From Actinomyces sp. 432 (GTDB lineage: Bacteria; Actinomycetota; Actinomycetes; Actinomycetales; Actinomycetaceae): a DNA stretch of 64,000 bases. Location of the stretch: positions 1,798,001 through 1,862,000 of the forward strand of contig NZ_CP025249.1 in assembly GCF_009930875.1 (NCBI RefSeq), in the 5' to 3' direction. Of this stretch, positions 1 through 64,000 are shown in pieces. Numbering within the stretch: the stretch's first letter is position 1; the number at the start of each line of letters is the position of its first letter. The notes under the pieces are model-generated. The model saw only the letters and a list, made by a program, of their open reading frames with translations, ran no database searches and was not told where the DNA came from. The position numbers were made by a program, and so were the translations under genes.

Positions 1-412
1 TCGAGGTGATCGCGACCTCGAAGCGCACCTGGTCATTGCCCTTGCCGGTGCAGCCGTGGGCAACAGTGCTGGCGCCGAACTCGCGGGCGGCGCGCACCAG
101 GTGCTTGGCGATAACCGGTCGGGATAGGGCCGATACCAGCGGGTACTTGCCCTCGTACAACGCATTGGCCTTCAAGGCGGGCATGCAGTACTCCTCGGCG
201 AACTCATCGCGCGCATCCGCCACGTAGGCCTCCACGGCGCCGCAGTCGAGGGCCCGCTGGCGAATCACCTCCAAGTCCTCCCCGCCCTGACCGACGTCCA
301 CGGCCACGGTGACGACCTCGCGGCCGGTCTGCTCACCGATCCAGCCGATGGCTACGGAGGTGTCCAGGCCCCCGGAGTAGGCGAGGACAACACGGTCCTG
401 GTGCTTGCTCAT
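1..412 (-). CDS. argG: Argininosuccinate synthase, N-terminal part (cut by window edge)
   Basis: Condenses citrulline and aspartate with ATP in arginine synthesis. About 137 residues are visible. The N-terminus reads [19 protein letters not shown], and AYSGGLDTS is the PP-loop ATP-binding motif of ArgG; later segments such as [13 protein letters not shown] also fit the family. The ATG lies 84 bp downstream of the argR stop, on the same strand, so it is probably the last visible gene of the arginine operon. The 3' end lies beyond the left edge of the window. No frame break is seen in this part. Confidence 0.95.
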
Positions 413-496
413 ATGCGTTCTGTTTCTTTCTCTTGGGTGTCCAAATCAGACAGCTCTTGGGTGGGTCAATCGGGTGTACGTGTCCGCGGCGTGTTC

Positions 497-1057
497 TCAG
501 CCGTGGGGTCCCGGCCCGGCCAGGGACAGCAGGTGTGCCGCCACATCGGCCGCCACCGCCTCGGAACGGGTGATTACCAGGACCGTGTCGTCTCCAGCTA
601 TGCAGCCGAGCACACCCGGCAGCATCGCGTCGTCGAGGGCGCTGGCCAGCAGTTGGGCCGCCCCCGCCGGGGTGCGCAGGACCAGTTGATTACCGGCCCA
701 CTCGGCCGTGACCACCAGGTCCGCGCACCAACGTGCCAGCCGCGCGGTCGTGTGCTCGGTCAAGGACTCGGCGTTGCCCCCTACGGGAGAGACCTGCCCC
801 GGTGCACCCGCCTCGGGCACGGCATAGACCTGGGTGCCGCCGGCCCCGCGCACTTTAGTGGCGCGCAGCTCGACCAGGTCGCGAGACAGCGTCGCCTGCG
901 TTGTGCTCACCCCGCGGCGGGCCAGCGCCTCGCGCAACTCCGCCTGGGAACGAATGCGCTCATGACTGAGTATCCGGGTGATCAGGGCGTGGCGCGCCGC
1001 CTTGGTGGGAGGCGTGCCTGCGCCCTCGAGCGCGGGCACGCCGGGCACGGTGCTCAT
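497..1057 (-). CDS. argR: Arginine repressor ArgR
   Basis: Hexameric arginine-sensing repressor of arginine biosynthesis. The 186-residue product has an N-terminal winged helix (RSQAELREALARRG, then the recognition segment TQATLSRDL). The C-terminal arginine-binding and oligomerisation domain contains GDDTVLVITRS, whose Asp pair contacts arginine in the family. The ATG overlaps the argD stop by 4 bp (ATGA), so it is translationally coupled to the genes it should control. Its likely target is the ARG-box-like site before argC (5526-5539). Length is slightly above the usual 150-170 residues because of the N-terminus and a small loop. Confidence 0.95.
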   Translation of the reverse strand: MSTVPGVPALEGAGTPPTKAARHALITRILSHERIRSQAELREALARRGVSTTQATLSRDLVELRATKVRGAGGTQVYAVPEAGAPGQVSPVGGNAESLTEHTTARLARWCADLVVTAEWAGNQLVLRTPAGAAQLLASALDDAMLPGVLGCIAGDDTVLVITRSEAVAADVAAHLLSLAGPGPHG

Positions 1058-2284
1058 GCCGCGGACCGCCGGGCCAGGACGTCGGCCAGCGTCGTCGTGA
1101 AGGCGTCTGCATCGGCATCGGACAGGATGAATGGGGGCGCCAGCCGGAGCGTGTCCGGGCGGGGCGGGTTGACGATGAAGCCGCGCCGCTCCAGTTCGGC
1201 AGCGACCTCGGCGGCCGGTCCGACCGCGTCGTTCAGGCCCACGCCGCGCAGCAGCCCGGCTCCGCGCACCTCGGTTACTCCGGGTACGGACGCCAGCCGC
1301 GCCGCCCACCGGTCGCCGAGTTCGGTGACCCGCTTGAGCAGTCCCTCCTTGTTGACCGTGTCGATCACGGCCAGTGCGGCGGCCGCCGCGACGGGGTTCC
1401 CGCCGAAGGTGGTGCCGTGCTGCCCCGGGCCGAGCAGCTGCGCGGCCTCGCCGGTGGCGACGGTGGCCCCGATCGGCATGCCCCGCCCAGTCCCTTGGCG
1501 AGGGTGACCACATCCGGGACGACGCCGGGGGCGAGCAGGTGGTGGGCCATCCACGCGCCTGTGCGGCCCATACCGGTCTGCACCTCATCAATGATGAGCA
1601 GTGCCCCCGCGGCGGTGGTGAGCTCGCGTGCCTTCTCCAGGTAGCCGGCTGGCATTGGCCGCACCCCGGCCTCCCCCTGGATGGGCTCGACGAATAGGGC
1701 TGCCACGTCCGGCCCCAGCGCGCGGCGCAGGGCATCGACGTCTCCGGCGGGCAGGAACTCCACTCCGCCGGGCAGCGGCTCGAAGGGCTCCCGGTAGGCG
1801 GCCTTGTGGGTCAGCGCCAGTGCTCCCATGGTGCGACCGTGGAATGCGTCCTCCAGGGCGAGTATGCGCGGGCGGGCGGAGCCGCCATGGCGGCGGGCGA
1901 TCTTGAAGGCGGCCTCGTTGGCCTCCGCGCCGGAGTTGGCCAAAAAGACTCGTGCGAACTGCGGGGCCTCCGGGAACACCAGATCGGCCAGGGCCTCGGC
2001 CAGGCTGACCTGAGCCGGGGAGGTGAACAGGTTGGAGACGTGCCCCAGGGTGCGCAGCTGTTCGGTAACCGCGGCGACCAGGGCCGGATGGGCATGCCCC
2101 AGGCAGTTGACGGCGATGCCGGCCAGCAGGTCGACGTACTCGTTGCCGTTCGCGTCCCATACGTGGGCGCCCGCCCGCGGACGAGCACACGGGCAGGAGT
2201 TCCGAAGGTGTTCATGACGGCGGCCGCGTAGCGAGTCCGCCAGGTCTCGTTGGGCTCGGCCGCGGCGGTGGTCGGGGTGCTCAC
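1054..2284 (-). CDS. argD: Acetylornithine aminotransferase (frame broken twice)
   Basis: PLP-dependent transaminase that makes N-acetylornithine. Family motifs are present but spread over three frames: N-terminus from a GTG at 2284 ([20 protein letters not shown]), then [18 protein letters not shown] through [13 protein letters not shown] and the PLP lysine in TLAKGLGG, then [14 protein letters not shown] to the C-terminus. The breaks fall at about 2170-2176 and 1481-1488. Both are repaired by adding one G/C to short runs. Start and stop each overlap their neighbours (argB and argR) by 4 bp, so the operon architecture is intact. I favour sequencing error over pseudogenisation because the coding texture is perfect on both sides of each break. 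Confidence 0.9.
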
Positions 2285-3216
2285 AGCGTGGCACCTCCTT
2301 TCGTGCGGGACTGCGGAATGACGTCGGGGTGGACCACGGTGCCGACGCCGTCGTCGGTAACGATCTCCAGCAGCATGGAGTGGGGCTGGCGTCCGTCAAC
2401 CACGTGGGCCTGGCCGACGCCGCCGCGCACGGCCCGCAGGCAGGCCTCCATCTTGGGCACCATCCCACTGGACAGTTCCGGCAGGAGGGCCTCCAGGGCA
2501 TCGGCGCCGATGCGGGAGACCAGCGAGTCCTTCTCCGGCCAGTTGGAGTACAGGCCCTCCACGTCGGTGAGCACGATGAGCTTCTGCGCCTTCAGCGCGA
2601 CTGCCAGGGCGGCCGCGGCGGTGTCGGCATTGACGTTCAGCACGGTGGTGGCGTCGGCGACCAGCGGGGCGACCGAGGACACCACCGGGATACGTCCCTG
2701 GTCGAGCAACTCGATCACCGAGCGCGGATCCACCTCGACCACGTCGCCCACAAGGCCCACATCGACGCTCTCACCGTCCACTGTGGCCAGGCGCTGGCGC
2801 GCCCGCAGCAGGCCGCCGTCCTCGCCGGAGATGCCGACGGCGGCGGACCCGGCCTCGTTGAGCAGGCTCACCAGCTCCCGTTGCACTCCCCCGGTGAGCA
2901 CCATGCGCACCACGTCCATGACCTCCGGGGTGGTCACGCGCAGGCCGCCCCTGAACTCGGACTCGATGCCTAGGCGGGCCAGCATGGCGCTGATCTGGGG
3001 GCCGCCTCCGTGGACCACGACGGGGCGCAGGCCCACCTGGTGCAGGAAGAGCACGTCCTGGGCGAAGGCCCGCTTGAGGGTGTCATCGACCATGGCGTTG
3101 CCGCCGTACTTGATGACGATGGTGGCGCCCTTGTAGGCACGCAGCCAGGGCATGGCCTCCAGCAGTACGGAGGCCTTCTGGGTGGGCGTCAGCGAAGCGG
3201 GGAGCGTAGTGGTCAT
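2281..3216 (-). CDS. argB: Acetylglutamate kinase
   Basis: Phosphorylates N-acetylglutamate, the second step of the acetylated ornithine pathway. The intact 311-residue product carries the amino-acid-kinase fold signatures [11 protein letters not shown] near residue 34, [10 protein letters not shown] near 68, [14 protein letters not shown] in the C-terminal half and [11 protein letters not shown] near the end. Its ATG overlaps the argJ stop (ATGA) and its TGA overlaps the argD GTG. Confidence 0.97.
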
Positions 3217-4408
3217 GTCGTGTAGTCCGCGTTGATGGTTACGTATCCGTGGGTGAGGTCGTTGGTCCAGACTGTCGCGGCGGCGTCACCAGCGCTCAGG
3301 GCGATGTCGATGCGCGTCTCACGCGGGGTCATGTCCACCGTGTCCCGGTCCTCCCCGAGGGCGCCGTGGCGGAAGACCGTCACCCCGTTGATGGTGACGT
3401 CGACCGCCTCGGGGTCAAAGGGGCAGACCGGCTCGGGAACGGTACCGAGCTGGGAGATGACGCGGCCCCAGTTGGGGTCCTCGCCGGCGATGGCGCATTT
3501 GAGCAGGTTGGAGGCCGAGACGGTGCGGGCCGCGGCCTCCGCGGCGGCCTCGGTGACCGCGCCGGTGACGGTGATGGCTATGTCATGAGTGGCGCCCTCG
3601 GCGTCTGCCACGAGCCGGCGTCCGAGGCGGCCGAGCAGCTCCTGGACGGCCGCACCGAAGTCCTCCGTCGTCGGGGTCGTCCCGGAGGCGCCTGAGGCAA
3701 GCAGCAGCACGGTGTCGTTGGTGGACATGCAGCCGTCGGAGTTGATGCGGTTCACGGTGCGGGCGGCGGCCCGGGACAGGGCGGACTGGGCGGCGTCGGC
3801 GTCGATCACGGCATCGGTGGTGATTACGCACAGCATGGTGGCCAGGCCCGGTGCGAGCATGCCGACGCCCTTGATCATGCCGCCGATGCTCCAGCCGTCA
3901 AGCCGGAGGGTGTCCTCCTTGGGGACGGTGTCGGTGGTCATGATCGCGGTGGCTGCGGCGTGGCCGGCCTCCGCACTGTCCTGCAGGGACGCGACGGCGG
4001 TGGCGGCGCCGTCCAGCAGGGTGGGCATGTCCAGGGGAACGCCGATCACGCCGGTGGAGCACACCAGTACCGAGCCTGCCTGCAGGCCCGGGTGCGCGTC
4101 ACCAAGCAGCTCGGCGACGCGGGCGGCGGCGGCCGCGGTGTCGGCCTCGCCACCCGGACCGGTGCAGGCGTTGGCCGAGCCGGAGTTGAGGATGACGGCG
4201 CGGGCGCGGTTGGCGTCGCCGCGGCGGCCGGAGAGCACTTCGCGGCACCAGCGCACGGGGGCGGCAACCACACGGTTGGAGGTGAACACGCCGACGGCGA
4301 CGTCCAGGGGCCGTCGTTGACGACCAGGGCGAGGTCGCGACTGCCGGACTCCTTAAGCCCGGCGCTGATGCCGGCGGCGCGGAAGCCGGCGGCGGCGGTG
4401 ACGCTCAC
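3213..4408 (-). CDS. argJ: Bifunctional ornithine acetyltransferase / N-acetylglutamate synthase (frame broken once)
   Basis: Recycles the acetyl group from acetylornithine to glutamate. It starts at GTG 4408 ([19 protein letters not shown]), overlapping the argC stop by 4 bp. The frame breaks at a GGGG run (4307-4310 on the plus strand). Adding one base joins VVNDGP to [11 protein letters not shown] and the rest. The self-cleavage site is present as [12 protein letters not shown], with cleavage expected before the Thr. [14 protein letters not shown] near the C-terminus is also diagnostic. The break is upstream of all catalytic residues and looks like a lost C in the coding strand. Confidence 0.93.
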
Positions 4409-5520
4409 GGGGCGACTCCTTCGGTGACGACACCCGTGACCTCAGGCAGGCCGAGGGCGAGGTTGAGGGACTGTACAGCTGCCGAGGCGGTGCCCTTGCC
4501 GAGGTTGTCGATGGCGCAGATGATCACGGCCACGCCGGCGGCGGCGTCGTAACCGACCTGCACGGTGGCCAGGCCGGAGCCGGCCACGGCGCCGGTGACC
4601 GGCCAGACGCCCTCGGGCAGCAGGTGGATGAGCCTCTCGCCCCGACCGGTAGGGCCGTAGGCTCGCTCCCAGGCCTCGCGCAGCACGGCGTCGGGACGGT
4701 CGCTGCGCGTCACGGCCGCGGTGACCGGCGCGGTGACGGTGGCTAGAATGCCGCGGCTCATGGGCACCAGCACGGGGGTGAAGGACAGGCGCACGGAGCC
4801 CGGGGCGGCGCCGGCGACCTGGAGGTTCTGGATGATCTCGGGGATGTGCCGGTGGGTGCCACCCACCGCGTAGGGCTGGGCTGAGCCGAGGGCCTCGGAG
4901 GCGGTCAGGTGGGGCTTGAGCGCCTTTCCGGCACCGGAGTAACCCACCGCCAGCACGGCGTTCAGCCGGCCCGGGTCAATGAGTCCGGCGGCGATGCCGG
5001 GTTGTGCGGCCAGGGTCACGGCGGTGACATTGCAGCCGGGCACCGCGATCCGCCGGGTGGCGGCCAGATGCTCGCGCTGAGTGCTGGCCACGGACTCGCC
5101 GGCGTGCAGCAGCTCAGGCATGCCGTAGGTCCAGGCGCCGGCATAGTCGGTTCCGTAGAACCGCTCCCAGGCGGCGGCGTCGGTGAGACGGTGGTCGGCC
5201 CCGCAGTCCACAAGAACCGGTGTGGCGCCCGGAGCCTCCTCCAAGGCCGCAGTAACCGCTCCCGAGACGCCGTGCGGCAGCGCCAGCACGACTACGTCAT
5301 GCCCGGCCAGGTGCGCGGTGTCGGTCGGGGCTACTTCCCTGTCCGCCAGGGTGACCAGGTGGGGGTGGTGCTGCCCCAGGCTTGTGCCGACCGATGAGTT
5401 TGCCGTCACGGCGCCGATCTCGATATCGGGATGTGCGGCGAGGAGGCGCAGCACCTCTCCGCCTGCGTACCCGGTCGCTCCAGCGACCGCTGCTGTCCAT
5501 GTCACGCGGAAACCATACAT
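4405..5520 (-). CDS. argC: N-acetyl-gamma-glutamyl-phosphate reductase
   Basis: NADPH-dependent reductase, first gene of the arginine operon. The ATG at 5520 gives 371 residues. A GTG at 5505 ([18 protein letters not shown]) gives 366 residues and fits family N-termini better; the five extra residues are suspect. Features are the Rossmann motif [15 protein letters not shown], the catalytic cysteine in VPGCNVTA, the segment [10 protein letters not shown] and a conserved HRHIPEI. A palindromic ARG-box-like site lies 6 bp upstream of the ATG, so repression by ArgR is likely. Neither start has a strong Shine-Dalgarno. Confidence 0.94.
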
Positions 5521-5525
5521 CCGAG

Positions 5526-5539
5526 TGGATACATATGCA
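5526..5539 (-). promoter_or_regulatory. Candidate ARG box upstream of argC
   Basis: On the minus strand the site reads TGCATATGTATCCA. It differs at two positions from the symmetrical ARG half-site arrangement TGAAT-WWWW-ATTCA known for ArgR. It is AT-rich in a very GC-rich setting, sits directly before the first gene of the operon, and the operon encodes ArgR. Site placement next to the start codon would let ArgR block initiation. The match is by eye, not by a scored matrix. Confidence 0.65.
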
Positions 5540-5608
5540 CAACTGGATGGCGGCGACGCGTAGTCGGCTTACTCACAGCGGCTGCGGCCCCCGGGAAGCC
5601 GGCTGCAC

Positions 5609-6100
5609 TCAGCGCGTGGCCAGAGCCTCAATGATCGACTTGGACCAGGCGCGCACCGTGTCAAGGTTGCGGAAGTCCCCCTCGGAGGCGCCGCCCATGC
5701 GTGCGATCGAGCGCTCCCTCAGGGTCAGTGCCGAGGGGTCGAAGCGCCCCGCGAAGGTGACGTGGTCCTCCGGGTCGATGGACAGCAGTACGGGGCCGAT
5801 GCGGTGCGGGTCGGACACCTTGCCCTTGGGCAGGCCGGATAAGCCCACCGAGAATGCCCACACGGGATGGGACTTGAGCTCCTCGCGGAAGCGCTCGGTG
5901 AAGTCGATGGCCTGCGGTGTCCAGCGCGTCATGTAAACGGCGCTTCCCAGCACGAAGGCGTCGTATCCGGAGACATCGGTAATGTCCTCAGGGTGGGCCT
6001 GATCCACGTCGTGGCCGGCGGCGCGCAGCTCCTGCGCGATCACCGCGCCGACCTCGTCGGTAGAGCCATGCCGGGATGAGGAGGTGAGCAGGATCTTCAT
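5609..6100 (-). CDS. Flavodoxin-domain protein
   Basis: A 163-residue protein with a flavodoxin-like N-terminus: MKILLTSSSRHGSTDEVG (phosphate-binding loop for FMN), then YDAFVLGSAVYMTRW. This arrangement resembles the HemG/flavodoxin-domain oxidoreductases of actinobacteria, but no substrate can be named. The ATG at 6100 was chosen because the family motif starts immediately there. It ends 88 bp before argC on the same strand and starts 78 bp after pheT, so it may be a single-gene unit. Confidence 0.8.
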   Translation of the reverse strand: MKILLTSSSRHGSTDEVGAVIAQELRAAGHDVDQAHPEDITDVSGYDAFVLGSAVYMTRWTPQAIDFTERFREELKSHPVWAFSVGLSGLPKGKVSDPHRIGPVLLSIDPEDHVTFAGRFDPSALTLRERSIARMGGASEGDFRNLDTVRAWSKSIIEALATR

Positions 6101-6178
6101 GCCGCCAGTATCACCGCCTGGATTCGCTTTCCGCAGCGCGTCGCGCGCAGTACCTACCAACCGTGACCACCTCCACAC

Positions 6179-8835
6179 TCAGGCGCGCAACTCGGCGCCC
6201 AGCCGCTTGGCAGCACGCTTTACCACGCGCTTGCGCACCGCTGCGGTCTCCTCGGCAGTAAGGGTACGGTCGGCGGCACGCAGGCGCAGGGAGAAGGCCA
6301 GCGACTTGCGTCCCTCCCCGAGCTGCGGGCCGCGGAAGACGTCGAATAGCCGTACCTCCTCGGCCAGGTCCCCGGCTGCCTCACGCACCACCTGCTCGAC
6401 CGCGGCCGCGGTGACGGACTCGTCGACGACGAGGGCGACATCCTCCTTGGCGGCTGGGAAGGTGGACACGGGGCGCACCTGGAGGACGCCGGCGTCGGCG
6501 ACGGCCGCCAGCAGCGGCTCCAGGTCGAGCTCGACGGCGCAGGCGCGCGGCGGCAGCCCAAAGCTGCGGGCCACGCGCGGGTGCAGCTCACCGGCGTGGG
6601 CGATCAGGACTCCGGGCACCAGCTCACGACCCTTCCGGGTAGCGGGCAGGCGTACCTCGGCGGTGCGGCCGGGGTGCCAGGGGGCATAGGGGCCGCCCTG
6701 CGGGGCACTGACCTCGACGTCCACACCGAGTGCTGCCGCCACGGTGCGCACCAGCTGGATGGCGTCGGCCCAGTCCCAGGGACGGCCGGTGCCGAGCACC
6801 CCGGCGCGCTCCCGGTCTCCGGCCAGGACGATGCCCACATGCGTGGGCTGGTCCGGGATGCCGGCGTTCAGCGCCGCGATCTCAGCGTCGGAGGGCCGTC
6901 GGTCCACCCCGGGGATGGGGGCCGGCACTGTGCCTGCGGGGTGAGTCACGCTGCCAAGCTCAAACACGGCCACGTCCTCCAGTCCCCGTGAGGCATTGCG
7001 GCGGGCGGCCTCCAGCAGGGAGTCCAGCACACTGGTGCGCAGCAGCGGGGCGTCGTCTGCCAGCGGGTTGGCCAGGCGCACCGCGGCTCGGCGCGGATCG
7101 TCGGCGGGCAGCTCGAGGCGGTCGTGCACATCACCGATGAACGGGTAGGACAGCACCTGGGCGAGCCCGGCGTCGGCCAGGGCACGCACGACGTCGCGCC
7201 GGGCGCGCTGTCGGGCACTCAGGCCCGTTCCCGCTGGGGCCACGGGCACAATGGAGGCGATGTTGTCGTATCCGTCCAGCCGGGCGATCTCCTCGGCGAA
7301 GTGGGCGGCGCCCACCAGGTCCGGCCGCCAGGTCGGCGGGGTGACGGCGAGGAGCTCCTCGCCGTCAGCGTCCCCTCCGGCGGCCTCAACTGTGCAGCCG
7401 ATGGTCCGCAGCAGCTCGGTGACCCGGGCGGTGCCGTAGGCGACACCGGTCAGGCGCTGCGCGGCGTCGGCGCGAATGATGATCGGCTCCGGCGCGATGG
7501 TGCGGTTGACGTCGGTGGCTACGGCGTCCGCGGTGCCGCCGCCGTAACGGACCAACAGGTCGACGGCGCGCTGCGCGGCCACCGGAGCCAGCTCGGTGTC
7601 CACGCCGCGCTCGTTGCGCTTGGAGGACTCAGTGGGCAGCCTGTGGCGGCGGGCAGAGCGGGCGATCGACACCGCGTCAAAGTGGGCGGCCTCAATGAGC
7701 ACGTCGGTGGTTTCGGCGTCGATCTCCGTCTCCGCGCCACCGAACACACCCGCCAGCACCAGGGGCCTGGAGCCCTCCCCGGCCGGGGAGTCGCAGATCA
7801 GCAGGTCCTCGCCGTCCAGGGTGCGGGTGACCTCGTCGAGGAAGGTGAGGGTCTCCCCCGCCCGGGCGCGGCGCACCACTATCGGAGCGGCCAGCTTGTT
7901 CAGGTCGAAGGCGTGCAGCGGCTGGCCCAGGTCCAGCATCACGTAGTTGGTGACGTCCACAGCCAGGCTGATCGGACGCATACCGGCTGCGATCAGGCGG
8001 TCCTGCATCCACTTAGGAGAGGCGGCGGAGGGGTCGATGCCGCGCACCACGCGGGCCACGTAGCGGTCCACGCCGGGGCGGCCGTGAATGGGTGCGGAGT
8101 CCGCGGCGAACCGGACCGGGAAGCCATCCGCCCCAGCCGGGGCGACCCCCTGTGGGAAGCGGTCCGGGTTGGCGGTGTCGGCCGGATCGGTGAAGGCGGC
8201 TCCCGTGGCGTGGGAGTACTCGCGGGCCACTCCGCGCATGGAGAAGCAGTAGCCGCGGTCCGGGGTGATGTTGATCTCCAGGACCTCCTCCCCCAGGCCG
8301 AGCAGGCCGATGGCGTCGGTGCCCGGGGCCGGAATGGCCTCGCCATCCCGGCCGTGCGCCGCGAGCCAACGCTCGAGCACGATGATGCCGGAGTGGTCGT
8401 TGCCAATGCCGAGCTCGCGCTCGGAGCAGATCATGCCGTCGGAGACGTGCCCGTAGGTCTTGCGGGCGGCAATGGCGAAGTCACCGGGCAGGACCGCGCC
8501 GGGCAGGGACACCACCACGTGGTCGCCGACCTCGAAGTTGTGGGCGCCGCACACGATGCCGCGGCTGGGCAGCTCAGAGGGCTCCTTGCCGGTGCCGGGG
8601 GCGTCGTTGTACGAGCCGACGTCTACCCGGCAGTAGTTGATGGTCTTGCCGTTCTTCTGCTCCTTGGCCTCCCGCGTCAGCACGCGGCCGACGACGAGGG
8701 GCCGGTGACGGCGGGAGGAACGATGCGTTCCTCCTCCAGGCCCACCTTGACCAGGTCGGCGGCCAGCTCAGCCGCGCTGGTGCCGACGGGGACGTCTACG
8801 TGCTCACGGAGCCACTCGATCGGGACGTAAGGCAT
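6179..8835 (-). CDS. pheT: Phenylalanyl-tRNA synthetase beta subunit (frame broken once)
   Basis: Editing and tRNA-binding subunit of the PheRS tetramer. The N-terminus is MPYVPIEWLREHVDVP at 8835, one base after the pheS stop. After PPAVTGP the frame shifts at a GGGG run (8698-8701), and the main body starts in the next frame at LVVGRVLTREAKEQ, the EMAP-type tRNA-binding domain. The rest has the B3/B4 editing region (RHRLPTESSKRNERGVD), the B5 domain and a C-terminal ferredoxin-like anticodon-binding domain (FPAAKEDVALVVDE). The gene is essential, so this break is strong evidence for a sequence error (one lost C in the coding strand). The repaired length is about 885 residues. Confidence 0.95.
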
Positions 8836-8836
8836 G

Positions 8837-10102
<1,266 letters not shown>

Positions 10103-10118
10103 CTGTTGGGATGTGTGC

Positions 10119-10967
10119 ATGCGCATCAAGGAGATGGCCGATCTGGCCGGCACCACCCCGCGGGCGGTGCGTCACTATCACCGTCTGGGACTGCTGCCGG
10201 TGCCGCCGACGGTACGCGGACGGCGGGAATACGGCGTGGCGCACCTGGCCCGGCTCATGCGGATCCGCTGGCTCGCGGACGGAGGGCTCTCCCTGGCGCA
10301 GATCGCCGAGGTACTCGCCCAGGATCCCAGTGGCGCCGACCGCGAGTCGGTGCTGCAAAGTCTGCGGGCCACCCGCGGCACGGTTATCGCACGTCGCCGC
10401 GAGCTGCAGGCGCAGGAGGCCCGCATCGACGAGCTGATCGCCCGAGTTGAGGACGGAGAGGGACTCGAGCCCATCCCCCAGCTGCTGGTGCGCTTCTACG
10501 ACGCCGTGCAGGAACGCCTGGAGGAGGAGGGACTCAATGCCCGCGGGCTGCGGGCCGAGCGGCAGGTGGTGACGGCACTGGCCGCCCTGGGAATGGTCCC
10601 CGAGAGCATCGGCACCTTCCTGGCGGAACTGAATGGCACCGAGTGGGAGGCGGGTGTGCGCATCTATGCCGAGATCGCCCGCCTGGAGCGGCTGCATGGG
10701 GACGCCGCCCGGGACGCGGCCATCCACTTGGCTGAGGAGACCTGGGAGTACACCCTCCGGCACCGCCGTACGGCGCTGGCCGCATTCGCCGACTTTCCGA
10801 CCGGGTCGCCGGGGCGCACCACCTGGCGACTGACCCAGATGATCACCAACGCCTACACCGGACCGGCACAGCACCTGTACCTCGATCGCTTCCTGGAACT
10901 GCTCATGGCGGACCCGGAGTTCGCCGTCGTCATTCGGCGTCTGGCCGGTGACGAGCCCGCGTTGTAA
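10119..10967 (+). CDS. MerR-family transcriptional regulator
   Basis: A 282-residue regulator from the ATG at 10119 (MRIKEMADLAG); a GTG two codons upstream is less likely. The N-terminal helix-turn-helix, TTPRAVRHYHRLGLLPVP, is a classic MerR fold, followed by the wing and a coiled-coil linker. The long C-terminal half (about 160 residues) is helical with no metal-binding cysteine cluster, so it probably senses an organic ligand, as in drug-responsive members. It stands directly ahead of an ABC exporter pair on the same strand (69-bp gap), which is its likely target, and it has a dyad operator before it. Confidence 0.88.
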   Translation: MRIKEMADLAGTTPRAVRHYHRLGLLPVPPTVRGRREYGVAHLARLMRIRWLADGGLSLAQIAEVLAQDPSGADRESVLQSLRATRGTVIARRRELQAQEARIDELIARVEDGEGLEPIPQLLVRFYDAVQERLEEEGLNARGLRAERQVVTALAALGMVPESIGTFLAELNGTEWEAGVRIYAEIARLERLHGDAARDAAIHLAEETWEYTLRHRRTALAAFADFPTGSPGRTTWRLTQMITNAYTGPAQHLYLDRFLELLMADPEFAVVIRRLAGDEPAL

Positions 10968-11036
10968 GCAGCTTCTGCTCCAAACCGTCCCTGATCTCGA
11001 TTCCATTTACCGCACTCCCATGAAAGGACACCACTG

Positions 11037-11993
11037 ATGACAGCACGCAAAGACGGGAGCCGCGCCGCCGTCGGCGCCACGAGTCCATCCGGCACCGACA
11101 CCCCGATCCAGGTGCAGGGCCTGGTTAAGCGCTTCGGGCGCTTCACCGCCCTGGACGGGCTGGACCTGGAGGTCGCCGCCGGTCAGGTGCACGGCTTCCT
11201 CGGCCCGAACGGGGCGGGAAAGTCCACAACCATCCGCACCCTGCTGGGCCTGTACCACCCCGACGGCGGCAGGGTGCGCGTGCTGGGGCGCGACCCGCGG
11301 CGCGAGGCGCCTCGAATCAACCGGGAGGTGTCATACGTGGCCGGGGACGTGGCGCTGTGGCCGAATCTGACCGGCGGACAGGCACTCGACGCCCTGGCGG
11401 GTCTGCGCGGCAGGCGGAATCGTGGCCGGGAGGAGGAGTTGATCGAGCGCTTCGGCCTGGACCCGAGCAAGAAGGTGCGCACCTACTCCAAGGGCAACCG
11501 GCAGAAGGTGGCGCTGGTGGCGGCACTGGCCGCCCCCACCAGCCTGCTGATTCTCGACGAGCCGACCAGTGGCCTGGACCCGCTGATGGAGCAGGTCTTC
11601 ATGGATGAGGTGACCCGGGCCGCGGCCCGGGGGCGCACCGTGCTGTTGTCCAGCCACATCTTCGCCGAGGTGCAGCGCCTGTGCAGCGCCGTGACGATCA
11701 TCAAGGACGGGCGCGTGGTGGAGCAGGGCGACTTGACCCGCCTGCAGCAGCTGGCCCGTACCCAGATCGAGGTCGGCGGCAACGCGGATCTGCTGCGCGG
11801 CATAGCCGCGTCGCTGCCGCAGCTGGAGAACGATCTGTCCGTGGAGGACGGTCGCCTGAGCGTGCAGGTGGGTTCCGCCCGGGTCCCCCAGGTACTGGCG
11901 GCCGTCGCCGCGCAGGGAGCCACCGACGTGATCTGCCGGCCGGCGAGCCTGGAGGACCTGTTCCTGCGTCACTACGAGGAGGTGCGCGGATGA
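11037..11993 (+). CDS. ABC exporter ATP-binding protein
   Basis: A 318-residue ATPase: Walker A GPNGAGKST near residue 63, signature YSKGNRQKVALV, Walker B LLILDEPTSGLDPL, and a switch histidine in LLSSHIFAEV. The C-terminal extension of about 90 residues is typical of drug and antibiotic exporter ATPases. A good Shine-Dalgarno (AAAGGA) precedes the ATG. It overlaps the permease gene by 4 bp. Substrate unknown; the context of MerR regulator plus large permease suggests drug or peptide efflux. Confidence 0.93.
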   Translation: MTARKDGSRAAVGATSPSGTDTPIQVQGLVKRFGRFTALDGLDLEVAAGQVHGFLGPNGAGKSTTIRTLLGLYHPDGGRVRVLGRDPRREAPRINREVSYVAGDVALWPNLTGGQALDALAGLRGRRNRGREEELIERFGLDPSKKVRTYSKGNRQKVALVAALAAPTSLLILDEPTSGLDPLMEQVFMDEVTRAAARGRTVLLSSHIFAEVQRLCSAVTIIKDGRVVEQGDLTRLQQLARTQIEVGGNADLLRGIAASLPQLENDLSVEDGRLSVQVGSARVPQVLAAVAAQGATDVICRPASLEDLFLRHYEEVRG

Positions 11994-13621
11994 GCGCCCG
12001 CGACGAACTGCGCGGTCTGCGCCGCGCGCTGCGGCTGACCGCCCGGAGGCTGCGCTTTCAGGCGCTCGCCTGGATCCTGCCCCTGTGGCTGGGCATGGCG
12101 TCCTTCGCGCCGGCCTATCAGGACGCCTACTTCTCCGAAGCCGGTGGCGCCGGCGGTGCGGGCGGCAATGCGGTGGTCGAGGCGCTGCGGGCCTCCCCGG
12201 GCACGCGCCTGCTGTACGGCGAGCTACCCGACCCGGGCACCATCGGACAGTTGGTGCAGTGGGAGGGCGCCACCTACCTGCTGGTGTGCACCGCGCTCAT
12301 GGCGGTGCTGTTGACCTGCCGCCTGTTGCGCGCGGATGAGGACGAGGGCCTGACCGAGCTGTTGCGGGACACTGGCACCGGTAGGTGGGTGCCCTTCCTC
12401 GCCCCGGTACTGGTGATCTGGGTGGCGATCGGCATCCTGGCCGTCTTGGTGGGCGCCACGCTCGCGGCCGAGGCCACGCAGATCGAGTCGCTTCCCGCGA
12501 CGGGAGGATGGGCGTTGGCCGGAGTGACCGCGATCGTCGGCTGGGGCTTCGCTGGACTGGCCGCCGTGGTCTGCCAGTTGGCGCGCAGCGCCGCCGGCGC
12601 CCGGCCCCTGGCACTGGCATGTGTTGGGGTTGCCTTCATGGTGCGGGTGGCGGCCGACCAATGGGAGGTCACCTGGATGCGGTGGTTCACGCCGCTGGGG
12701 TGGCGTGACCTCGCGGCGCCCTACACCGACGACAACCCCGCACCACTGGCCGTCTGCGGTGGAATAGCCGTCGCCCTGGTGGCGGTGGCCGGAGCGCTAT
12801 ACACGCACCGGGAGTACGCAGGCGGTTACCTGCCCGACCGAGCCACCAGCACGCGCCGCTGGCGAGTCCACGGCTACGCCGACCTACTCACGCGCCTGTC
12901 CACACGTACAACCCTGGCATGGGCCGCGGCAATTGCCTGCTTCTCGGCACTGTTCGGCTCGATGACCGAGGGCATCCTGGAGATGATGCGGGATGATCGC
13001 ATCGCCGAATACGTGGACATGCTGGTACAGGCCGGCGCCGACATGATGGAACAGTTCATGTCGTTGATGACCGTGCTGTTGGTGCTGCTGATCGCGGTGG
13101 CGGCGACTGGGCAGGCGGGCCGCCTCGCCGCCGACGAGGACGCCGGACTGGTGGAGGCTGAGGCCGCCGTCGGGGTGCCGCGCCGGCGTCTGTTCCTGAT
13201 GCAGGCGGTCTCGGCGGCGGCGGTGGGAACGATCCTGCTGGTGCTGTGCGGGGCGGTGCTGGCCGCAGTCACGGCCACGCAGGTGACCGAGGATCATGCG
13301 GTGGAGCGGGCCTTCGTGTTCACCGTCAGCCAGCTGCCCGGAGTGCTGGCGGCGATCGGCATCGCCCTGGCGGTGGTCGGCGTGGCGCCGCGACGTTTTG
13401 GCGTCGTATGGGCGGTGATCGCCTGGAGCGCCTTCGCCAGGCTGCTGGGCGGCATGATGGATCTGCCGACCTGGGCGCAGGACCTGAGCGTATTGGGGCA
13501 CTACCTCGACGTCGTCGGCAACCCCGACTGGGTACCGCTGGCGGTGCAGACGGCCGTCGGCGCCCTCGGCACCGCGGTGGGCCTGGTCGCCTACCGACGC
13601 CGCGACCTGTCAGGTGTCTGA
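11990..13621 (+). CDS. ABC exporter permease of the polyketide-antibiotic exporter type
   Basis: A 543-residue membrane protein with about twelve hydrophobic segments in two halves of similar layout. Each half has a cytoplasmic loop rich in acidic residues after a membrane segment (RADEDEGLTELL near residue 115 and AADEDAGLVEAEAAVGVPRRRL near 390). This internal repeat and the EDEGL-type motif are characteristic of the large single-chain permeases annotated as exporters of polyketide antibiotics. The start at 11990 overlaps the ATPase stop (ATGA). Together with the ATPase it should form an efflux pump induced through the upstream MerR protein. Confidence 0.85.
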   Translation: MSARDELRGLRRALRLTARRLRFQALAWILPLWLGMASFAPAYQDAYFSEAGGAGGAGGNAVVEALRASPGTRLLYGELPDPGTIGQLVQWEGATYLLVCTALMAVLLTCRLLRADEDEGLTELLRDTGTGRWVPFLAPVLVIWVAIGILAVLVGATLAAEATQIESLPATGGWALAGVTAIVGWGFAGLAAVVCQLARSAAGARPLALACVGVAFMVRVAADQWEVTWMRWFTPLGWRDLAAPYTDDNPAPLAVCGGIAVALVAVAGALYTHREYAGGYLPDRATSTRRWRVHGYADLLTRLSTRTTLAWAAAIACFSALFGSMTEGILEMMRDDRIAEYVDMLVQAGADMMEQFMSLMTVLLVLLIAVAATGQAGRLAADEDAGLVEAEAAVGVPRRRLFLMQAVSAAAVGTILLVLCGAVLAAVTATQVTEDHAVERAFVFTVSQLPGVLAAIGIALAVVGVAPRRFGVVWAVIAWSAFARLLGGMMDLPTWAQDLSVLGHYLDVVGNPDWVPLAVQTAVGALGTAVGLVAYRRRDLSGV

Positions 13622-13733
13622 TCAGCGGTTTGACCGACACCGCATCTGCGTTCTGGCCGGTAGATCTCCTGCGCCTTGACCGAGACACACCCGGCGCGTG
13701 GTCGGCGATCAGCTCCGCCACCGCCGGCACTGC

Positions 13734-14084
13734 TTACTGGAGCGCGGCAAGTCCGGCCAGATGACATGCGGCCGCGACGACGGTACCGCCGGCCATGCCG
13801 GGCTGTCTACGTGCTATACCGCTTGCCACATCACCGAGTTGAGCGAGCGCGGCAATAGCCAAGACGAGCTGAGTCAGCGGATACACGGGCGTCAGCCAGA
13901 CGACCATCGCAACCACGACGCCAAGCGGCACCGCCCTGGCCGCATACATCGCTGGATAGAAGCGGTCAGCGTCGTCGCCTGTGCCGCTCGGCGCCAGCAG
14001 CCCCGGGCGGAGCAACGCCGCCGCAGCAGCAATTACCGATGCGGCTGCCATGACGGAGTTGAGAAGCGCCAACCACCACGGCAT
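13734..14084 (-). CDS. Small membrane protein, unknown function
   Basis: A 116-residue protein with about four hydrophobic stretches (starting MPWWLALLNSV, with RAVPLGVVVAMVVWL in the middle and AACHLAGLAAL at the end). The ATG at 14084 has a purine-rich GGCAGGTGG upstream. It is divergent from the MarR regulator with only 59 bp between the starts, a pair arrangement that usually means the regulator controls the membrane gene. Its product resembles small four-helix proteins of unknown function (DUF4267-like), but I cannot confirm the family. Confidence 0.65.
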   Translation of the reverse strand: MPWWLALLNSVMAAASVIAAAAALLRPGLLAPSGTGDDADRFYPAMYAARAVPLGVVVAMVVWLTPVYPLTQLVLAIAALAQLGDVASGIARRQPGMAGGTVVAAACHLAGLAALQ

Positions 14085-14105
14085 GTCAACCACCTGCCCA
14101 TATCG

Positions 14106-14124
14106 TTCAGCACTGAATGATTCA
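14106..14124. promoter_or_regulatory. Overlapping dyads between MarR gene and divergent membrane gene
   Basis: Two overlapping symmetric sequences are seen: TTCA-GCAC-TGAA (14106-14117) and TGAAT-G-ATTCA (14114-14124). They lie in the 59-bp gap between two divergent starts, and TAGAGT (14126-14131) could be a -10 for the MarR gene. MarR proteins commonly repress such divergent promoters, so this is the likely operator. Confidence 0.55.
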
Positions 14125-14143
14125 ATAGAGTACCATCGTCCCC

Positions 14144-14611
14144 ATGAAGACGACAGGGGTCGGCAACGCAGAGGACGTCGGTGAAGCGATCCTGTCCGCC
14201 GCATGTTTTCGACTGGGCATGCTCGGCGCGCGGGTCACCCGGGACTTCTCCGAGCGGATTGCACCGTCGGGCTTGACCCACAAGCAAGTGGGCCTGCTGG
14301 CCGTCGTCGACGCCGGGCTGGCATCCTCGCAGCGCGACATCGCGGCCAGGCTGCACGTCGCGCCGAGCCTGGTAGTGACGTTGGTGGACCAGTTAGTGGA
14401 CCTCGGAGCCGTGAGCAAGACCCGCAGCCGCAACGATCGCCGGACTCACAAGATCGAAGTCACCCCCGAGGGGCGGCATCTGCTCGCTAGCGCCGTTGCG
14501 GCGGCCGAAGCGCTGGACGCCGACATCCGCAGCATCCTCTCTCCCGCAGGGCGGGCCGCCCTGAGCACGCTGTTGACGGAGCTCGACATGCGCCAGAACC
14601 GGAATCAGTAG
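14144..14611 (+). CDS. MarR-family transcriptional regulator
   Basis: A 155-residue winged-helix regulator. The recognition region is SSQRDIAARLHVAPSLVVTLVDQL, and the wing carries the hallmark SRNDRRTHKIEVTPEG. The N- and C-terminal helices for dimerisation frame it. No redox cysteine signature is evident beyond one Cys near residue 21. It is divergent from a small membrane protein gene and probably represses both through the dyads between them. Confidence 0.9.
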   Translation: MKTTGVGNAEDVGEAILSAACFRLGMLGARVTRDFSERIAPSGLTHKQVGLLAVVDAGLASSQRDIAARLHVAPSLVVTLVDQLVDLGAVSKTRSRNDRRTHKIEVTPEGRHLLASAVAAAEALDADIRSILSPAGRAALSTLLTELDMRQNRNQ

Positions 14612-14659
14612 CGCTCTCACAGGATTCGGTCGCCGTCACGGGAGGCAACCCGCATTGGA

Positions 14660-14700
14660 TTGTCGCGTAGACGATCTGTGCTACGCTTGCTACGGAGTGA
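14660..14700 (+). promoter_or_regulatory. Promoter, operator and RBS of the Phd-VapC operon
   Basis: TTGTCG (14660-14665) and TACGCT (14682-14687), 16 bp apart, look like a promoter. CGTAG (14666-14670) is inverted relative to CTACG at 14681-14685 and at 14690-14694. This dyad covering the promoter fits binding by a Phd-type antitoxin dimer. A purine-rich GGAGTGA follows at 14694-14700, about 6 bp before the antitoxin ATG. Confidence 0.5.
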
Positions 14701-14705
14701 CGGTC

Positions 14706-14963
14706 ATGACTACGATTCCACACCGCGAACTACGGAACGACAGCGCCGCAATCCTCCGCCGAGTGGAGGCCGGCGAGAGTTTCGCGATCACCAACAACGG
14801 ACGTCCCGTAGCCGAGCTTGTGCCCATCACCCAGGACCGCCTCGCTCTACTGCGTCGGCAAGGAGCTACGCGTCCAGCGGTCCCCACAGACTTCAACGCC
14901 TTAAACCGCGCGCGAGGACTCAGCTCAAAAGATGTACTGGACGACCTGCGCGGCGAGCAATGA
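14706..14963 (+). CDS. Phd/YefM-type antitoxin
   Basis: An 85-residue antitoxin. The N-terminal DNA-binding and dimerisation domain reads MTTIPHRELRNDSAAILRRVEAGESFAITNNGRPVAEL, the standard Phd/YefM pattern (R-L-R-x-x, then V-x-x-G-E, then I-T-x-x-G-x-P-V-A). The C-terminal tail, with GLSSKDVLDDLRGEQ, should wrap the toxin. ATG 14706 was chosen because the domain begins there and an RBS precedes it. Its stop overlaps the toxin start (ATGA). Confidence 0.9.
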   Translation: MTTIPHRELRNDSAAILRRVEAGESFAITNNGRPVAELVPITQDRLALLRRQGATRPAVPTDFNALNRARGLSSKDVLDDLRGEQ

Positions 14964-15355
14964 CCATTTGCTACCTGGATACCTCCGCAGCACTCAAGCT
15001 TCTCATCGAGGAAGCCGAGTCGGATCCTTTAGCCACCTGGCTGACCGAGCAGACCGCGAACGGCTTGTCTCTGTGCTCCTCCTTCTTGCTGCACACAGAG
15101 CTGTACTGCGCCGCTCGACGACGCCGACAGCTCGATATGCAGTCAACCGCATCATTACTGTCGGGGATCGAACTCATTGACATCTCGCGGGAGCATCTGC
15201 TCAACGCGGCGCGAGACACGGCGGGGCTGCGTGCGGCAGACGCGATCCACCTCGCAGTTGCCCTGAACGTACGCTCCGACCTGCTCCTCACTTACGACCG
15301 GGAAATGCAACAAGCTGCGCTGCAACGAGGGCTGACGGTGACCGCCCCCAGATGA
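14960..15355 (+). CDS. VapC-family PIN-domain toxin
   Basis: A 131-residue ribonuclease of the VapC type. The acidic metal-binding residues are visible: Asp in YLDTSAALKL, Glu in LHTELYCAA, Asp in LRAADAIHLAVAL and Asp in LLTYDREMQQAA. It is translationally coupled to the antitoxin by a 4-bp overlap. The pair is complete and looks functional. VapC toxins of this size typically cleave tRNA or rRNA; the target cannot be read from sequence. Confidence 0.92.
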   Translation: MTICYLDTSAALKLLIEEAESDPLATWLTEQTANGLSLCSSFLLHTELYCAARRRRQLDMQSTASLLSGIELIDISREHLLNAARDTAGLRAADAIHLAVALNVRSDLLLTYDREMQQAALQRGLTVTAPR

Positions 15356-15504
15356 TTGATTCCCAGGGCACCGTCGGAGTTCGCCCGGAAGTGCGCACCC
15401 ACTTGGAGAGCCTTATACGCGTTCTCAGACGGTCCAAGTAGAAGTACGCGGTCCAACTGCACAAAGGCGGTCAGCGCATGCGACGACCGGCTTGAGTCAC
15501 AAGT

Positions 15505-15553
15505 ACGCAGGTCGGCTCGCAGCAACTCATGGCTGCTGCGAGCCGACCTGCGT
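15505..15553. terminator. Perfect 20-bp hairpin between vapC and ino1
   Basis: Arms 15505-15524 and 15534-15553 are perfectly complementary over 20 bp, with a 9-nt loop. It lies between the converging 3' ends of the VapC and ino1 genes, 22 bp from the ino1 stop, so it can serve both. There is no U-tract, which is common for actinobacterial terminators. Confidence 0.7.
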
Positions 15554-15575
15554 GTGTGCATGGCGGATCGAGCGA

Positions 15576-16655
15576 TCAGCGCTCGACCTCGCCCCGGATG
15601 AAGGCCTCGGTGGAGTCCATGGCATCCTCGTCGGGGCGCTGCTGCGGCGGGGACTTCATGAAGAAGGAGGCCGGGGACAGCAGCGGTCCGCCGATGCCGC
15701 GGTCCAGGCCGATCTTGGCGGCCCGGATGGCGTCAATGACCACGCCGGCGGAGTTCGGGGAGTCCCATACCTCCAGCTTGTACTCCAGGCTGACCGGGGC
15801 GCCGCCGAAGTTGCGGCCCTCCAGGCGTACGAAGGCGAACTTGCGGTCGTCCAGCCAGCCGACGTAATCCGAGGGGCCGACGTGGATGTCCTTGTCGTCG
15901 AACTGCTTGGAGACGTTGGAGGTGACCGCCTGGGTCTTGGAGATCTTCTTCGACATCAGCCGCTCGCGCTCCAACATGTTCTTGAAGTCCATGTTGCCGC
16001 CGACGTTGAGCTGGTAGGTGCGGTCAATGGTGATGCCGCGCTCCTCAAACAGGCGAGCCAGCACCCGGTGGGTGATGGTGGCGCCGATCTGGGACTTGAT
16101 GTCATCGCCGATGATCGGCAGGCCGGCGTCGGTGAACTTCTGCGCCCAGGCCGGGTCGGAGGCGATGAACACCGGCAGGCAGTTGACGAAGGCGCAGCCG
16201 GCGTCGATGGCGCACTGGGCGTAGTAGCGGTCCGCCTCCTCCGAGCCGACCGGCAGGTAGGAGACGACGACGTCTACCTGGGCATCCTTCAGGGCCTGGA
16301 CCACGTCGACCGGGGGCTCGGAGGACTCCTCAACGGTCTCGCGGTAGTACTTGCCGAAGCCGTCGAGGGTGACGCCGCGCTGGACCTTCACACCGGTGGG
16401 GGCGACGTCGGCGATCTTGATGGTGTTGTTCTCCGAGGCGTTGATGGCGTCGGCCAGGTCGAGCCCGACCTTGGCTGCGTCGACATCGAAAGCCGCCACA
16501 AACTCGATGTCCGAGACGTGGTAGTCACCGAACTGGACGTGCATCAGGCCGCCTACCGTGTCGGTCGGCTTGGCACCCGCGTAGTGGGTGACACCCTGCA
16601 CCAGCGACGACGCGCAGTTGCCCACGCCGACGATGGCGACACGTATCTTGCTCAT
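15576..16655 (-). CDS. ino1: Inositol-1-phosphate synthase
   Basis: NAD-dependent conversion of glucose 6-phosphate to inositol phosphate, feeding phosphatidylinositol and mycothiol synthesis. The 359-residue product has the N-terminal [16 protein letters not shown] nucleotide-binding loop, [37 protein letters not shown] and [14 protein letters not shown]. This matches the short bacterial and archaeal MIPS type of actinobacteria. A Shine-Dalgarno AGGAGA precedes the ATG. Single-gene unit by position. Confidence 0.96.
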
Positions 16656-16766
16656 CTGTTCTCCTAATCGGCCAACCCATGACCGTTCGAGGATCTGACG
16701 CGCGCGATTTTAACGATCTTCCCTGGTCAGAGCATGTCACGCCCGTGAATTAGCGGCATTCAGCGA

Positions 16767-16901
16767 ATGCGCAGCCCAGCTGACGCCGGCGTCAGTGTGG
16801 GAACCGTCACGTACGTCGGAGGCAAAAGCGGCCTGCTGGTGGCGTGCTTCGACGAACACATCGAGGCGCTGCACACCGGCCGCCCTCCGGCCAATGGCTG
16901 A
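16767..16901 (+). pseudogene. TetR-type regulator remnant
   Basis: A 44-codon open stretch starting at an ATG reads DAGVSVGTVTYVGGKSGLLVACFDEH in its middle (in two parts: the helix-turn-helix ADAGVSVGTV, then the GGKSGLLVACF that follows it in TetR proteins). TetR proteins are about 200 residues; only the end of the DNA-binding domain remains and a stop follows at 16899. I infer a degraded regulator gene. Confidence 0.45.
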
Positions 16902-17014
16902 TTGGCCTGCTAGCAGTTGTGTTGCTCGGTGACGCCATCCTGTCGCTGAGACCGCCTGCATTCATCCACGCCAGTCTCACCGGAGTGGGGTTTCCGCGGC
17001 AGTGGTGGTGGGCT
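16898..17014 (+). pseudogene. DoxX-like membrane protein remnant
   Basis: One frame reads LIGLLAVVLLGDAILSLRPP and then FIHASLTGVGFPRQWWWA. This looks like a membrane segment plus the loop GVGFPRxWWW seen in actinobacterial DoxX-like membrane proteins. There is no start codon, and the match ends after about 38 residues, so it is a fragment. It begins at the end of the TetR remnant in another frame, suggesting a former two-gene unit. Confidence 0.4.
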
Positions 17015-17072
17015 ACTGGAGGTGGCGCGCATAGTCCATAGGCGTACCGCTACCGGGACCACGCGCTCTCAT

Positions 17073-17193
17073 GTCACCAGATGCACCACTTTCCCGGTCG
17101 GCTCCACATAAGCATCAGGCTCCTCCCCCGCCATCCAGGGGAACACGCGCCTGCTCTAACTACTCCACCCTCGAAAGTGGTGCATCCAGTGAC
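17073..17193. repeat. 121-bp element with 21-bp terminal inverted repeats
   Basis: The ends, 17073-17093 and 17173-17193, are inverted copies matching at 19 of 21 positions. The core GATGCACCACTTTC is perfect in both. The 79-bp interior has no coding content. This is the form of a MITE or of the joined ends of a transposon. No clear target-site duplication flanks it. It lies between remnants and the gluD stop, and could also fold into a long hairpin at the end of the importer operon. Confidence 0.5.
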
Positions 17194-17218
17194 ACCAACG
17201 GCTCTCGAACACGCCGTC

Positions 17219-18073
17219 TCAGCGGGTGCGCGCCTCCACGCGCCGCGCCATCGCACCCAGCGCCCAGTTGATGATCACGTAGATCACCGCGATGATCACG
17301 TAGGCGGGCAGGTAGACGTCCAGGTGTGCAGTGACGCGCGCGGAGGAGGTCAGCAGGCGTCCGGCGTACATCAGCTCCAGGTACGCAACCACGTATCCCA
17401 GGGAGGAGTCCTTCAGGATCGTCACCAGCTGGGTAATCAGCGTCGGCAGCATCATGCGCAGCGCCTGCGGCGCCAGGATCAGCCGCATGGTCTGGCCACC
17501 GCTCAGCCCCAGCGCCTGGGCGGCCTCGCTCTGGCCCCGATCCAGGGCAAGCACCCCCGATCGGAATACCTCCGCCGTCGTAGCCGAGGAGCACATGATG
17601 ATGGGCACGGTAAGCATCCAGAAGGGAGTCAGCGTAAGTCCCCAACGCGGCACCGCCAGCAGGAAGAAGTAGATCAGCAGCAGCATAGGGACGGCCCTCA
17701 TGGTGTCGATCCACACGCCAACCATGGTGCGCCCCAGCCACGAACGGCTCATACGCGCCCACCCCAGGGCGATGCCCAGTGGGAAGGACAGGGCGGCACC
17801 GACCACGGTGACCAGCATGGTGTCGGCCAGGGCGCGCCCGAGGTAGCCGACCACCGACTGCCCCAGGAAGTAGCGCCACTTGGGATAGGCGAGCTGGCCG
17901 GCCTGGCCGAGCTGGAACAGAGCCGCTGCGGCAAGCACCAGGACGATCAGGGTTACCAGCACCGACCCGATGAGGATACGGCGCCGTCCCTTGGGGCCCG
18001 GGGCGTCGAAGAGCAGGTCGGCGTCGGTGGCGCCGGATGCAGGGGCGGGAACGCGTGTTGTCATCACGCTCAT
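17219..18073 (-). CDS. gluD: Glutamate-type ABC importer permease (GluD-like)
   Basis: A 284-residue inner-membrane permease of the polar amino acid family. It has five or more hydrophobic segments and the EAA loop, EAAQALGLSGGQTMRLILAPQ, which contacts the ATPase. It is the fourth gene of an ATPase-binding protein-permease-permease operon, the same order as gluABCD of corynebacteria, whose system takes up glutamate. The ATG overlaps the preceding permease stop by 4 bp once that gene's frame is repaired. Substrate is inferred from gene order only. Confidence 0.88.
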   Translation of the reverse strand: MSVMTTRVPAPASGATDADLLFDAPGPKGRRRILIGSVLVTLIVLVLAAAALFQLGQAGQLAYPKWRYFLGQSVVGYLGRALADTMLVTVVGAALSFPLGIALGWARMSRSWLGRTMVGVWIDTMRAVPMLLLIYFFLLAVPRWGLTLTPFWMLTVPIIMCSSATTAEVFRSGVLALDRGQSEAAQALGLSGGQTMRLILAPQALRMMLPTLITQLVTILKDSSLGYVVAYLELMYAGRLLTSSARVTAHLDVYLPAYVIIAVIYVIINWALGAMARRVEARTR

Positions 18074-18722
18074 GCGCGGGCCTCCCGTCCAGAGATGCGA
18101 CGCTCAAGCAGGCCCCGAGCTTGGTGGCCAGAAAAGCAATAGCCAGATAGGTGAGCCCAGAGGTGAGGAAGGTGATCACCGCCTGCGCGTAGCGCAGGTT
18201 CAGCTGCTGGGTGACATTGGTCAGCTCGGGCACGCCGATCGCGGCGGCCAGGGAGGAGCCGATCAGGCAGGAGATGAAGATGTTGACCAGGGGCTGAATG
18301 GTGCGGGCGAGTGCCTGCGGCAGCACCACCGAGGCGATGATCAGTCCGAAGGGCATGCCCAGGGCGCGGGCCGCCTCAATCTGGCCCTTGGACACGGAGT
18401 TGATGCCCGAGCGCACCGTCTCGCACACGAAGCCAGAGGCGGAGAAGACGATGGCTGTGACCGCCGCGGCGAACAGGGACAGCGGCACGCCTGCCCGGGG
18501 CGCGGCGAAGGCCGCCAGGATCATCAGGCACAGGGTGGGGATATTGCAGGCGACCGTCACCCAGGCGGCGCCCAGGGTGCGCAGCGGCGGTATCGGGCTC
18601 ACGCGGAAGATCGCGATCACCGTCCCGACGACGAGCGCGCACACGAATCCGATTACGGCGATAGTCAGCGTCGTGGCCAGGCCCTGGCTGATCATACCGA
18701 GGTTGTCGGTAATGGCATTCAT
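18070..18722 (-). CDS. gluC: Glutamate-type ABC importer permease (GluC-like, frame broken near 3' end)
   Basis: Permease partner of the gene that follows. MNAITDNLGMISQGLATTL starts at ATG 18722 behind AGGAGGTG. The EAA loop is present as IEAARALGMPFGLIIASVVLPQ. The frame slips at a CCCC run (18113-18116). One added base turns the end into KLGGLLERRISGREARA followed by a TGA that overlaps the next ATG, restoring the ATGA coupling. Without the repair the frame runs on nonsensically into the next gene. About 217 residues when repaired. Confidence 0.87.
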
Positions 18723-18815
18723 AGGCACCTCCTCCGGGGTGGCGGGTGGCCACCCCAGTCTGGGGCGACCACCCGCCGGGTACTGCTTGGGGCGGGACGG
18801 ACCGGCCGGCTCGCG

Positions 18816-19828
18816 TCAGTCGGTTGCCTCCGCCGTAGCGTCGGTGGCTGCGGTAGCGGTCACATCGGCGATCTCGGATCCGGGCACGGAGCCGAGGGCG
18901 GGCGGCTCGGGAGCCTCGCCGCCGATGATGGCGCCAATGGTGGCCTCCCAGATGGCGTTCCAGGTGCCGTCGTCGTAGATGGTCTGCAAGAACGTGTTGA
19001 CGAAGGCCTGGGCGTCAGAGTCCTTGGGCAGGCCGATGCCGTAGGGGTCCTCGGTGAAGGGCTCGCCGACGATCTTTACGGCGTCATTGGACTGCACCTC
19101 ACTGAGCTCGAGGGACTGGTCGACGACGTAGGCGTCCACCTGGCCGGCCTCCAGGGCAGCGACGCAACTGGAGTGGTCCTGGAACTGCGCCTGCTCGGCC
19201 TCGGGGCGGCCTCGTCCAGGGCGGGGCCGGAGGAGGAGTTGGACTGGACGGCGACCTTCACGCCGGCCAGGTCGTCGACGCCGTTGATGTCGGTCTCGTC
19301 GGCGCGGACGAGCACGGACTGGCCGGAGGAATAGTAGGGGCCGGCGAAGGCGATCTTTTCGGCGCGCTCAGGGGTGATCGTGTAGGTGGCGAAGACGGCG
19401 TCGACCTGGCCGTTCTCGAGCATGGTCTCCCGGGTGTCGGAGGTGGCCTGGGTGACCTGCAGCAGAGAGCGGGCGTCGTCCCCGCCGATGATGTAGCGGG
19501 CCAGCACCTGGGCGAGGGCGGCGTCGAAGCCGGAGATCTCACCGGTGGCGGGATCCTCGATGGAGAACACCTCTGAGGTCTTGGTGCCGCCGGTCTTCAG
19601 CACCCCGGCATCCCGGATGGCCGAGGCCCAGGTGGAGGCGGCCACAACATCATCCGCGGCAACCGGGCCGGAGTTGATGACGGTGTCGTAGTCGACGGCG
19701 CCGGCTGAGGCGTCGACCGCCTGGCCGTCGGCGCCAGTGTCGGCGCAGGCCGCCAGCACGGCGGCGATCGAGGCAGCGCCGGCGGCGGTCAGCAGGCCGC
19801 GGCGAGACAGGCCGGGAAGAACAGACAT
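18816..19828 (-). CDS. gluB: Glutamate-type solute-binding lipoprotein (GluB-like, frame broken once)
   Basis: Extracellular substrate-binding component. It begins [20 protein letters not shown] with a twin-arginine-like pair, then a lipobox ending LAAC, so it is probably a Tat-exported lipoprotein. The middle matches family 3 solute-binding proteins ([40 protein letters not shown]). The frame breaks at a GGGG run (19203-19206). Adding one base links DEAAP to [13 protein letters not shown] and then to VDAYVVDQS. The C-terminus, [19 protein letters not shown], is typical. An AAAGGAA RBS precedes the ATG. Confidence 0.88.
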
Positions 19829-19899
19829 GGTGGTTCCTTTCGACGATGGTTGAAGGAGCGGTTGAAGTAGTAGTCGATGGCAGTCGGCCCGGCAGCGCC

Positions 19900-20666
19900 T
19901 CAGTGGCTGAGCACCTTGGACAGGAAGTCGCGCGCCCGCTCGGTGCGCGGGCGGCGAAGAAGTCCGCCGGCGCGGCGAGTTCCACGATCTGGCCGCCGTC
20001 CATGAAGGCGACGCGATCGGCGACAGAGCGGGCGAAGCCCATCTCGTGGGTGACTACGAGCATGGTCATGCCTTCTGCTGCCAAGTCTTTAATGACGTCG
20101 AGGACCTCGTTGATCATCTCCGGGTCCAGGGCGGAGGTGGGCTCGTCGAACAGCATGATCTTGGGGTCCATTGCAAGGGCGCGAGCGATGGCGACCCGCT
20201 GCTGCTGTCCGCCGGACAGCTGTGGTGGGCGCTTGGCAGCCTGGTCGGCGAGGCCGACGCGTTGAAGCAGCTGGCGCGCGCGGGCCTCGGCGTCCGCCTT
20301 GGGTACCTTGCGCACGCGGGTGGGCGCGAGAGTGATGTTGTCCAGCACGGTGCGGTGCGGGAACAGGTTGAAGGACTGGAAGACCATCCCGACCTCAGCC
20401 CGCAGGCGGGCCAGCTCGCGCCCCTCCTCAGGTAGGAGCTCACCATCGATCTCGATGGTGCCGGACTGGATCGTCTCGAGCCGGTTGATGGTGCGGCACA
20501 GGGTTGACTTGCCGGAGCCGGAGGCCCCGATCACGGCGACCACCTCGCCGCGGTGAATGTCCAGCGAGACGTCGTCGAGCGCCTTGAAGTCGCCGTAGTA
20601 CTTGCTGACGTGGCTGATGCGCACGAGCGGGTACTCAGTGCTGGAAGGGTTGGCGGGAGCAGGCAC
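19900..20666 (-). CDS. gluA: Amino acid ABC importer ATP-binding protein (GluA-like, frame broken near 3' end)
   Basis: ATPase of the importer: Walker [10 protein letters not shown], signature [15 protein letters not shown], Walker [15 protein letters not shown], switch [12 protein letters not shown] 20666 was chosen because AGAGG lies just upstream and the conserved sequence ([16 protein letters not shown]) starts soon after. The frame slips at a GGG run (19949-19951). One added base gives the usual end, [20 protein letters not shown], stopping at 19900. First gene of the operon; a 13-bp perfect palindrome lies 35 bp upstream. Confidence 0.9.
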
Positions 20667-20700
20667 AGGAGCCTCTTCTCGTATTAGGGGCGAATGGGAC

Positions 20701-20713
20701 TGAGACTGTCTCA
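20701..20713. promoter_or_regulatory. 13-bp palindrome upstream of the gluABCD-type operon
   Basis: TGAGAC-T-GTCTCA is a perfect dyad 35 bp upstream of the chosen gluA start. A related half site, TTGAGACA, occurs near 20900, and CTGTC/GACAG forms a second small dyad overlapping the first. It could be a repressor site for the importer. No regulator can be assigned. Confidence 0.4.
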
Positions 20714-20970
20714 ACGACAGCAGCAACACATTCGCAAAACCACAGGTTCCCTCCGGTTCGGGTTCGCGGCGCCCGGCCGCGATCCGGGTTGGACCGAGCG
20801 GTACGCGCCAAGTGCACAGTAGCACCCGCACCCCGGGAGCGAGCATGCAGGTATCCAGCATTCGGGCGGACTGCGAGTGGCATCACAGCCCCGTCTCGGC
20901 AGTTGAGACACGCTGCGAGCCAGATGCAGAGGGGACTCCTGCATGGCTGCGTTGCGAACTACGATCCAGC
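20714..20970. other. Intergenic region upstream of gluA
   Basis: About 260 bases with no supported gene. It should contain the importer promoter and the second GAGACA half site. Beyond that I see nothing. Confidence 0.5.
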
Positions 20971-20972
20971 CA

Positions 20973-21230
20973 TGACCCCTGATGTCATCGACACTGCAGT
21001 CACTTCCCGCCGCCAGGCCCCTACCCCACCGTCCTGGACAATTCCCAGGTTAAGTCATGTGGAGTACTCCGGACGGCCCCTGCACGCGCTCGCAGGTGGT
21101 AGCCGAGCATGGCGCCAACCGCCACGCCACAGAAGGAGCGGTCAGCCAGCTGCCCCAGATCCTCAGGGCACCTACTCTGAGAACCTCCGGCAGTGATCCT
21201 TCCGCGTATTCACTTACCTTGATGAAACCC
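20973..21230 (+). pseudogene. Unidentified ORF remnant next to the IS
   Basis: From ATG 20973, one frame reads MTPDVIDTAVTSRRQAPTPP through SHVEYSGRPLHALA. Adding one base near 21092 links it to QVVAEHGANRHATEGAVSQLPQILRAPTL. The combined reading has protein-like composition, but I do not recognise a family and no stop is reached before the IS edge at about 21361. It may be the 5' part of a gene cut by the insertion, with a frame break of the kind seen elsewhere in the window. Confidence 0.3.
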
Positions 21231-21411
21231 GGTGCGCTTCAGATGCAGGGCTGCTATGAGTACGGCTCCTGGGACGAGGTGCGCAGTACGCGCCGACAGA
21301 GTGTTTTCGTCCGATCAGGAGTACGACGGGTTGTGGGCGCTCAGGACTGGACTGGAGGGTTGTTTTCGGACTTGGGGGATGGCTGTCGTTCCCCGTGATC
21401 TGATAGTTAGG

Positions 21412-21705
21412 ATGGTGGATGTGACTAAGGCGAAGTACTCCGAGGAGTTTCGTGAGCAGGTTGCTCGCGAGGTGGTGGATAAGGAGCGGTCGATCGCGTC
21501 GGTCGCGGCCTCTTATGGTTTGGTGGCGCAGACCGTGGGCAACTGGGTCGCTAAATACAGAAAGCAGCACGCCGGCGCCCGGGAGCAGAAGGAAGCCACG
21601 GATGCGGAGGAGTTGGCCCGGCTGAAGGCGGAGAACTATAAGCTTCGGATGGAGAATGAGTTCCTAAAAAAAGCGGCGGCCTTCTTCGCGAAGGAGCAAG
21701 AGTGA
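21412..21705 (+). CDS. IS3-family OrfA (helix-turn-helix protein)
   Basis: A 97-residue transposase N-terminal component: KAKYSEEFREQVAREVVDKE, a helix-turn-helix (SIASVAASYGLVAQTVGNWVAKYRK), then a leucine-zipper-like tail (ELARLKAENYKLRMENEFLKKA). The start may be ATG 21412 or GTG 21421. A run of seven A (21666-21672), read CTA AAA AAA in this frame, is a classic -1 slippage site. After slippage, reading continues SGGLLREGARVTRIYEF into OrfB, giving the fused transposase OrfAB. Confidence 0.9.
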   Translation: MVDVTKAKYSEEFREQVAREVVDKERSIASVAASYGLVAQTVGNWVAKYRKQHAGAREQKEATDAEELARLKAENYKLRMENEFLKKAAAFFAKEQE

Positions 21706-22592
21706 CTCGCATCTACGAGTTCATCCACAGCGAGGAAGGCAACTACCCGGTCGCCTGGATGTGCCAGTGGGCGAAGGTCTCCAAGTCCGGTTACTACAAC
21801 TGGCTGAGCAGGCCCGAATCGGCCACCGCGATCCGCAGAAAGGAGCTCGGTGTGCTTGTTGAGAAGATCTTCGCCGAGTCCGGTGGTACCTACGGGTACC
21901 GTCGGGTGGTTGCCACCCTGGACTGGCAGGGGGTGCCGGCCGACCCCGGCACGGTCAGGTCGATCATGCGGGAGCTGGGCTTGAGGGCCGCGCGGCCGCG
22001 CCGGAAGGTCCGTACTACGGTTCCAGCGGAGGACCTGGATGAGCGGCCTGATCTGGTGTGCCGTGACTTCACCGCGCCCGCTCCGGGGGTCAAGTGGTGT
22101 GGGGATATCACCTACATTCCTACTTGGGCGGGGTTCGTGTACCTGGCGACGGTATTGGACTGTTGCACAAAGAAGGTGGTGGGGTATGCGTTGGCGGATC
22201 ATATGCGCACCGAACTGGTCTGTGAGGCGATTGATATGGCGGCCCGCAACTGCAAGCCGACCCGTGGGGTGACGATCTTCCATTCTGACCGCGGGTCGCA
22301 GTACACCTCCCAGGCCTTCGCCGACCACCTGGCCTCTTATGGGATTCGGCCGTCGGTGGGGCGTACGGGGGTGTGTTGGGACAACGCGTGGGCGGAGTCG
22401 TTCAACGCGACATTGAAGAATGAGCGCGTGTATCGTATGGTCTACCCCACGCGGGATAAGGCGATAAGGGATGTGGCGGCGTGGATTGAATTGACCTATA
22501 ATCAAAGACGTTTGCACTCGGGGATCGGGTACCGCACACCCAACCAGTTCGAACGCGAGCTACAGCAGGCCGCCACCCCGAAAGCAGCCTGA
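21702..22592 (+). CDS. IS3-family OrfB transposase (DDE integrase)
   Basis: A 296-residue integrase core. An HTH_21-like region comes first (GTYGYRRVVATLDWQG). The catalytic triad is visible: Asp in WCGDITYIPT, Asp in IFHSDRGSQYTS, Glu in WAESFNATLKNE, 35 residues after the second Asp. The end, TYNQRRLHSGIGYRTPNQFE, is typical. It overlaps orfA by 4 bp in the -1 frame. The frame is intact, so the element may still be active. Confidence 0.95.
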   Translation: MTRIYEFIHSEEGNYPVAWMCQWAKVSKSGYYNWLSRPESATAIRRKELGVLVEKIFAESGGTYGYRRVVATLDWQGVPADPGTVRSIMRELGLRAARPRRKVRTTVPAEDLDERPDLVCRDFTAPAPGVKWCGDITYIPTWAGFVYLATVLDCCTKKVVGYALADHMRTELVCEAIDMAARNCKPTRGVTIFHSDRGSQYTSQAFADHLASYGIRPSVGRTGVCWDNAWAESFNATLKNERVYRMVYPTRDKAIRDVAAWIELTYNQRRLHSGIGYRTPNQFERELQQAATPKAA

Positions 22593-22610
22593 CAAACACA
22601 CAACAACACC

Positions 22611-23399
22611 GTGTCCAAAAAACACCCAGCATTCCACACCATGGTACGCACCGTCTACCACAACGGCCGCAGCCGCGACCTACAGACCAAGGGCGCCGAG
22701 TTCGAGTTCCAACTCGACGGCCAATACCAGATCCTGGCACAAATGCCCGCCAAGGACTACCTGGCCGCCCGCGACCTATTCAAACAACAAGGCAGACAAG
22801 GCAACGAAGCCACACGACAAGCACGAAGAGACCTCTACAAGCGACTCGCCGCGCACGGTAACGATCAACTCGGCATGCCTCGCGCCGCGTCCCGCACCTG
22901 GGCGCGTGAGGCTATGCGGCAGGTAGCGATCCTGCACAACCCCGACCAGGTCCTGGGAGGCAACCTGAAGCCCTCCCGGGACGCGGGCGGCACGCCAATC
23001 CCCGGGGACAGAGGCGTTAACTCCTCCCTAGGAGCGCAGAACCTCAGCAACGCGGCACTAATAGACGCCGCCGCCGAGCGCCAGGCAGCCGCCGGCAAGG
23101 GCCACCTTCCGCTGAGCTTCCAGGTGGTACTGACCAACCGCCGCCGCAACGTCAAACAACTGCGCGCCCAGCAGCCGCCCCCACCACTGGCCATCCAGCC
23201 GCGCACAGAACACAACTCCCGGGCACCCGCACAGACTCTGAGCAAGGCAGTACTCGCCGCCCGCCCACCACCCAGCACAAACACCAACCCAACCACCGCC
23301 GCCCGCATCCGCCAAACCCTGGGCATTAACACTCCCAGATACACGCCCCCGCACCGAAACCACCCCAACACCACCAACACAAACGGACCGGAGCGCTGA
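22611..23399 (+). pseudogene. Polymorphic toxin C-terminal fragment, Ntox15-like (HxxD), cut by the IS
   Basis: The open frame begins inside the right end of the IS (open from 22593, no native start), so only the C-terminal part of a larger protein remains. It reads EFEFQLDGQYQILAQMPAKDYLAARD, then GRQG, then AILHNPDQVLGG with an H-N-P-D tetrad (about residues 109-112 from 22611), then GDRGVNSSLGAQ. This spacing (QLxxQ, YLxxR, HxxD-x-GG, VNSSxGxQ) matches my memory of the Ntox15/Tde-type DNase toxin domain. The last 80 residues are Pro/Thr/Asn-rich. No trafficking domain and no evident immunity gene remain. Confidence 0.55.
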
Positions 23400-23554
23400 C
23401 ACCACTAGCAGACCGCTTCAGCGAGCCGCCCCAAGCCAACCCACCACAACAATCAATTCTGGATATTCCCCCGCATTTTGGGATGTGCCCCCACCTGCGT
23501 GCCACCGTGAGCGCCTGGGTGTGCACCGCGTTCGCCCGGAGACGTGTACTCACA

Positions 23555-24463
23555 TCACACCTGGCGCTGCGCCCGGACGCTGGCGTACAGGCAAATGGCG
23601 GCGGCGGAGGCGACGTTCAGGGACTCTGCCATTCCGTAGATCGGGATCGAGACCACCGTGTCCGCCGCATCCAGGGCCGCAGGCGCCAGCCCGCGGGCCT
23701 CGTTGCCCAGCAGCCAGGCCGATGGCGCGCCGAGCTCCGCCTCGGCGTCGAACAGGCTCACCGTGCCGTGCCCATCGGCAGCGAGCAGCCTCAGCCCCGC
23801 CGCCCGCAGTGCGCGCACGGCCTCCTCCAACGTGACACCGGCCAGCACCGGCAGGTGAAACAGGGAACCTGCCGTGGCGCGCACGACCTTCGGGTTCGTC
23901 GGATCCACGCTGCCCTTTACCAGCACCACGGCGTCAGCGCCGGCCGCATCAGCGGCGCGAATGATGGTGCCGGCATTGCCGGGATCCTGTGCCTCGGTCA
24001 ACACCGCCACCAACCGCGCGCCGAACAAGGCCGTCTCCAGGGCCGAGCCTGAGAAGGCGCCGGCCTCGCGCGCGGCGTCGCTCTCCGTCACGGGTGCGGC
24101 AGCCCCCGCTCCTCCCCCGCTGGCCCCAGGCTGCGGCCGGGCCGCCACGGCGTCGGTCCTCACCACGGCGAGCACCCCCTGCGCGTCGGCGCTCATGGCT
24201 CGCATGACCTCGGGGGTGACCAGGTGGGTGTACAGGCCCGCCCGCGCGGCGGCTTCGGCAATGTCGGCGTGGGTCTGGGCCGCCTCCTCAGTGAAGTAGA
24301 CGTCGAGCACGTGGCCGGCGACGTGCCGCACCGCATCGCGCGCGCCCTGCGGCCCCTCCACCAGGAAGCGACGGTACTTGCTGCGGGCGGCGCGGCGGGC
24401 CAGCCCGGCCACCCGGGTGATGCGGGCGGCCGCGGGGTTGTCCAGGATCGCGCTCGTGCTCAT
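23555..24463 (-). CDS. TrmH/SpoU-family RNA 2'-O-methyltransferase
   Basis: A 302-residue SAM-dependent methylase with the trefoil-knot SPOUT fold. The N-terminal substrate-binding domain contains SKYRRFLVEGPQGARDAV. The three SpoU motifs follow: EAQDPGNAGTIIRAADAAGA (motif 1), SAWLLGNEARGL (motif 2) and VSIPIYGMAESLNVASAAAI (motif 3). A variable Gly/Ala-rich insert lies between the domains. It sits downstream of rplT on the same strand, as in many actinobacteria. The target is probably 23S rRNA, which sequence cannot confirm. Confidence 0.92.
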   Translation of the reverse strand: MSTSAILDNPAAARITRVAGLARRAARSKYRRFLVEGPQGARDAVRHVAGHVLDVYFTEEAAQTHADIAEAAARAGLYTHLVTPEVMRAMSADAQGVLAVVRTDAVAARPQPGASGGGAGAAAPVTESDAAREAGAFSGSALETALFGARLVAVLTEAQDPGNAGTIIRAADAAGADAVVLVKGSVDPTNPKVVRATAGSLFHLPVLAGVTLEEAVRALRAAGLRLLAADGHGTVSLFDAEAELGAPSAWLLGNEARGLAPAALDAADTVVSIPIYGMAESLNVASAAAICLYASVRAQRQV

Positions 24464-24491
24464 GGCCGCAGGTTACCGGCCGTATAAGACC

Positions 24492-24542
24492 GACCCCCGC
24501 AACCAGGCCACGCCTTAGGCGCGGGGATTGATTGCGGGGGTC
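24492..24542 (-). terminator. Hairpin downstream of rplT
   Basis: Arms 24492-24502 and 24532-24542 (GACCCCCGCAA / TTGCGGGGGTC) are perfect over 11 bp. The loop contains a second short stem. It lies between rplT and the methylase gene. There is no U-tract, so it may end or only attenuate the infC-rpmI-rplT transcript. Confidence 0.5.
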
Positions 24543-24600
24543 GACTCTGGTTATCGGCCACGCATGGCGACCGGCGACATGCCTGACGTCAGCGCGAAGC

Positions 24601-24981
24601 TCAGGCCTTGGGGGCGTTGACGTCCGCGGGCAGGGCCTTGCGTGCGGTCTCAACCAGCGCCTTGAAGGCGGCGGGCTCGTTGACAGCCAGCTCGGCGAGC
24701 ATACGGCGGTCCACCTCAACCCCTGCCAGGCCCAGGCCCTGCATGAACCGGTTGTAGGTCATACCCTCGGCGCGGGCGGCGGCGTTGATGCGCTGGATCC
24801 AAAGACGGCGGAAATCGCCCTTGCGGGCGCGGCGGTCGCGGAAGGCGTACACGCCGGAGTGGGTGACCTGCTCCTTCGCCTTGCGGTACAGGCGAGAGCG
24901 CTGTCCGCGGTAGCCGGAGGCGCGGTCAAGTACGGTACGACGCTTCTTCTGGGCGTTAACAGCCCGCTTCACACGTGCCAT
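24601..24981 (-). CDS. rplT: Ribosomal protein bL20
   Basis: A 126-residue bL20, an early assembly protein of the large subunit that binds 23S rRNA. The very basic N-terminus [39 protein letters not shown] and the globular part [23 protein letters not shown] are diagnostic. Third gene of infC-rpmI-rplT. Confidence 0.98.
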
Positions 24982-25011
24982 TTGATGACTCCTTCAAGTG
25001 TTGTGGGCCGA

Positions 25012-25206
25012 TCAGCGACCGAGCAGACGCTTGACCTGACGGGTGTCCGCCGGGGCCACGGGCTGGTCCTGGGACAGCTTGCGCTTGCGGCGGGAGGACT
25101 TGACCTCCAGCAGGTGGCGCTTGCCGGCCTGCTCGCGCATGAGCTTGCCGCTTCCGGTGACCCGGAAGCGCTTCTTGGCACCGGAGTGCGTCTTGTTCTT
25201 CGGCAT
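25012..25206 (-). CDS. rpmI: Ribosomal protein bL35
   Basis: A 64-residue basic protein, [21 protein letters not shown] at the start, as expected for bL35. It lies between infC and rplT, 30 bp before rplT, in the conserved order. Confidence 0.98.
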
Positions 25207-25335
25207 GTTAGTTTCCTCATTCTCGGTCCCCGACGCCGGATGGGCCGGGGGCTGCGGACCTCGTCGTGTGACGGGGCTGGGTATGTGTGCAGTATGTGCG
25301 CGTGCCCGCGGGGCGGACCTGCTGCCGGTGCGGGC

Positions 25336-25983
25336 TCATTCGCCCGCGGCGGCCTCCTCGGCGGCCTTCGCCTCCACCTTGGCCTCGCGTGCGGCCCGGG
25401 CGGCCTGCTTCTCGGCCCTACGGCTGGCGCGGGCGGCCTCACGGCGCCGACGCTGGTCGGACTTGACTTCCGCCTTCTTACGAGTGGGAGACAGGACCAT
25501 GACCATGTTGCGGCCGTCCTGGCGGGGGTGGGACTCGATGTTGCCCAGCTCGGCGACCTCCTCGGCCACGCGCTGCAGCAGCCTGATGCCCAGCTCCGGG
25601 CGGGACTGCTCGCGGCCACGGAAGCGGACGATGCACTTGACCTTGTCACCACCCTTGAGGAAGCGCTCGACATGCCCCATCTTGGTGGCGTAGTCGTGCT
25701 CGTCGATCTTGGGCCGGAACTGGATTTCCTTAAGTTGGGTGTTCGCCTGGTTGCGCCGGGCGTCGCGTGCCTTCATGGCCGACTCGTACTTGAACTTGCC
25801 GTAGTCCATGAGTCGGCACACCGGAGGGCGCGCATCGGGGGCGACCTCTACGAGGTCAAGGCCTGCCTCCTCAGCCAGGCGGAGAGCGTCCTCCACCCGG
25901 ACAATGCCGACCTGCTCGCCGCTAGGGCCGACCAGTCGTACCTCGGGGACGCGGATCCGTTCGTTGATACGGGGCTCGCTGAT
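25336..25983 (-). CDS. infC: Translation initiation factor IF-3 with an ATC start
   Basis: IF-3 keeps subunits apart and checks start-codon pairing. The domain is complete only if read from ATC 25983: [28 protein letters not shown] precedes the first GTG (which codes a Val before [10 protein letters not shown]). GAGGAA lies 5 nt upstream of that ATC, and an in-frame TGA lies four codons upstream (25993-25995), with no ATG, GTG or TTG between. Non-standard infC starts are known and let IF-3 repress its own synthesis. The C-terminal domain has [17 protein letters not shown]. The product is about 215 residues with a long Ala/Lys/Arg-rich tail. Confidence 0.93.
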
Positions 25984-26026
25984 GACTGTTCCTCACTCTT
26001 GTCAGTGGTTACCGTTTGCAACGAAG

Positions 26027-26110
26027 AAGGCCTCCGCCGCTAACGCGTGCGAAGGCCTTTCATGTGCTCGTCAGAGCACAGTCGCGAGCACCCATACGGG
26101 TGCGCGACTG
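26027..26110 (-). promoter_or_regulatory. Structured 5' leader of infC-rpmI-rplT
   Basis: Two hairpins stand between infC and the upstream SseB gene. One has arms 26079-26085/26104-26110 (7 bp), a small bulge, then 26088-26093/26098-26103 (6 bp) and an ATAC tetraloop. The other has arms 26027-26033/26053-26059 (AAGGCCT / AGGCCTT). Leaders of this operon are often autoregulatory in bacteria (for example by bL20). Whether this is such a device is inference. The remaining part of the 324-bp gap (26111-26307) should carry the promoter; nothing else is evident. Confidence 0.45.
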
Positions 26111-26307
26111 CGAGGATCGCTCCCCGCATGACCCGGCCCCTTGGGGGACCCAGGTGGGATTTCTCCGCTTGCGTGCCGGAGCCGTGACTCCGGCCGGTCG
26201 GTGCCAGAGTCTAGCAGCCTTATCCCGCGCCGACGCCGCAGCAAGCGCCCGCAGAAACGTGACAGTTCCCATAAGCGCATTGCCCTGGGCATCACGTCCC
26301 CTGACCA

Positions 26308-27174
26308 TCAGGCGGGCACCGGACACAGCTCCACGGTGTCGATGAACTCCCCCCAGGCCGGGTTGACCATCACATACTGGCACTGCTCCAACGTCGCAGC
26401 CACGGCGGGCGTGCCGGCGGATGCGTCTACGCGGATGAACACCCGCAGCTCGGCGTCCTCGCCGGGGGCGAAGGCAACCCCGGTCACCCCGTCGATGGCG
26501 CCCAACTGAGCGGCCACCTCCGCCTGCACCGGCTCGTTGCGCCAGGAGGGGATCCAGTCCTCTCCCCCAGCCAGGGCCACCACCGCAGGACGCGGCAGGC
26601 GCAAACCGCGCGTGCCCGGGTCGAGTACCCACAGCTGATCGGTTTGCAGGCAGGCGACCTCCGCGGCGCGGCGGGGGGTCACGGGCACGGGACGCACATC
26701 TTCACGCCAGGCCGCCACGGCGGCCGCCGAGGTGAAAACCGGCAGGGCCAGGTGGCCGTCGTCGAGCCGGACGGCCAGGTCCGCGGCGTCCTGCGCGGCG
26801 TCGGCGGTATGCGGCTCGTGTGCGCCGACGGCAGCAGACGCCTCCCCCAGCCTCAGTGGCGTGGGGCCGCCGGGGGCGTGCACGGCGTGTGCCGCGACGG
26901 GCACGATCAGCCGACTGGCCGCCAGCGCGGCCAGCAAGCGGTCGAGATACTCGTGGCGGGCCAGTCCCTGAGCCTCGAGGGCCGCGGTCACGGCGGGGTC
27001 GGGGGTGCCGTCGTCGGCGGAGAAGGGAGTGGGCACGGCTAGCAACTGAGCCAGCCGGCTGCGGGCGGCCAGGGCGGCCTCCAACTGCATGTCGGCGGGC
27101 AGGCCCGGGCCGCCTGCACCGTCCCCCGCCGCGGGCTCACCGGTGGTATCCGGGATTGTGACCATGCTTGTCAC
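26308..27174 (-). CDS. SseB-like protein
   Basis: A 288-residue protein. The [20 protein letters not shown] segment followed by a second part with [12 protein letters not shown] matches the SseB N-terminal domain family. Its function is poorly known (enhanced serine sensitivity). GTG 27174 overlaps the hisA stop by 4 bp, matching the coupling used throughout this window; an ATG at 27165 is the alternative. As the last gene of the his cluster it is probably co-transcribed with hisA. Confidence 0.7.
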
Positions 27175-27911
27175 GCCCCCTGCACGGAGTCCGCACCGCG
27201 GCACGCGGCAAGTGCCTCCTGAAGCGTGAAGTTGCCGTTATACAGAGCCTTGCCGACGATCGCCCCCTCCAGCCCGTAGCGCTCCAGGCGGGCAAGGGCA
27301 CGCAGGTCGTCCAGGTGGGCAATGCCGCCGGATGCCACAACCGGAGCGTCGGTGTGCTCGCAGACCTCGCGCAGCAGCTTGATATTCGGGCCCATCAGAG
27401 TGCCGTCCTTGGTGACGTCGGTGACTACGTAGCGGGCGCAGCCGGCGGCGTTCAGACGCTCCAGGGTCTCCCACAGGTCCCCGCCCTCCCTGGTCCACCC
27501 GCGGGCTGCCAGGGTGGTGCCGCGCACGTCCAGGCCAACGGCGATCTTGTCTCCGTGCTCGGCGATGACCCGCTCGGTCCAGTCGGGGTCCTCCAGGGCG
27601 GCAGTGCCGAGGTTGACGCGGGCGGCTCCGGCGGCCAGCGCCCGGTGCAGGGAGGCGTCGTCGCGGATGCCGCCGGAGAGCTCGACCTTGACGTCCACCT
27701 CGCCGACGATACGGGCGAGCAGGGGCGCGTTGGTGCCGCGTCCGAAGGCAGCATCCAGGTCCACCAGGTGGATCCACTGCGCGCCGGCCTCCACCCAGTC
27801 GCGTGCCGCGTCGATTGGGCTGCCGTAATCCGTTTCGCTGCCGGCCTCACCGCGCAGCAGGCGCACGGCCTTGCCATAGGCGACATCAACGGCCGGGAAA
27901 AGGGTGAGCAT
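27171..27911 (-). CDS. priA: Phosphoribosyl isomerase A (HisA/PriA)
   Basis: (beta/alpha)8 isomerase. In actinobacteria one enzyme serves both histidine (HisA) and tryptophan (TrpF) synthesis. The 246-residue product starts [21 protein letters not shown] (catalytic Asp in AVDVAYG, Arg in VRLLRG) at ATG 27911 behind [34 protein letters not shown] and [15 protein letters not shown] are diagnostic, the last with the second catalytic Asp. The stop overlaps the SseB-like gene start. Confidence 0.95.
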
Positions 27912-27968
27912 GGGCGTCTCCTTGATGCTTTGGAGGATGCTTTGGAGCAAGCGGCGGTCTTGTGCGAG

Positions 27969-28634
27969 TCAGAGAGTAGTTAGCCAGTTGCGCAGCAGCT
28001 GCGCGCCGGCGTCCCCGGATTTCTCGGGGTGGAACTGGGTGGCGCTGAGCGCCCCGTTCTCAACGGCAGCAACGAAGTCCTCCCCGTGGGTGGCCCAGGT
28101 GGTGCGGGGCAGGCGCGTGCTGCCCGCACCCAGCAGGGCAGCCGGGTCGGTCTTGGCGGCATAGGAGTGCACGAAGTAGAAGCGCTCCGAGCCGGAGGAG
28201 TCGTACAGGCCTTCGAACAGCACTGTGTCGGCGGGCGGGCGCACCCGGCTCCACCCCATGTGGGGCACCACATCCGCCTCAAGACGGGAGACGGTGCCGG
28301 GCCACTGGTCCAGGCCTGGCACCGGTTCGGCACTGGTTTGCTCAGTGTGCTCGGTGGAGGCGGTGAACATCACCTGCATGCCCACGCAGATACCGAGCAC
28401 CGGCCTGCCTCCGGCCAGCCGCCGGTCAATCAGCCTGGGAGCGTCCACGGCACGCAGCTGCTCCATGACGGCGGCGAAGGCCCCGACACCGGGTACCACC
28501 AGCCCGTCTGCGTTCAGCACCGAGTCGGGGTCCGCGGTCAATTCGGCTTCCGCGCCGACGCGCTCCAGAGCGCGCACCGCCGAGCGCACGTTTCCGCTTC
28601 CGTAGGACAGGACGACGACGTGTGGTTGCCTCAC
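27969..28634 (-). CDS. hisH: Imidazole glycerol phosphate synthase, glutamine amidotransferase subunit
   Basis: Supplies ammonia to HisF. The 221-residue product has the class I amidotransferase triad: Cys in [11 protein letters not shown], and His and Glu in TQFHPEKS. The N-terminal [19 protein letters not shown] is typical. GTG start at 28634. No hisF gene is found in this window, so the partner must be elsewhere. Confidence 0.96.
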
Positions 28635-28676
28635 GGAGCCAGCCTACCCATCCCCGCCGGAGCTACGGCGCCCACG

Positions 28677-29465
28677 TCAGCCCTCACTCGGATCGTCACC
28701 ACGACCGCCATCCCCGTCTCCCCGGTCACGTCGGCGCATGCCGCGGCCCAGCCAACGCATCATGCGGCCGGGCTTGACCTCGTCGGTCCTGATTGCACCC
28801 GCGATGTCCTGCACCCGGGTGGCCCCCAGCAGGATGTCCTCGATGTCCTCATCCAGGTCGGGTAGCAGCACACCGGGACTGACCTCCTCCCCAGCCTGCC
28901 CGCCCTGGTAGCGACGGGCGGTGATAGTGCCGGACAATCCGGTCTCGATGCCCACGTCAGTCGCCAGGTCGGCGGTTATCAGCACTACCCCGGGGCGGCT
29001 GAGGCGGGACAGGGCGGCGGCCAGCTCGGCCGCCTCAGCAGGCTCGGTTTCCGTGCCGCCCAGAAGCTCGGCGATGTCCCACTCTGCGTGCGCGGAGACG
29101 AACTCCTTGACCGCGATGGCCCCGGAGCGGGAGGGCACCACCGTGCAGTCCAGGCCGCTGGCGGCGCACAGGGCGGCCAGTGCTTCGGCGCTGGCCAGCG
29201 GGGTCAGCACGATAGCGATCTTGATCGCTTTTGCGCCGCCTGCGTCGCCGGAGCCTGCGCCGCCGGGCACACCGTAGACATTGTGGGGCACATCGTCAGC
29301 GGAGACGGGGCCGGTGGCCTCTGGCGGCGCGGAGTCCTCGGAGTGCGACTCGGTAGGGTCGGCGGACAGGTCCAGGCCCTCCATCATGGCGGCGAACTCG
29401 GCGTCGATGTCCGGCTCGTCATCGGGGCGGCCGACCGGGCCGGTTGTGTGGTCGTCATGCATCAC
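28677..29465 (-). CDS. Uncharacterised acidic protein of the his operon
   Basis: A 262-residue protein coupled to hisB by a GTGA overlap (GTG 29465; ATG 29462 also possible). The N-terminal 75 residues are acidic and probably disordered ([19 protein letters not shown]). The middle has alternating hydrophobic strands and helices ([48 protein letters not shown]) suggesting a small alpha/beta fold. The end is basic and Arg/Gly-rich. I do not recognise the family. Its place between hisB and hisH suggests a role linked to the operon, or a conserved hitchhiker. Confidence 0.7.
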
Positions 29466-30061
29466 AGTGCGCCTTTGGTCGAGGGGATGCCGTCAACGCG
29501 GGGGTCGGGCTCGACGGCGGTCCGCAGTGCGCGGGCCAGGGCCTTGAACTCGGCCTCGGCGATGTGGTGGGGATCGCGCCCGGAGATCACGCGCACGTGC
29601 AGGCAGATGCCGGCGTGGTAGGCAATCGCCTCCAGGCAGTGGCGGACCATGGAGCCAGTGAAATGCCCGCCGATGAGGTGGTGCACGAAGGCATCGGACT
29701 CGCCGTCGTGCACCAGGTAGGGACGGCCGGAGATGTCGACGACGGCCTGTGCCAGGGCCTCGTCCAGGGGGACGAGCGCGTCACCGAAGCGGCGGATGCC
29801 GCGCTTGTCCCCCAGGGCGGTCTTCAGTGCCTCCCCGATGCAGATGGCGGTGTCCTCCACGGTGTGGTGGACGTCGATGTCGGTGTCGCCGCTGGCGCGC
29901 ACGGTCAGGTCGATCAGCGAGTGCTTTCCCAGGGCGGTGAGCATGTGGTCGTAGAAGGGCACCGTGGTGGAGATGTCGGTGCGTCCGGTGCCGTCCAGGT
30001 TCAGCTCAACCACCACGGAGGACTCACTGGTGGCGCGTTCAATGTGAGCGGTGCGGTTCAT
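29462..30061 (-). CDS. hisB: Imidazoleglycerol-phosphate dehydratase
   Basis: Manganese-dependent dehydration step of histidine synthesis. The 199-residue monofunctional enzyme has the two-repeat fold with metal-binding histidine motifs: [36 protein letters not shown] and [17 protein letters not shown] 30061 overlaps the hisC stop by 4 bp (ATGA). Confidence 0.97.
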
Positions 30062-31275
30062 GCGTTCTTCTCCTCGTTGACCAGAGTTGTGGCTTGCCCG
30101 GTCGTATTCCCGGTGACGGCGAGCAGGGCGGTGCGGAAGCGCTCCATCTCCTGCGGCGTGCCGACGCAGGCCCGCAGGTACCCCTCCGGGCCGACGACGC
30201 GAATCAGCACGCCGCGCTCCAGCAGGCCCCGCCACACCGCCTCCCGATCGGCGAAGGGACCGAACAGGACGAAGTTGGCGTCGGAGTCGTGGGCGTTCCA
30301 GCCATGCGCGCGCAGCCACTCCACCAGGGCGTCGCGCTCGTCACGCAGGGAGGCGACCTGGCTCATCAGCTCCTGCCGGTGATCCAGTGCGGCCAGCGCG
30401 GCCGCCTGGGAGATGGCGGACAGGTGGTAGGGCAGGCGGACTATGCGCAGCATGTCCACCAGCTCGGCGGAGGCGGCCAGGTACCCCAGCCGCAGCCCGG
30501 CCATGCCGAAGGCCTTGCTCATGGTGCGGGTGACGGCCAAGTGCGGGTAACGGGGGGTGCCGTCGGCGTCGGTTCGCTCCAGCAGCTCCAGCGCACTGGG
30601 CACACCGGGACGGCGGAATTCCGCATAGGCCTCGTCAATCACCACCACACAGTCCGTAGCGGTGTCAGCACTGTCAGCACTGTCGCCGCTCGTCGCCGTG
30701 TCGGCAGGGCCGTGTCCGCGGGCCGCTTCGAGGACGGCAACGACGTCGTTAAGCGGCAGGGCCGTACCGGTGGGGTTGTTGGGGCTGGCGAGGATGAGCA
30801 CCGCTGGGCGCTCGCGCGCGATGGCCGCGGCAACTGCGCCGACGTCGACGGTGAAGTCCTCGCGCCTGGGCCCGGTGACGTAGCGCGTGAAGGTGTCGCG
30901 AGCGTACTCGGGGTACATGGAATAGGTGGGTGTGAAGGACAGGCAGGTGCGCCCGGGGCCGCCGAAGGCCTGCAGCACATGCGCCATGACCTCGTTGGAG
31001 CCGTTGGCCGCCCAGACCTGCTCCCCGCCCAGGCTGACACCGGACTCGGCGGCGAGGTAGTCGGCCAGGGCGGCACGCAGGCCGGGGAAGTCGCGGTCCG
31101 GGTAGCGGTTCAGCCCGCTCGCGGCCCGCCCCGCAGCCGCAGCGATGTCCGCAACCACGGCAGGGCTGGGCGGATAGGGGTTCTCATTGACGTTCAGGCG
31201 CACCGGCACGTCAAGTTCAGGAGCGCCGTAGGGTTCGCAGCCCTGCAGATCGGGTCGCAGCGGGAGCACTGTCAC
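30058..31275 (-). CDS. hisC: Histidinol-phosphate aminotransferase
   Basis: PLP-dependent class I/II aminotransferase, 405 residues. [13 protein letters not shown] at the N-terminus, [21 protein letters not shown] and the PLP lysine in [16 protein letters not shown] identify HisC. A short Thr/Ser/Ala/Asp-rich insert (near residues 192-205) is unusual. It lies 45 bp after the antiporter stop on the same strand and heads hisC-B-x-H-A. hisD, usually next to hisC, is about 14 kb away here. Confidence 0.94.
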
Positions 31276-31320
31276 GCTGCCGGAGTCTACGCGTACTGCG
31301 GCCTTGCCCCGGCACGCGTC

Positions 31321-32986
31321 CTAGCCTGCGGTCGTCAGCAGGATCTCCTCGGCGTCCAGCCGTTCGAGCGCGTACTCCAGGCTGGAGGAGGAGAACAGGC
31401 CCGCGTCACGGGCGTCGAGCAGGGCGTGGCGCTGCACTCGGATGGTCTCGACGGCGAGTTCGCGCGCCTCGGTGGGGGTGAGCGTGTCGGTGTGCCGGCG
31501 AGCGGCGGCGTCGCCCAGGAGCCGGAGCAACCGCTCGCGCTCGGCGCCATCGGCGGTGCTGGAGGCCATGCGCGGGCGGACCAGGCGGATGACACCGCTC
31601 AGCGTGAGCCCCTGAATGACCAGTGAGCCACCGGCGACCAGCAGCGCCACCAGCAGCAGGAACGGCCGGGCGGGCGTGGCCAGGGGCAGGGTCTGGGCGG
31701 CGGCCAGGGTGACCGCGCCGCGCATGCCCGCCCACACGATCACCGCCCCCTCGCGCGGCCCGAGGGGATCGGCGGTGAAGTAGTCCAGGTCTGCCCCCCG
31801 GCGTCGCTGGCGCCGCTGACCGCGCTCCAGGCGCTCGCGCCAACCGGTGAGGGCCTGGTGCCACTGCTGCGGGGACAGGCCGTGTTGGGCTAGCAGCTCT
31901 TCGTCGATGTCACGTGCGCGCTCCAGGCGGGCCTCGAAGTGTTCCAGGCGCTGGCGCTCCTCCTCCAAGTGACGGCGGTGGCGGCGGCGCACGTGGCGCA
32001 GCCAGAGCAGCAGCGGTACTACGAAGGCCACCCGCACCAGGACCGCCAGGGCCCCGGCTCCGGCGGCCAGGAGCACGGCGTTGCGCAGGCCGAAACCGTC
32101 GTCGATCACGTCCTGGACGATCCCGTAGGCCTGCAGCCCCATAACCAGGAAGATGCCGCCTTCCAGAATCAGCTCAATGGTGCGCCAGTTCTGCTGGGCG
32201 GTCAGCCTGTGGGCGGGCGGCAGCAGTCGGGGCCTGCGGTAGGAGATGACCAGGCCGGCGACGACGGCGGCGACCAGCCCGGAGCCGCCCAAGTAGTCGG
32301 TGGGCAGGGAGGCCAGGAAGGGGATGGTAAAGGACACGACCGTGTCCGCCGTCGGGTTGGTGATGCGGGAGCGGACCCGGATGCTGCCCTCCCCCACCAC
32401 CCAGCCGATGGCCAGGGCCAGGGCCAGCGAGGTGAGGAAGCCGGAGACGAGCGCTGCGGGCTGCAGGGCGTCGGCGCTGTGCGCGATGCCCGCGGCCGTG
32501 GCGGAGGACAGCAGGATCAGGGCGGTGGCGTCATTGAACAGTCCCTCCCCTCCAAGATGGTGATAATCCGCTGGGAGACGCCCGAGCCGCGGGCAATGGT
32601 GATGGCGACGGCGTCGGTGGGGCTCAGCACAGCCCGAGTGCGATGGCCCAGGGCAGAGCGATGGCGGGCACTACGGCATGCACCACCAGGCCGATGATGC
32701 CGGCGCTGGCGGCAACCAGCCCGACGGCGAGCGCGGCGACGGCGCGTAGCTCGCGTCGGAAGTCCATCACGGGCATGGATACCGCAGTGGAGAACAGCAG
32801 TGGGGGCAGTACCGCCTCGAGGACGATGTCGGGGTCCAGCTCGATCGCCGAGACGAACGGCAGGAAGCCGATGCCCGCCCCCAGGGCCAGCAGCAGTAGC
32901 GGTGAGGCTACGCCGACCCTGGGGGCGAGTTGGTTGCCGGCGGCAATGACGAGCAGGCCCGCCACCGCGATGATAAGTATTTCCAC
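31321..32986 (-). CDS. Na+/H+ antiporter, CPA1 family (frame broken twice)
   Basis: Integral membrane exchanger with about ten or more membrane segments, then a C-terminal cytoplasmic helical region. The N-terminal part runs MEILIIAVAGLLVIAAGNQ from GTG 32986 to PWAIALG. A break at a CCC run (32633-32635) leads to AVLSPTDAVAITIARGSGVSQ, with the ion-binding Asp motif SPTDAVA. A second break at CCCC (32547-32550) leads to LFNDATALILLSS and the rest. Each is fixed by one added base. The start codon lies inside a 34-bp perfect palindrome. About 555 residues when repaired. Confidence 0.87.
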
Positions 32987-33014
32987 GGCCGCACCTTAAG
33001 GTGCGGCCGTGGAA
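32981..33014. terminator. 34-bp perfect palindrome between the MetE-like gene and the antiporter gene
   Basis: The two 17-bp halves, 32981-32997 and 32998-33014, are exact inverted copies centred on TTAA. It lies 6 bp downstream of the MetE-like stop, so it can terminate that transcript. It also contains the apparent GTG start of the antiporter (32984-32986), so in a read-through message the start would be locked in the stem. Confidence 0.65.
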
Positions 33015-33020
33015 GCAGCC

Positions 33021-34217
33021 TCAGAAACGCGCGGACGCCAGCCGGGCGCCCTCGGTCAGGGAGGCGAGCTTGGACCAGGCGATGTGGGCGTGCACGCGTC
33101 CGCCCAGGCCGCAGTCGGTGGAGGCGACCACGCGCTCGGGGCCGACCAGCCGGGCAAAGCGCTCGATGCGGTCGGCAACGAGCTCGGGGTGCTCCAGCAC
33201 GTTGGTGGCGTGGGAGACGACGCCCGGGATCAGGTACTTGCCGTCGGGAAGCGCGGTGTCCTGCCAGATCTTCCACTCGTGCTCGTGGCGTACGTTAGCG
33301 GCCTCGAAGCTCAGCCCGTTGGCGTTCACCGACAGGGCCAGGTCGACGATCTTGTCGAAGCCGAGGTCGGTGGAGTGCGGCCCGTGCCAGGAGCCCCAGC
33401 ACACGTGGTAGCGGACCTGGGCGGGGTCAATGCCCTCCAGGGCGTGGTTGAGAGCCTCGATGCGCACGGCGGAGAAGCGGCGGTAGTCCTCCAGGGACGG
33501 CTCGGTGACGAACTGGTCCCAGGACTCGGCCAGGTCAGGGGCGTCGATCTGGACCGTGAGCCCGGCATCGGTGATCGCCCGGTACTCCTCGCGCAGGGCC
33601 TCGGCCCAGGCCCATACGGCCGCCTCGTCGTCCTCGTAGTAGTAGTTGCCGACGCGTGCCGCCGAGGCCGGGGAGACGGAGGCCACGAAGCCTTCGCTCA
33701 GCGGCTTGCCGGCCCCCTCGAGCGCGCGGGTGAGTGCGGCAATGTCGCGGGCGACGACGTCCTGACCGGTGTAGCGGATCTCGCCGGTCACCACCGGGAA
33801 CACCCAGGGGCGCCGAGTGGCCAGGTGGATGCCGGAGGTGGGGTCGGAGTAGGCGTCGGCGTAGGCGACCCAGTCGCGGCGGTCGGTCATGGCATCCAGC
33901 TCGAGCTTGCCGGCCGGGGTGGGCTTGCGCTCGGGCAGCTGGTCGAGCAGCTCCAGGCCGCTGAAGCGGCTGAAGGAATATGACCACCAGGCCCCGTAGT
34001 CGACCTTCTCGGTCATGGCGTGACCGTATTCGCCGTCGTTGACGATCGTCAGGCCGATCTCGGCCTGACGGGCGACGACAGCGTCGGTCTGCTCGGCGAC
34101 GACCGCCGCGAGTCCGGCGTCGTCGAGCGTGCCGGCCGCGTGTGCTGCATTCGCCTCCAGCAGTGCCTCGGTGCGGGGCAGGGAGCCAACATGGGTGGTG
34201 CGGATTTGCTTGGCCAT
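33021..34217 (-). CDS. Methionine-synthase-II-like (MetE C-terminal domain) methyltransferase
   Basis: A 398-residue TIM-barrel protein matching the C-terminal catalytic half of cobalamin-independent methionine synthase: TTHVGSLPRT at the start, VNDGEYG, VQIDAPDLAE, YHVCWGSWHGPH (metal-site Cys and His region), and STDCGLGGR (second metal Cys) near the end. It lacks the N-terminal half of MetE. Such short proteins may use a different methyl donor. ATG 34217 was chosen for AAGGAC just upstream and the conserved MAKQIRTTHVGS. Confidence 0.85.
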   Translation of the reverse strand: MAKQIRTTHVGSLPRTEALLEANAAHAAGTLDDAGLAAVVAEQTDAVVARQAEIGLTIVNDGEYGHAMTEKVDYGAWWSYSFSRFSGLELLDQLPERKPTPAGKLELDAMTDRRDWVAYADAYSDPTSGIHLATRRPWVFPVVTGEIRYTGQDVVARDIAALTRALEGAGKPLSEGFVASVSPASAARVGNYYYEDDEAAVWAWAEALREEYRAITDAGLTVQIDAPDLAESWDQFVTEPSLEDYRRFSAVRIEALNHALEGIDPAQVRYHVCWGSWHGPHSTDLGFDKIVDLALSVNANGLSFEAANVRHEHEWKIWQDTALPDGKYLIPGVVSHATNVLEHPELVADRIERFARLVGPERVVASTDCGLGGRVHAHIAWSKLASLTEGARLASARF

Positions 34218-34431
34218 TTCAGGTCCTTCCATCGGTCCTGGCGGGAGCACCGCACCGCCGGACGCATGCCGACGGCGTGGTTGCTGCGGCGTCAACGAGC
34301 CAGGTCTCTCAGCCGCTCTGGATGGTGCGGCAACACCCTACCAAGTTCCCCGCGCCGTCCCCGCACTCTCGGCGTGTCAGCGCCGCTTGCGCCGCACTGG
34401 CCAGTCGGCCTGCCGGGAGGGCGTCCGGGTC

Positions 34432-35082
34432 CTAGCGCTCGGCGACGATCTCCACGCGGCGGTTGGCCGCCCGGCCCTCCTCCGACACGGTGCCGTCCTC
34501 GTTGGTCTCCGCAGCAATTGGCTCGGACTCCCCCTTGCCCTCCGCGGTGATCTCAAGTTCGGGCAGCCGGGCGCTGATATACGTCTTGACCGCCTGGGCT
34601 CGGCGCTCAGACAAGTCCTGGTTATAGGCGTCCTCGTCCACCGAGTCGGTGTGCCCGACAATCGTCACCGTGGCGGGCGGATCATCCTCCCAGTCCTCGA
34701 TGAGCTCGTCGAGTACCTCGTGGGCGCGGTCGGTAAGGTCCGCGGAGTCCGTCTCGAAGTTGATGTCGCTAGACAACGTCGTGGTGGTCCGGTCCCCCCG
34801 CTCCACCACCGAGGCCGCACCGTCCAGGGCCCCGATCGGGGCCTCAATGTCGAAGCTCCGCAACTCGATGGAGTATGCAGGAGCGTCGATGTTCTCCCCG
34901 GCGCCCGGCAAGACCCCGGGGTCGACGTACCGGGTTGCCGTCGCGGGCTCCGTCGCGCTCGGCGTCGCAGAGGCGGCCAGCGCCGTGGGCTGGGAGTTGG
35001 TCGCGACCACCGCTGCTCCCACCAGCATCACGGTCCCCGCCGCGCCCGCGAGCCGGGCGGCATACAGGGCACGGCGGTTCAT
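34432..35082 (-). CDS. OmpA-family peptidoglycan-binding domain protein
   Basis: A 216-residue protein with an N-terminal signal or anchor segment (AGTVMLVGAAVVATNSQPTALAA), a linker of about 90 residues, and a C-terminal OmpA-like domain: FETDSADLTDRAHEVLDEL, TVTIVGHTDSV, and NQDLSERRAQAVKTYI, ending NRRVEIV. That domain binds diaminopimelate-type stem peptides. It is coupled (ATGA) to the upstream Tat lipoprotein, suggesting a shared envelope function. Confidence 0.88.
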   Translation of the reverse strand: MNRRALYAARLAGAAGTVMLVGAAVVATNSQPTALAASATPSATEPATATRYVDPGVLPGAGENIDAPAYSIELRSFDIEAPIGALDGAASVVERGDRTTTTLSSDINFETDSADLTDRAHEVLDELIEDWEDDPPATVTIVGHTDSVDEDAYNQDLSERRAQAVKTYISARLPELEITAEGKGESEPIAAETNEDGTVSEEGRAANRRVEIVAER

Positions 35083-35735
35083 CGCGTCACCGCCACGTCC
35101 GTGAACAGCTGCAGGCCGGGAATTGACACCGTGACAGTCTTCACATTCTCAGGCAGGGGCGCGTACATGTTGTAGTAGATCGCAGTATCACCCGGGCGGA
35201 TCCTGCCGGGCTGGGAGCACAATCGCTCGCCGTCGGTGTTGCGGGCCGTCTCGTAAGTCTTCTGGTTCAGGGAGTCGATGAGCATCACTCCCGAGGTGGT
35301 TCCGGCCCCACCGGGGCTACTGAATTCAGAGCTCATGTAAAGGCCTTCGTGGTCTTCATCATCCGGCGAGAGGCAGGTTACCGAGAAGGTGACAACCGTG
35401 AAGCCCCCGGTAACTGTGACGGCATTGAGGTCCACGCGCGCCGGCTCCTCGGCTGCATACCCGTTGCTCAGCTCCACCTCCTGGGAACCGAGTACGGGCA
35501 GCTCGCCGGTAAAGGGCAGGGCCGTTCCGGCCGCCGAAGCCTGTGCGGCCGCGCCGACGACGTCTGCGCCTGCGGCGTCGGCGTCCTCGCCGTCGTCACG
35601 CCCGGTCAGGCTGCAGGCCGCCAGCACGCCGGCCAGCACTGCGGAGCCGCCCCACGCCAGAAGTCGACGCCGACTGACGCCTGCGGCCGACAGGGACTCC
35701 GGGGTCGGCCTAAACTGTGATGAAGACGTGGACAT
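35079..35735 (-). CDS. Tat-exported lipoprotein, unknown function
   Basis: A 218-residue protein with a twin-arginine signal (VSRRRLLAWGGSAVL) ending in the lipobox LAAC. An Asp/Ala-rich linker follows, then a beta-rich domain with NAVTVTGGFTVVTFSVTCLSPDD and a C-terminal VKTVTVSIPGLQLFTDVAV. No family recognised. ATG 35735 has GAGGAG upstream. It starts an operon with the OmpA-like gene; the two may work together at the cell wall. Confidence 0.8.
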   Translation of the reverse strand: MSTSSSQFRPTPESLSAAGVSRRRLLAWGGSAVLAGVLAACSLTGRDDGEDADAAGADVVGAAAQASAAGTALPFTGELPVLGSQEVELSNGYAAEEPARVDLNAVTVTGGFTVVTFSVTCLSPDDEDHEGLYMSSEFSSPGGAGTTSGVMLIDSLNQKTYETARNTDGERLCSQPGRIRPGDTAIYYNMYAPLPENVKTVTVSIPGLQLFTDVAVTR

Positions 35736-35943
35736 GCGGCAACTCCTCGGGAAGGAAAGTGGCAAGCACCGTATGTGACTGGCGGGCGGAGGCCCGACGC
35801 CTGGGCGAACGACGCGGCACCAAACTTAGTATGCCGGAACGTTATCTTACCGGAGCAGCGGAGTCAACCCGAGTGGATACGCATCGGCGGAACCAATCGC
35901 GCAGAGCGGGTTCGCGTCGGTGCGCCGGGCTAGCGTTGCGGCC

Positions 35944-38235
35944 ATGAACCAGCCCGCCACAAACGCCGCTCCCGCCAGCCCGATCCGCGAGCGCGCCGAG
36001 GCGGTGCTGCGGGACCTGGTCGGCCGGGCGGACGCGCAGTTGCGTACGGACCAGTTGCGCGCCGTCGAGGCGCTGGTGGTGCAGCGCCGGCGCGCGCTAG
36101 TAGTGCAACGCACCGGCTGGGGCAAGTCTGCTGTCTACTTTATAGCAACCGTGTTACTACGCGAGGGTTGGGCCGACTGGCGGCCGGGTACTCCGCTCCC
36201 CGTGGCCGGCGCGGGAGGCTGCCGGAGCAACAGTGATCGTCTCCCCGCTACTAGCACTCATGCGTGATCAAGTTGCAGCCGCGCAGCGCGCCGGTATCAA
36301 CGCCCTGACCATGAACTCGGTCAACGCCCCGCAGTGGCCCGAGATCGAGGCGCAGGTGCAACGCGGCGAGGTCGACTTGCTGCTAGTGTCCCCCGAGCGG
36401 CTCAACCACCCCGTCTTCCGGGAAGAGGTCCTGCCCCGGCTGGCTGCAGACGCCGCCCTGGTGGTGATTGACGAGGCCCACTGCATCTCCGACTGGGGGC
36501 ACGACTTCCGCCCCGACTACCGGCGCATCCGCACCCTGCTGTCGCAGCTGCCGCACAGGACGCCGGTACTGGCCACCACGGCGACGGCCAACGCCCGGGT
36601 CACCGCCGATATCGCCGAGCAGCTGAGCACCGCGTCCCCTGCGGACACTGCCGCGGACGGCACTGCAGCGTCAGCGCCAGGCCGCGACGTGCTGGTACTG
36701 CGCGGCACGCTTGCACGCGATTCCCTGCACCTGGGGGTGCAGCAGCTACCCGATGCCGCTTCCCGCCTGGCGTGGCTGGTCAGCTACCTACAGGGCACGC
36801 CTGGATCCGGGATCGTGTACTGCCTGACGGTCGCAGCGGCCGAAGAGGTAGCCGAGCGATTACGTGACGCAGGCATGGCGGTCTCCGCCTACACGGGGCG
36901 CACGGATTCCGCGGAGCGGGAGCGCCTGGAGGAGGAGCTCAGGGACAACCGGGTAAAGGCGCTGGTGGCCACCAGCGCACTCGGCATGGGCTTCGACAAG
37001 CCGGACTTGGCATTCGTCGTGCACCTGGGGCACCGAGCTCGCCAGTGGCCTACTACCAGCAAGTGGGCCGGGCGGGGCGCGGGGTCGAGCGCGCGGAGGT
37101 GATCCTCCTGCCGGGGGCCGAGGACCGCGCCATTTGGGACTGGTTCGGCGCCCAGGGATTTCCTCCCCCGGATGCGGTCCGGGAGGTTCTGGCAGCGCTG
37201 GACCGGGGCGGCGCGGCGGGCGGACGTCCCGTCAGCACGAACACGCTGGAGGCCGTGGTACCGCTGCGCCGCGCCCGCCTGGAGTCCATGCTCAAGGTCC
37301 TTGACGTTGATGGCGCAGTACAGCGGGTGCCTGGGGGCTGGCAGGCAACCGGGCGTCCCTGGGCCTATGACGCGCCCCGGTATGAGCGGGTCGAGCGGGC
37401 GCGGCGCGCCGAGCAGGAGCTGATGGAGCGTTATGAGTCCTTGTCCGCGCCCGACTGCCGGATGGCCTTTCTTCGCCGGGTACTGGATGATCCGGAGCTG
37501 ACCGCCGACTGGCGGTGCGGCACCTGCGACCTGTGCGGCGGGCTGGACCTGCCGCAGGTACCGGCCGAGCAGGAGGTTTCCGCCGCCCGTCGAGCGATGG
37601 CACGCGTGGGCATTGCGATCGAGCCCCGCAGGCGTTGGCCCGCCGGCATGGACCGCCTGGGCCTCCCCGAGCTCAGGGGCGCTATCGCCGCGGCCGACCG
37701 AGCGGAGCCGGGGCTGGCAGTCGGCCGCCTGGACGGGCTGGGCGTGTCCGCGTCCCTGCGCGATCTGCTGGACTCAGGTGCCGACTCCGAAGTGCCGCCC
37801 TCCCTGCGCACCCCCGTGCTGGAGGTCGCCGACAGGCTCGCCGCCCAGGCGATTTCCGTATCCGGGGAGGGCGACGCGCAGGTCGGTCCGAAGGAGCTGG
37901 CGGTAGTCGTCATTGACTCGCGCACGCGCCCAAGGCTTGTACGCCACCTGGGGCACGCGCTGGCGCATCACCTGGGAGCCGTTCCGCTGGGCGTCATCGG
38001 GGTGCGAGGTGAGCCGGGGCGCCACGACGTCGGCTCCGCCTTCCGGCTGGCGGACAGTGTCCGTTCCCTGACACTGGAGAAATGGCCACCGCGGGTCCTG
38101 GAGCGCTTACACAACCGTCACGTCGTGCTGGTGGATGACTGGACCGACTCCGGCTGGACGCTCACCGTCGGCGCCATGCTGCTGCGGCGGGCGGGGGCGG
38201 CCGGGGTGTACCCCCTGGTGCTAGCGCAGCGCTGA
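35944..38235 (+). CDS. RecQ-family helicase fused to a phosphoribosyltransferase-like domain (frame broken twice)
   Basis: ATP-dependent 3'-5' DNA helicase. Order: Walker A region VVQRTGWGKSAVYFIAT, motif Ia IVSPLLALMRDQ, DEAH box VVIDEAHCISDWGHDFRPDYR, LATTATAN, GIVYCLT, TSALGMGFDKPDLAFVVH, AYYQQVGRAGR, then a zinc-binding CGTCDLC region. The C-terminal 120 residues carry the PRPP-loop-like VVLVDDWTDSGWTLT and a beta-strand pattern of type I phosphoribosyltransferases. Frames break around 36196-36230 (net shift needs one extra or two lost bases) and at GGGG 37027-37030 (one lost G). About 765 residues. Confidence 0.88.
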
Positions 38236-38268
38236 GTACTGAGCCAGTGCCTGCCAACAGTCCTGTTG

Positions 38269-39929
38269 TCAGCCGCCGTCCTCGATGCGCGCCGCAGTGA
38301 CCAGGTCTTGCGCCACTGTGCCGGAGTCCGGTCCGGTGCCGCCCGGCCCAGTGGTGCTCGGGGGCTGCCCGGGTGCGGTGGTTTCCGCGGAGACGATCCC
38401 CTCATCCTGGAGGTAGTACCACCACAGCGGCGCGGCCCAGGCGCGCGGCTGCCCCAGCGCGACCGCCGTAAGGTGCTGGGCGACGGCGGACCGGCCCGCT
38501 TCGGCGTCATCGGCTGACCCGAACCACCAGGGTCCCTCGTCGAGGTCTTCAGCGCCGTAGCCCAGTTCGGTCAGCGCCGTCTGCTTGTCCCCCACCACCC
38601 GCCGCAGCGTTTCCATGACGCGCCGGGCGCCGGATCCCAGCGGATGCCACTGCGGGTACACGGACAGCCCAACCACATCAGTCAGCTCCAGCAGCTCCCC
38701 CGCAAGTTGGCTGCGGCCCAGGACAGGACGGACTCCGCGGCCGTGCCCTGACCGAGCTGGTAGTACAGGGTGAGCACGCGCGTGGCTGCGGCAGTGGCGG
38801 GGGTCTCGGCCAGGACTCGCGCAGCGGCAAGCGTCCGCGCAACGGCATCCGGACCGGTCCACTGTGCGGCGAGCTCATTGCCGATCTCCCAGGCGTCGGC
38901 GTCGGGGAAGGTGCCGACCAGAGCCGCCAGCCTCCGCCTCCACGCGTCCTCGGTGTACTCGGCCAGGTCCTGGGAGTCGCAGACCTGCACCATGACGCGG
39001 ACACCAGCGTCATGCAACTCCGTGGCGCACCGCCTCCACTCCGCCAGCTCCGCAGTGTCCTCGGTGTCTGCAACAACGATACGCACCAGCCGGGTCCGGC
39101 CGGCCTCCTCCAGCGGGGCTATCGCCTCGGCCGCCGTACCGGGGTCCGGGGCGGCGGTGAAGGTCACTCCGAGCATGGCGTCCTCGGGCCCGCTGCCCGC
39201 GGCGGCCGCATCAAGGGCCAGTTGGGCGGAGGTCGCCGCCTCCAGCGCATCGTTGGCGAGCGCGGCGCGCTCGACGGGAGTTCCCGCGGCCGCGCACGCG
39301 TCCAGTGCCCGGGAGGTGAGCGCACGCAGCTGGTTGACCGCCTGGGCCGTATCCGCCTCGGCTCCGCTGGTCGGCAGGCTGCGCACCGCATCCGCTTGGG
39401 CGTTGTGCAGGCTGCGCGCCGCTAGCTCGGCCAGGGCGTAGCGTCCGGGCCCCGGCACGTCCACGAGCAGGGCCGAGTAGCCGTGGCTGGTGGGCCAGGA
39501 CAGGTTAAGACAGGCGGGGCCGCCCGCAGGCAGCTCCAGGCAGGCAGTGGACTCCCCGTGCGCTTGCAAGGGGGCGAGCTCGATCAGCTCGAGCGTGTCG
39601 GTATCGAGCAGAGCGTCATCGCGTCCTTCCTCCCCCACCCCGTTGGTCTGCCGCTCAAGCAGCTGACTCAAGGTCATGAGCTCACCATCAGGGGCGGCGA
39701 CGTCGAGCCGCGCCAGGGCGCCCGTGCTGGGCGGCTCCCCTGGCGCGGCCTGCAGCTTTATCAGGGGAAGGGGCGCGAGAGCCAGGCCGACACCTCCCGC
39801 CACGAGCAGGCCCAGGGCCCGCCGCCGGGATACTCTGCGGGGCCGGGCCGGCGCGGGAGGATCGGCAGGCGCCTCGGACGCGGCCACGTCATCCCCCGCC
39901 TGGCTGGAGGCCTCGGAAGCAAGCATCAC
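38269..39929 (-). CDS. Clan-A TIM-barrel glycosidase-like protein (frame broken once)
   Basis: Last gene of the polysaccharide operon, coupled by GTGA (GTG 39929; ATG 39926 possible). A Tat-like signal (VSRRRALGLLVAGGVGLAL) suggests export. After a helical region of about 170 residues, the barrel has DAWEIGNELAAQW, the N-E pair that marks the acid/base in clan GH-A, and TALTELGYGAED, where the Glu could be the nucleophile. The frame slips at a CCCCC run (38697-38701), joining LYYQLGQ...AANL to GELLELTDVVGLSVYPQW. By context it would trim or hydrolyse the exported polymer. Confidence 0.75.
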
Positions 39930-41848
39930 TTCAGCTCCGTTGCGGGCACGAAGGTGTAGCCCTCTGCCCGGATGCCCTCAACGACCTGCTGCAGCAGCGA
40001 CACGTCATAGTAGGGGTGGAAGAAGAAGCTGGCGGTGGCGTGCGTACCCACCAGGTTGGCGCGTGCGGCAGCCACGAGGTCCGCGGGCAGGCGCGGCGGA
40101 TGCTGGTTGTACGCCTCCAATTCCACGTTGCCGAGGTTCTCGGGCAGCACGTGCGTGCCGTACGGGTCATTCACGGCATAGGGGAAGAACTGTCCGAAGT
40201 AGTCGAAGTCCCCTCCGGAGCGGCCGGTGAGCAGGCCGGCGTGCAGGAGCTCGCGCTCGTAGCGCACCTGGTAGACCTTGCCGATGCCGGCGTAGGCCGC
40301 CGCGCTGGCCGCGTAGTGCGGCGTTTCGAACACGGTGGGCTCGGGCAGGCCGACCTGGGTGAAGATGGCTCGGCCCTCGAGCACTTGCGCGGTGGCCCAG
40401 TCCGCGTCGGTGCCCGGCAGGTCACCGCCGATCTGCACCCACGAGTCGTTCTGGCAGGTGACCACCGGCGCGGAGTTGTCGTTGACGGCGCTGCACCAGG
40501 ACCGGATGAACTCGAAGTCATCCGTGCTCACCGCGTTGTAGGGGTTGCTGAGGTTGGAGAACTGGTGGCGGGTGCCGTGCTGAATCAGCGTGCCGCCGTT
40601 GGCGACGGCGTGGTTGAGAACCTCGACCAGCTCCGGGTTGTCAGCCAGGGTGAGGGTCTCCGGTGCGCCGTCGTTGTACACCCCACTGGGGTCGGTGTAC
40701 ACGGGCACCACCGCGATCTGGAAGGGCACGGCCGCGCCGACCAGGTAGTCGACGATCGCGCGCAGCTCCGAGGCCGTCGTTGCGGGGCTTACGTCCTCGA
40801 TGCGTACGGCCGCCTGCCGGACGGTGGCCGCGCCGGGCTGGAGGGTGTCCAGCACGATGTCGGCGGCGGCCAGGTACCGGTCTGTCTCCCCCAGGTAGGA
40901 CAGGGGGACCTCCCCGATGTAGGTGAGGTTCGCGGACTTGACCGCCCACGGGAAGGAGCTGCCTGTCGACTGTGCGACCTGGGCGCAGTCGGTGGCGGCG
41001 CCGGCGGCGTCGGAGCACTGGGCGGAGCCGAGTACCGTGACGTCCTCGGGGGTGGTGATGTGGGGGGCGAGGATTCCGCCCGTATTCAAGGCGTTGCGGC
41101 TCAGGGACTGGCCGTTGTAGGTCACCGAGGTCACCGTATCGGCCGAGTCAATGTAGGAGCCGGCGGCGTCCCACCCGTAGCGGGCGGCGAAGGCGGTGCG
41201 GCCCTCGGCGCCGGCCGCGAGCTGCCAGATGTTGAAACCGGACCACAATACGGGCACGTCACCGGTCAGAACATCGTCGATGAAAGCCTGCGGCAGCGGC
41301 TCATCGTAGGTGGAGCCGGAGTAGATCACGGCGGTGTAGGAGCCGGCCAGGCCAGCGACGTAGTCCGTGACCGGCAGGGTCGTCACCGTACCGGAGTGAG
41401 AGGCCAGCATCCCCATGCCCAGAGCGTAGTACTCGCCGAGATGCGCGTAGGGGCCGGTGGAGTCGAACAGTACGAGCGTACGGGCGGGGCCGGCTTGCTC
41501 GGTGGAGAAGCTGCGGGCTGATTCCGGCAGCGCCACGTCCGCCGGCAGGTCACGCACCTGCGGCTCGGCGGCTGCCTCAACGGGCTGCTCCAGCTCCTCG
41601 GCCTCAGCCTCGCCGGCGAGCACGAGCGGCAGCACCTGCTGCGCGGCCGCCGCCGGCTCCGGAGGCGCCTGGACCGGAGCCTCCTGGGCGACGTCGAGCG
41701 CCGGGGCCTCGGCCGGGACGGCGGCCGGCGGCTCGGCTGCGGTGGCGGGAGCGGACGGGGCGGCGGCAGCCGGCAGCGCGGCCACGACGCCCGCCAGCAC
41801 GATGCCCAGGAGGGCACCGCGGCGTCGTTTCTGAGACGGACGAATCAT
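39926..41848 (-). CDS. DUF2334 polysaccharide deacetylase-like protein, exported
   Basis: A 640-residue protein with a Sec signal (GALLGIVLAGVVAALPAAAA) and an Ala/Pro/Glu-rich linker to about residue 110. An N-terminal domain (RTLVLFDSTGPYAHLGEYYAL) is followed by a NodB-like barrel with RIEDVSPATT (catalytic Asp candidate), LIQHGTRHQ and SFFFHPYYDVSLL (metal-binding histidine candidates). This is the DUF2334 arrangement, related to carbohydrate esterases of family 4. It abuts wecB with no gap and overlaps the glycosidase gene. Role inferred: deacetylation of a hexosamine polymer outside the membrane. Confidence 0.82.
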   Translation of the reverse strand: MIRPSQKRRRGALLGIVLAGVVAALPAAAAPSAPATAAEPPAAVPAEAPALDVAQEAPVQAPPEPAAAAQQVLPLVLAGEAEAEELEQPVEAAAEPQVRDLPADVALPESARSFSTEQAGPARTLVLFDSTGPYAHLGEYYALGMGMLASHSGTVTTLPVTDYVAGLAGSYTAVIYSGSTYDEPLPQAFIDDVLTGDVPVLWSGFNIWQLAAGAEGRTAFAARYGWDAAGSYIDSADTVTSVTYNGQSLSRNALNTGGILAPHITTPEDVTVLGSAQCSDAAGAATDCAQVAQSTGSSFPWAVKSANLTYIGEVPLSYLGETDRYLAAADIVLDTLQPGAATVRQAAVRIEDVSPATTASELRAIVDYLVGAAVPFQIAVVPVYTDPSGVYNDGAPETLTLADNPELVEVLNHAVANGGTLIQHGTRHQFSNLSNPYNAVSTDDFEFIRSWCSAVNDNSAPVVTCQNDSWVQIGGDLPGTDADWATAQVLEGRAIFTQVGLPEPTVFETPHYAASAAAYAGIGKVYQVRYERELLHAGLLTGRSGGDFDYFGQFFPYAVNDPYGTHVLPENLGNVELEAYNQHPPRLPADLVAAARANLVGTHATASFFFHPYYDVSLLQQVVEGIRAEGYTFVPATELK

Positions 41849-43063
41849 TCAGTCCTCCTGCGTGTTGTCAGCGGGGCGGATGGGGTTGAACTCGGGGATG
41901 CGCTCACCTACACCGGTCAGCGCCGCCATGGCGGCAACTGTGCGGGCGCAGGCGTGTCCGTCGCCATAGGGGTTGGCGGCGCTGGCCATCCCGGCATAGG
42001 CGCCGGCGTCGTCCAGCAGGCGTCCCACGGAGTCGACGATGGCCTGCTCGTCGGTGCCTACCAGCTTGGCGACACCGAAGCTGATGGCCTCAGGGCGCTC
42101 GGTGTTCTCGCGCATCACGAGCACCGGCTTGGACAGCGCCGGCGCCTCCTCCTGCACACCGCCGGAGTCCGTAAGCACCAGGTGGGCCCGGTTCATGAGC
42201 GTGCAGAACTGCCCGTACGGCAGCGGCTCGGTGACGACTACGTTGTCCAGGCCCTCGATGTGGGGCAGCAGGGCCGCGCGCACCTTCGGGTTGCGGTGGG
42301 CCGGCAGGACGATCACGTCGGCAGGATGGCTGCGGGCGATACGGGCGACGGCCCGCCCGATGCTGTGCATGGGCTGCCCCCAGGACTCACGGCGGTGCGC
42401 AGTCACCAGTACTATGCGTCGTCCGGGATCGGCGGTAGCTTGTGAGAGCGCGGGGTCGGTGAAGGGCGTCGGCTGTTCCACGGCCTGCAAGAGGGCGTCG
42501 ATGACCGTATTACCGGTGACTACCACCGCGGCAGGGTCGGCGTTCTCCCGCAAAAGGTTATCGCGGGCGACGGTCGTGGGGCACAGGTGCAGCGTGGCTA
42601 TCTGCGAGAGCAGACGCCGGTTGGCCTCCTCAGGGAACGGCGAGGCAATGGATCCTGTGCGCAGGCCCGCCTCTACGTGAGCCACCGGCACGTGGTGGTA
42701 GAAGCCGACCAGCCCGGCCGCGAAGGCGGAGGTGGTGTCACCCTGCGCGGCGAGCAGATGCGGCTGGTACTCCTCAATGGCGCGCTCTACCCCTTCGAGC
42801 GTGCCGACGGTCACCTGGGTGAGGGTCTGGCCCTGGCGGTGGATATTCAGGTCCGTGTCCGGCGTGATGCCGAAGAAGTCATTGACCTGATCGAGCATTT
42901 CTCGGTGCTGACCGGTAACTACCACGATCGGCTCGAAGCGCTCGTCGTGCTGCAGGGCACGCACGAGCGGGGCCATCTTGATGGCCTCCGGCCGCGTGCC
43001 GTATACGAGCATTACCCGTGGCCTCGCGCCGGTGACGGAAGCGGTGGATGCGGCTGCGTTCAT
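41849..43063 (-). CDS. wecB: UDP-N-acetylglucosamine 2-epimerase (non-hydrolysing)
   Basis: Interconverts UDP-GlcNAc and UDP-ManNAc. The 404-residue product has MLVYGTRPEAIKMAPLVRAL at the N-terminus, VVVTGQHREMLDQV, VHVEAGLRTG-type AHVEAGLRTG, and LTDSGGVQEEAPAL with VLVMRENTERPE near the end. All catalytic segments are intact. Its place beside a family-2 glycosyltransferase and a deacetylase implies that the operon needs UDP-ManNAc. Confidence 0.95.
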   Translation of the reverse strand: MNAAASTASVTGARPRVMLVYGTRPEAIKMAPLVRALQHDERFEPIVVVTGQHREMLDQVNDFFGITPDTDLNIHRQGQTLTQVTVGTLEGVERAIEEYQPHLLAAQGDTTSAFAAGLVGFYHHVPVAHVEAGLRTGSIASPFPEEANRRLLSQIATLHLCPTTVARDNLLRENADPAAVVVTGNTVIDALLQAVEQPTPFTDPALSQATADPGRRIVLVTAHRRESWGQPMHSIGRAVARIARSHPADVIVLPAHRNPKVRAALLPHIEGLDNVVVTEPLPYGQFCTLMNRAHLVLTDSGGVQEEAPALSKPVLVMRENTERPEAISFGVAKLVGTDEQAIVDSVGRLLDDAGAYAGMASAANPYGDGHACARTVAAMAALTGVGERIPEFNPIRPADNTQED

Positions 43064-43116
43064 TACACTCCTTAGGTGATTCAGGGACTTGCCCGTAAGT
43101 AAGCGGTACGGGTGCT

Positions 43117-43800
43117 TCAGGGGGTTGCCGGGCTTACGGTGACATCGACCGTCGCGTCTTCGGTGTAGGCAGCTACCGAACCGCGCAGATAGGGGGAATC
43201 GGTGTCTGTTACGGTCACCAGGTCCCGGCCGTCGACAGTAATCACAGCAGTCATTACTCCGGCCGAAGTGGTGTCAATTCTGATTTTCAGTCTATGCGCC
43301 TCACCCACCGCGAATTTAGGCGTGCTGCCAGAGGCCAGGAACTGCTGCTTACCGGGGTAGTCCGGATTCTGCTTGGACACCTCCCACCCGTTGGGCTTGA
43401 GCACCACCGCGTAGAAGTGGTCATTGTCCTGATAGCTCCACAGCAGCCAGGCGACCTCCCACGGATTGGGCGAGCTTCCCCGGCGCAGCTGGGCGCGCGT
43501 GCGCAGTGTCGCCTCCAGGCCCGTCACGCGCCCCTGCGCCACCGAGACGGCGCTTGAGGTGGCCAGGCCGGCATGCGTCTCATCGGGGCGGGTGGCAGGA
43601 GCCGGGCTGAGCCGCACCGTCTGGCCCTCGCAGGCGGCGGTACCGTACCCGTCAAAGACCAGGCGCCAGCTGGAGCAGTTCAGGTTGTCCTCCTTCGCGA
43701 AGCAGACCGCGGTCAGCGTCGCGGCCACCGCGACTACCACCAGCACGGCCACAAGCCTTGCCGCGCGCCCTAGCCGCCTAGGGCCGACTGCCCCGGTCAT
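43117..43800 (-). CDS. Membrane-anchored jelly-roll (concanavalin-like) protein
   Basis: A 227-residue protein. One N-terminal membrane segment (ARLVAVLVVVAVAATLTAVCFA) is followed by an outside domain with LEATLRTRAQ, WEVAWLLWSYQDNDHFYAVVLKPNGWEVSKQ and HRLKIRID. This beta-sandwich pattern is typical of LamG/3-keto-glucoside-hydrolase-like domains that bind or cleave sugars. ATG 43800 overlaps the glycosyltransferase stop by 4 bp. It may hold or guide the polymer leaving the synthase. Confidence 0.78.
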   Translation of the reverse strand: MTGAVGPRRLGRAARLVAVLVVVAVAATLTAVCFAKEDNLNCSSWRLVFDGYGTAACEGQTVRLSPAPATRPDETHAGLATSSAVSVAQGRVTGLEATLRTRAQLRRGSSPNPWEVAWLLWSYQDNDHFYAVVLKPNGWEVSKQNPDYPGKQQFLASGSTPKFAVGEAHRLKIRIDTTSAGVMTAVITVDGRDLVTVTDTDSPYLRGSVAAYTEDATVDVTVSPATP

Positions 43801-45164
43801 GCCCCTGCCTCCGCAGCGGCCTGGCCGACGAGGGCACCTGGAGCGCGGGCCGCCTCGCGGGCGGTCTTGGCCCAGCCCGAGCGGCCGACGAGCTCGCGTG
43901 CGAGCGCACGCCACCCGTAGATACCGGACAGCAGACCGTAAACCACAAACACGTGGCACCAGGCTATGCACCGCAAGGGCCCCGTCCCCTCCTGCCGGAC
44001 TCGGCGCCAGTACACGAGGGCGTACAGATATGACGGCCCGAAGGCGAGCAGATAGGCACTCGGCGCCCACGCCCACGACTGCGGCACGCCCCAGGCGAGG
44101 TTCATGCCGAAGAGGACCAGCATCAGCAGGAAGGACGCCGGCAGCAGGGATCCAGCAAGCAGGAGGTACGGGCTCAGAACCTGCCAGAGCGTATCCGCGC
44201 GCGCACGTCCGCGCAGCTCGCGGGCTACAAACCCCAGCAGTGCGCGCGCCTGCAGATTGCCTTGGAACCAACGCGTGCGCTGGCGCACAAGCCGCCGCAG
44301 GGAGGTCACACCCTCCTGATGTACCGCGGCCTCGCCCCGGTACTCGTTGACCCACCGGGTGCCGTTGAGCCGGATTCCCAGGTCGAAGTCCTCGGTCAGG
44401 GAACGCGTCCAGGGCTTGGTACCCAGCGCGTCGAGCGCGGAGAGCCGCACGAATTGGGCGTTACCGCCCATGCCCACACTGCCGAGGCGGCGGCGCCCCT
44501 GCTGATATATCGCGGTGAAGGTCACGAACTCGATGTCCTGCATACGGGCCAGCAGGGAGGCACTACGATTGGAGATGCGTACTCCGAGCTGGACCGCCCC
44601 GATGTCCCTCGTCGCGAAGGCGTCGCGCAGGATCTGCCAGGCCGAGGGATCCAGGTGACCGTCGGCGTCTACCACGCCGACGATGACCTGCTCGGGGTCC
44701 AGCTCCCGGTATCGCTCTCGCACTACGGTCACAGCCTGGTTCAGGGCTTCACCCTTACCCTGCCGGGCGTCAGGGGGATCGCGGCGCAGTAGGGCGACAC
44801 GTGGATCATCGAGCGCACGGACAATCTCACTCGTGGCGTCGTCGGAGCCGTCGTCGATGACCAGGACCGACAACTCGGGACTGGGATCGGTCAGGAGCCG
44901 ACTCACTGAGGGACCGATTACGGACTCCTCGTTGAGGCAGGGCATCAGGACCACGATTTGCAGCGCCCGCACGTCGGCGTCCTTTGCCGAGCGGGAGGAG
45001 GCGTCCACGCGGGCGCCACCTCGGGCCGCGCTACGTGCAGCGCCCGTGAGAAATAGTAGATAGCTCAATGCCACTACCACCATCGCAAGGGCGCTAAGAG
45101 AGCCAACCAAGTCCAGGTTACGCAGCAGGTCCCCGGCGTACACGGGCATATAAATCCGGGTCAT
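43797..45164 (-). CDS. Membrane-bound processive family-2 glycosyltransferase
   Basis: A 455-residue synthase. One N-terminal membrane segment (LSALAMVVVALSYLLFL) is followed by a cytoplasmic GT-A domain with VVLMPCLNEE, VIDDGSDDAT, VGVVDADGHLDP (DxD), GGNAQFVRL, LTEDFDLGIRL (TED) and QRTRWFQGN (the Q-x-x-R-W signature of processive enzymes such as cellulose, hyaluronan and PNAG synthases). Three or four membrane segments follow. ATG 45164 lies 4 bp after the stop of a small membrane ORF. Confidence 0.9.
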   Translation of the reverse strand: MTRIYMPVYAGDLLRNLDLVGSLSALAMVVVALSYLLFLTGAARSAARGGARVDASSRSAKDADVRALQIVVLMPCLNEESVIGPSVSRLLTDPSPELSVLVIDDGSDDATSEIVRALDDPRVALLRRDPPDARQGKGEALNQAVTVVRERYRELDPEQVIVGVVDADGHLDPSAWQILRDAFATRDIGAVQLGVRISNRSASLLARMQDIEFVTFTAIYQQGRRRLGSVGMGGNAQFVRLSALDALGTKPWTRSLTEDFDLGIRLNGTRWVNEYRGEAAVHQEGVTSLRRLVRQRTRWFQGNLQARALLGFVARELRGRARADTLWQVLSPYLLLAGSLLPASFLLMLVLFGMNLAWGVPQSWAWAPSAYLLAFGPSYLYALVYWRRVRQEGTGPLRCIAWCHVFVVYGLLSGIYGWRALARELVGRSGWAKTAREAARAPGALVGQAAAEAGA

Positions 45165-45168
45165 ACGC

Positions 45169-45429
45169 CTACACCGCCGCTTCCAGAGGGAGCCCGCTCG
45201 GCAGACAGCAGCGCCTCCGGGCCCGAGGCACCGCCCCCGACCGCAGGGCGCCGGCCGCCGCAGCGGACCCGCACGCCCCATAGGTATTCAGCGCCAGGAA
45301 GAGCAGGGCGATCAGAAGAAATCCGAAGCCCGCCGAATCAAGCAAGACACGGGCTACAGTCTCTAACCAGCCAGTGACTACGCCGGAATCCGATTGGCCG
45401 AGAACGGCCAGGGACAATGAGTACTGCAT
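45169..45429 (-). CDS. Small putative membrane protein heading the polysaccharide operon
   Basis: An 86-residue ORF starting MQYSLSLAVLG, with one strong membrane segment (SAGFGFLLIALLFLALNTYGA) and an Arg/Cys-rich tail. It ends 4 bp before the glycosyltransferase start. No family recognised and the RBS is weak, so it may be a real small accessory protein of the synthase or a chance ORF. The 231 bp upstream (45430-45660) are AT-rich for this genome (with a TTGAC/GTCAA pair at 45621-45644) and probably hold the operon promoter. Confidence 0.4.
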   Translation of the reverse strand: MQYSLSLAVLGQSDSGVVTGWLETVARVLLDSAGFGFLLIALLFLALNTYGACGSAAAAGALRSGAVPRARRRCCLPSGLPLEAAV

Positions 45430-45660
45430 GTCAACTCGTCAGGAACAGAAGGGTCAGGGAGAGGACGGCGCGGGCCTCGTAGAGGACGCACCGGCCCTTG
45501 GCTCAGACGATAGCACAGGCAGACGGGATTTACCTTCGCGAAATACCTCATATCAGCGCGACCGGCACAACTCGATCCGCCGCTCACCATGGCATTGCAT
45601 GAGCCACACTAATCCACGTATTGACATAGAAATTCGCACGTCAAATCCGCGCTTTTTAAT

Positions 45661-47019
45661 TCATCGGCGCCTAGCGCGGACCGCCTCACCGTGAGCGGGC
45701 AGGTCCTCGGACTCGGCCAGTGCGGACAGCGGCGCGGTCATGGCCGCCAGGGCGTCGGCACCGTACTCAATGACCTGCACGGGCTTGAGGTAGGCCATAA
45801 CGCTCAGCCCGGCGGCGAAGCGCGCAGTACCGCCGGTGGGCAGGACGTGGTTGGAGCCGGCCAGGTAGTCGCCCAGCGGGACCGGCGAGTAGGGCCCGAC
45901 GAAGATGGCACCGGCATTGTGGATGCGGCGGGCCAGAGCGGCGGCTGCGGCCGCGTGAATCTCCAGGTGCTCAGCTGCGTAGGCGTCGGCGACCTGCACG
46001 GCCTGGTCGAGGTCACGCACCAGCACGATGCCGGACTGCTTTCCGGTCAGGGCGGTTTGGGCGCGCCCGCGGTGTCGGGTGGCGTCCAGGCGGCGAGCCA
46101 GCGCGGTATCCACGGCATCGGCCAGGGGCGCGGAGTCGGTGATCAGCACGGAGCCGGCGTTGGGGTCGTGCTCCGCCTGGGAGAGCAGGTCGGCGGCGAC
46201 GTACTCGGGGTTGGCCCCCGCGTCGGCGATGATGGCGATCTCGGTGGGGCCGGCCTCGGCATCGATGCCGACCACGCCGCGCACGGCGCGCTTGGCGGCA
46301 GCCACGTACACGTTTCCGGGCCCGGCCACCACATCGACCGGCGCGCACAGGGTGCGCCCGTCCTCCCCACCCGCCAGGGAGTCGGCCCGGTCGACGTCGT
46401 CTGCGGCCTCGGCTCCATAGGCGAACATGGCGACGGCCTGGGCGCCGCCGACCGCGTATACCTCCGTGACCCCCAGCAGGGCGCAAGCGGCTAGTACCGT
46501 GGGGTGCGGCAGGCCGCCGAACTCCGCCTGCGGCGGGGAGGCCAGGGCGATCTGCTCCACACCGGCCACCTGTGCAGCAACCACGTTCATCACCACGGAG
46601 CTGGGGTAGACGGCCAGGCCACCGGGAGCGTACAGACCCACCCGACGCACCGGAATCCAGCGCTGGATGACGTGACCGTCGGGGATGATCTCGGTGTCGC
46701 GCTCGGTGGGCAGCTGGGCGGCGTGCCCGGCGCGGTTGTGGGCGATGGCCAGCTCCAGCGCCTCGCGCACCTGCGGGTCCAGGCCCTCCAGCGCCTCTTG
46801 CAGGGCCGCCGCCGGCACCCGCAGATGGACCGGGCGCACGCCGTCGAAGCGCGCGGCAGCGTCCCGCAGGGCGGCGGCGCCGCGTTCCCGCACGTCCGCA
46901 ATGGTGGGGGCCACGGACTCAAGGGCGGCGGTGACATCCTGTTCCGCGCGCGGCAGAGCCGCAGCCAGTTCCCGTGTCGGCAGGTTCGGGTCGCGCAGGT
47001 CGATGCGGTTGAGCAGCAT
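45661..47019 (-). CDS. hisD: Histidinol dehydrogenase
   Basis: Oxidises histidinol to histidine with NAD. The 452-residue zinc enzyme has [61 protein letters not shown] and [16 protein letters not shown]. It is intact. It is separated from the other his genes by the antiporter, recQ and polysaccharide regions, about 14 kb. Confidence 0.97.
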
Positions 47020-47028
47020 GGTGGGAGC

Positions 47029-49418
47029 CTACCGGCTCCGGTAGCGACGAGTGCGCGCGTCATTAATGGCCCCGGCCCAGTTCAGGCCGTAGCCGAAGCG
47101 GTAAGCGTTACCGGCTGAGTCGGTGTAGGCCGCGTAGTCGAAGGGCAGGTCCTCGCAATGCGCCTCCACCGCATCCATCGACGCCGGCAACGTGATCGGC
47201 AGCAGGCCGCTGGGCTCGTACTCCCCGGCAAGCAGCTCCCAGACCACCGACTGCTGTACGCCGAAGTCGACGACAATCGCGTCTGCGTGGGGCTCCAGCT
47301 CGGCCAGCACGGCCGGGTTGTGCATACGCACCACCACGATCACGGGCCGGTCCCCCATCAGCTCCCGGGCGGCAAGGACCGCATCGAGGTCGGTTTCATT
47401 GGCGACCCGGTTGGTCTTGCCGCGATAGGCCCGGTCCCCGGTCTCCCGGAAGTCGCCCGCCGCCAGGGAGCGGGCACGGGCCGTGGCAGCGGTGTAGGGG
47501 CGGTACTGGAGCGTCAGCGGCAAGTAACCATTGCCGCCGGCCTCGCGGTCGGCCGTCGAATAGGGATTGGACAGGGGCGACTCGATGAAGACGACGGCGG
47601 CGTCGGCGTCCTGGGGGTCCGTAACCCGCTCGTAGGGGCAGGCGGCGGCGTCAAGGGGATCGATGTCGCGCGCGGGTTCACCGCCGCGCATGAAGCCGGG
47701 TTGAGCGTCCACGTGTCGGATGGGAACCCACACGCGCCGCACATCGGCCCCGAGCGGCAGGACGGCGGTACCGGCGGCACGGTGGTTCTTGAGCAGGACC
47801 AGGCTGTCACGCTGAGCGGCGCACGCCGCGGTGGCAAAGGCCTCGCAGCCGACGACCGCGCTGGAGTCAGCGGGATCCAGGTACGGGTTCTCGAACAGGC
47901 CCGCCCGGAAGAGCACCCGCAGCAGGCGGGCGGCCGAGGCCTCGAAACGGGCACGCGCCGCAGCCTCGCCGTCGCGAAGGGCCAGGCGCCGGTACGCCTC
48001 GATGATCGGCGCGCAGTCGCTGTTGCCGCCGAACTGGTCCACACCGTTGTCAAGGGCCAGCAGGTGGCGGTCGGCCACGTCCAGGTCCTCCACGCCGTAG
48101 CAGCGCTGGCCGAAGTGATCGATCTCAGGATCGGGATCGGCGGTGATGCCCCAGTCGGTGCACACCACCCCGTCGAAGCCGGATCGCTCGCGCAGCATGT
48201 CGTGGACGATTGCCCGGTGGTAGGAGTTGGCGCGCGGTGTTGAGTCGCCGCCGGTATTGACCACCCGCCCGTCCGGGGTGCGGTAGTGCCAGGCGATCGT
48301 GTAGTAGGGCATGACGGCGCCGGCGCAGCCCGTGGGCCCGTGCAGGTGGAAGGCGGCCTCGAAGGCACGCAGGTGCTCCGCCTCATTGCCGCCGGGATAC
48401 ACCGCGAACTTGCCGAAGCCGTAGTGGGCGTCGCGGCCGCCCTCCCCAGTACCGCCGCCGGGCCAGTGCTTGACCATGGCGGACACCGAGGCGCTGCCCC
48501 AGCCGGGGTCGCTGGCGGCCGCGGCTACCGCCGGCAGTTCGGCGTCGGCCGGGGTACCCGTCATGCCGAATGCGGCACCGTCCCCACTCGTCGGTGTGGT
48601 CTGCATACCGTCGCAGTAGGCCCGGGCGTAATCGGCCACCAGGCCCGAATGCGGACCCCAGGTGTCCTGCAGGCGCATCCAACGCGGGTCGGTGGCGATG
48701 TCAATCTGCGGACCCAGCGCGGTGGTGATACCCAGGGCGCGGTACTCGCGGGAGATGATTGCGGCGTACTGGCGCACTCGCTCGGGATCGAACAGTGCCG
48801 CCATACCCAGTCCCTCCGGCCAGCGGGAGACGTCGGCGGCCAAGGTGGCGAACTCGGCGCCGGAGGTATCGGCCGCACCGTTGCGGGGATCGCTGGAGGT
48901 ATTCACCGGCACGCCCAGCGGCTCGGACTCCGCGAGGGCCTGCAGGGCGTTGTTCCAGCGGGCGGCCGTGCCCGCGTCCTGGAGGGTGAAGGCCAGGACG
49001 TGACGGATATGATCGGCGGTGAGCATGGCGCGCTGCTGATCGGTCAGCGCCCAGGCGGGCGCTCCCGCCTCCTGGCGGGTGCGCCCGCCGTAGCTGCCGG
49101 CGAAGGGTCCGACTCCCGGATTGGGAACGGGCTGGTGGGGCGAGTAGAGCATCAGCCCCGCGATTGCCTCGAGGCTCATCCTGGAGGCGAGGTCGGCGGC
49201 GCGCTCCGCGGCGGGAAGCCGCCAGTCCTCGTAGGGCAGTAGCGCTCCGGTGCGGGCCAGGTCCTTGAACAGGTGGCCGTCGGCCTCGAGTATGGGGGCT
49301 GAGGTGGTTCCCAGGGTGGGGCCATCCGGTTGCGGGTGCAGCGTGAACACGGGCTCGGCGTAGTCGCCGGCTGCGGATGGAGCAGGGCTGGATTCGGGGC
49401 TGCGTTCACGGGATTCAC
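47029..49418 (-). CDS. Glycoside hydrolase family 3 protein (frame broken near 5' end)
   Basis: About 800 residues with both GH3 domains. KHWPGGGTGEGGRDAHYG is the family KH(F/W)PG motif, and GFDGVVCTDWGI carries the nucleophile Asp. The C-terminal domain has SLVLLKNHRAAGTAVLPL and QQSVVWELLAGEYEPSGLLPITLP. I place the start at GTG 49418 because GAAGGAG lies just upstream and the frame reads NPVNAAPNPALLHPQP. It joins GDYAEPVFTLHPQPDG only if one base is added at a CC run near 49367. It lies 9 bp upstream of hisD. Substrate probably a beta-glucoside or xyloside; unproven. Confidence 0.85.
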
Positions 49419-49560
49419 TGTGGCTCCTTCGCTGCACGGCCGCACGGCAGCGGCCGTGCGGAACAAGCATCGCACGGACGGGGCACATGAGCGGGGCGAT
49501 CACCAGGGGACATGCGCGGGATGGCCGCCACCGGTACAGGCGCGAGCAGCTGCTTCGGCC

Positions 49561-50334
49561 TCAGGCGCCTGGCGGTTCCGTCCGCCGGTCGACGATGTGG
49601 ATGGGCCCCTGCAGCCCACAGTCTCCAAGGGCGGTATCGAGTTCGGCCACCAGCTCCTCCAGGCTGGTCAGCCCCGCCGCCACCTCCGCATGCTCGATCT
49701 GAAGCGCGGCGACTCCCCCGAGTTCAAGTACCGGTTCTATGACGAACCGCTCCGCCGCGCCCTCCTGCAGCAGCGCCAGGTCCTCACCGGCCCCGTAAAC
49801 CACCGTCTGCGCGGAGGGCGGGCCCAGATCAGTGCCAAACAGCGGATCGTGCAGGGACACCTCCATGAACACGGTGCCGTCCTCAGCCTCTAGTCGCTCA
49901 TGCCCGAGCCGCCGCAGTCCGCGGCAGCATCTTGCGGGCAGCGTTCCCGTGCTGCCATCCGGCCCCGCACCTGTGTAGGCGAAGGCGCGCAGCCCGGAGC
50001 GGATGAGCGCATCAGCGAGCGCTCCTATACGCGCATCGGCCAGGGCATCGGTCCGCTCACCGGTTGCGGTCAGGACCAACCAGTCGGACTGCGGCAAAGG
50101 CTGCTCCAGGACGAATCCGGCCCCCTCGCCCACACTACGTACCTCCGCAGTCGCCTGGCGGGGGAAGACTCGCACAAAGGCGGTGCGCGGGCCGGCTCGC
50201 GTCACCAGCGCAGTGGTCAGGACCAGCCCGGCATCAACCAGCCAGGGCACCCCCGGCGTCGGCCCGGGCGGTTCGTGCTTGCCGCCGGCGGCAGCACCGC
50301 TGGCGGCGGAGTCGGGCGAGCGGGAGTTGGTCAT
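49561..50334 (-). CDS. Uncharacterised protein
   Basis: A 257-residue protein, mixed alpha/beta with no signal peptide or membrane segment. Segments such as PWLVDAGLVLTTALVTRAGPRTAFVRVFPRQ, SDWLVLTATGERTDALADARIG and GTVFMEVSLHDPLFG look like a real fold, but I do not recognise a family. The N-terminal 25 residues are Ser/Gly/Ala-rich. No neighbour points to a function. Confidence 0.65.
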   Translation of the reverse strand: MTNSRSPDSAASGAAAGGKHEPPGPTPGVPWLVDAGLVLTTALVTRAGPRTAFVRVFPRQATAEVRSVGEGAGFVLEQPLPQSDWLVLTATGERTDALADARIGALADALIRSGLRAFAYTGAGPDGSTGTLPARCCRGLRRLGHERLEAEDGTVFMEVSLHDPLFGTDLGPPSAQTVVYGAGEDLALLQEGAAERFVIEPVLELGGVAALQIEHAEVAAGLTSLEELVAELDTALGDCGLQGPIHIVDRRTEPPGA

Positions 50335-50482
50335 GGCGGCACGGTATCGCCGGGGTACGACACGAATCCGGAGGTCTTAAGGGCCGCCGGGCGGCGTCGG
50401 GACCGGTGGTCGCGCCTCGACTGGACTCCCGCTTCACGGGCCGCGCCTGCGCATCCCGACCCGACTGTTCCCACAACCCACA

Positions 50483-50494
50483 GTGAACGTTCAC
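50483..50494. promoter_or_regulatory. LacI-type operator upstream of the FGGY kinase
   Basis: GTGAAC|GTTCAC is a perfect 12-bp palindrome with a central CG, the usual form of LacI-family operators. It lies about 115 bp upstream of the kinase ATG on the plus strand. No LacI-type regulator gene lies in this window, so the regulator would act in trans. Confidence 0.55.
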
Positions 50495-50608
50495 ATTCAG
50501 GGGTGAATGCGCCTATCATCAGTTCTGCAGCCGACCGTCCGGCGTGAGGATGCGCCCGGCGGTGAGCAGGCGACAACCGCCTGAAGTGAATGAGCAACGG
50601 AGCAACAC

Positions 50609-52194
50609 ATGACCCCAGACACCACTGCCACCAGTCTCGACCCGACCAGCACCGCCCTTGGCATTGAGCTCGGCTCCACGCGGATCAAGGCCGTGCTGGT
50701 AGACGCCTCCGGCTCCGTACTGGCCGACGGCGGACACACCTGGGACAACGAGCTGGTTGACGGCATATGGACCTACGCGATCGATGCAGTCATCACCGGC
50801 CTGCAAAGCGCCTATGGCGAGCTGGCGCGGTGCTACCAGGAGCGCCACGGCGCTCCGCTCACCGAGGTGGGCGCGATCGGCGTCTCCGGGATGATGCACG
50901 GCTACCTTCCCCTCGATGCGGGCGGCGAGCCGCTGGTTCCCTTCCGAACCTGGCGCAACACCTTCACCCAGGACTCCTCCCGCACGCTTTCGCAGCTATT
51001 CGGGCTCAACATCCCCCAGCGCTGGTCGATCTCGCACCTGCACCACGCCATCACCCACGGCGAGGAGCACGTCGGACGCATCGCCCACCTGACCACCCTG
51101 GCCGGCTACGTCCACTACCGCCTGACTGGAAGGCACGTGCTAGGTGTGGGCGAGTCCTCCGGGATGTTCCCCATCGGGCCGGACGGACGAGGCTTCGACG
51201 TCGGCATGCTGGCGGACTTCGATCATCTGGTGAAGATGCCCTGGCAACTGGCAGACATCCTCCCCGAGGTCGCGGCCGCCGGGCAGCAGGCCGGACGCCT
51301 CACCCCCCAAGGCGCACGCCTGCTGGATCCCACCGGAACGCTCCGCCACGGCATACCGCTGTGCCCCCGGAGGGGGACGCCGGCACCGGCATGGTGGCAA
51401 CCAACTCCGTACGCCCCCGCACGGGCAACGTATCGGCGGGCACCAGCGCATTCGCCATGATCGTTCTGGAGCGGCCGCTGCGCAGCCTGGTAGAGCAGAT
51501 CGATCTGGTGGCCACCCCGGCCGGGGCGCCGGTGGCCATGGCGCACTCCAACAACTGCACCTCGGACCTGAACGCCTGGGTAGAGGTATTCTCCCAGTTC
51601 GCCGATGCCATCGGCCATCCCGTCCAACGCGGGCGGCTGTTCGACGTCCTGCTGGGCGCCGCAGCCGCCGGGAATATGGATGACGCCGGGGTCCTGTCCT
51701 ACAACTTCCTGTCCGGAGACGCCATCGTCTCCCTGCCGGAGGGCCGCCCGCTGACGGTGCGGCGGCCCGGGACGTCACTGACCCTGGCCGGCCTGATGCG
51801 CTCGCACCTGTTCGCCGCCTTCGCCTCCATGGCCTACGGACTGCAGATCCTCAAGCAGAGCGAGGACGTTCCGATCGACTCGATGTTCGCCCACGGCGGC
51901 ATATTCAAGACTCCGGAAATTCCCCAGCGGGTACTCGCCGCAGCCTTCAACACTCCGGTGTCCGTGGGGCAGGCTGCCGCCGAGGGCGGGGCCTGGGGGA
52001 TGGCACTGCTGGCCGGATTCCTGCTCGGCGGCGCGGGGATGACCCTGGAGGAATACCTGGACCACCGCATCTTCGCGGGTCTGGAGGTTCATACCGTCAC
52101 CCCCAGTGCCGAGGAGGTTGCGGAGTACGCACGCTACCTGGAGCGCTTCATCGCCGCCCTACCGCTACAGCGCACTGCCGCCGAGGTCTTCTGA
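50609..52194 (+). CDS. FGGY-family carbohydrate kinase, xylulokinase-like (frame broken once)
   Basis: Sugar kinase with the actin-like fold: ALGIELGSTRIKAVLVD (phosphate 1 motif), AIGVSGMMHGYLPLD and LAGYVHYRLTGRHVLG. After a break at CCCCC (51364-51368, one lost C) it continues PPEGDAGTGMVATNSV, then GNVSAGTSAFAM and MFAHGGIFKTPEIPQRVLAAAFNTPV. About 528 residues. Xylulokinase-like by motifs, but the substrate could be another pentulose or hexulose. A LacI-type operator lies upstream. No other sugar-catabolic gene is adjacent. Confidence 0.85.
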
Positions 52195-52271
52195 GACTCG
52201 CACGGACTTCCACCGTGCCGGCGCCCTCCACGCACCGGTCCGGGAACCAGCCGGGGCCGTCGCGGTCGGCG

Positions 52272-52679
52272 TTAGTCCCGCGCCCAGTGCTCCCAGCAGG
52301 CGGCACGCTCGGGCGCCGCCCAGGCGTCGTCGGGGGTGCCCACCTCTCCCGTGCTGCGGTTGACAACCAGCGCCGGAAGCTGTGGCTCTCCACGCGCAGC
52401 GCAGTCATGACCGAGCATGTGCAGCAGTGGCCCCATATGCCGGGGCAGTACCGCGCCTCCGATCAACGCACTGAGTTCGCCGTAGGTCACGACCTCGCGG
52501 TGTGCCGCAGCGTCAACAAGCACCTCACGTGAGCGCGCGACCGCATTGGCCAGCCGGGGTGTAAGCGTATGCATCCGCTCCCCCACCGGGTAGCGTTCCC
52601 CCACTGTCAGGGCGAGCTCCGGGACGGGTGCGGAGCCCGGTTGACCTGGGCCCAAGGACCGCCCCGCCGCCGCTTTCAT
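52272..52679 (-). CDS. Uncharacterised protein, possible DNA-binding fold of the alkyltransferase type
   Basis: About 135 residues; the start is uncertain (ATG 52679, or ATG 52571 at MHTLTPRLANAV). The core, HREVVTYGELSALIGGAVLPRHMGPLLHMLGHDC, resembles the VTYGE helix-turn-helix of the MGMT/ATL DNA-binding domain but lacks the PCHR active site. LPALVVNRSTGEVG and AACWEHWA close the protein. Convergent with the FGGY kinase. Confidence 0.55.
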   Translation of the reverse strand: MKAAAGRSLGPGQPGSAPVPELALTVGERYPVGERMHTLTPRLANAVARSREVLVDAAAHREVVTYGELSALIGGAVLPRHMGPLLHMLGHDCAARGEPQLPALVVNRSTGEVGTPDDAWAAPERAACWEHWARD

Positions 52680-52814
52680 GCATACATACTCGCAAATCAC
52701 TAGGCAGCTGCGCGAACCCACCGCGTGAACCGGTGCACCGCCGCCGCAACCAGGCCGAGTGCCGTCGTTTGCGCCCGGATCCGTAGCCGCCTGCGCGGCT
52801 GCAAGGATAGGGGT

Positions 52815-53063
52815 ATGAGTACCGCTTCCTTCCAGGCGCCCCTTCCGACCGTCGAGATTCGCGGCGAGATCAAGCTCGGCCAGTTCCTCAAGCTAGCCGG
52901 CCTCGTCGAGGACGGCTCGCAGGCGCGTATAGCCGTCCAGTCCGGCGACGTCACGGTGAATGGCGCGGTTGAGACCCGGCGCGGTCACCGCCTGGCCGAC
53001 GGCGACGTCGTCGTCGTGAACCTGCCGACGGGTGCGGCGGGCGCCGTGGTGTCCGCCTCCTGA
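52815..53063 (+). CDS. Small S4-domain RNA-binding protein
   Basis: An 82-residue protein made almost entirely of an S4 domain: IKLGQFLKLAGLVEDGSQARIAVQSGDVTVNGAVETRRGHRLADGD. It resembles the YbcJ/YaaA type of short S4 proteins that bind RNA or ribosomes. The ATG at 52815 was chosen from the domain start. Divergent from the gene at 52272-52679. Confidence 0.88.
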   Translation: MSTASFQAPLPTVEIRGEIKLGQFLKLAGLVEDGSQARIAVQSGDVTVNGAVETRRGHRLADGDVVVVNLPTGAAGAVVSAS

Positions 53064-53131
53064 GTCCCAGGGCCACCGCCGTCAGAGTCGGCAAGCCACA
53101 CCGCCCACACGCCTTCTCCATCTGGTTCGAG

Positions 53132-53180
53132 CCTTTGCACCCTGGTGTGCGGGAATTTGCCGCACACCAGGGTGCAAAGG
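53132..53180. repeat. Hairpin repeat, copy 1
   Basis: Perfect 21-bp arms (53132-53152 and 53160-53180) around the loop GAATTTG. Core TTTGCACCCTGGTGTGCGG. It lies between the S4 gene and the AbiEi-like gene. A second copy is at 54421-54469. Similarity continues outside the arms on both sides (TGGTTCGAGC before, GTCGCAACAG after), so the repeated unit is about 65 bp. Confidence 0.8.
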
Positions 53181-53323
53181 GTCGCAACAGGGCGACGGGC
53201 CACTCCTGCCAGATGGCTGACCGACGTCGCCGACATCCACAGATCAGCCTGGCAACAACCGCCCGCGCATCTCATTAACACCCCAGGCGCCGCGGCCCCG
53301 GAATCCGTCCCAGGCTATGTCTC

Positions 53324-54361
53324 ATGCAGCCCTACCCCGCGCCCCCGCCCATGCCCCCGATGACCTTCACCTCAGAGCGCACCCGACGCACTTTGCACGC
53401 CAGCAGCGACTTGATCCCGATCGATCGCGGTGCCTACGCGCGGCCGCCGGACTCGGCCGCACCGCTGTGGTCGCAACGGCAATACGTGACTCTGGCACGA
53501 TGCCAAGCAGTGCTGCACGCTCACCCCTCCGCCATCAGTCTCACGCACGAGGCGGCTGCAGTCGTTCAAGGCATCGCCGTTCCCACCGCCGAGCCCGATA
53601 TCCGGGTCGCCGTACCACGCAACCATTCGCGCACGCGCAAGCTCCTGCCCTCGCAAACGTATGTGCAGCCCACCGGCGAGTACCCGGGCCGACGTGTGTC
53701 CGCCATACGATCCACCACCTCCCCTACCCCACGCGAGGTGCAGGTCGTCAGTGGCATGCGAGTGACGACGCCGCTTCGGACCGCTCTGGATTGCGCCTTC
53801 GACTTGCCGGCGCTGGATGCGATTGTCGTGGTCGACTCGGCTCTGCGCGCCGTTTGCAGACCCGACCGATTCACGGGTCGCTGCCAGGGAGAATTGCTCG
53901 CCGCCCAGGGCGTGGAACTGCTGCGCGAAATGGTCGAGGCACAGGGGGCGCGGGCAGGGAAGCAACGGGCGCGGGCCGTCGTCGCCATCGCCGACCCCAG
54001 GGCCGAGTCTCCCGGCGAGAGCGTGCTGCGTGGGGTGGCACATGCCATTGGTCTGCCGGAACCACGGGTGCAGGAGTGTTGGGCCGACGACGTCGAAATG
54101 ACCGAGTACTTTCTGGACCTGGCCTGGCCCGAGTATCGCATTGCGCTCGAATTCGACGGCTACGGCAAGTATCGCAGCGCCGAGGACGTCCGCAATGAGA
54201 AGCACCGGGAGATGCGGCTGCGCAATGCTGGTCGCTGGCAGGTTCACCGCGTCGAGTGGCGCGACCTGCACGATCGAGAGTCCCTCGGGCGCCGTCTAGT
54301 GGACTTGTTTCCACCATCCGTAGCACGCCTGACACGACGCCGGAGGGACCTGTGGCTTTAA
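53324..54361 (+). CDS. AbiEi-like / PD-(D/E)XK nuclease-fold protein
   Basis: A 345-residue protein. The N-terminal half (TRRTLHASSDLIPIDRGAYARPP, then LSHEAAAVVQGI-type SLTHEAAAVVQGIAVP) resembles the AbiEi antitoxin winged-helix family. The C-terminal part, ESPGESVLRGVAHAIG, YFLDLAWPEYRIALEFDGYGKY and WQVHRVEWRDL, has the Glu, Asp and E-x-D pattern of DUF559/Vsr-like PD-(D/E)XK nucleases. Many actinobacteria carry such single genes. No AbiEii-type toxin follows. Flanked on both sides by the hairpin repeat. Confidence 0.7.
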   Translation: MQPYPAPPPMPPMTFTSERTRRTLHASSDLIPIDRGAYARPPDSAAPLWSQRQYVTLARCQAVLHAHPSAISLTHEAAAVVQGIAVPTAEPDIRVAVPRNHSRTRKLLPSQTYVQPTGEYPGRRVSAIRSTTSPTPREVQVVSGMRVTTPLRTALDCAFDLPALDAIVVVDSALRAVCRPDRFTGRCQGELLAAQGVELLREMVEAQGARAGKQRARAVVAIADPRAESPGESVLRGVAHAIGLPEPRVQECWADDVEMTEYFLDLAWPEYRIALEFDGYGKYRSAEDVRNEKHREMRLRNAGRWQVHRVEWRDLHDRESLGRRLVDLFPPSVARLTRRRRDLWL

Positions 54362-54420
54362 AACCGTCGCGCTCACGGAGCCACGTACCACTGACACACG
54401 CAAAATCCGCATGGTACGAA

Positions 54421-54469
54421 CTTTTGCACCCTGGTGTGCGGCAATTAGTCGTACACCAGGGTGCAAAGG
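54421..54469. repeat. Hairpin repeat, copy 2
   Basis: Imperfect copy of the 53132-53180 hairpin: arms 54421-54441 and 54449-54469, with changes that mostly keep pairing (G-U). TTTGCACCCTGGTGT pairs exactly with ACACCAGGGTGCAAA. A partial third piece, CACAAAGGGTCGCAGCAG, follows near 54481. It lies between the converging AbiEi-like and dnaE genes, so a terminator role is possible. Confidence 0.75.
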
Positions 54470-54552
54470 CTCGCAATAGAGCACAAAGGGTCGCAGCAGA
54501 CCGCCGTCGTACCCACGGTCCGCGGCAGCGGAACCTCTCAGCAGGACGGGCG

Positions 54553-57500
54553 TCAGCGCTTGAGGCAGCCGGGTCCGAGCAGCGCCTTGATGTCGGAGTA
54601 GAACGCTGCCGAGGCCTCCACGCGCAGGGAGTTGTCCAGCTGCGTGCGTACCTCACGCCCAGGACTCGTCAGCGTCAGCCGTACGGTGGACATGCCCGGA
54701 TGCTTCTCCAGCACCGTCTTGAACTGCTCGACCAGCGGACCGGTGCAGCGGTTGGTCGGGAGCGTGATCGTAACCGCCTCATGCGTTGCGCTGGACACGT
54801 CCGGCACCGTCATCTCCTGCACGTACAGGGCGACCTGACCGTCGCGGCGGTTCAGGCGGCCGCGTAGCGTCACCACCGTGTCCGGCGCCAGCATCGTGGA
54901 GACAGTCTGGTAAGTGGAGGGGAAGAAGAGGGCTTCGATGCTGCCACCGAGGTCCTCGATCTGGGCGATCGCCCACAGGTTGCCCTGCTTAGTGGTCTTG
55001 CGGGTCAACGAGGTGATCAGGCCGGCAATGGTGACCATGGCGCCGTCGGGCCGGTCGTCGTCCTCAATCAGGTCGGAGATCTCAGTGTCCGCCAGCTTGG
55101 CCAGGGCACTTTCCAGCCCGAGCAGCGGGTGATCGGAGACGTACAGGCCGAGCATGTCGCGCTCGTAGGCGAGCTTGTCCTTCTTGTCCCACTCGGGCAG
55201 GTCCGGCACCTCCGAGGAGAACACCGGGCCGGAGCCGAATCCGGCGTCGGCGGTGCCGCCACCGTCCCCCATGACGGAGGCGAACAAGTCGAACTGCCCA
55301 GCCGCCTCGTTGCGTTTGACACCGATGATCTCGTCAACGAAGTCCTCATGGCAGGCCTGCAGGGCGCGCCGGGACTTACCGAGCGTGTCAAAGGCGCCGG
55401 CCTTGATCAGCGAGTCAATGGTGCGCTTGTTGCACACGACCGCCGGCACCTTGTCGAGAAAGTCCTCGAAGCTGGTGAAATCGCCCTTCTCCTCCCGGGC
55501 CTGCACAATGGCGTCCACCACGTTGGCGCCGACGTTGCGGATCGCCCCCAGGCCGAAGCGAACATCGTCCCCGACCGCGGAGAACTGGGAGCGGGAGGCG
55601 TTGACGTCCGGCGGCAACACCTTGATGCCCATGTGGCGGCACTCGCCCAAGTACACGCCCAGCTTGTCCTTGTTGTCCTTCTGGGAGGTCAGCAGCGCCG
55701 CCATGTACTCGGTCGGGTAGTGCGCCTTGAGGAAGGCAGTCCAGTAGGAGACCACGCCGTAGGCCGCGGAGTGCGCCTTGTTGAAGGCGTACTTGGCGAA
55801 GGGCACCACCACGTCCCACAGGGCCTTTACGGACTCCTTGGAGAAGCCCCGCTCCACCATGCCGGCCTCGAACTCGACAAACATCTTCTCCAGGATGTCC
55901 ATCTTCTTCTTGCCCATGGCCTTGCGCAGCGCGTCGGCCTTGCCCATGGAGAAGCCCGCCAGGTCGGTGGCGATCTTCATGACCTGCTCCTGGTAGACGA
56001 TCAGGCCATAGGTGGTGCCCAGAATCGGCTCCAGGGCTTCCTTGAGCTCGGGGTGAATCGGGGTGATTTCCTGCAAGCCGTTCTTGCGCAGGGCGTAGTT
56101 GGTGTGGGACTCCGCACCCATCGGCCCGGGGCGATATAGCGCGCCGACGGCGGAGATGTCCTCGAAGTTGTCCGGCTTCATCAGCCGCAGCAGGGTGCGC
56201 ATGCCGCCGCCATCCAGCTGGAAGACGCCTAGCGTCTCGCCGCGGGAGAGCAGTTCGTAAGTGGCCTTGTCATCCAGCTCGATGTGGTCGATATCCAGCG
56301 GCTCCTTACCGTTGGCGACGATATTGTCGAGCGCGTCGGAGATAACCGTCAGGTTGCGCAGGCCCAGGAAGTCCATCTTCAACAGGCCCAAGTGCTCACA
56401 CGTCGGGTAGTCGAACTGCGTGATGTAGGCACCGTCCTGCAGGCGCTGCATCATGGGGATGATGTCGGTGAGCGTGTGGCTGGACATGATCACCGCGCAG
56501 GCGTGTACGCCCCACTGGCGCGTCATGCCCTCAAGCCCGCTGGCCAGCTCGACGATCTTCTGCGCGTCCGGGTCCTCGGCGTGCAGGTCTCGGAACTGCT
56601 GCGCCTCGCCGTAGCGGGGGTCCTCGGGGTTGAAGATCCCCTTGATAGTGATGTCCTTGCCCATGATGGTGGGCGGCATCGCCTTGGTAAGGCGGTCCCC
56701 GACGGCGTAGGGGTAGCCCATCACGCGGGAGGAGTCCTTCAGGGACTGTTTGGCCTTGATGACACCGTAGGTGACCACCTGGCTGACCCGGTCGTCCCCA
56801 TACTTCTGCTTGACGTACTCGATGACCTCATCGCGCCGGCGCTCGTCGAAGTCGACGTCGATATCCGGCATGGAGATGCGCTCGGGGTTCAGGAAGCGCT
56901 CGAAGATCAGACCGTGGTTCAGCGGGTTGAGCTCGGTAATGCCCATGGCGTAGGCGACCATCGAGCCGGCGCCGGAGCCGCGGCCCGGCCCCACCCGGAT
57001 GCCGTGGTCCTTAGCCCAGTTGATGTAGTCGGCCACCACCAGGAAGTAGCCGGGGAAGCCCATCTGCACGATCACGTCGATCTCGTACTCGGCCTGCTTG
57101 CGGCACTCATCGGGGATGTTGCCGTGGAAACGGCGGTCCATGCCCTTCCAGCACTCGCTTATGAACCAGGACTCCATGGTCTCCCCCTCGGGAACGGGGA
57201 AGACCGGCATGAAGGACGCACCCTCGTCGATAGTCTGGAAGCTGACGTTGCACTGCTCGGCCACCAGCAGCGTATTGTCGCAGGCCTGGGGCATCTCCTT
57301 GAACAGGGCACGCATCTCCCGGCCCGGGCGCAAGTAGTAGGTGTCACCGTCGAACTTGAAGCGGTCGGGATCCGAGAGCACTGAGCCGGAGTTGATACAC
57401 AGCATCGCGTCCTGCACAGTACGGTCCTCCGGCCGCACGTAGTGCGAATCGTTGGTGGCCAGCAAGGGGGCATCCAGAATCTCCGAGATGCGCAGCAGGT

Positions 57501-58176
57501 CCTTGATGACGCGTCGCTCGATGTCCAGCCCGTGGTCCATCAGCTCGACGTAGAAGTAGTCCTTGCCGAAGATATCCTGCAGCTCGCCGGCAGCGCGCAG
57601 GGCCTCATCCCACTGCCCCAGGCGCAGGCGGGTCTGCACCTCGCTGGATGGGCACCCGGTGGAGCCGATCAGCCCACTCGCGTAGCGCGACAGCAGCTCA
57701 CGGTCCATACGCGGCGCCTTGCCCCACTGCCCCTCCAGTGAGGCGTAGGAGTCCAGGCGCATCAGATTGTGCAGTCCCTCGTCATTGCGGGCCAGCAGTG
57801 TCATGTGCGTGTAGGAGCCGCGGGCGGAGACGTCGTCGGAGCGCTGGGACTCGTCGCCCCAGAACACACGGGTCTTGTCGAAGCGGGACGTGCCCGGCGT
57901 CATGTACGCCTCGACCCCGATGATGGGCTTGATGCCGGCCTGCTTCGCCGCGGCGTAGAACTCATAGGCCCCGAACATGTAGCCGTGGTCGGTGATGGCC
58001 AGGGCGCGCTGCCCCAGCCGCTTGGCCTCGGCCACGTAGTTCTTGATCTTGCCCGCGCCATCGAGCATGGAGTAGTCCGTGTGCACGTGCAGGTGGACGA
58101 AGTCGTCGTAGGGCTCCTCGCCGTCCGCCTGCTCGCCTGCCATCCGTACCGCGCTCGCCTCTGCCATGCGGCTCAT
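54553..58176 (-). CDS. dnaE: DNA polymerase III alpha subunit
   Basis: Replicative polymerase, about 1207 residues from ATG 58176 (ATG 58167 is also possible). The N-terminal PHP domain starts FVHLHVHTDYSMLDGAGK. The catalytic region has GPGRGSGAGS near residue 400 and PDIDVDFDERRRDEV near 435 with the active-site Asp residues. A helix-hairpin-helix, OB domain (GAMVTIAGLITSLTRKTTKQG) and C-terminal domain follow. Intact throughout. It lies directly downstream of a GNAT gene and the rluD-lspA genes, the usual actinobacterial neighbourhood. Confidence 0.97.
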   Translation of the reverse strand: MSRMAEASAVRMAGEQADGEEPYDDFVHLHVHTDYSMLDGAGKIKNYVAEAKRLGQRALAITDHGYMFGAYEFYAAAKQAGIKPIIGVEAYMTPGTSRFDKTRVFWGDESQRSDDVSARGSYTHMTLLARNDEGLHNLMRLDSYASLEGQWGKAPRMDRELLSRYASGLIGSTGCPSSEVQTRLRLGQWDEALRAAGELQDIFGKDYFYVELMDHGLDIERRVIKDLLRISEILDAPLLATNDSHYVRPEDRTVQDAMLCINSGSVLSDPDRFKFDGDTYYLRPGREMRALFKEMPQACDNTLLVAEQCNVSFQTIDEGASFMPVFPVPEGETMESWFISECWKGMDRRFHGNIPDECRKQAEYEIDVIVQMGFPGYFLVVADYINWAKDHGIRVGPGRGSGAGSMVAYAMGITELNPLNHGLIFERFLNPERISMPDIDVDFDERRRDEVIEYVKQKYGDDRVSQVVTYGVIKAKQSLKDSSRVMGYPYAVGDRLTKAMPPTIMGKDITIKGIFNPEDPRYGEAQQFRDLHAEDPDAQKIVELASGLEGMTRQWGVHACAVIMSSHTLTDIIPMMQRLQDGAYITQFDYPTCEHLGLLKMDFLGLRNLTVISDALDNIVANGKEPLDIDHIELDDKATYELLSRGETLGVFQLDGGGMRTLLRLMKPDNFEDISAVGALYRPGPMGAESHTNYALRKNGLQEITPIHPELKEALEPILGTTYGLIVYQEQVMKIATDLAGFSMGKADALRKAMGKKKMDILEKMFVEFEAGMVERGFSKESVKALWDVVVPFAKYAFNKAHSAAYGVVSYWTAFLKAHYPTEYMAALLTSQKDNKDKLGVYLGECRHMGIKVLPPDVNASRSQFSAVGDDVRFGLGAIRNVGANVVDAIVQAREEKGDFTSFEDFLDKVPAVVCNKRTIDSLIKAGAFDTLGKSRRALQACHEDFVDEIIGVKRNEAAGQFDLFASVMGDGGGTADAGFGSGPVFSSEVPDLPEWDKKDKLAYERDMLGLYVSDHPLLGLESALAKLADTEISDLIEDDDRPDGAMVTIAGLITSLTRKTTKQGNLWAIAQIEDLGGSIEALFFPSTYQTVSTMLAPDTVVTLRGRLNRRDGQVALYVQEMTVPDVSSATHEAVTITLPTNRCTGPLVEQFKTVLEKHPGMSTVRLTLTSPGREVRTQLDNSLRVEASAAFYSDIKALLGPGCLKR

Positions 58177-58177
58177 C

Positions 58178-58810
58178 TTAGGGGCGCAGGAGCGTGCGGG
58201 CCATGTCCTGATGCCAGATGCCGGCGTCCAGGTAGCGCGTGCCCGTGAGCACCCGGTAGCCGCAGCGCCGGTAGAAGCCCATGGCGTGCTCCTGCGCGGA
58301 GAGCACCACGGTGACGGCCGCCCGCCCCGCCCCCGGCGCGGAGTCGGGCGGCGTCCCGGGACCGGCGTGCGACTCGCCGTAAGCCATCGGCGAAGTCGCC
58401 ACGGCCGCATGCTCCAGGGCGGCTCGCTCGACGGCGGCCACCATCCGCGCACCCAGGCCGGTGCCGCGTGCGGCGCGCCGCACAGCCAGGCGGCCCAGGT
58501 GCGCCTGCCCGGGGTGGCCGGAGTCGATCAGCAGTCTGGCGGAGGCCAGCGGTGCACCGTCTGCGCCGGAAGCCAGCAGGTGGATCGTGGTCGCCTCGAA
58601 GTCGCGGGCGTCAATCTCCAGGGCGAGCGGTACATCCTGCTCAATGACGAACACCTCCAGGCGCACGTCCGCCAAGCCGCACCGCACCGTGTCCAGGGCG
58701 GGGTCGGCGTCGTCGCCGCGGGCCGTAGCGAAGGAGACCGGTTCGACGACGGCGCGCAGTGGTTCGATCTGCAGCGGCGGGTGGCCGGTCGAGACCGGGT
58801 CGTGGGGCAA
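58178..58810 (-). CDS. GNAT acetyltransferase, ElaA-like
   Basis: A 210-residue acetyltransferase. VRLEVFVIEQDVPLALEIDARD resembles ElaA, and LGRLAVRRAARGTGLGARMVAAVE is the acetyl-CoA-binding motif A. MGFYRRCGYRVLTGTRYLDAGIWHQDM closes the fold. An insert of about 25 residues rich in Gly/Pro interrupts the core between QHE-type strands. It ends 1 bp before the dnaE start. Substrate unknown. Confidence 0.87.
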   Translation of the reverse strand: MPHDPVSTGHPPLQIEPLRAVVEPVSFATARGDDADPALDTVRCGLADVRLEVFVIEQDVPLALEIDARDFEATTIHLLASGADGAPLASARLLIDSGHPGQAHLGRLAVRRAARGTGLGARMVAAVERAALEHAAVATSPMAYGESHAGPGTPPDSAPGAGRAAVTVVLSAQEHAMGFYRRCGYRVLTGTRYLDAGIWHQDMARTLLRP

Positions 58811-58889
58811 GACTCACCTCCGGGGTGCGGCACGAGTACGGACAGCGTAGCGCCCCTCCCGGCGACCGCTTCTACCGACCTCGGCGAAT

Positions 58890-59810
58890 TCAGGGCAGGC
58901 GCAGGACCTCCAGGGCGTGGACCAGGTCATCCGGGTAGTCGCTGCGGAAGGTCAGCACGCGACCGGTGACTGGGTGCGCGAGGGTGAGCCGCGTCGCATG
59001 CAGCCACTGCCGCTTCAGGCCGGTCTGAGAGGTCAGGGCCGGGTCGGCCCCGTAGGTGGTATCTCCCACGCAGGGGTGGCCGACGGCGGCCATGTGCACC
59101 CGGATCTGGTGGGTACGACCGGTCTCCAGGTGGACCTCTACCAGGCTCGCGTAGGGCATCGCCTCTATGACGTCGTAATGGGTAATGGACTCGCGCCCGC
59201 CATCAATGATCGCCATTTTCCACTCGCGCCCGGGGTGGCGGCCGATGGGGGCATCGATCGTGCCCGAGGAGGGGTCAAGGTGGCCCTGCACGAGTGCGTG
59301 GTAGACCTTTTCAACCGCATGCTCCCTGAAGGCACGCTTGAGCACAGAATAGGCCTGCTCCCCCTTGGCTACGATCATGACACCGGAGGTGCCCACATCC
59401 AGCCGGGAGACAATGCCCTGGCGCTCGGCGGCTCCGGAGGTTGCCACACGCACATGCATGGCTCTCAGAGCACCCAGCACGTCGGGCCCCTCCCAGCCGA
59501 CGGAGGGATGCGCTGCCACGCCGGCCGGCTTGTCGACGACGACGATGTCATCGTCCTCGTACAGGATCCCCAGGCCGTCGACCGGAGTCGGTGCGGGCTG
59601 CGCCGGGCGGGGGTCGGGTAGGTCAGCCTCGATCATGGCGCCCGCATTCAGGCGCAGGGACTTGTCCGCCGGGGCGCCATCGACCCGGATCCTGCCGGCG
59701 GTGCACAGGGCTTCCACCCTGGAGCGGGACAGCCCTGTCATACGCGCAAGCGCCACGTCGACTCGCTGCCCGGCCAGCCCGTCCGGAACCGGCAGCAGCC
59801 GCAGGCTCAT
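58890..59810 (-). CDS. rluD: Pseudouridine synthase, RluD type
   Basis: A 306-residue RNA modification enzyme: N-terminal S4 domain ([24 protein letters not shown]), then the RluA-type catalytic domain with [17 protein letters not shown], whose Asp is the nucleophile. [21 protein letters not shown] is also diagnostic. It overlaps lspA by 4 bp, in the conserved lspA-rluD order. Confidence 0.94.
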
Positions 59811-60412
59811 GCCTCAGCCTCCGCATGCCGACCCCGACCGGCACCGGCGCGAGTGCCATCCAGCTCGAGGCCCCGCAGGGACAGCACCATGATCACGACG
59901 GCTGCCACCACGATAGCGATATCGGCGATATTGCCCACGAACCAGCCGCCGTAGTCGATGAAGTCCACTACGTGTCCGCGTAGGACACCGGGAGAACGCA
60001 CCAGCCGGTCGATGAGATTGCCCACCGCGCCTCCCAGTACCAGACCCAGCGCCGCCGCCCACCAGGCCGATCCCAGCCGCCGCGACATGCGGGCGACCGC
60101 AACCGTCACCGCAATGGCGATCAGGCCGAAGATCCAGGTCTGCCCGGTGGCGAAGGAGAACGCGGCGCCAGGATTGCGCACCAGCACCAGGGTCAGCCAG
60201 TCGCCCAGCAGGTGCACGCGCCGACCGCCGCTGAGCGCCGCCACCGCCCATACCTTGGTCAACTGGTCGGCAACCAGAACCGCTGCGGCCAACAGCCACA
60301 CGAACGCCGTGTAACGCCGTGTGGCCAAGCCCGGGGACTTCGCCGATGCGGCGCCTGGATCGGTAGCAGTGCCGGGCCGGAGCGGCCTGGCGGGCTCAGT
60401 GGAATCGCTCAT
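59807..60412 (-). CDS. lspA: Lipoprotein signal peptidase II
   Basis: Cleaves prolipoproteins after lipidation. The 201-residue product has four membrane segments and the aspartyl catalytic pair in [11 protein letters not shown] and [10 protein letters not shown], plus [10 protein letters not shown]. The N-terminal 30 residues and the basic C-terminal tail are longer than in many homologues. Confidence 0.95.
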
Positions 60413-60468
60413 GGTCCTTACACGTATGGGTCAACGCTGCGGTTGGCAAGTATCAAGGGCGCACGCAG

Positions 60469-60556
60469 GTCGGGGGCGGCGCCCCGGTAGGGTGCGCCGC
60501 CCCCGACCGACGGGCCAGTGGCAGTCGCAGCCGACGCGGGAGTCCGCGTCGGCTGC
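60469..60556 (-). terminator. Two tandem perfect hairpins downstream of wag31
   Basis: The first, next to wag31, has arms 60527-60539 and 60544-60556 (13 bp, loop GAGT). The second has arms 60469-60482 and 60494-60507 (14 bp, 11-nt loop). Both are perfect and very GC-rich. They lie 12-60 bp after the wag31 stop and 57 bp before lspA. No U-tract, so a double rho-independent-like stop is inferred. Confidence 0.65.
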
Positions 60557-60568
60557 AAGCGCCGTCCG

Positions 60569-61168
60569 TCACAAGTTCGGGCTGGCGGACTCGTTGCCGT
60601 CCTCGACGGTGGTGAGCAGGTTCTGCAGGTAGCTCTTCAGGCGCGTCCGGTAGTCGGACTCGAAGCGACGCAGCTCGTCGATCTTGTGCTCCAGCCCCGA
60701 GCGCTCCTTCTCGAGCTGAGCCAGGGTGCGGTTGCGCTGGTCCTCTGCCTCGCGCACGACCTGCTCGCCGGTGGCGCGGGCCTCGGCGATGATGCGCTCG
60801 CCCTCGGCCTTGCCGTTGGCGACGTGCTCGTCGTGCAAGCGCTGGGCCAGCTCGAGCATGCCGGAAGCGGCCGCCGGCTCCTGAGACTCCTCCACGGCCT
60901 GGGCGGGAGCCTGCTCGACGACAGGCTCCACCACCGTGGTCTCCTGCTGCGCAGCGGGAGCCGCCTGCGTTCCCTCGCCCAGCTCCGCCACCCGGGCGTT
61001 GGCAGCCTCCAGCTTGGCCTTGAGATCGGCGTTCTCGGCCTCAAGCTGGCGCATGGCCTCGACGACCTCGTCAAGGAACTCGTCAACCTCGTCCTGCTCG
61101 TATCCCTCGCGGAACTTGGTTGCCTGGAACTTCTTATTGAGGACGTCGTCTGCGGTCAGCAGCGTCAT
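60569..61168 (-). CDS. wag31: Polar growth / cell division protein DivIVA (Wag31)
   Basis: Coiled-coil scaffold at poles and septa. ATG 61168 behind GAGGTG gives 199 residues: MTLLTADDVLNKKFQATKFREGYEQDEVDEFLDEV is the membrane-binding DivIVA N-terminal domain, a Gln/Pro/Ala-rich linker follows (about residues 65-105), then a long coiled coil (RLHDEHVANGKAEGERIIAEARATGEQVV). Intact. It stands in the sepF-yggT-divIVA-lspA order of actinobacteria. Confidence 0.94.
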   Translation of the reverse strand: MTLLTADDVLNKKFQATKFREGYEQDEVDEFLDEVVEAMRQLEAENADLKAKLEAANARVAELGEGTQAAPAAQQETTVVEPVVEQAPAQAVEESQEPAAASGMLELAQRLHDEHVANGKAEGERIIAEARATGEQVVREAEDQRNRTLAQLEKERSGLEHKIDELRRFESDYRTRLKSYLQNLLTTVEDGNESASPNL

Positions 61169-61187
61169 AGTCGTCACCTCGGTGTCG

Positions 61188-61499
61188 TTACGGTAGATGC
61201 CACGAGCACCGGAGGACCGGCGACTCATGCGGACAGATTACCTGAACTCCAGGTTCAGGCCATATTCGGAGGCGCATGTCACGCTCCCGGAGTTGCCCCC
61301 TCCTGCCCCTGAGCCGCGCATTGGCACGCTCCAGGCGCGCGACTTGGGCCTTCGCGGACGCCAACTCGTGCTCGAGACTCCGCATGGCCGCAATAACCTC
61401 GTCAAGGAACTCGTCAACCTCGTCCTGCCCGTATCCTTCACGGAACCGTGTGGTTGGCAGCTTCCTGTTCAAGATGTCATCCGATGTCAGCGGCGTCAT
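61188..61499 (-). CDS. Truncated DivIVA-domain protein (tandem duplicate)
   Basis: A 103-residue ORF. MTPLTSDDILNRKLPTTRFREGYGQDEVDEFLDEVIAAMRSLE is clearly homologous to the N-terminus of Wag31, ending 19 bp before the Wag31 start. After about 70 residues the similarity stops, and an unrelated tail follows (ERDMRLRIWPEPGVQVICPHES). It has its own good RBS (GAGGAGA) and start. It keeps the membrane-binding domain and the first coil but lacks the linker and the long coil, so it could act as a dimer partner or be a decaying copy. Confidence 0.75.
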   Translation of the reverse strand: MTPLTSDDILNRKLPTTRFREGYGQDEVDEFLDEVIAAMRSLEHELASAKAQVARLERANARLRGRRGQLRERDMRLRIWPEPGVQVICPHESPVLRCSWHLP

Positions 61500-61746
61500 G
61501 GTGATCTCCTCAGCGTCGTGGGGTGAGTCGTATCGCGAGCCGCACGAGCGCCGGAGAACCCGGACTCGTGCCGTCGAGAACGCTCGTCTCCTGATGCGAG
61601 TAAAACCGGAAGGGACTGGTCACGCACCGCATTGCCTCGGCTCCGCAGGACGGACCGCGCGTCACGCTACCATCACATGCCGTGCCGCGGCATGCATTCG
61701 GGCTGACCTCATACCGATTGTCCGGTCCGGCGGCACGCGTGAACCG

Positions 61747-62034
61747 TCACACCAGCAGCAGGAGCAGGCGCCGGACAATGACGATCCCGAACCACAGGAC
61801 CAGGAAGCTCAGATCGACGCCGACCGCGCCTAGGCGCAGCATCGGCATGAAGCGGCGGATTTGACGCAGCGGCGGATCAGTCAGCCCGTAGACGACGTTG
61901 GCCAGCACGAGTACGACGCCGCTGGGACGCCAGTTCCGGGCAAACAGCTGGATCCAGTCCAGCACTACCCTTGTCAGCAGGACCAGAACATACAGATCGA
62001 GCAGGCTGCGCAGAATTGAAACGAGTGCCAGCAC
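61747..62034 (-). CDS. YggT-family membrane protein
   Basis: A 95-residue protein with two membrane-embedded regions: SILRSLLDLYVLVLLTRVVLDWI and VDLSFLVLWFGIVIVRRLLLLL, with YGLTDPPLRQIRRFMP between, the YggT pattern. It lies 12 bp after sepF, as in many Gram-positive division clusters. The 247 bp between it and the mini-DivIVA gene contain nothing I recognise. Confidence 0.93.
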   Translation of the reverse strand: MLALVSILRSLLDLYVLVLLTRVVLDWIQLFARNWRPSGVVLVLANVVYGLTDPPLRQIRRFMPMLRLGAVGVDLSFLVLWFGIVIVRRLLLLLV

Positions 62035-62046
62035 CAGGCCCTCGGT

Positions 62047-62520
62047 TCAGCTCTGGTTGAAGAAGCGACCGTGAGCGTCCTCCGAGCCCTCGCCGTCGTC
62101 GATCTCAACCGAAGTCGGGGTCAGCAGGAAGACGCGGGGGGTGACTCGCTCGATGGCGCCGTGCAGGCCGAATACCAGGCCGGCAGCGAAGTCAACCATG
62201 CGGCGGGCGTCGGACTCGCTCATATTGGTGAGGTTGATGATTACCGGAACCCCGTCACGGAAGGCCTCCCCGATCACGCGGGCCTCGTTGTAGGTGGAGG
62301 GGTGTACCGTCACGATCCGGCGCAGGTCCGGGGCCTCGGCCGGTGCGGGCACCTCCTCGAAGGGGGCGTCGTAGACCTTGCCCTCATCTTCGCGATCGGC
62401 ATACTCGCCGACCAGGTCCTGAGTGAAATCGGTGGGGACGGCCTCGGGGGCGTCTGCGAAGTCATCGTCAGTCGGCTCTGAATAGCCGAGGAAGTTGGTC
62501 ATCTTGCGCAGTGCGCTCAT
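62047..62520 (-). CDS. sepF: Cell division protein SepF
   Basis: Anchors FtsZ to the membrane. The 157-residue product has the N-terminal amphipathic start [13 protein letters not shown], an acidic linker, and the SepF core: [49 protein letters not shown]. The frame is intact. The 172 bp upstream to pgeF should hold a promoter; no gene for YggS is present between pgeF and sepF, although many actinobacteria have one there. Confidence 0.95.
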
Positions 62521-62692
62521 GGGGTGCTCCTTATCCGTCCGGTCCCTGCGATCCGGATGTGGCTGACGGTATCGGGCGCAAGCACTCCTGCCGCTGATTC
62601 GCCGCGGCGTGTCACCGAACGCGCCGGGTGCGTTATGCCAGTACTCGCAGGGTCGCCCAGATCACTCACTCGGGCCGCGGGCGCGGAGTGCC

Positions 62693-63493
62693 TTAGGGCG
62701 CCGGCACGACCACACCCGCCTGCCGCCCGGTGACGCCGTCGCGGCGGTAGGAGTACAGTCCTGGCTCCTCATAGGTGCACCGATCGACCCTGGTGATGCC
62801 TCCCACCCCGGCACGCTCCAGCTGGGCGCAGACCCCTGCAGCCAGGTCTATGCCGGGAGTGCCCCATCGCGTAACCGCATGGCAGGCGGGCTCCACCGCC
62901 GTCGCCTCGAGTCGCAACTGCTCAGGGATCTCGTAGCAGGCGCCGCAGATCGCCGGCCCCACCGCGGCGCAGATACCGGTGGGATCCACGCCGAGGTCCC
63001 CGAATGCCGCCAACACGGCCGGGACTATGCCCATCAGCAGGCCACGACGGCCGGCGTGGACAGCTGCCACCACGGCTCCGTCAGCGCCGGCCAGTAGCAC
63101 CGGCACGCAGTCCGCCACGAGCACCGCCGCAGCCGCCGCCGACGCCGGGGCGCGTGCGTCAAGCAGCAGCGCATCGGCGGTGGGCGCAGCACCCGCATCC
63201 GCGGCCGCAACGCCGGTGGAGTGCACCTGATTCATCCACGCAATGCCCGTGCGGTCACAACCGGAGGCAGAGCCGGTCGCATCCGGGGCAAGACCAATCG
63301 CCTGCGCGAGCCGATCCCGGTGGTCAGCAACCCGCGCCGTGTCATCGCCTACGTGGACGGCGAGGTTGAAGCCCGCGTACGGGCCGCCGTCCGAATCAGG
63401 CCCATCCGGCGCCGTGCGGGTGGTGAAGTAGCCGCGCGCGCCGGCCCCCAGGTCGGCTGGGATCAGGGCCGGGGAGCACACCTGCCCACCCAC
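62693..63493 (-). CDS. pgeF: Multicopper-type purine nucleoside phosphorylase / laccase-domain protein (YfiH family)
   Basis: A 266-residue protein of the YfiH family. GYFTTR at the start, a catalytic zinc site made by WMNQVHSTGV (His), LVADCVPVLLAG (Cys) and AAVHAGRRGLLMG (His), and VGPAICGACYEIPEQL. It lies 3 bp downstream of ftsZ, its usual place. Members are reported to act on purine nucleosides or as peptidoglycan-editing factors. Confidence 0.92.
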   Translation of the reverse strand: MGGQVCSPALIPADLGAGARGYFTTRTAPDGPDSDGGPYAGFNLAVHVGDDTARVADHRDRLAQAIGLAPDATGSASGCDRTGIAWMNQVHSTGVAAADAGAAPTADALLLDARAPASAAAAAVLVADCVPVLLAGADGAVVAAVHAGRRGLLMGIVPAVLAAFGDLGVDPTGICAAVGPAICGACYEIPEQLRLEATAVEPACHAVTRWGTPGIDLAAGVCAQLERAGVGGITRVDRCTYEEPGLYSYRRDGVTGRQAGVVVPAP

Positions 63494-63496
63494 TGG

Positions 63497-64000
63497 TCAG
63501 CGCAGGAAGTCGGGCAGGTCGATGTCATCCTTCTCAGCGTCGACGCCGATTACGCGGGGGACAGCCAGTTCGGGCTCAGCCTCCGGCACGGACTCATCCA
63601 CGTAGCTCGGCACCTCGGCCGTGACCGGCGCCGCTACCGCGGGCACGGGGCGCGTGACTGGGTTCTCAGCTGCGTGCGCACCGCGGGTCGGGGCAGCAGG
63701 AGCGGCGGCTCGCGCCGACCCCGCGGAGGAAGCCGCCCGCGCCAGGCCGGCCCCGCTCGACTCGGCGCGGGGCTCGACGGCGGGGTCCTCGTCAAAGCCC
63801 GCGGCAATGACGGTGACCCGCACCTCGTCGCCCAGGGCGCCGTCCACCACGTTGCCGAAGATGATGTTCGCCTCGGGGTGAACGGCCTCGCGGACGAGGT
63901 TGGCCGCCTCGGAGATCTCGAACAGGCCCAGATCGCTGCCGCCCTGGAAGAACAGCAGTACGCCGTGGGCGCCGTCGATGGAGGACTCCAGCAGCGGGGA
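63497..64000 (-). CDS. ftsZ: Cell division protein FtsZ, C-terminal part (cut by window edge)
   Basis: Tubulin-like division ring protein. Visible on the minus strand are the end of the GTPase C-terminal domain (SDLGLFEISEAANLVREAV, PEANIIFGNVVDGALGDEVRVTVIAAGFD), a variable Ala/Pro-rich linker of about 90 residues, and the conserved tail DDIDLPDFLR that binds SepF and other partners. The N-terminal GTP-binding half lies beyond the right edge. The stop is 3 bp before pgeF. Confidence 0.96.
   Translation of the reverse strand, partial: SPLLESSIDGAHGVLLFFQGGSDLGLFEISEAANLVREAVHPEANIIFGNVVDGALGDEVRVTVIAAGFDEDPAVEPRAESSGAGLARAASSAGSARAAAPAAPTRGAHAAENPVTRPVPAVAAPVTAEVPSYVDESVPEAEPELAVPRVIGVDAEKDDIDLPDFLR

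Follow-up and report, generated by a model that had tools for sequence, protein, structure and literature searches.

Related exopolysaccharide systems

In E. coli, the NfrB/NfrA pathway produces NGR, a receptor glycan of phage N4 that is proposed to be built of ManNAc. NfrB-NfrA-YbcH with WecB resembles the six-gene Actinomyces operon described here in having a GT2 synthase with DxD, TED and QxxRW motifs, a WecB and a proposed ManNAc polymer, and relatives of the operon's DUF2334 protein and glycosidase are found close to NfrB/NfrA in diderms. The Actinomyces operon differs in that its synthase is of another lineage (18 bits to NfrB) and has no MshEN match, none of its six genes is an NfrA, and its glycosidase cannot be aligned with E. 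coli YbcH. Homology to YbcH was rejected at an hhalign probability of 0.9%, a weak test with a single-sequence template. The E. coli nfrBA-ybcH locus has no DUF2334 gene, and the E. coli control genome has no PF10096 match. A further difference is that GGDEF domains are absent from all 25 genomes of the genus, this one included, which rules against c-di-GMP control. The first-pass annotation had mentioned neither the link to the NfrB/NGR gene set nor the absence of GGDEF.

PssB of Listeria is presumably a DUF2334 protein, and we know of no WecB in the Pss operon. Pss (PssA-E, PssZ) is a Gram-positive system for a beta-1,4 ManNAc polymer, with the deacetylase PssB and its own hydrolase (PMC11439720, PMC6307706); PssZ belongs to GH126 (PMC7479077), an (alpha/alpha)6 family (PMC13363691). 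The Actinomyces operon shares the Gram-positive host, a deacetylase-like protein, an own hydrolase and a ManNAc polymer, as proposed here from the genes. Pss differs in being reportedly under c-di-GMP regulation and in having a GH126 hydrolase where the Actinomyces glycosidase is a predicted clan-A barrel. Pss also carries a galactose side chain. The parallel to Pss drawn in the first-pass annotation holds for the logic of the system but not for its hydrolase.

In the ydaJKLMN operon of Bacillus subtilis, YdaM is presumably a GT2 and YdaL a DUF2334 protein, and the B. subtilis control genome matches PF10096. These five genes are reported to direct an uncharacterised exopolysaccharide and to include a putative glycosyl hydrolase (PMC13274460). 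A c-di-GMP receptor (YdaK), SigB control and lectin data pointing to alpha-Gal/GalNAc set the B. subtilis system apart.

The PNAG systems (PgaABCD, IcaADBC) have the synthase/deacetylase/hydrolase logic in common with the Actinomyces operon, and among three characterised synthases compared with its GT2 (PgaC, BcsA, NfrB), PgaC comes closest. They differ in making a GlcNAc polymer, in lacking WecB and in their deacetylase. A profile of 84 DUF2334 sequences reached an hhalign probability of 0.1% against PgaB, a weak test with one sequence as template, and a PgaB/IcaB-type deacetylase was rejected on this comparison. On the best reading, the Actinomyces operon works like NGR and Listeria Pss and is, by the features tested, a member of neither; it would be a monoderm, synthase-dependent ManNAc polymer system.

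Organization of the operon

All six genes lie on the minus strand at 38269-45429 of the window, the whole 64-kb stretch of DNA that was analysed (ORF coordinates checked):

45169-45429, minus strand: small membrane ORF, 86 aa, one predicted helix at residues 28-46; first gene
43797-45164, minus strand: GT2 polysaccharide synthase, PgaC-like, 455 aa, DxD/TED/QxxRW
43117-43800, minus strand: membrane-anchored jelly-roll protein, 227 aa, CBM66-like fold
41849-43063, minus strand: WecB, non-hydrolysing UDP-GlcNAc 2-epimerase (TIGR00236)
39926-41848, minus strand: DUF2334 protein, deacetylase-like, 640 aa, PF10096, hydrophobic N-terminal leader
38682-39929, minus strand: predicted clan-A glycosidase, N-terminal piece, with Tat-like leader, N-domain and barrel to beyond the acid/base Glu
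38269-38721, minus strand: predicted clan-A glycosidase, C-terminal piece in another frame, with the nucleophile Glu region (mechanical ORF from 38862)

The tight coupling noted in the first-pass annotation is borne out. The jelly-roll ATG overlaps the end of the GT2 gene, the glycosidase start (39929) overlaps the DUF2334 stop, and the joints are overlapping, abutting or a few bases wide; only WecB stands further off, 53 bp from the jelly-roll gene. That description of the operon stands apart from the glycosidase as one ORF, since a frame change splits the gene in this assembly. A promoter/terminator scan found one promoter-like site (0.5 in shuffled sequence) and three terminator-like sites (1.9 in shuffled sequence), and is given no weight here.

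The order GT2, jelly-roll protein, WecB, DUF2334, glycosidase is kept in 14 of the 24 other genomes of the genus, so the arrangement is more than chance; the homologues are not scattered, and a recurrent operon in this Actinomyces organism is supported. One relative (L024) has the GT2 end shifted to another frame. Alignments A1 and A4 were made without the same-genus loci L015 and L020, A2 without L015, L017 and L020, and A3 without L020 and L024.

The small membrane ORF is a possible, even likely, partner of the synthase. A helix-bearing ORF runs up to the GT2 start, or stops shortly before it, in 13/13 relatives examined (L024 being outside the sample), a count that stands without a chance control. 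Its mechanical length is 80-131 aa in 11 relatives and 228-229 aa in L025 and L026, and tblastn finds the ORF in 4 of 19 loci.

The synthase and its sugar

The GT2 is predicted from its motifs and membrane helices to be a processive synthase, as first annotated: DxD, TED and QxxRW are invariant in 14 of 14 sequences, and the window protein has three hydropathy peaks. Pfam assigns it GT2 domains only. Its best NCBIfam model is the XrtP-associated glycosyltransferase NF053846 (284 bits, below the cut-off of 520), followed by PgaC/IcaA, TIGR03937 (91 bits, below the equivalog cut-off of 422). An exosortase link, prompted by the name of the first model, was rejected, PF09721 having no match in the operon's own genome. 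The NCBIfam models for NodC and polyprenyl-phospho-GalNAc synthase give 35 and 20 bits, both below their cut-offs; judged by model scores alone, the GT2 does not group with non-processive enzymes. The GT2 profile scores 106 bits to PgaC, 30 to BcsA and 18 to NfrB, and in a structure library it reaches no more than 32 bits, the matches being to chondroitin synthase and further GT2 chains. By blastp, identity to PgaC is 26% with similarity confined to residues 70-361, and NfrB has no match at E 1. Since the GT2 is nearer to PgaC, a GlcNAc polymerase, than to BcsA or NfrB, the identity of the sugar rests on context.

WecB scores 446 bits against TIGR00236 (cut-off 210) and is 51% identical to E. 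coli WecB over 369 aa; the genome has two further Epimerase_2 genes. A WecB lies within 8 kb of 66 of the 79 DUF2334 loci surveyed (see below) and is missing there at 13. E. coli WecA has no match among these loci or in the window. WecC has a match near one of the 79 and none in the window, which rules against a ManNAcA polymer. Because DUF2334 relatives stand near WecB at 66 loci and near NfrB/NfrA in diderms, the pull of WecB towards a ManNAc polymer, proposed from the outset, is the stronger.

Searching in reverse from the GT2 gave 21 matches among 198 genomes of the order. WecB lies within flanks of about 1.5 kb at 13 of them (its own locus included) and is missing there at eight, so this GT2 family extends beyond the operon. 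Outside the genus, GT2 relatives often lack a DUF2334 gene beside them, as at all five such loci compared (L027 and L028 are short contigs).

DUF2334 loci and their synthases

A survey that used DUF2334 as its sole marker yielded 79 loci, spread over four phyla. They derive from the best 80 among 119 matches confirmed after scanning with a two-word pattern, and the sample therefore leans to close relatives. A window-type, PgaC-like GT2 is present at 51 loci, all in Actinomycetota, two of these assignments (L069 and L087, 35%) being weak; NfrB is present at 20, all in diderm phyla. The two kinds of synthase never occur together among the 79. An NfrA-like protein lies near 16 of the 20 NfrB loci and near none of the 51 window-type GT2 loci.

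Eight loci have no synthase within 8 kb, and six of these are on contigs shorter than 14 kb; the other two, L063 and L103, sit on contigs longer than 20 kb. A Micromonosporaceae-type subgroup of eight DUF2334 rows has six without a nearby synthase, two weak GT2 matches and no WecB. In the first DUF2334 tree, six of the eight synthase-less loci fall together with L069 and L087 in a single supported subgroup; this and the long contigs make a truly unlinked DUF2334 subgroup likely.

The first DUF2334 tree, made by a quick method with 74 of 84 sequences (ten Actinomyces rows thinned out), has four changes of synthase type, three of them forced by starred branches. The second, of 46 rows picked for spread with the long-branched L059_0 excluded, also needs four. 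The NfrB-linked group was named after the first tree was seen and before the second.

Putative tailoring proteins

The DUF2334 protein matches PF10096 at 146 bits (cut-off 26). The domain spans residues 345-625 and is preceded by an extra conserved N-terminal region. D352, H424, H428 and H611, presumed catalytic residues of this deacetylase-like protein and candidates for the metal D-H-H set of a NodB-like deacetylase, are conserved in 84, 83, 84 and 84 of 84 sequences. By sequence, its profile finds nothing credible in the structure library, nor do those of the jelly-roll protein and the glycosidase. The jelly-roll protein has a CBM66-like module by fold.

The glycosidase, in pieces at 38682-39929 and in another frame ending at 38269, reads through without a break in 13 of 14 same-genus loci, the L015 copy also being broken. 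Its fold and Glu assignments are taken from unbroken relatives. The modelled L013 copy is a (beta/alpha)8 barrel, with strands counted by hand, and has Glu at the ends of strands 4 and 7; E354 and E457 are kept in 22/22 sequences, and the model matches GH53/GH1/GH164. Fold and both residues agree with the clan-A assignment first made for this protein, which the model places in glycoside hydrolase clan A. Pfam gives no family for the window pieces or the L055 and L090 copies, and NCBIfam no match for the window pieces.

Proposed pathway and alternatives

The operon probably makes a ManNAc-based surface exopolysaccharide, polymerised by the GT2 and tailored by the deacetylase-like protein and the glycosidase. 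From the genes, their families and modelled folds, the conserved presumed catalytic residues and their co-occurrence, we infer the sugar, its polymerisation and secretion, and the deacetylation and cleavage of the chain. WecB would convert UDP-GlcNAc to UDP-ManNAc. The GT2, probably assisted by the small membrane protein, would polymerise this precursor and export the growing chain across the cell's single membrane. On the outside, the anchored protein with its CBM66-like fold may hold or guide the chain, the DUF2334 protein may strip acetyl groups from some residues, and the exported glycosidase would trim or cut it. Several observations count against this reading: the GT2 is closer to PgaC than to NfrB, the genome carries two more Epimerase_2 genes, a Micromonosporaceae-type subgroup lacks WecB and mostly a synthase too, GT2 relatives elsewhere often lack DUF2334, DUF2334 does not align with PgaB (a weak test), and the glycosidase may be inactive in this strain.

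The place of PgaC as nearest of the three synthases, by blastp and by profile, and of PgaC/IcaA as second best NCBIfam model speaks for a PNAG-type GlcNAc polymer, with UDP-GlcNAc as the substrate of the synthase and WecB present for some minor or unconnected purpose. This is unlikely, since TIGR03937 falls far short of its cut-off, the blastp similarity is limited to residues 70-361, DUF2334 and PgaB do not align (a weak test), and WecB recurs near most DUF2334 loci. A glycan attached to wall or protein via a lipid carrier, as in GspA glycosylation, is quite improbable. The LCP enzyme LcpA of Actinomyces oris is reported to mediate the glycosylation of a wall-anchored protein (PMC6381275), and one distant cluster (L055) has an LCP gene in its vicinity, but LCP matches occur near just two of the 79 loci, the operon genes include no flippase or Wzy, the synthase has QxxRW, and WecA, the one initiator family sought, has no match in the loci or the window.

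There is similarly little probability that the operon is decaying in this strain and its gene set no longer trims its polymer. The glycosidase frame is broken here and in L015, and neighbouring recQ is broken too, but the other five genes are open and the glycosidase is unbroken in 13/14 relatives. The recQ gene is unrelated to the operon and unbroken in L014, L016 and L019, so that its break here suggests assembly errors of the indel type. Even so, this strain's glycosidase may be dead. A tailored ManNAc exopolysaccharide remains the preferred reading.

Biological implications

WecB and DUF2334, with the clan-A glycosidase at part of the loci, would constitute a portable tailoring kit for ManNAc polymers, coupled repeatedly to two distant synthase lineages by envelope type: NfrB with NfrA in diderms and, in Actinomycetota, the PgaC-like synthase, which a CBM66-like anchor often accompanies. 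We consider the chances of this evenly balanced.

Actinomyces species take an early part in building dental plaque. Among the matches listed in a literature search (titles and abstract starts), none names, for Actinomyces, this gene set or an exopolysaccharide of ManNAc, and none was found joining DUF2334 with an exopolysaccharide. If the reading of a portable kit is true, the Actinomyces of dental plaque make a poly-ManNAc that is NGR-like, partly deacetylated and free of c-di-GMP control, and the unclassified glycosidase founds a new family of ManNAc-polymer hydrolases. The gene set predicts a ManNAc sugar, a cationic charge from partial deacetylation and, as candidates for dispersing the polymer, two enzymes. 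NGR, the E. coli glycan of undefined chemistry, would also be tied to a set of enzymes present in four phyla, and its composition would become testable with single purified enzymes.

Operon content and conservation

The six-gene operon proposed in the first-pass annotation is present and tightly packed. It and the other features of the window discussed here are:

34432-35082, minus strand: OmpA-family (PF00691) domain protein, in a monoderm
35079-35765: gene adjoining the OmpA-family gene; its leader, judged by eye, is Tat-like and of the lipoprotein type
35920-38235, plus strand: recQ-like gene, in pieces in different frames
38269-45429, minus strand: the operon
39926-41848: DUF2334 protein of the operon, with a second well conserved N-terminal region (residues about 120-345) without a Pfam match
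47029-49503, minus strand: GH3 glycosidase, just past hisD

Pfam and NCBIfam searches clearly place the GT2 synthase, WecB and DUF2334 in families, and no Pfam match at E 1 was found for the jelly-roll protein, the small ORF or the glycosidase pieces. In this assembly the glycosidase falls into two pieces in different frames. It is a single open frame in 13 of 14 same-genus loci, and the copy in locus L015 is broken. The adjoining recQ is also broken in the window yet open in loci L014, L016 and L019, so the glycosidase split most likely stems from assembly indel errors. The state of the recQ-like gene itself suggests assembly indel errors or decay.

The GT2 is present in 14 of 24 other same-genus genomes (E 1e-40 or better), and all 14 loci keep the order GT2, jelly-roll, WecB, DUF2334, glycosidase. 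In locus L024 the GT2 has a frame change near its end. In all 13 loci examined, an ORF encoding a hydrophobic helix runs up to the GT2 start or stops just short of it. Upstream of the GT2, 12 of the 14 loci have hisD, which in L025 and L026 is instead past the glycosidase; the GH3 glycosidase adjoins hisD in L013-L015. A scan of named genomes found the same cluster in A. oris, A. naeslundii, A. johnsonii, A. bowdenii, A. timonensis, A. denticolens, A. gaoshouyii, A. ruminicola, A. ruminis and A. glycerinitolerans.

DUF2334 neighbourhoods and synthase exchange

A scan of genome contigs with only the DUF2334 alignment as query yielded 79 loci, from the best 80 of 119 confirmed matches, and neighbours were counted within 8 kb at E 1e-10. 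Among these listed matches, WecB is near DUF2334 in 66 of 79 loci, or 50 of 63 with the Actinomyces and one Actinomycetaceae loci (L032-L047) left out. Epimerase_2 has 55 matches in 39 relatives, about one per 2.3 Mb, so chance nearness is expected in an estimated 1% or so of loci. Matches to E. coli WecC and WecA are near one and none of the 79 listed loci, respectively.

The window-type GT2 is near DUF2334 in 51 of the listed loci (all Actinomycetota), an NfrB-type synthase in 20 (9 Myxococcota, 9 Pseudomonadota, 2 Acidobacteriota), both in none and neither in 8 (all Actinomycetota). Among the same matches, an NfrA-like gene occurs in 16 of the 20 NfrB loci versus none of the 51 GT2 loci. 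The jelly-roll gene (22 of 79 listed loci) accompanies the window-type GT2 in 21 and NfrB in none, and the glycosidase (23 of 79) accompanies them in 17 and 5. Counting against the WecB/synthase linkage, six of the eight unlinked loci group with two weakly linked loci in a single Micromonosporaceae-type subgroup on the DUF2334 tree. This subgroup (L051, L058, L063, L068, L069, L087, L103, L105; mostly Micromonosporaceae) has no clear synthase or WecB nearby, and perhaps acts on another substrate.

Adjoining pairs of DUF2334 genes occur in L076, L098, L109 and L059 (Nitrosomonas communis, Planobispora, Planomonospora, Herbihabitans). GlmS-like (SIS domain) genes lie beside two distant clusters (L055 4821-6017, L090 6953-8800; two of the 79 listed loci), which fits a local amino-sugar supply.

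Four changes of synthase label are counted on a carefully built 46-sequence DUF2334 tree (bootstrap range 4-4), all four forced by starred branches, and four again, three of them forced, on a larger quick tree. A single clade of NfrB-linked sequences was rejected on the 46-sequence tree (log-likelihood 115.9 lower, p-AU 5e-92). Since the label tracks phylum and envelope, either the DUF2334/WecB pair has passed from lineage to lineage and joined whichever synthase was there, or one synthase has taken the place of another; both fit the tree.

Relation to known systems and regulation

Phage N4 requires nfrA, nfrB and wecB of E. coli, the N4 glycan receptor (NGR) genes, whose proposed product is a ManNAc polymer; NfrB without NfrA is described in rare Gram-positives such as Eggerthella, and the available text of these papers mentions neither DUF2334 nor a PgaC-like synthase (PMC8669469, PMC8669472). 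Nitrosomonas sp. Nm84 carries DUF2334, WecB, GT2 and a TPR/NfrA_C protein in that order on a single strand; a GlmS-like gene precedes them, and a glycosidase on the opposite strand follows. Its DUF2334 is 44% identical to that of the window over 517 aa, and the Nitrosomonas and Hyalangium GT2s are NfrB homologues (38%, 399 and 310 bits).

The Listeria exopolysaccharide Pss is reportedly linked to c-di-GMP, as the title of Koseoglu et al. 2015 suggests. E. coli NGR (PMC8669469, PMC8669472) and the B. subtilis ydaJKLMN operon (PMC13274460) are described as c-di-GMP-linked. GGDEF domains were found in none of 25 same-genus genomes, this one included; the same search found them in 10 of 14 other genomes of the order. 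Control of the operon must be of a kind other than c-di-GMP.

The defining features tested place the operon outside NGR, Pss and PNAG. In how it would work it resembles a synthase-dependent amino-sugar polymer system, and its product is most likely a ManNAc polymer. New here are the way the genes are combined, the unclassified glycosidase and the swapping of synthases around the WecB-DUF2334 pair.
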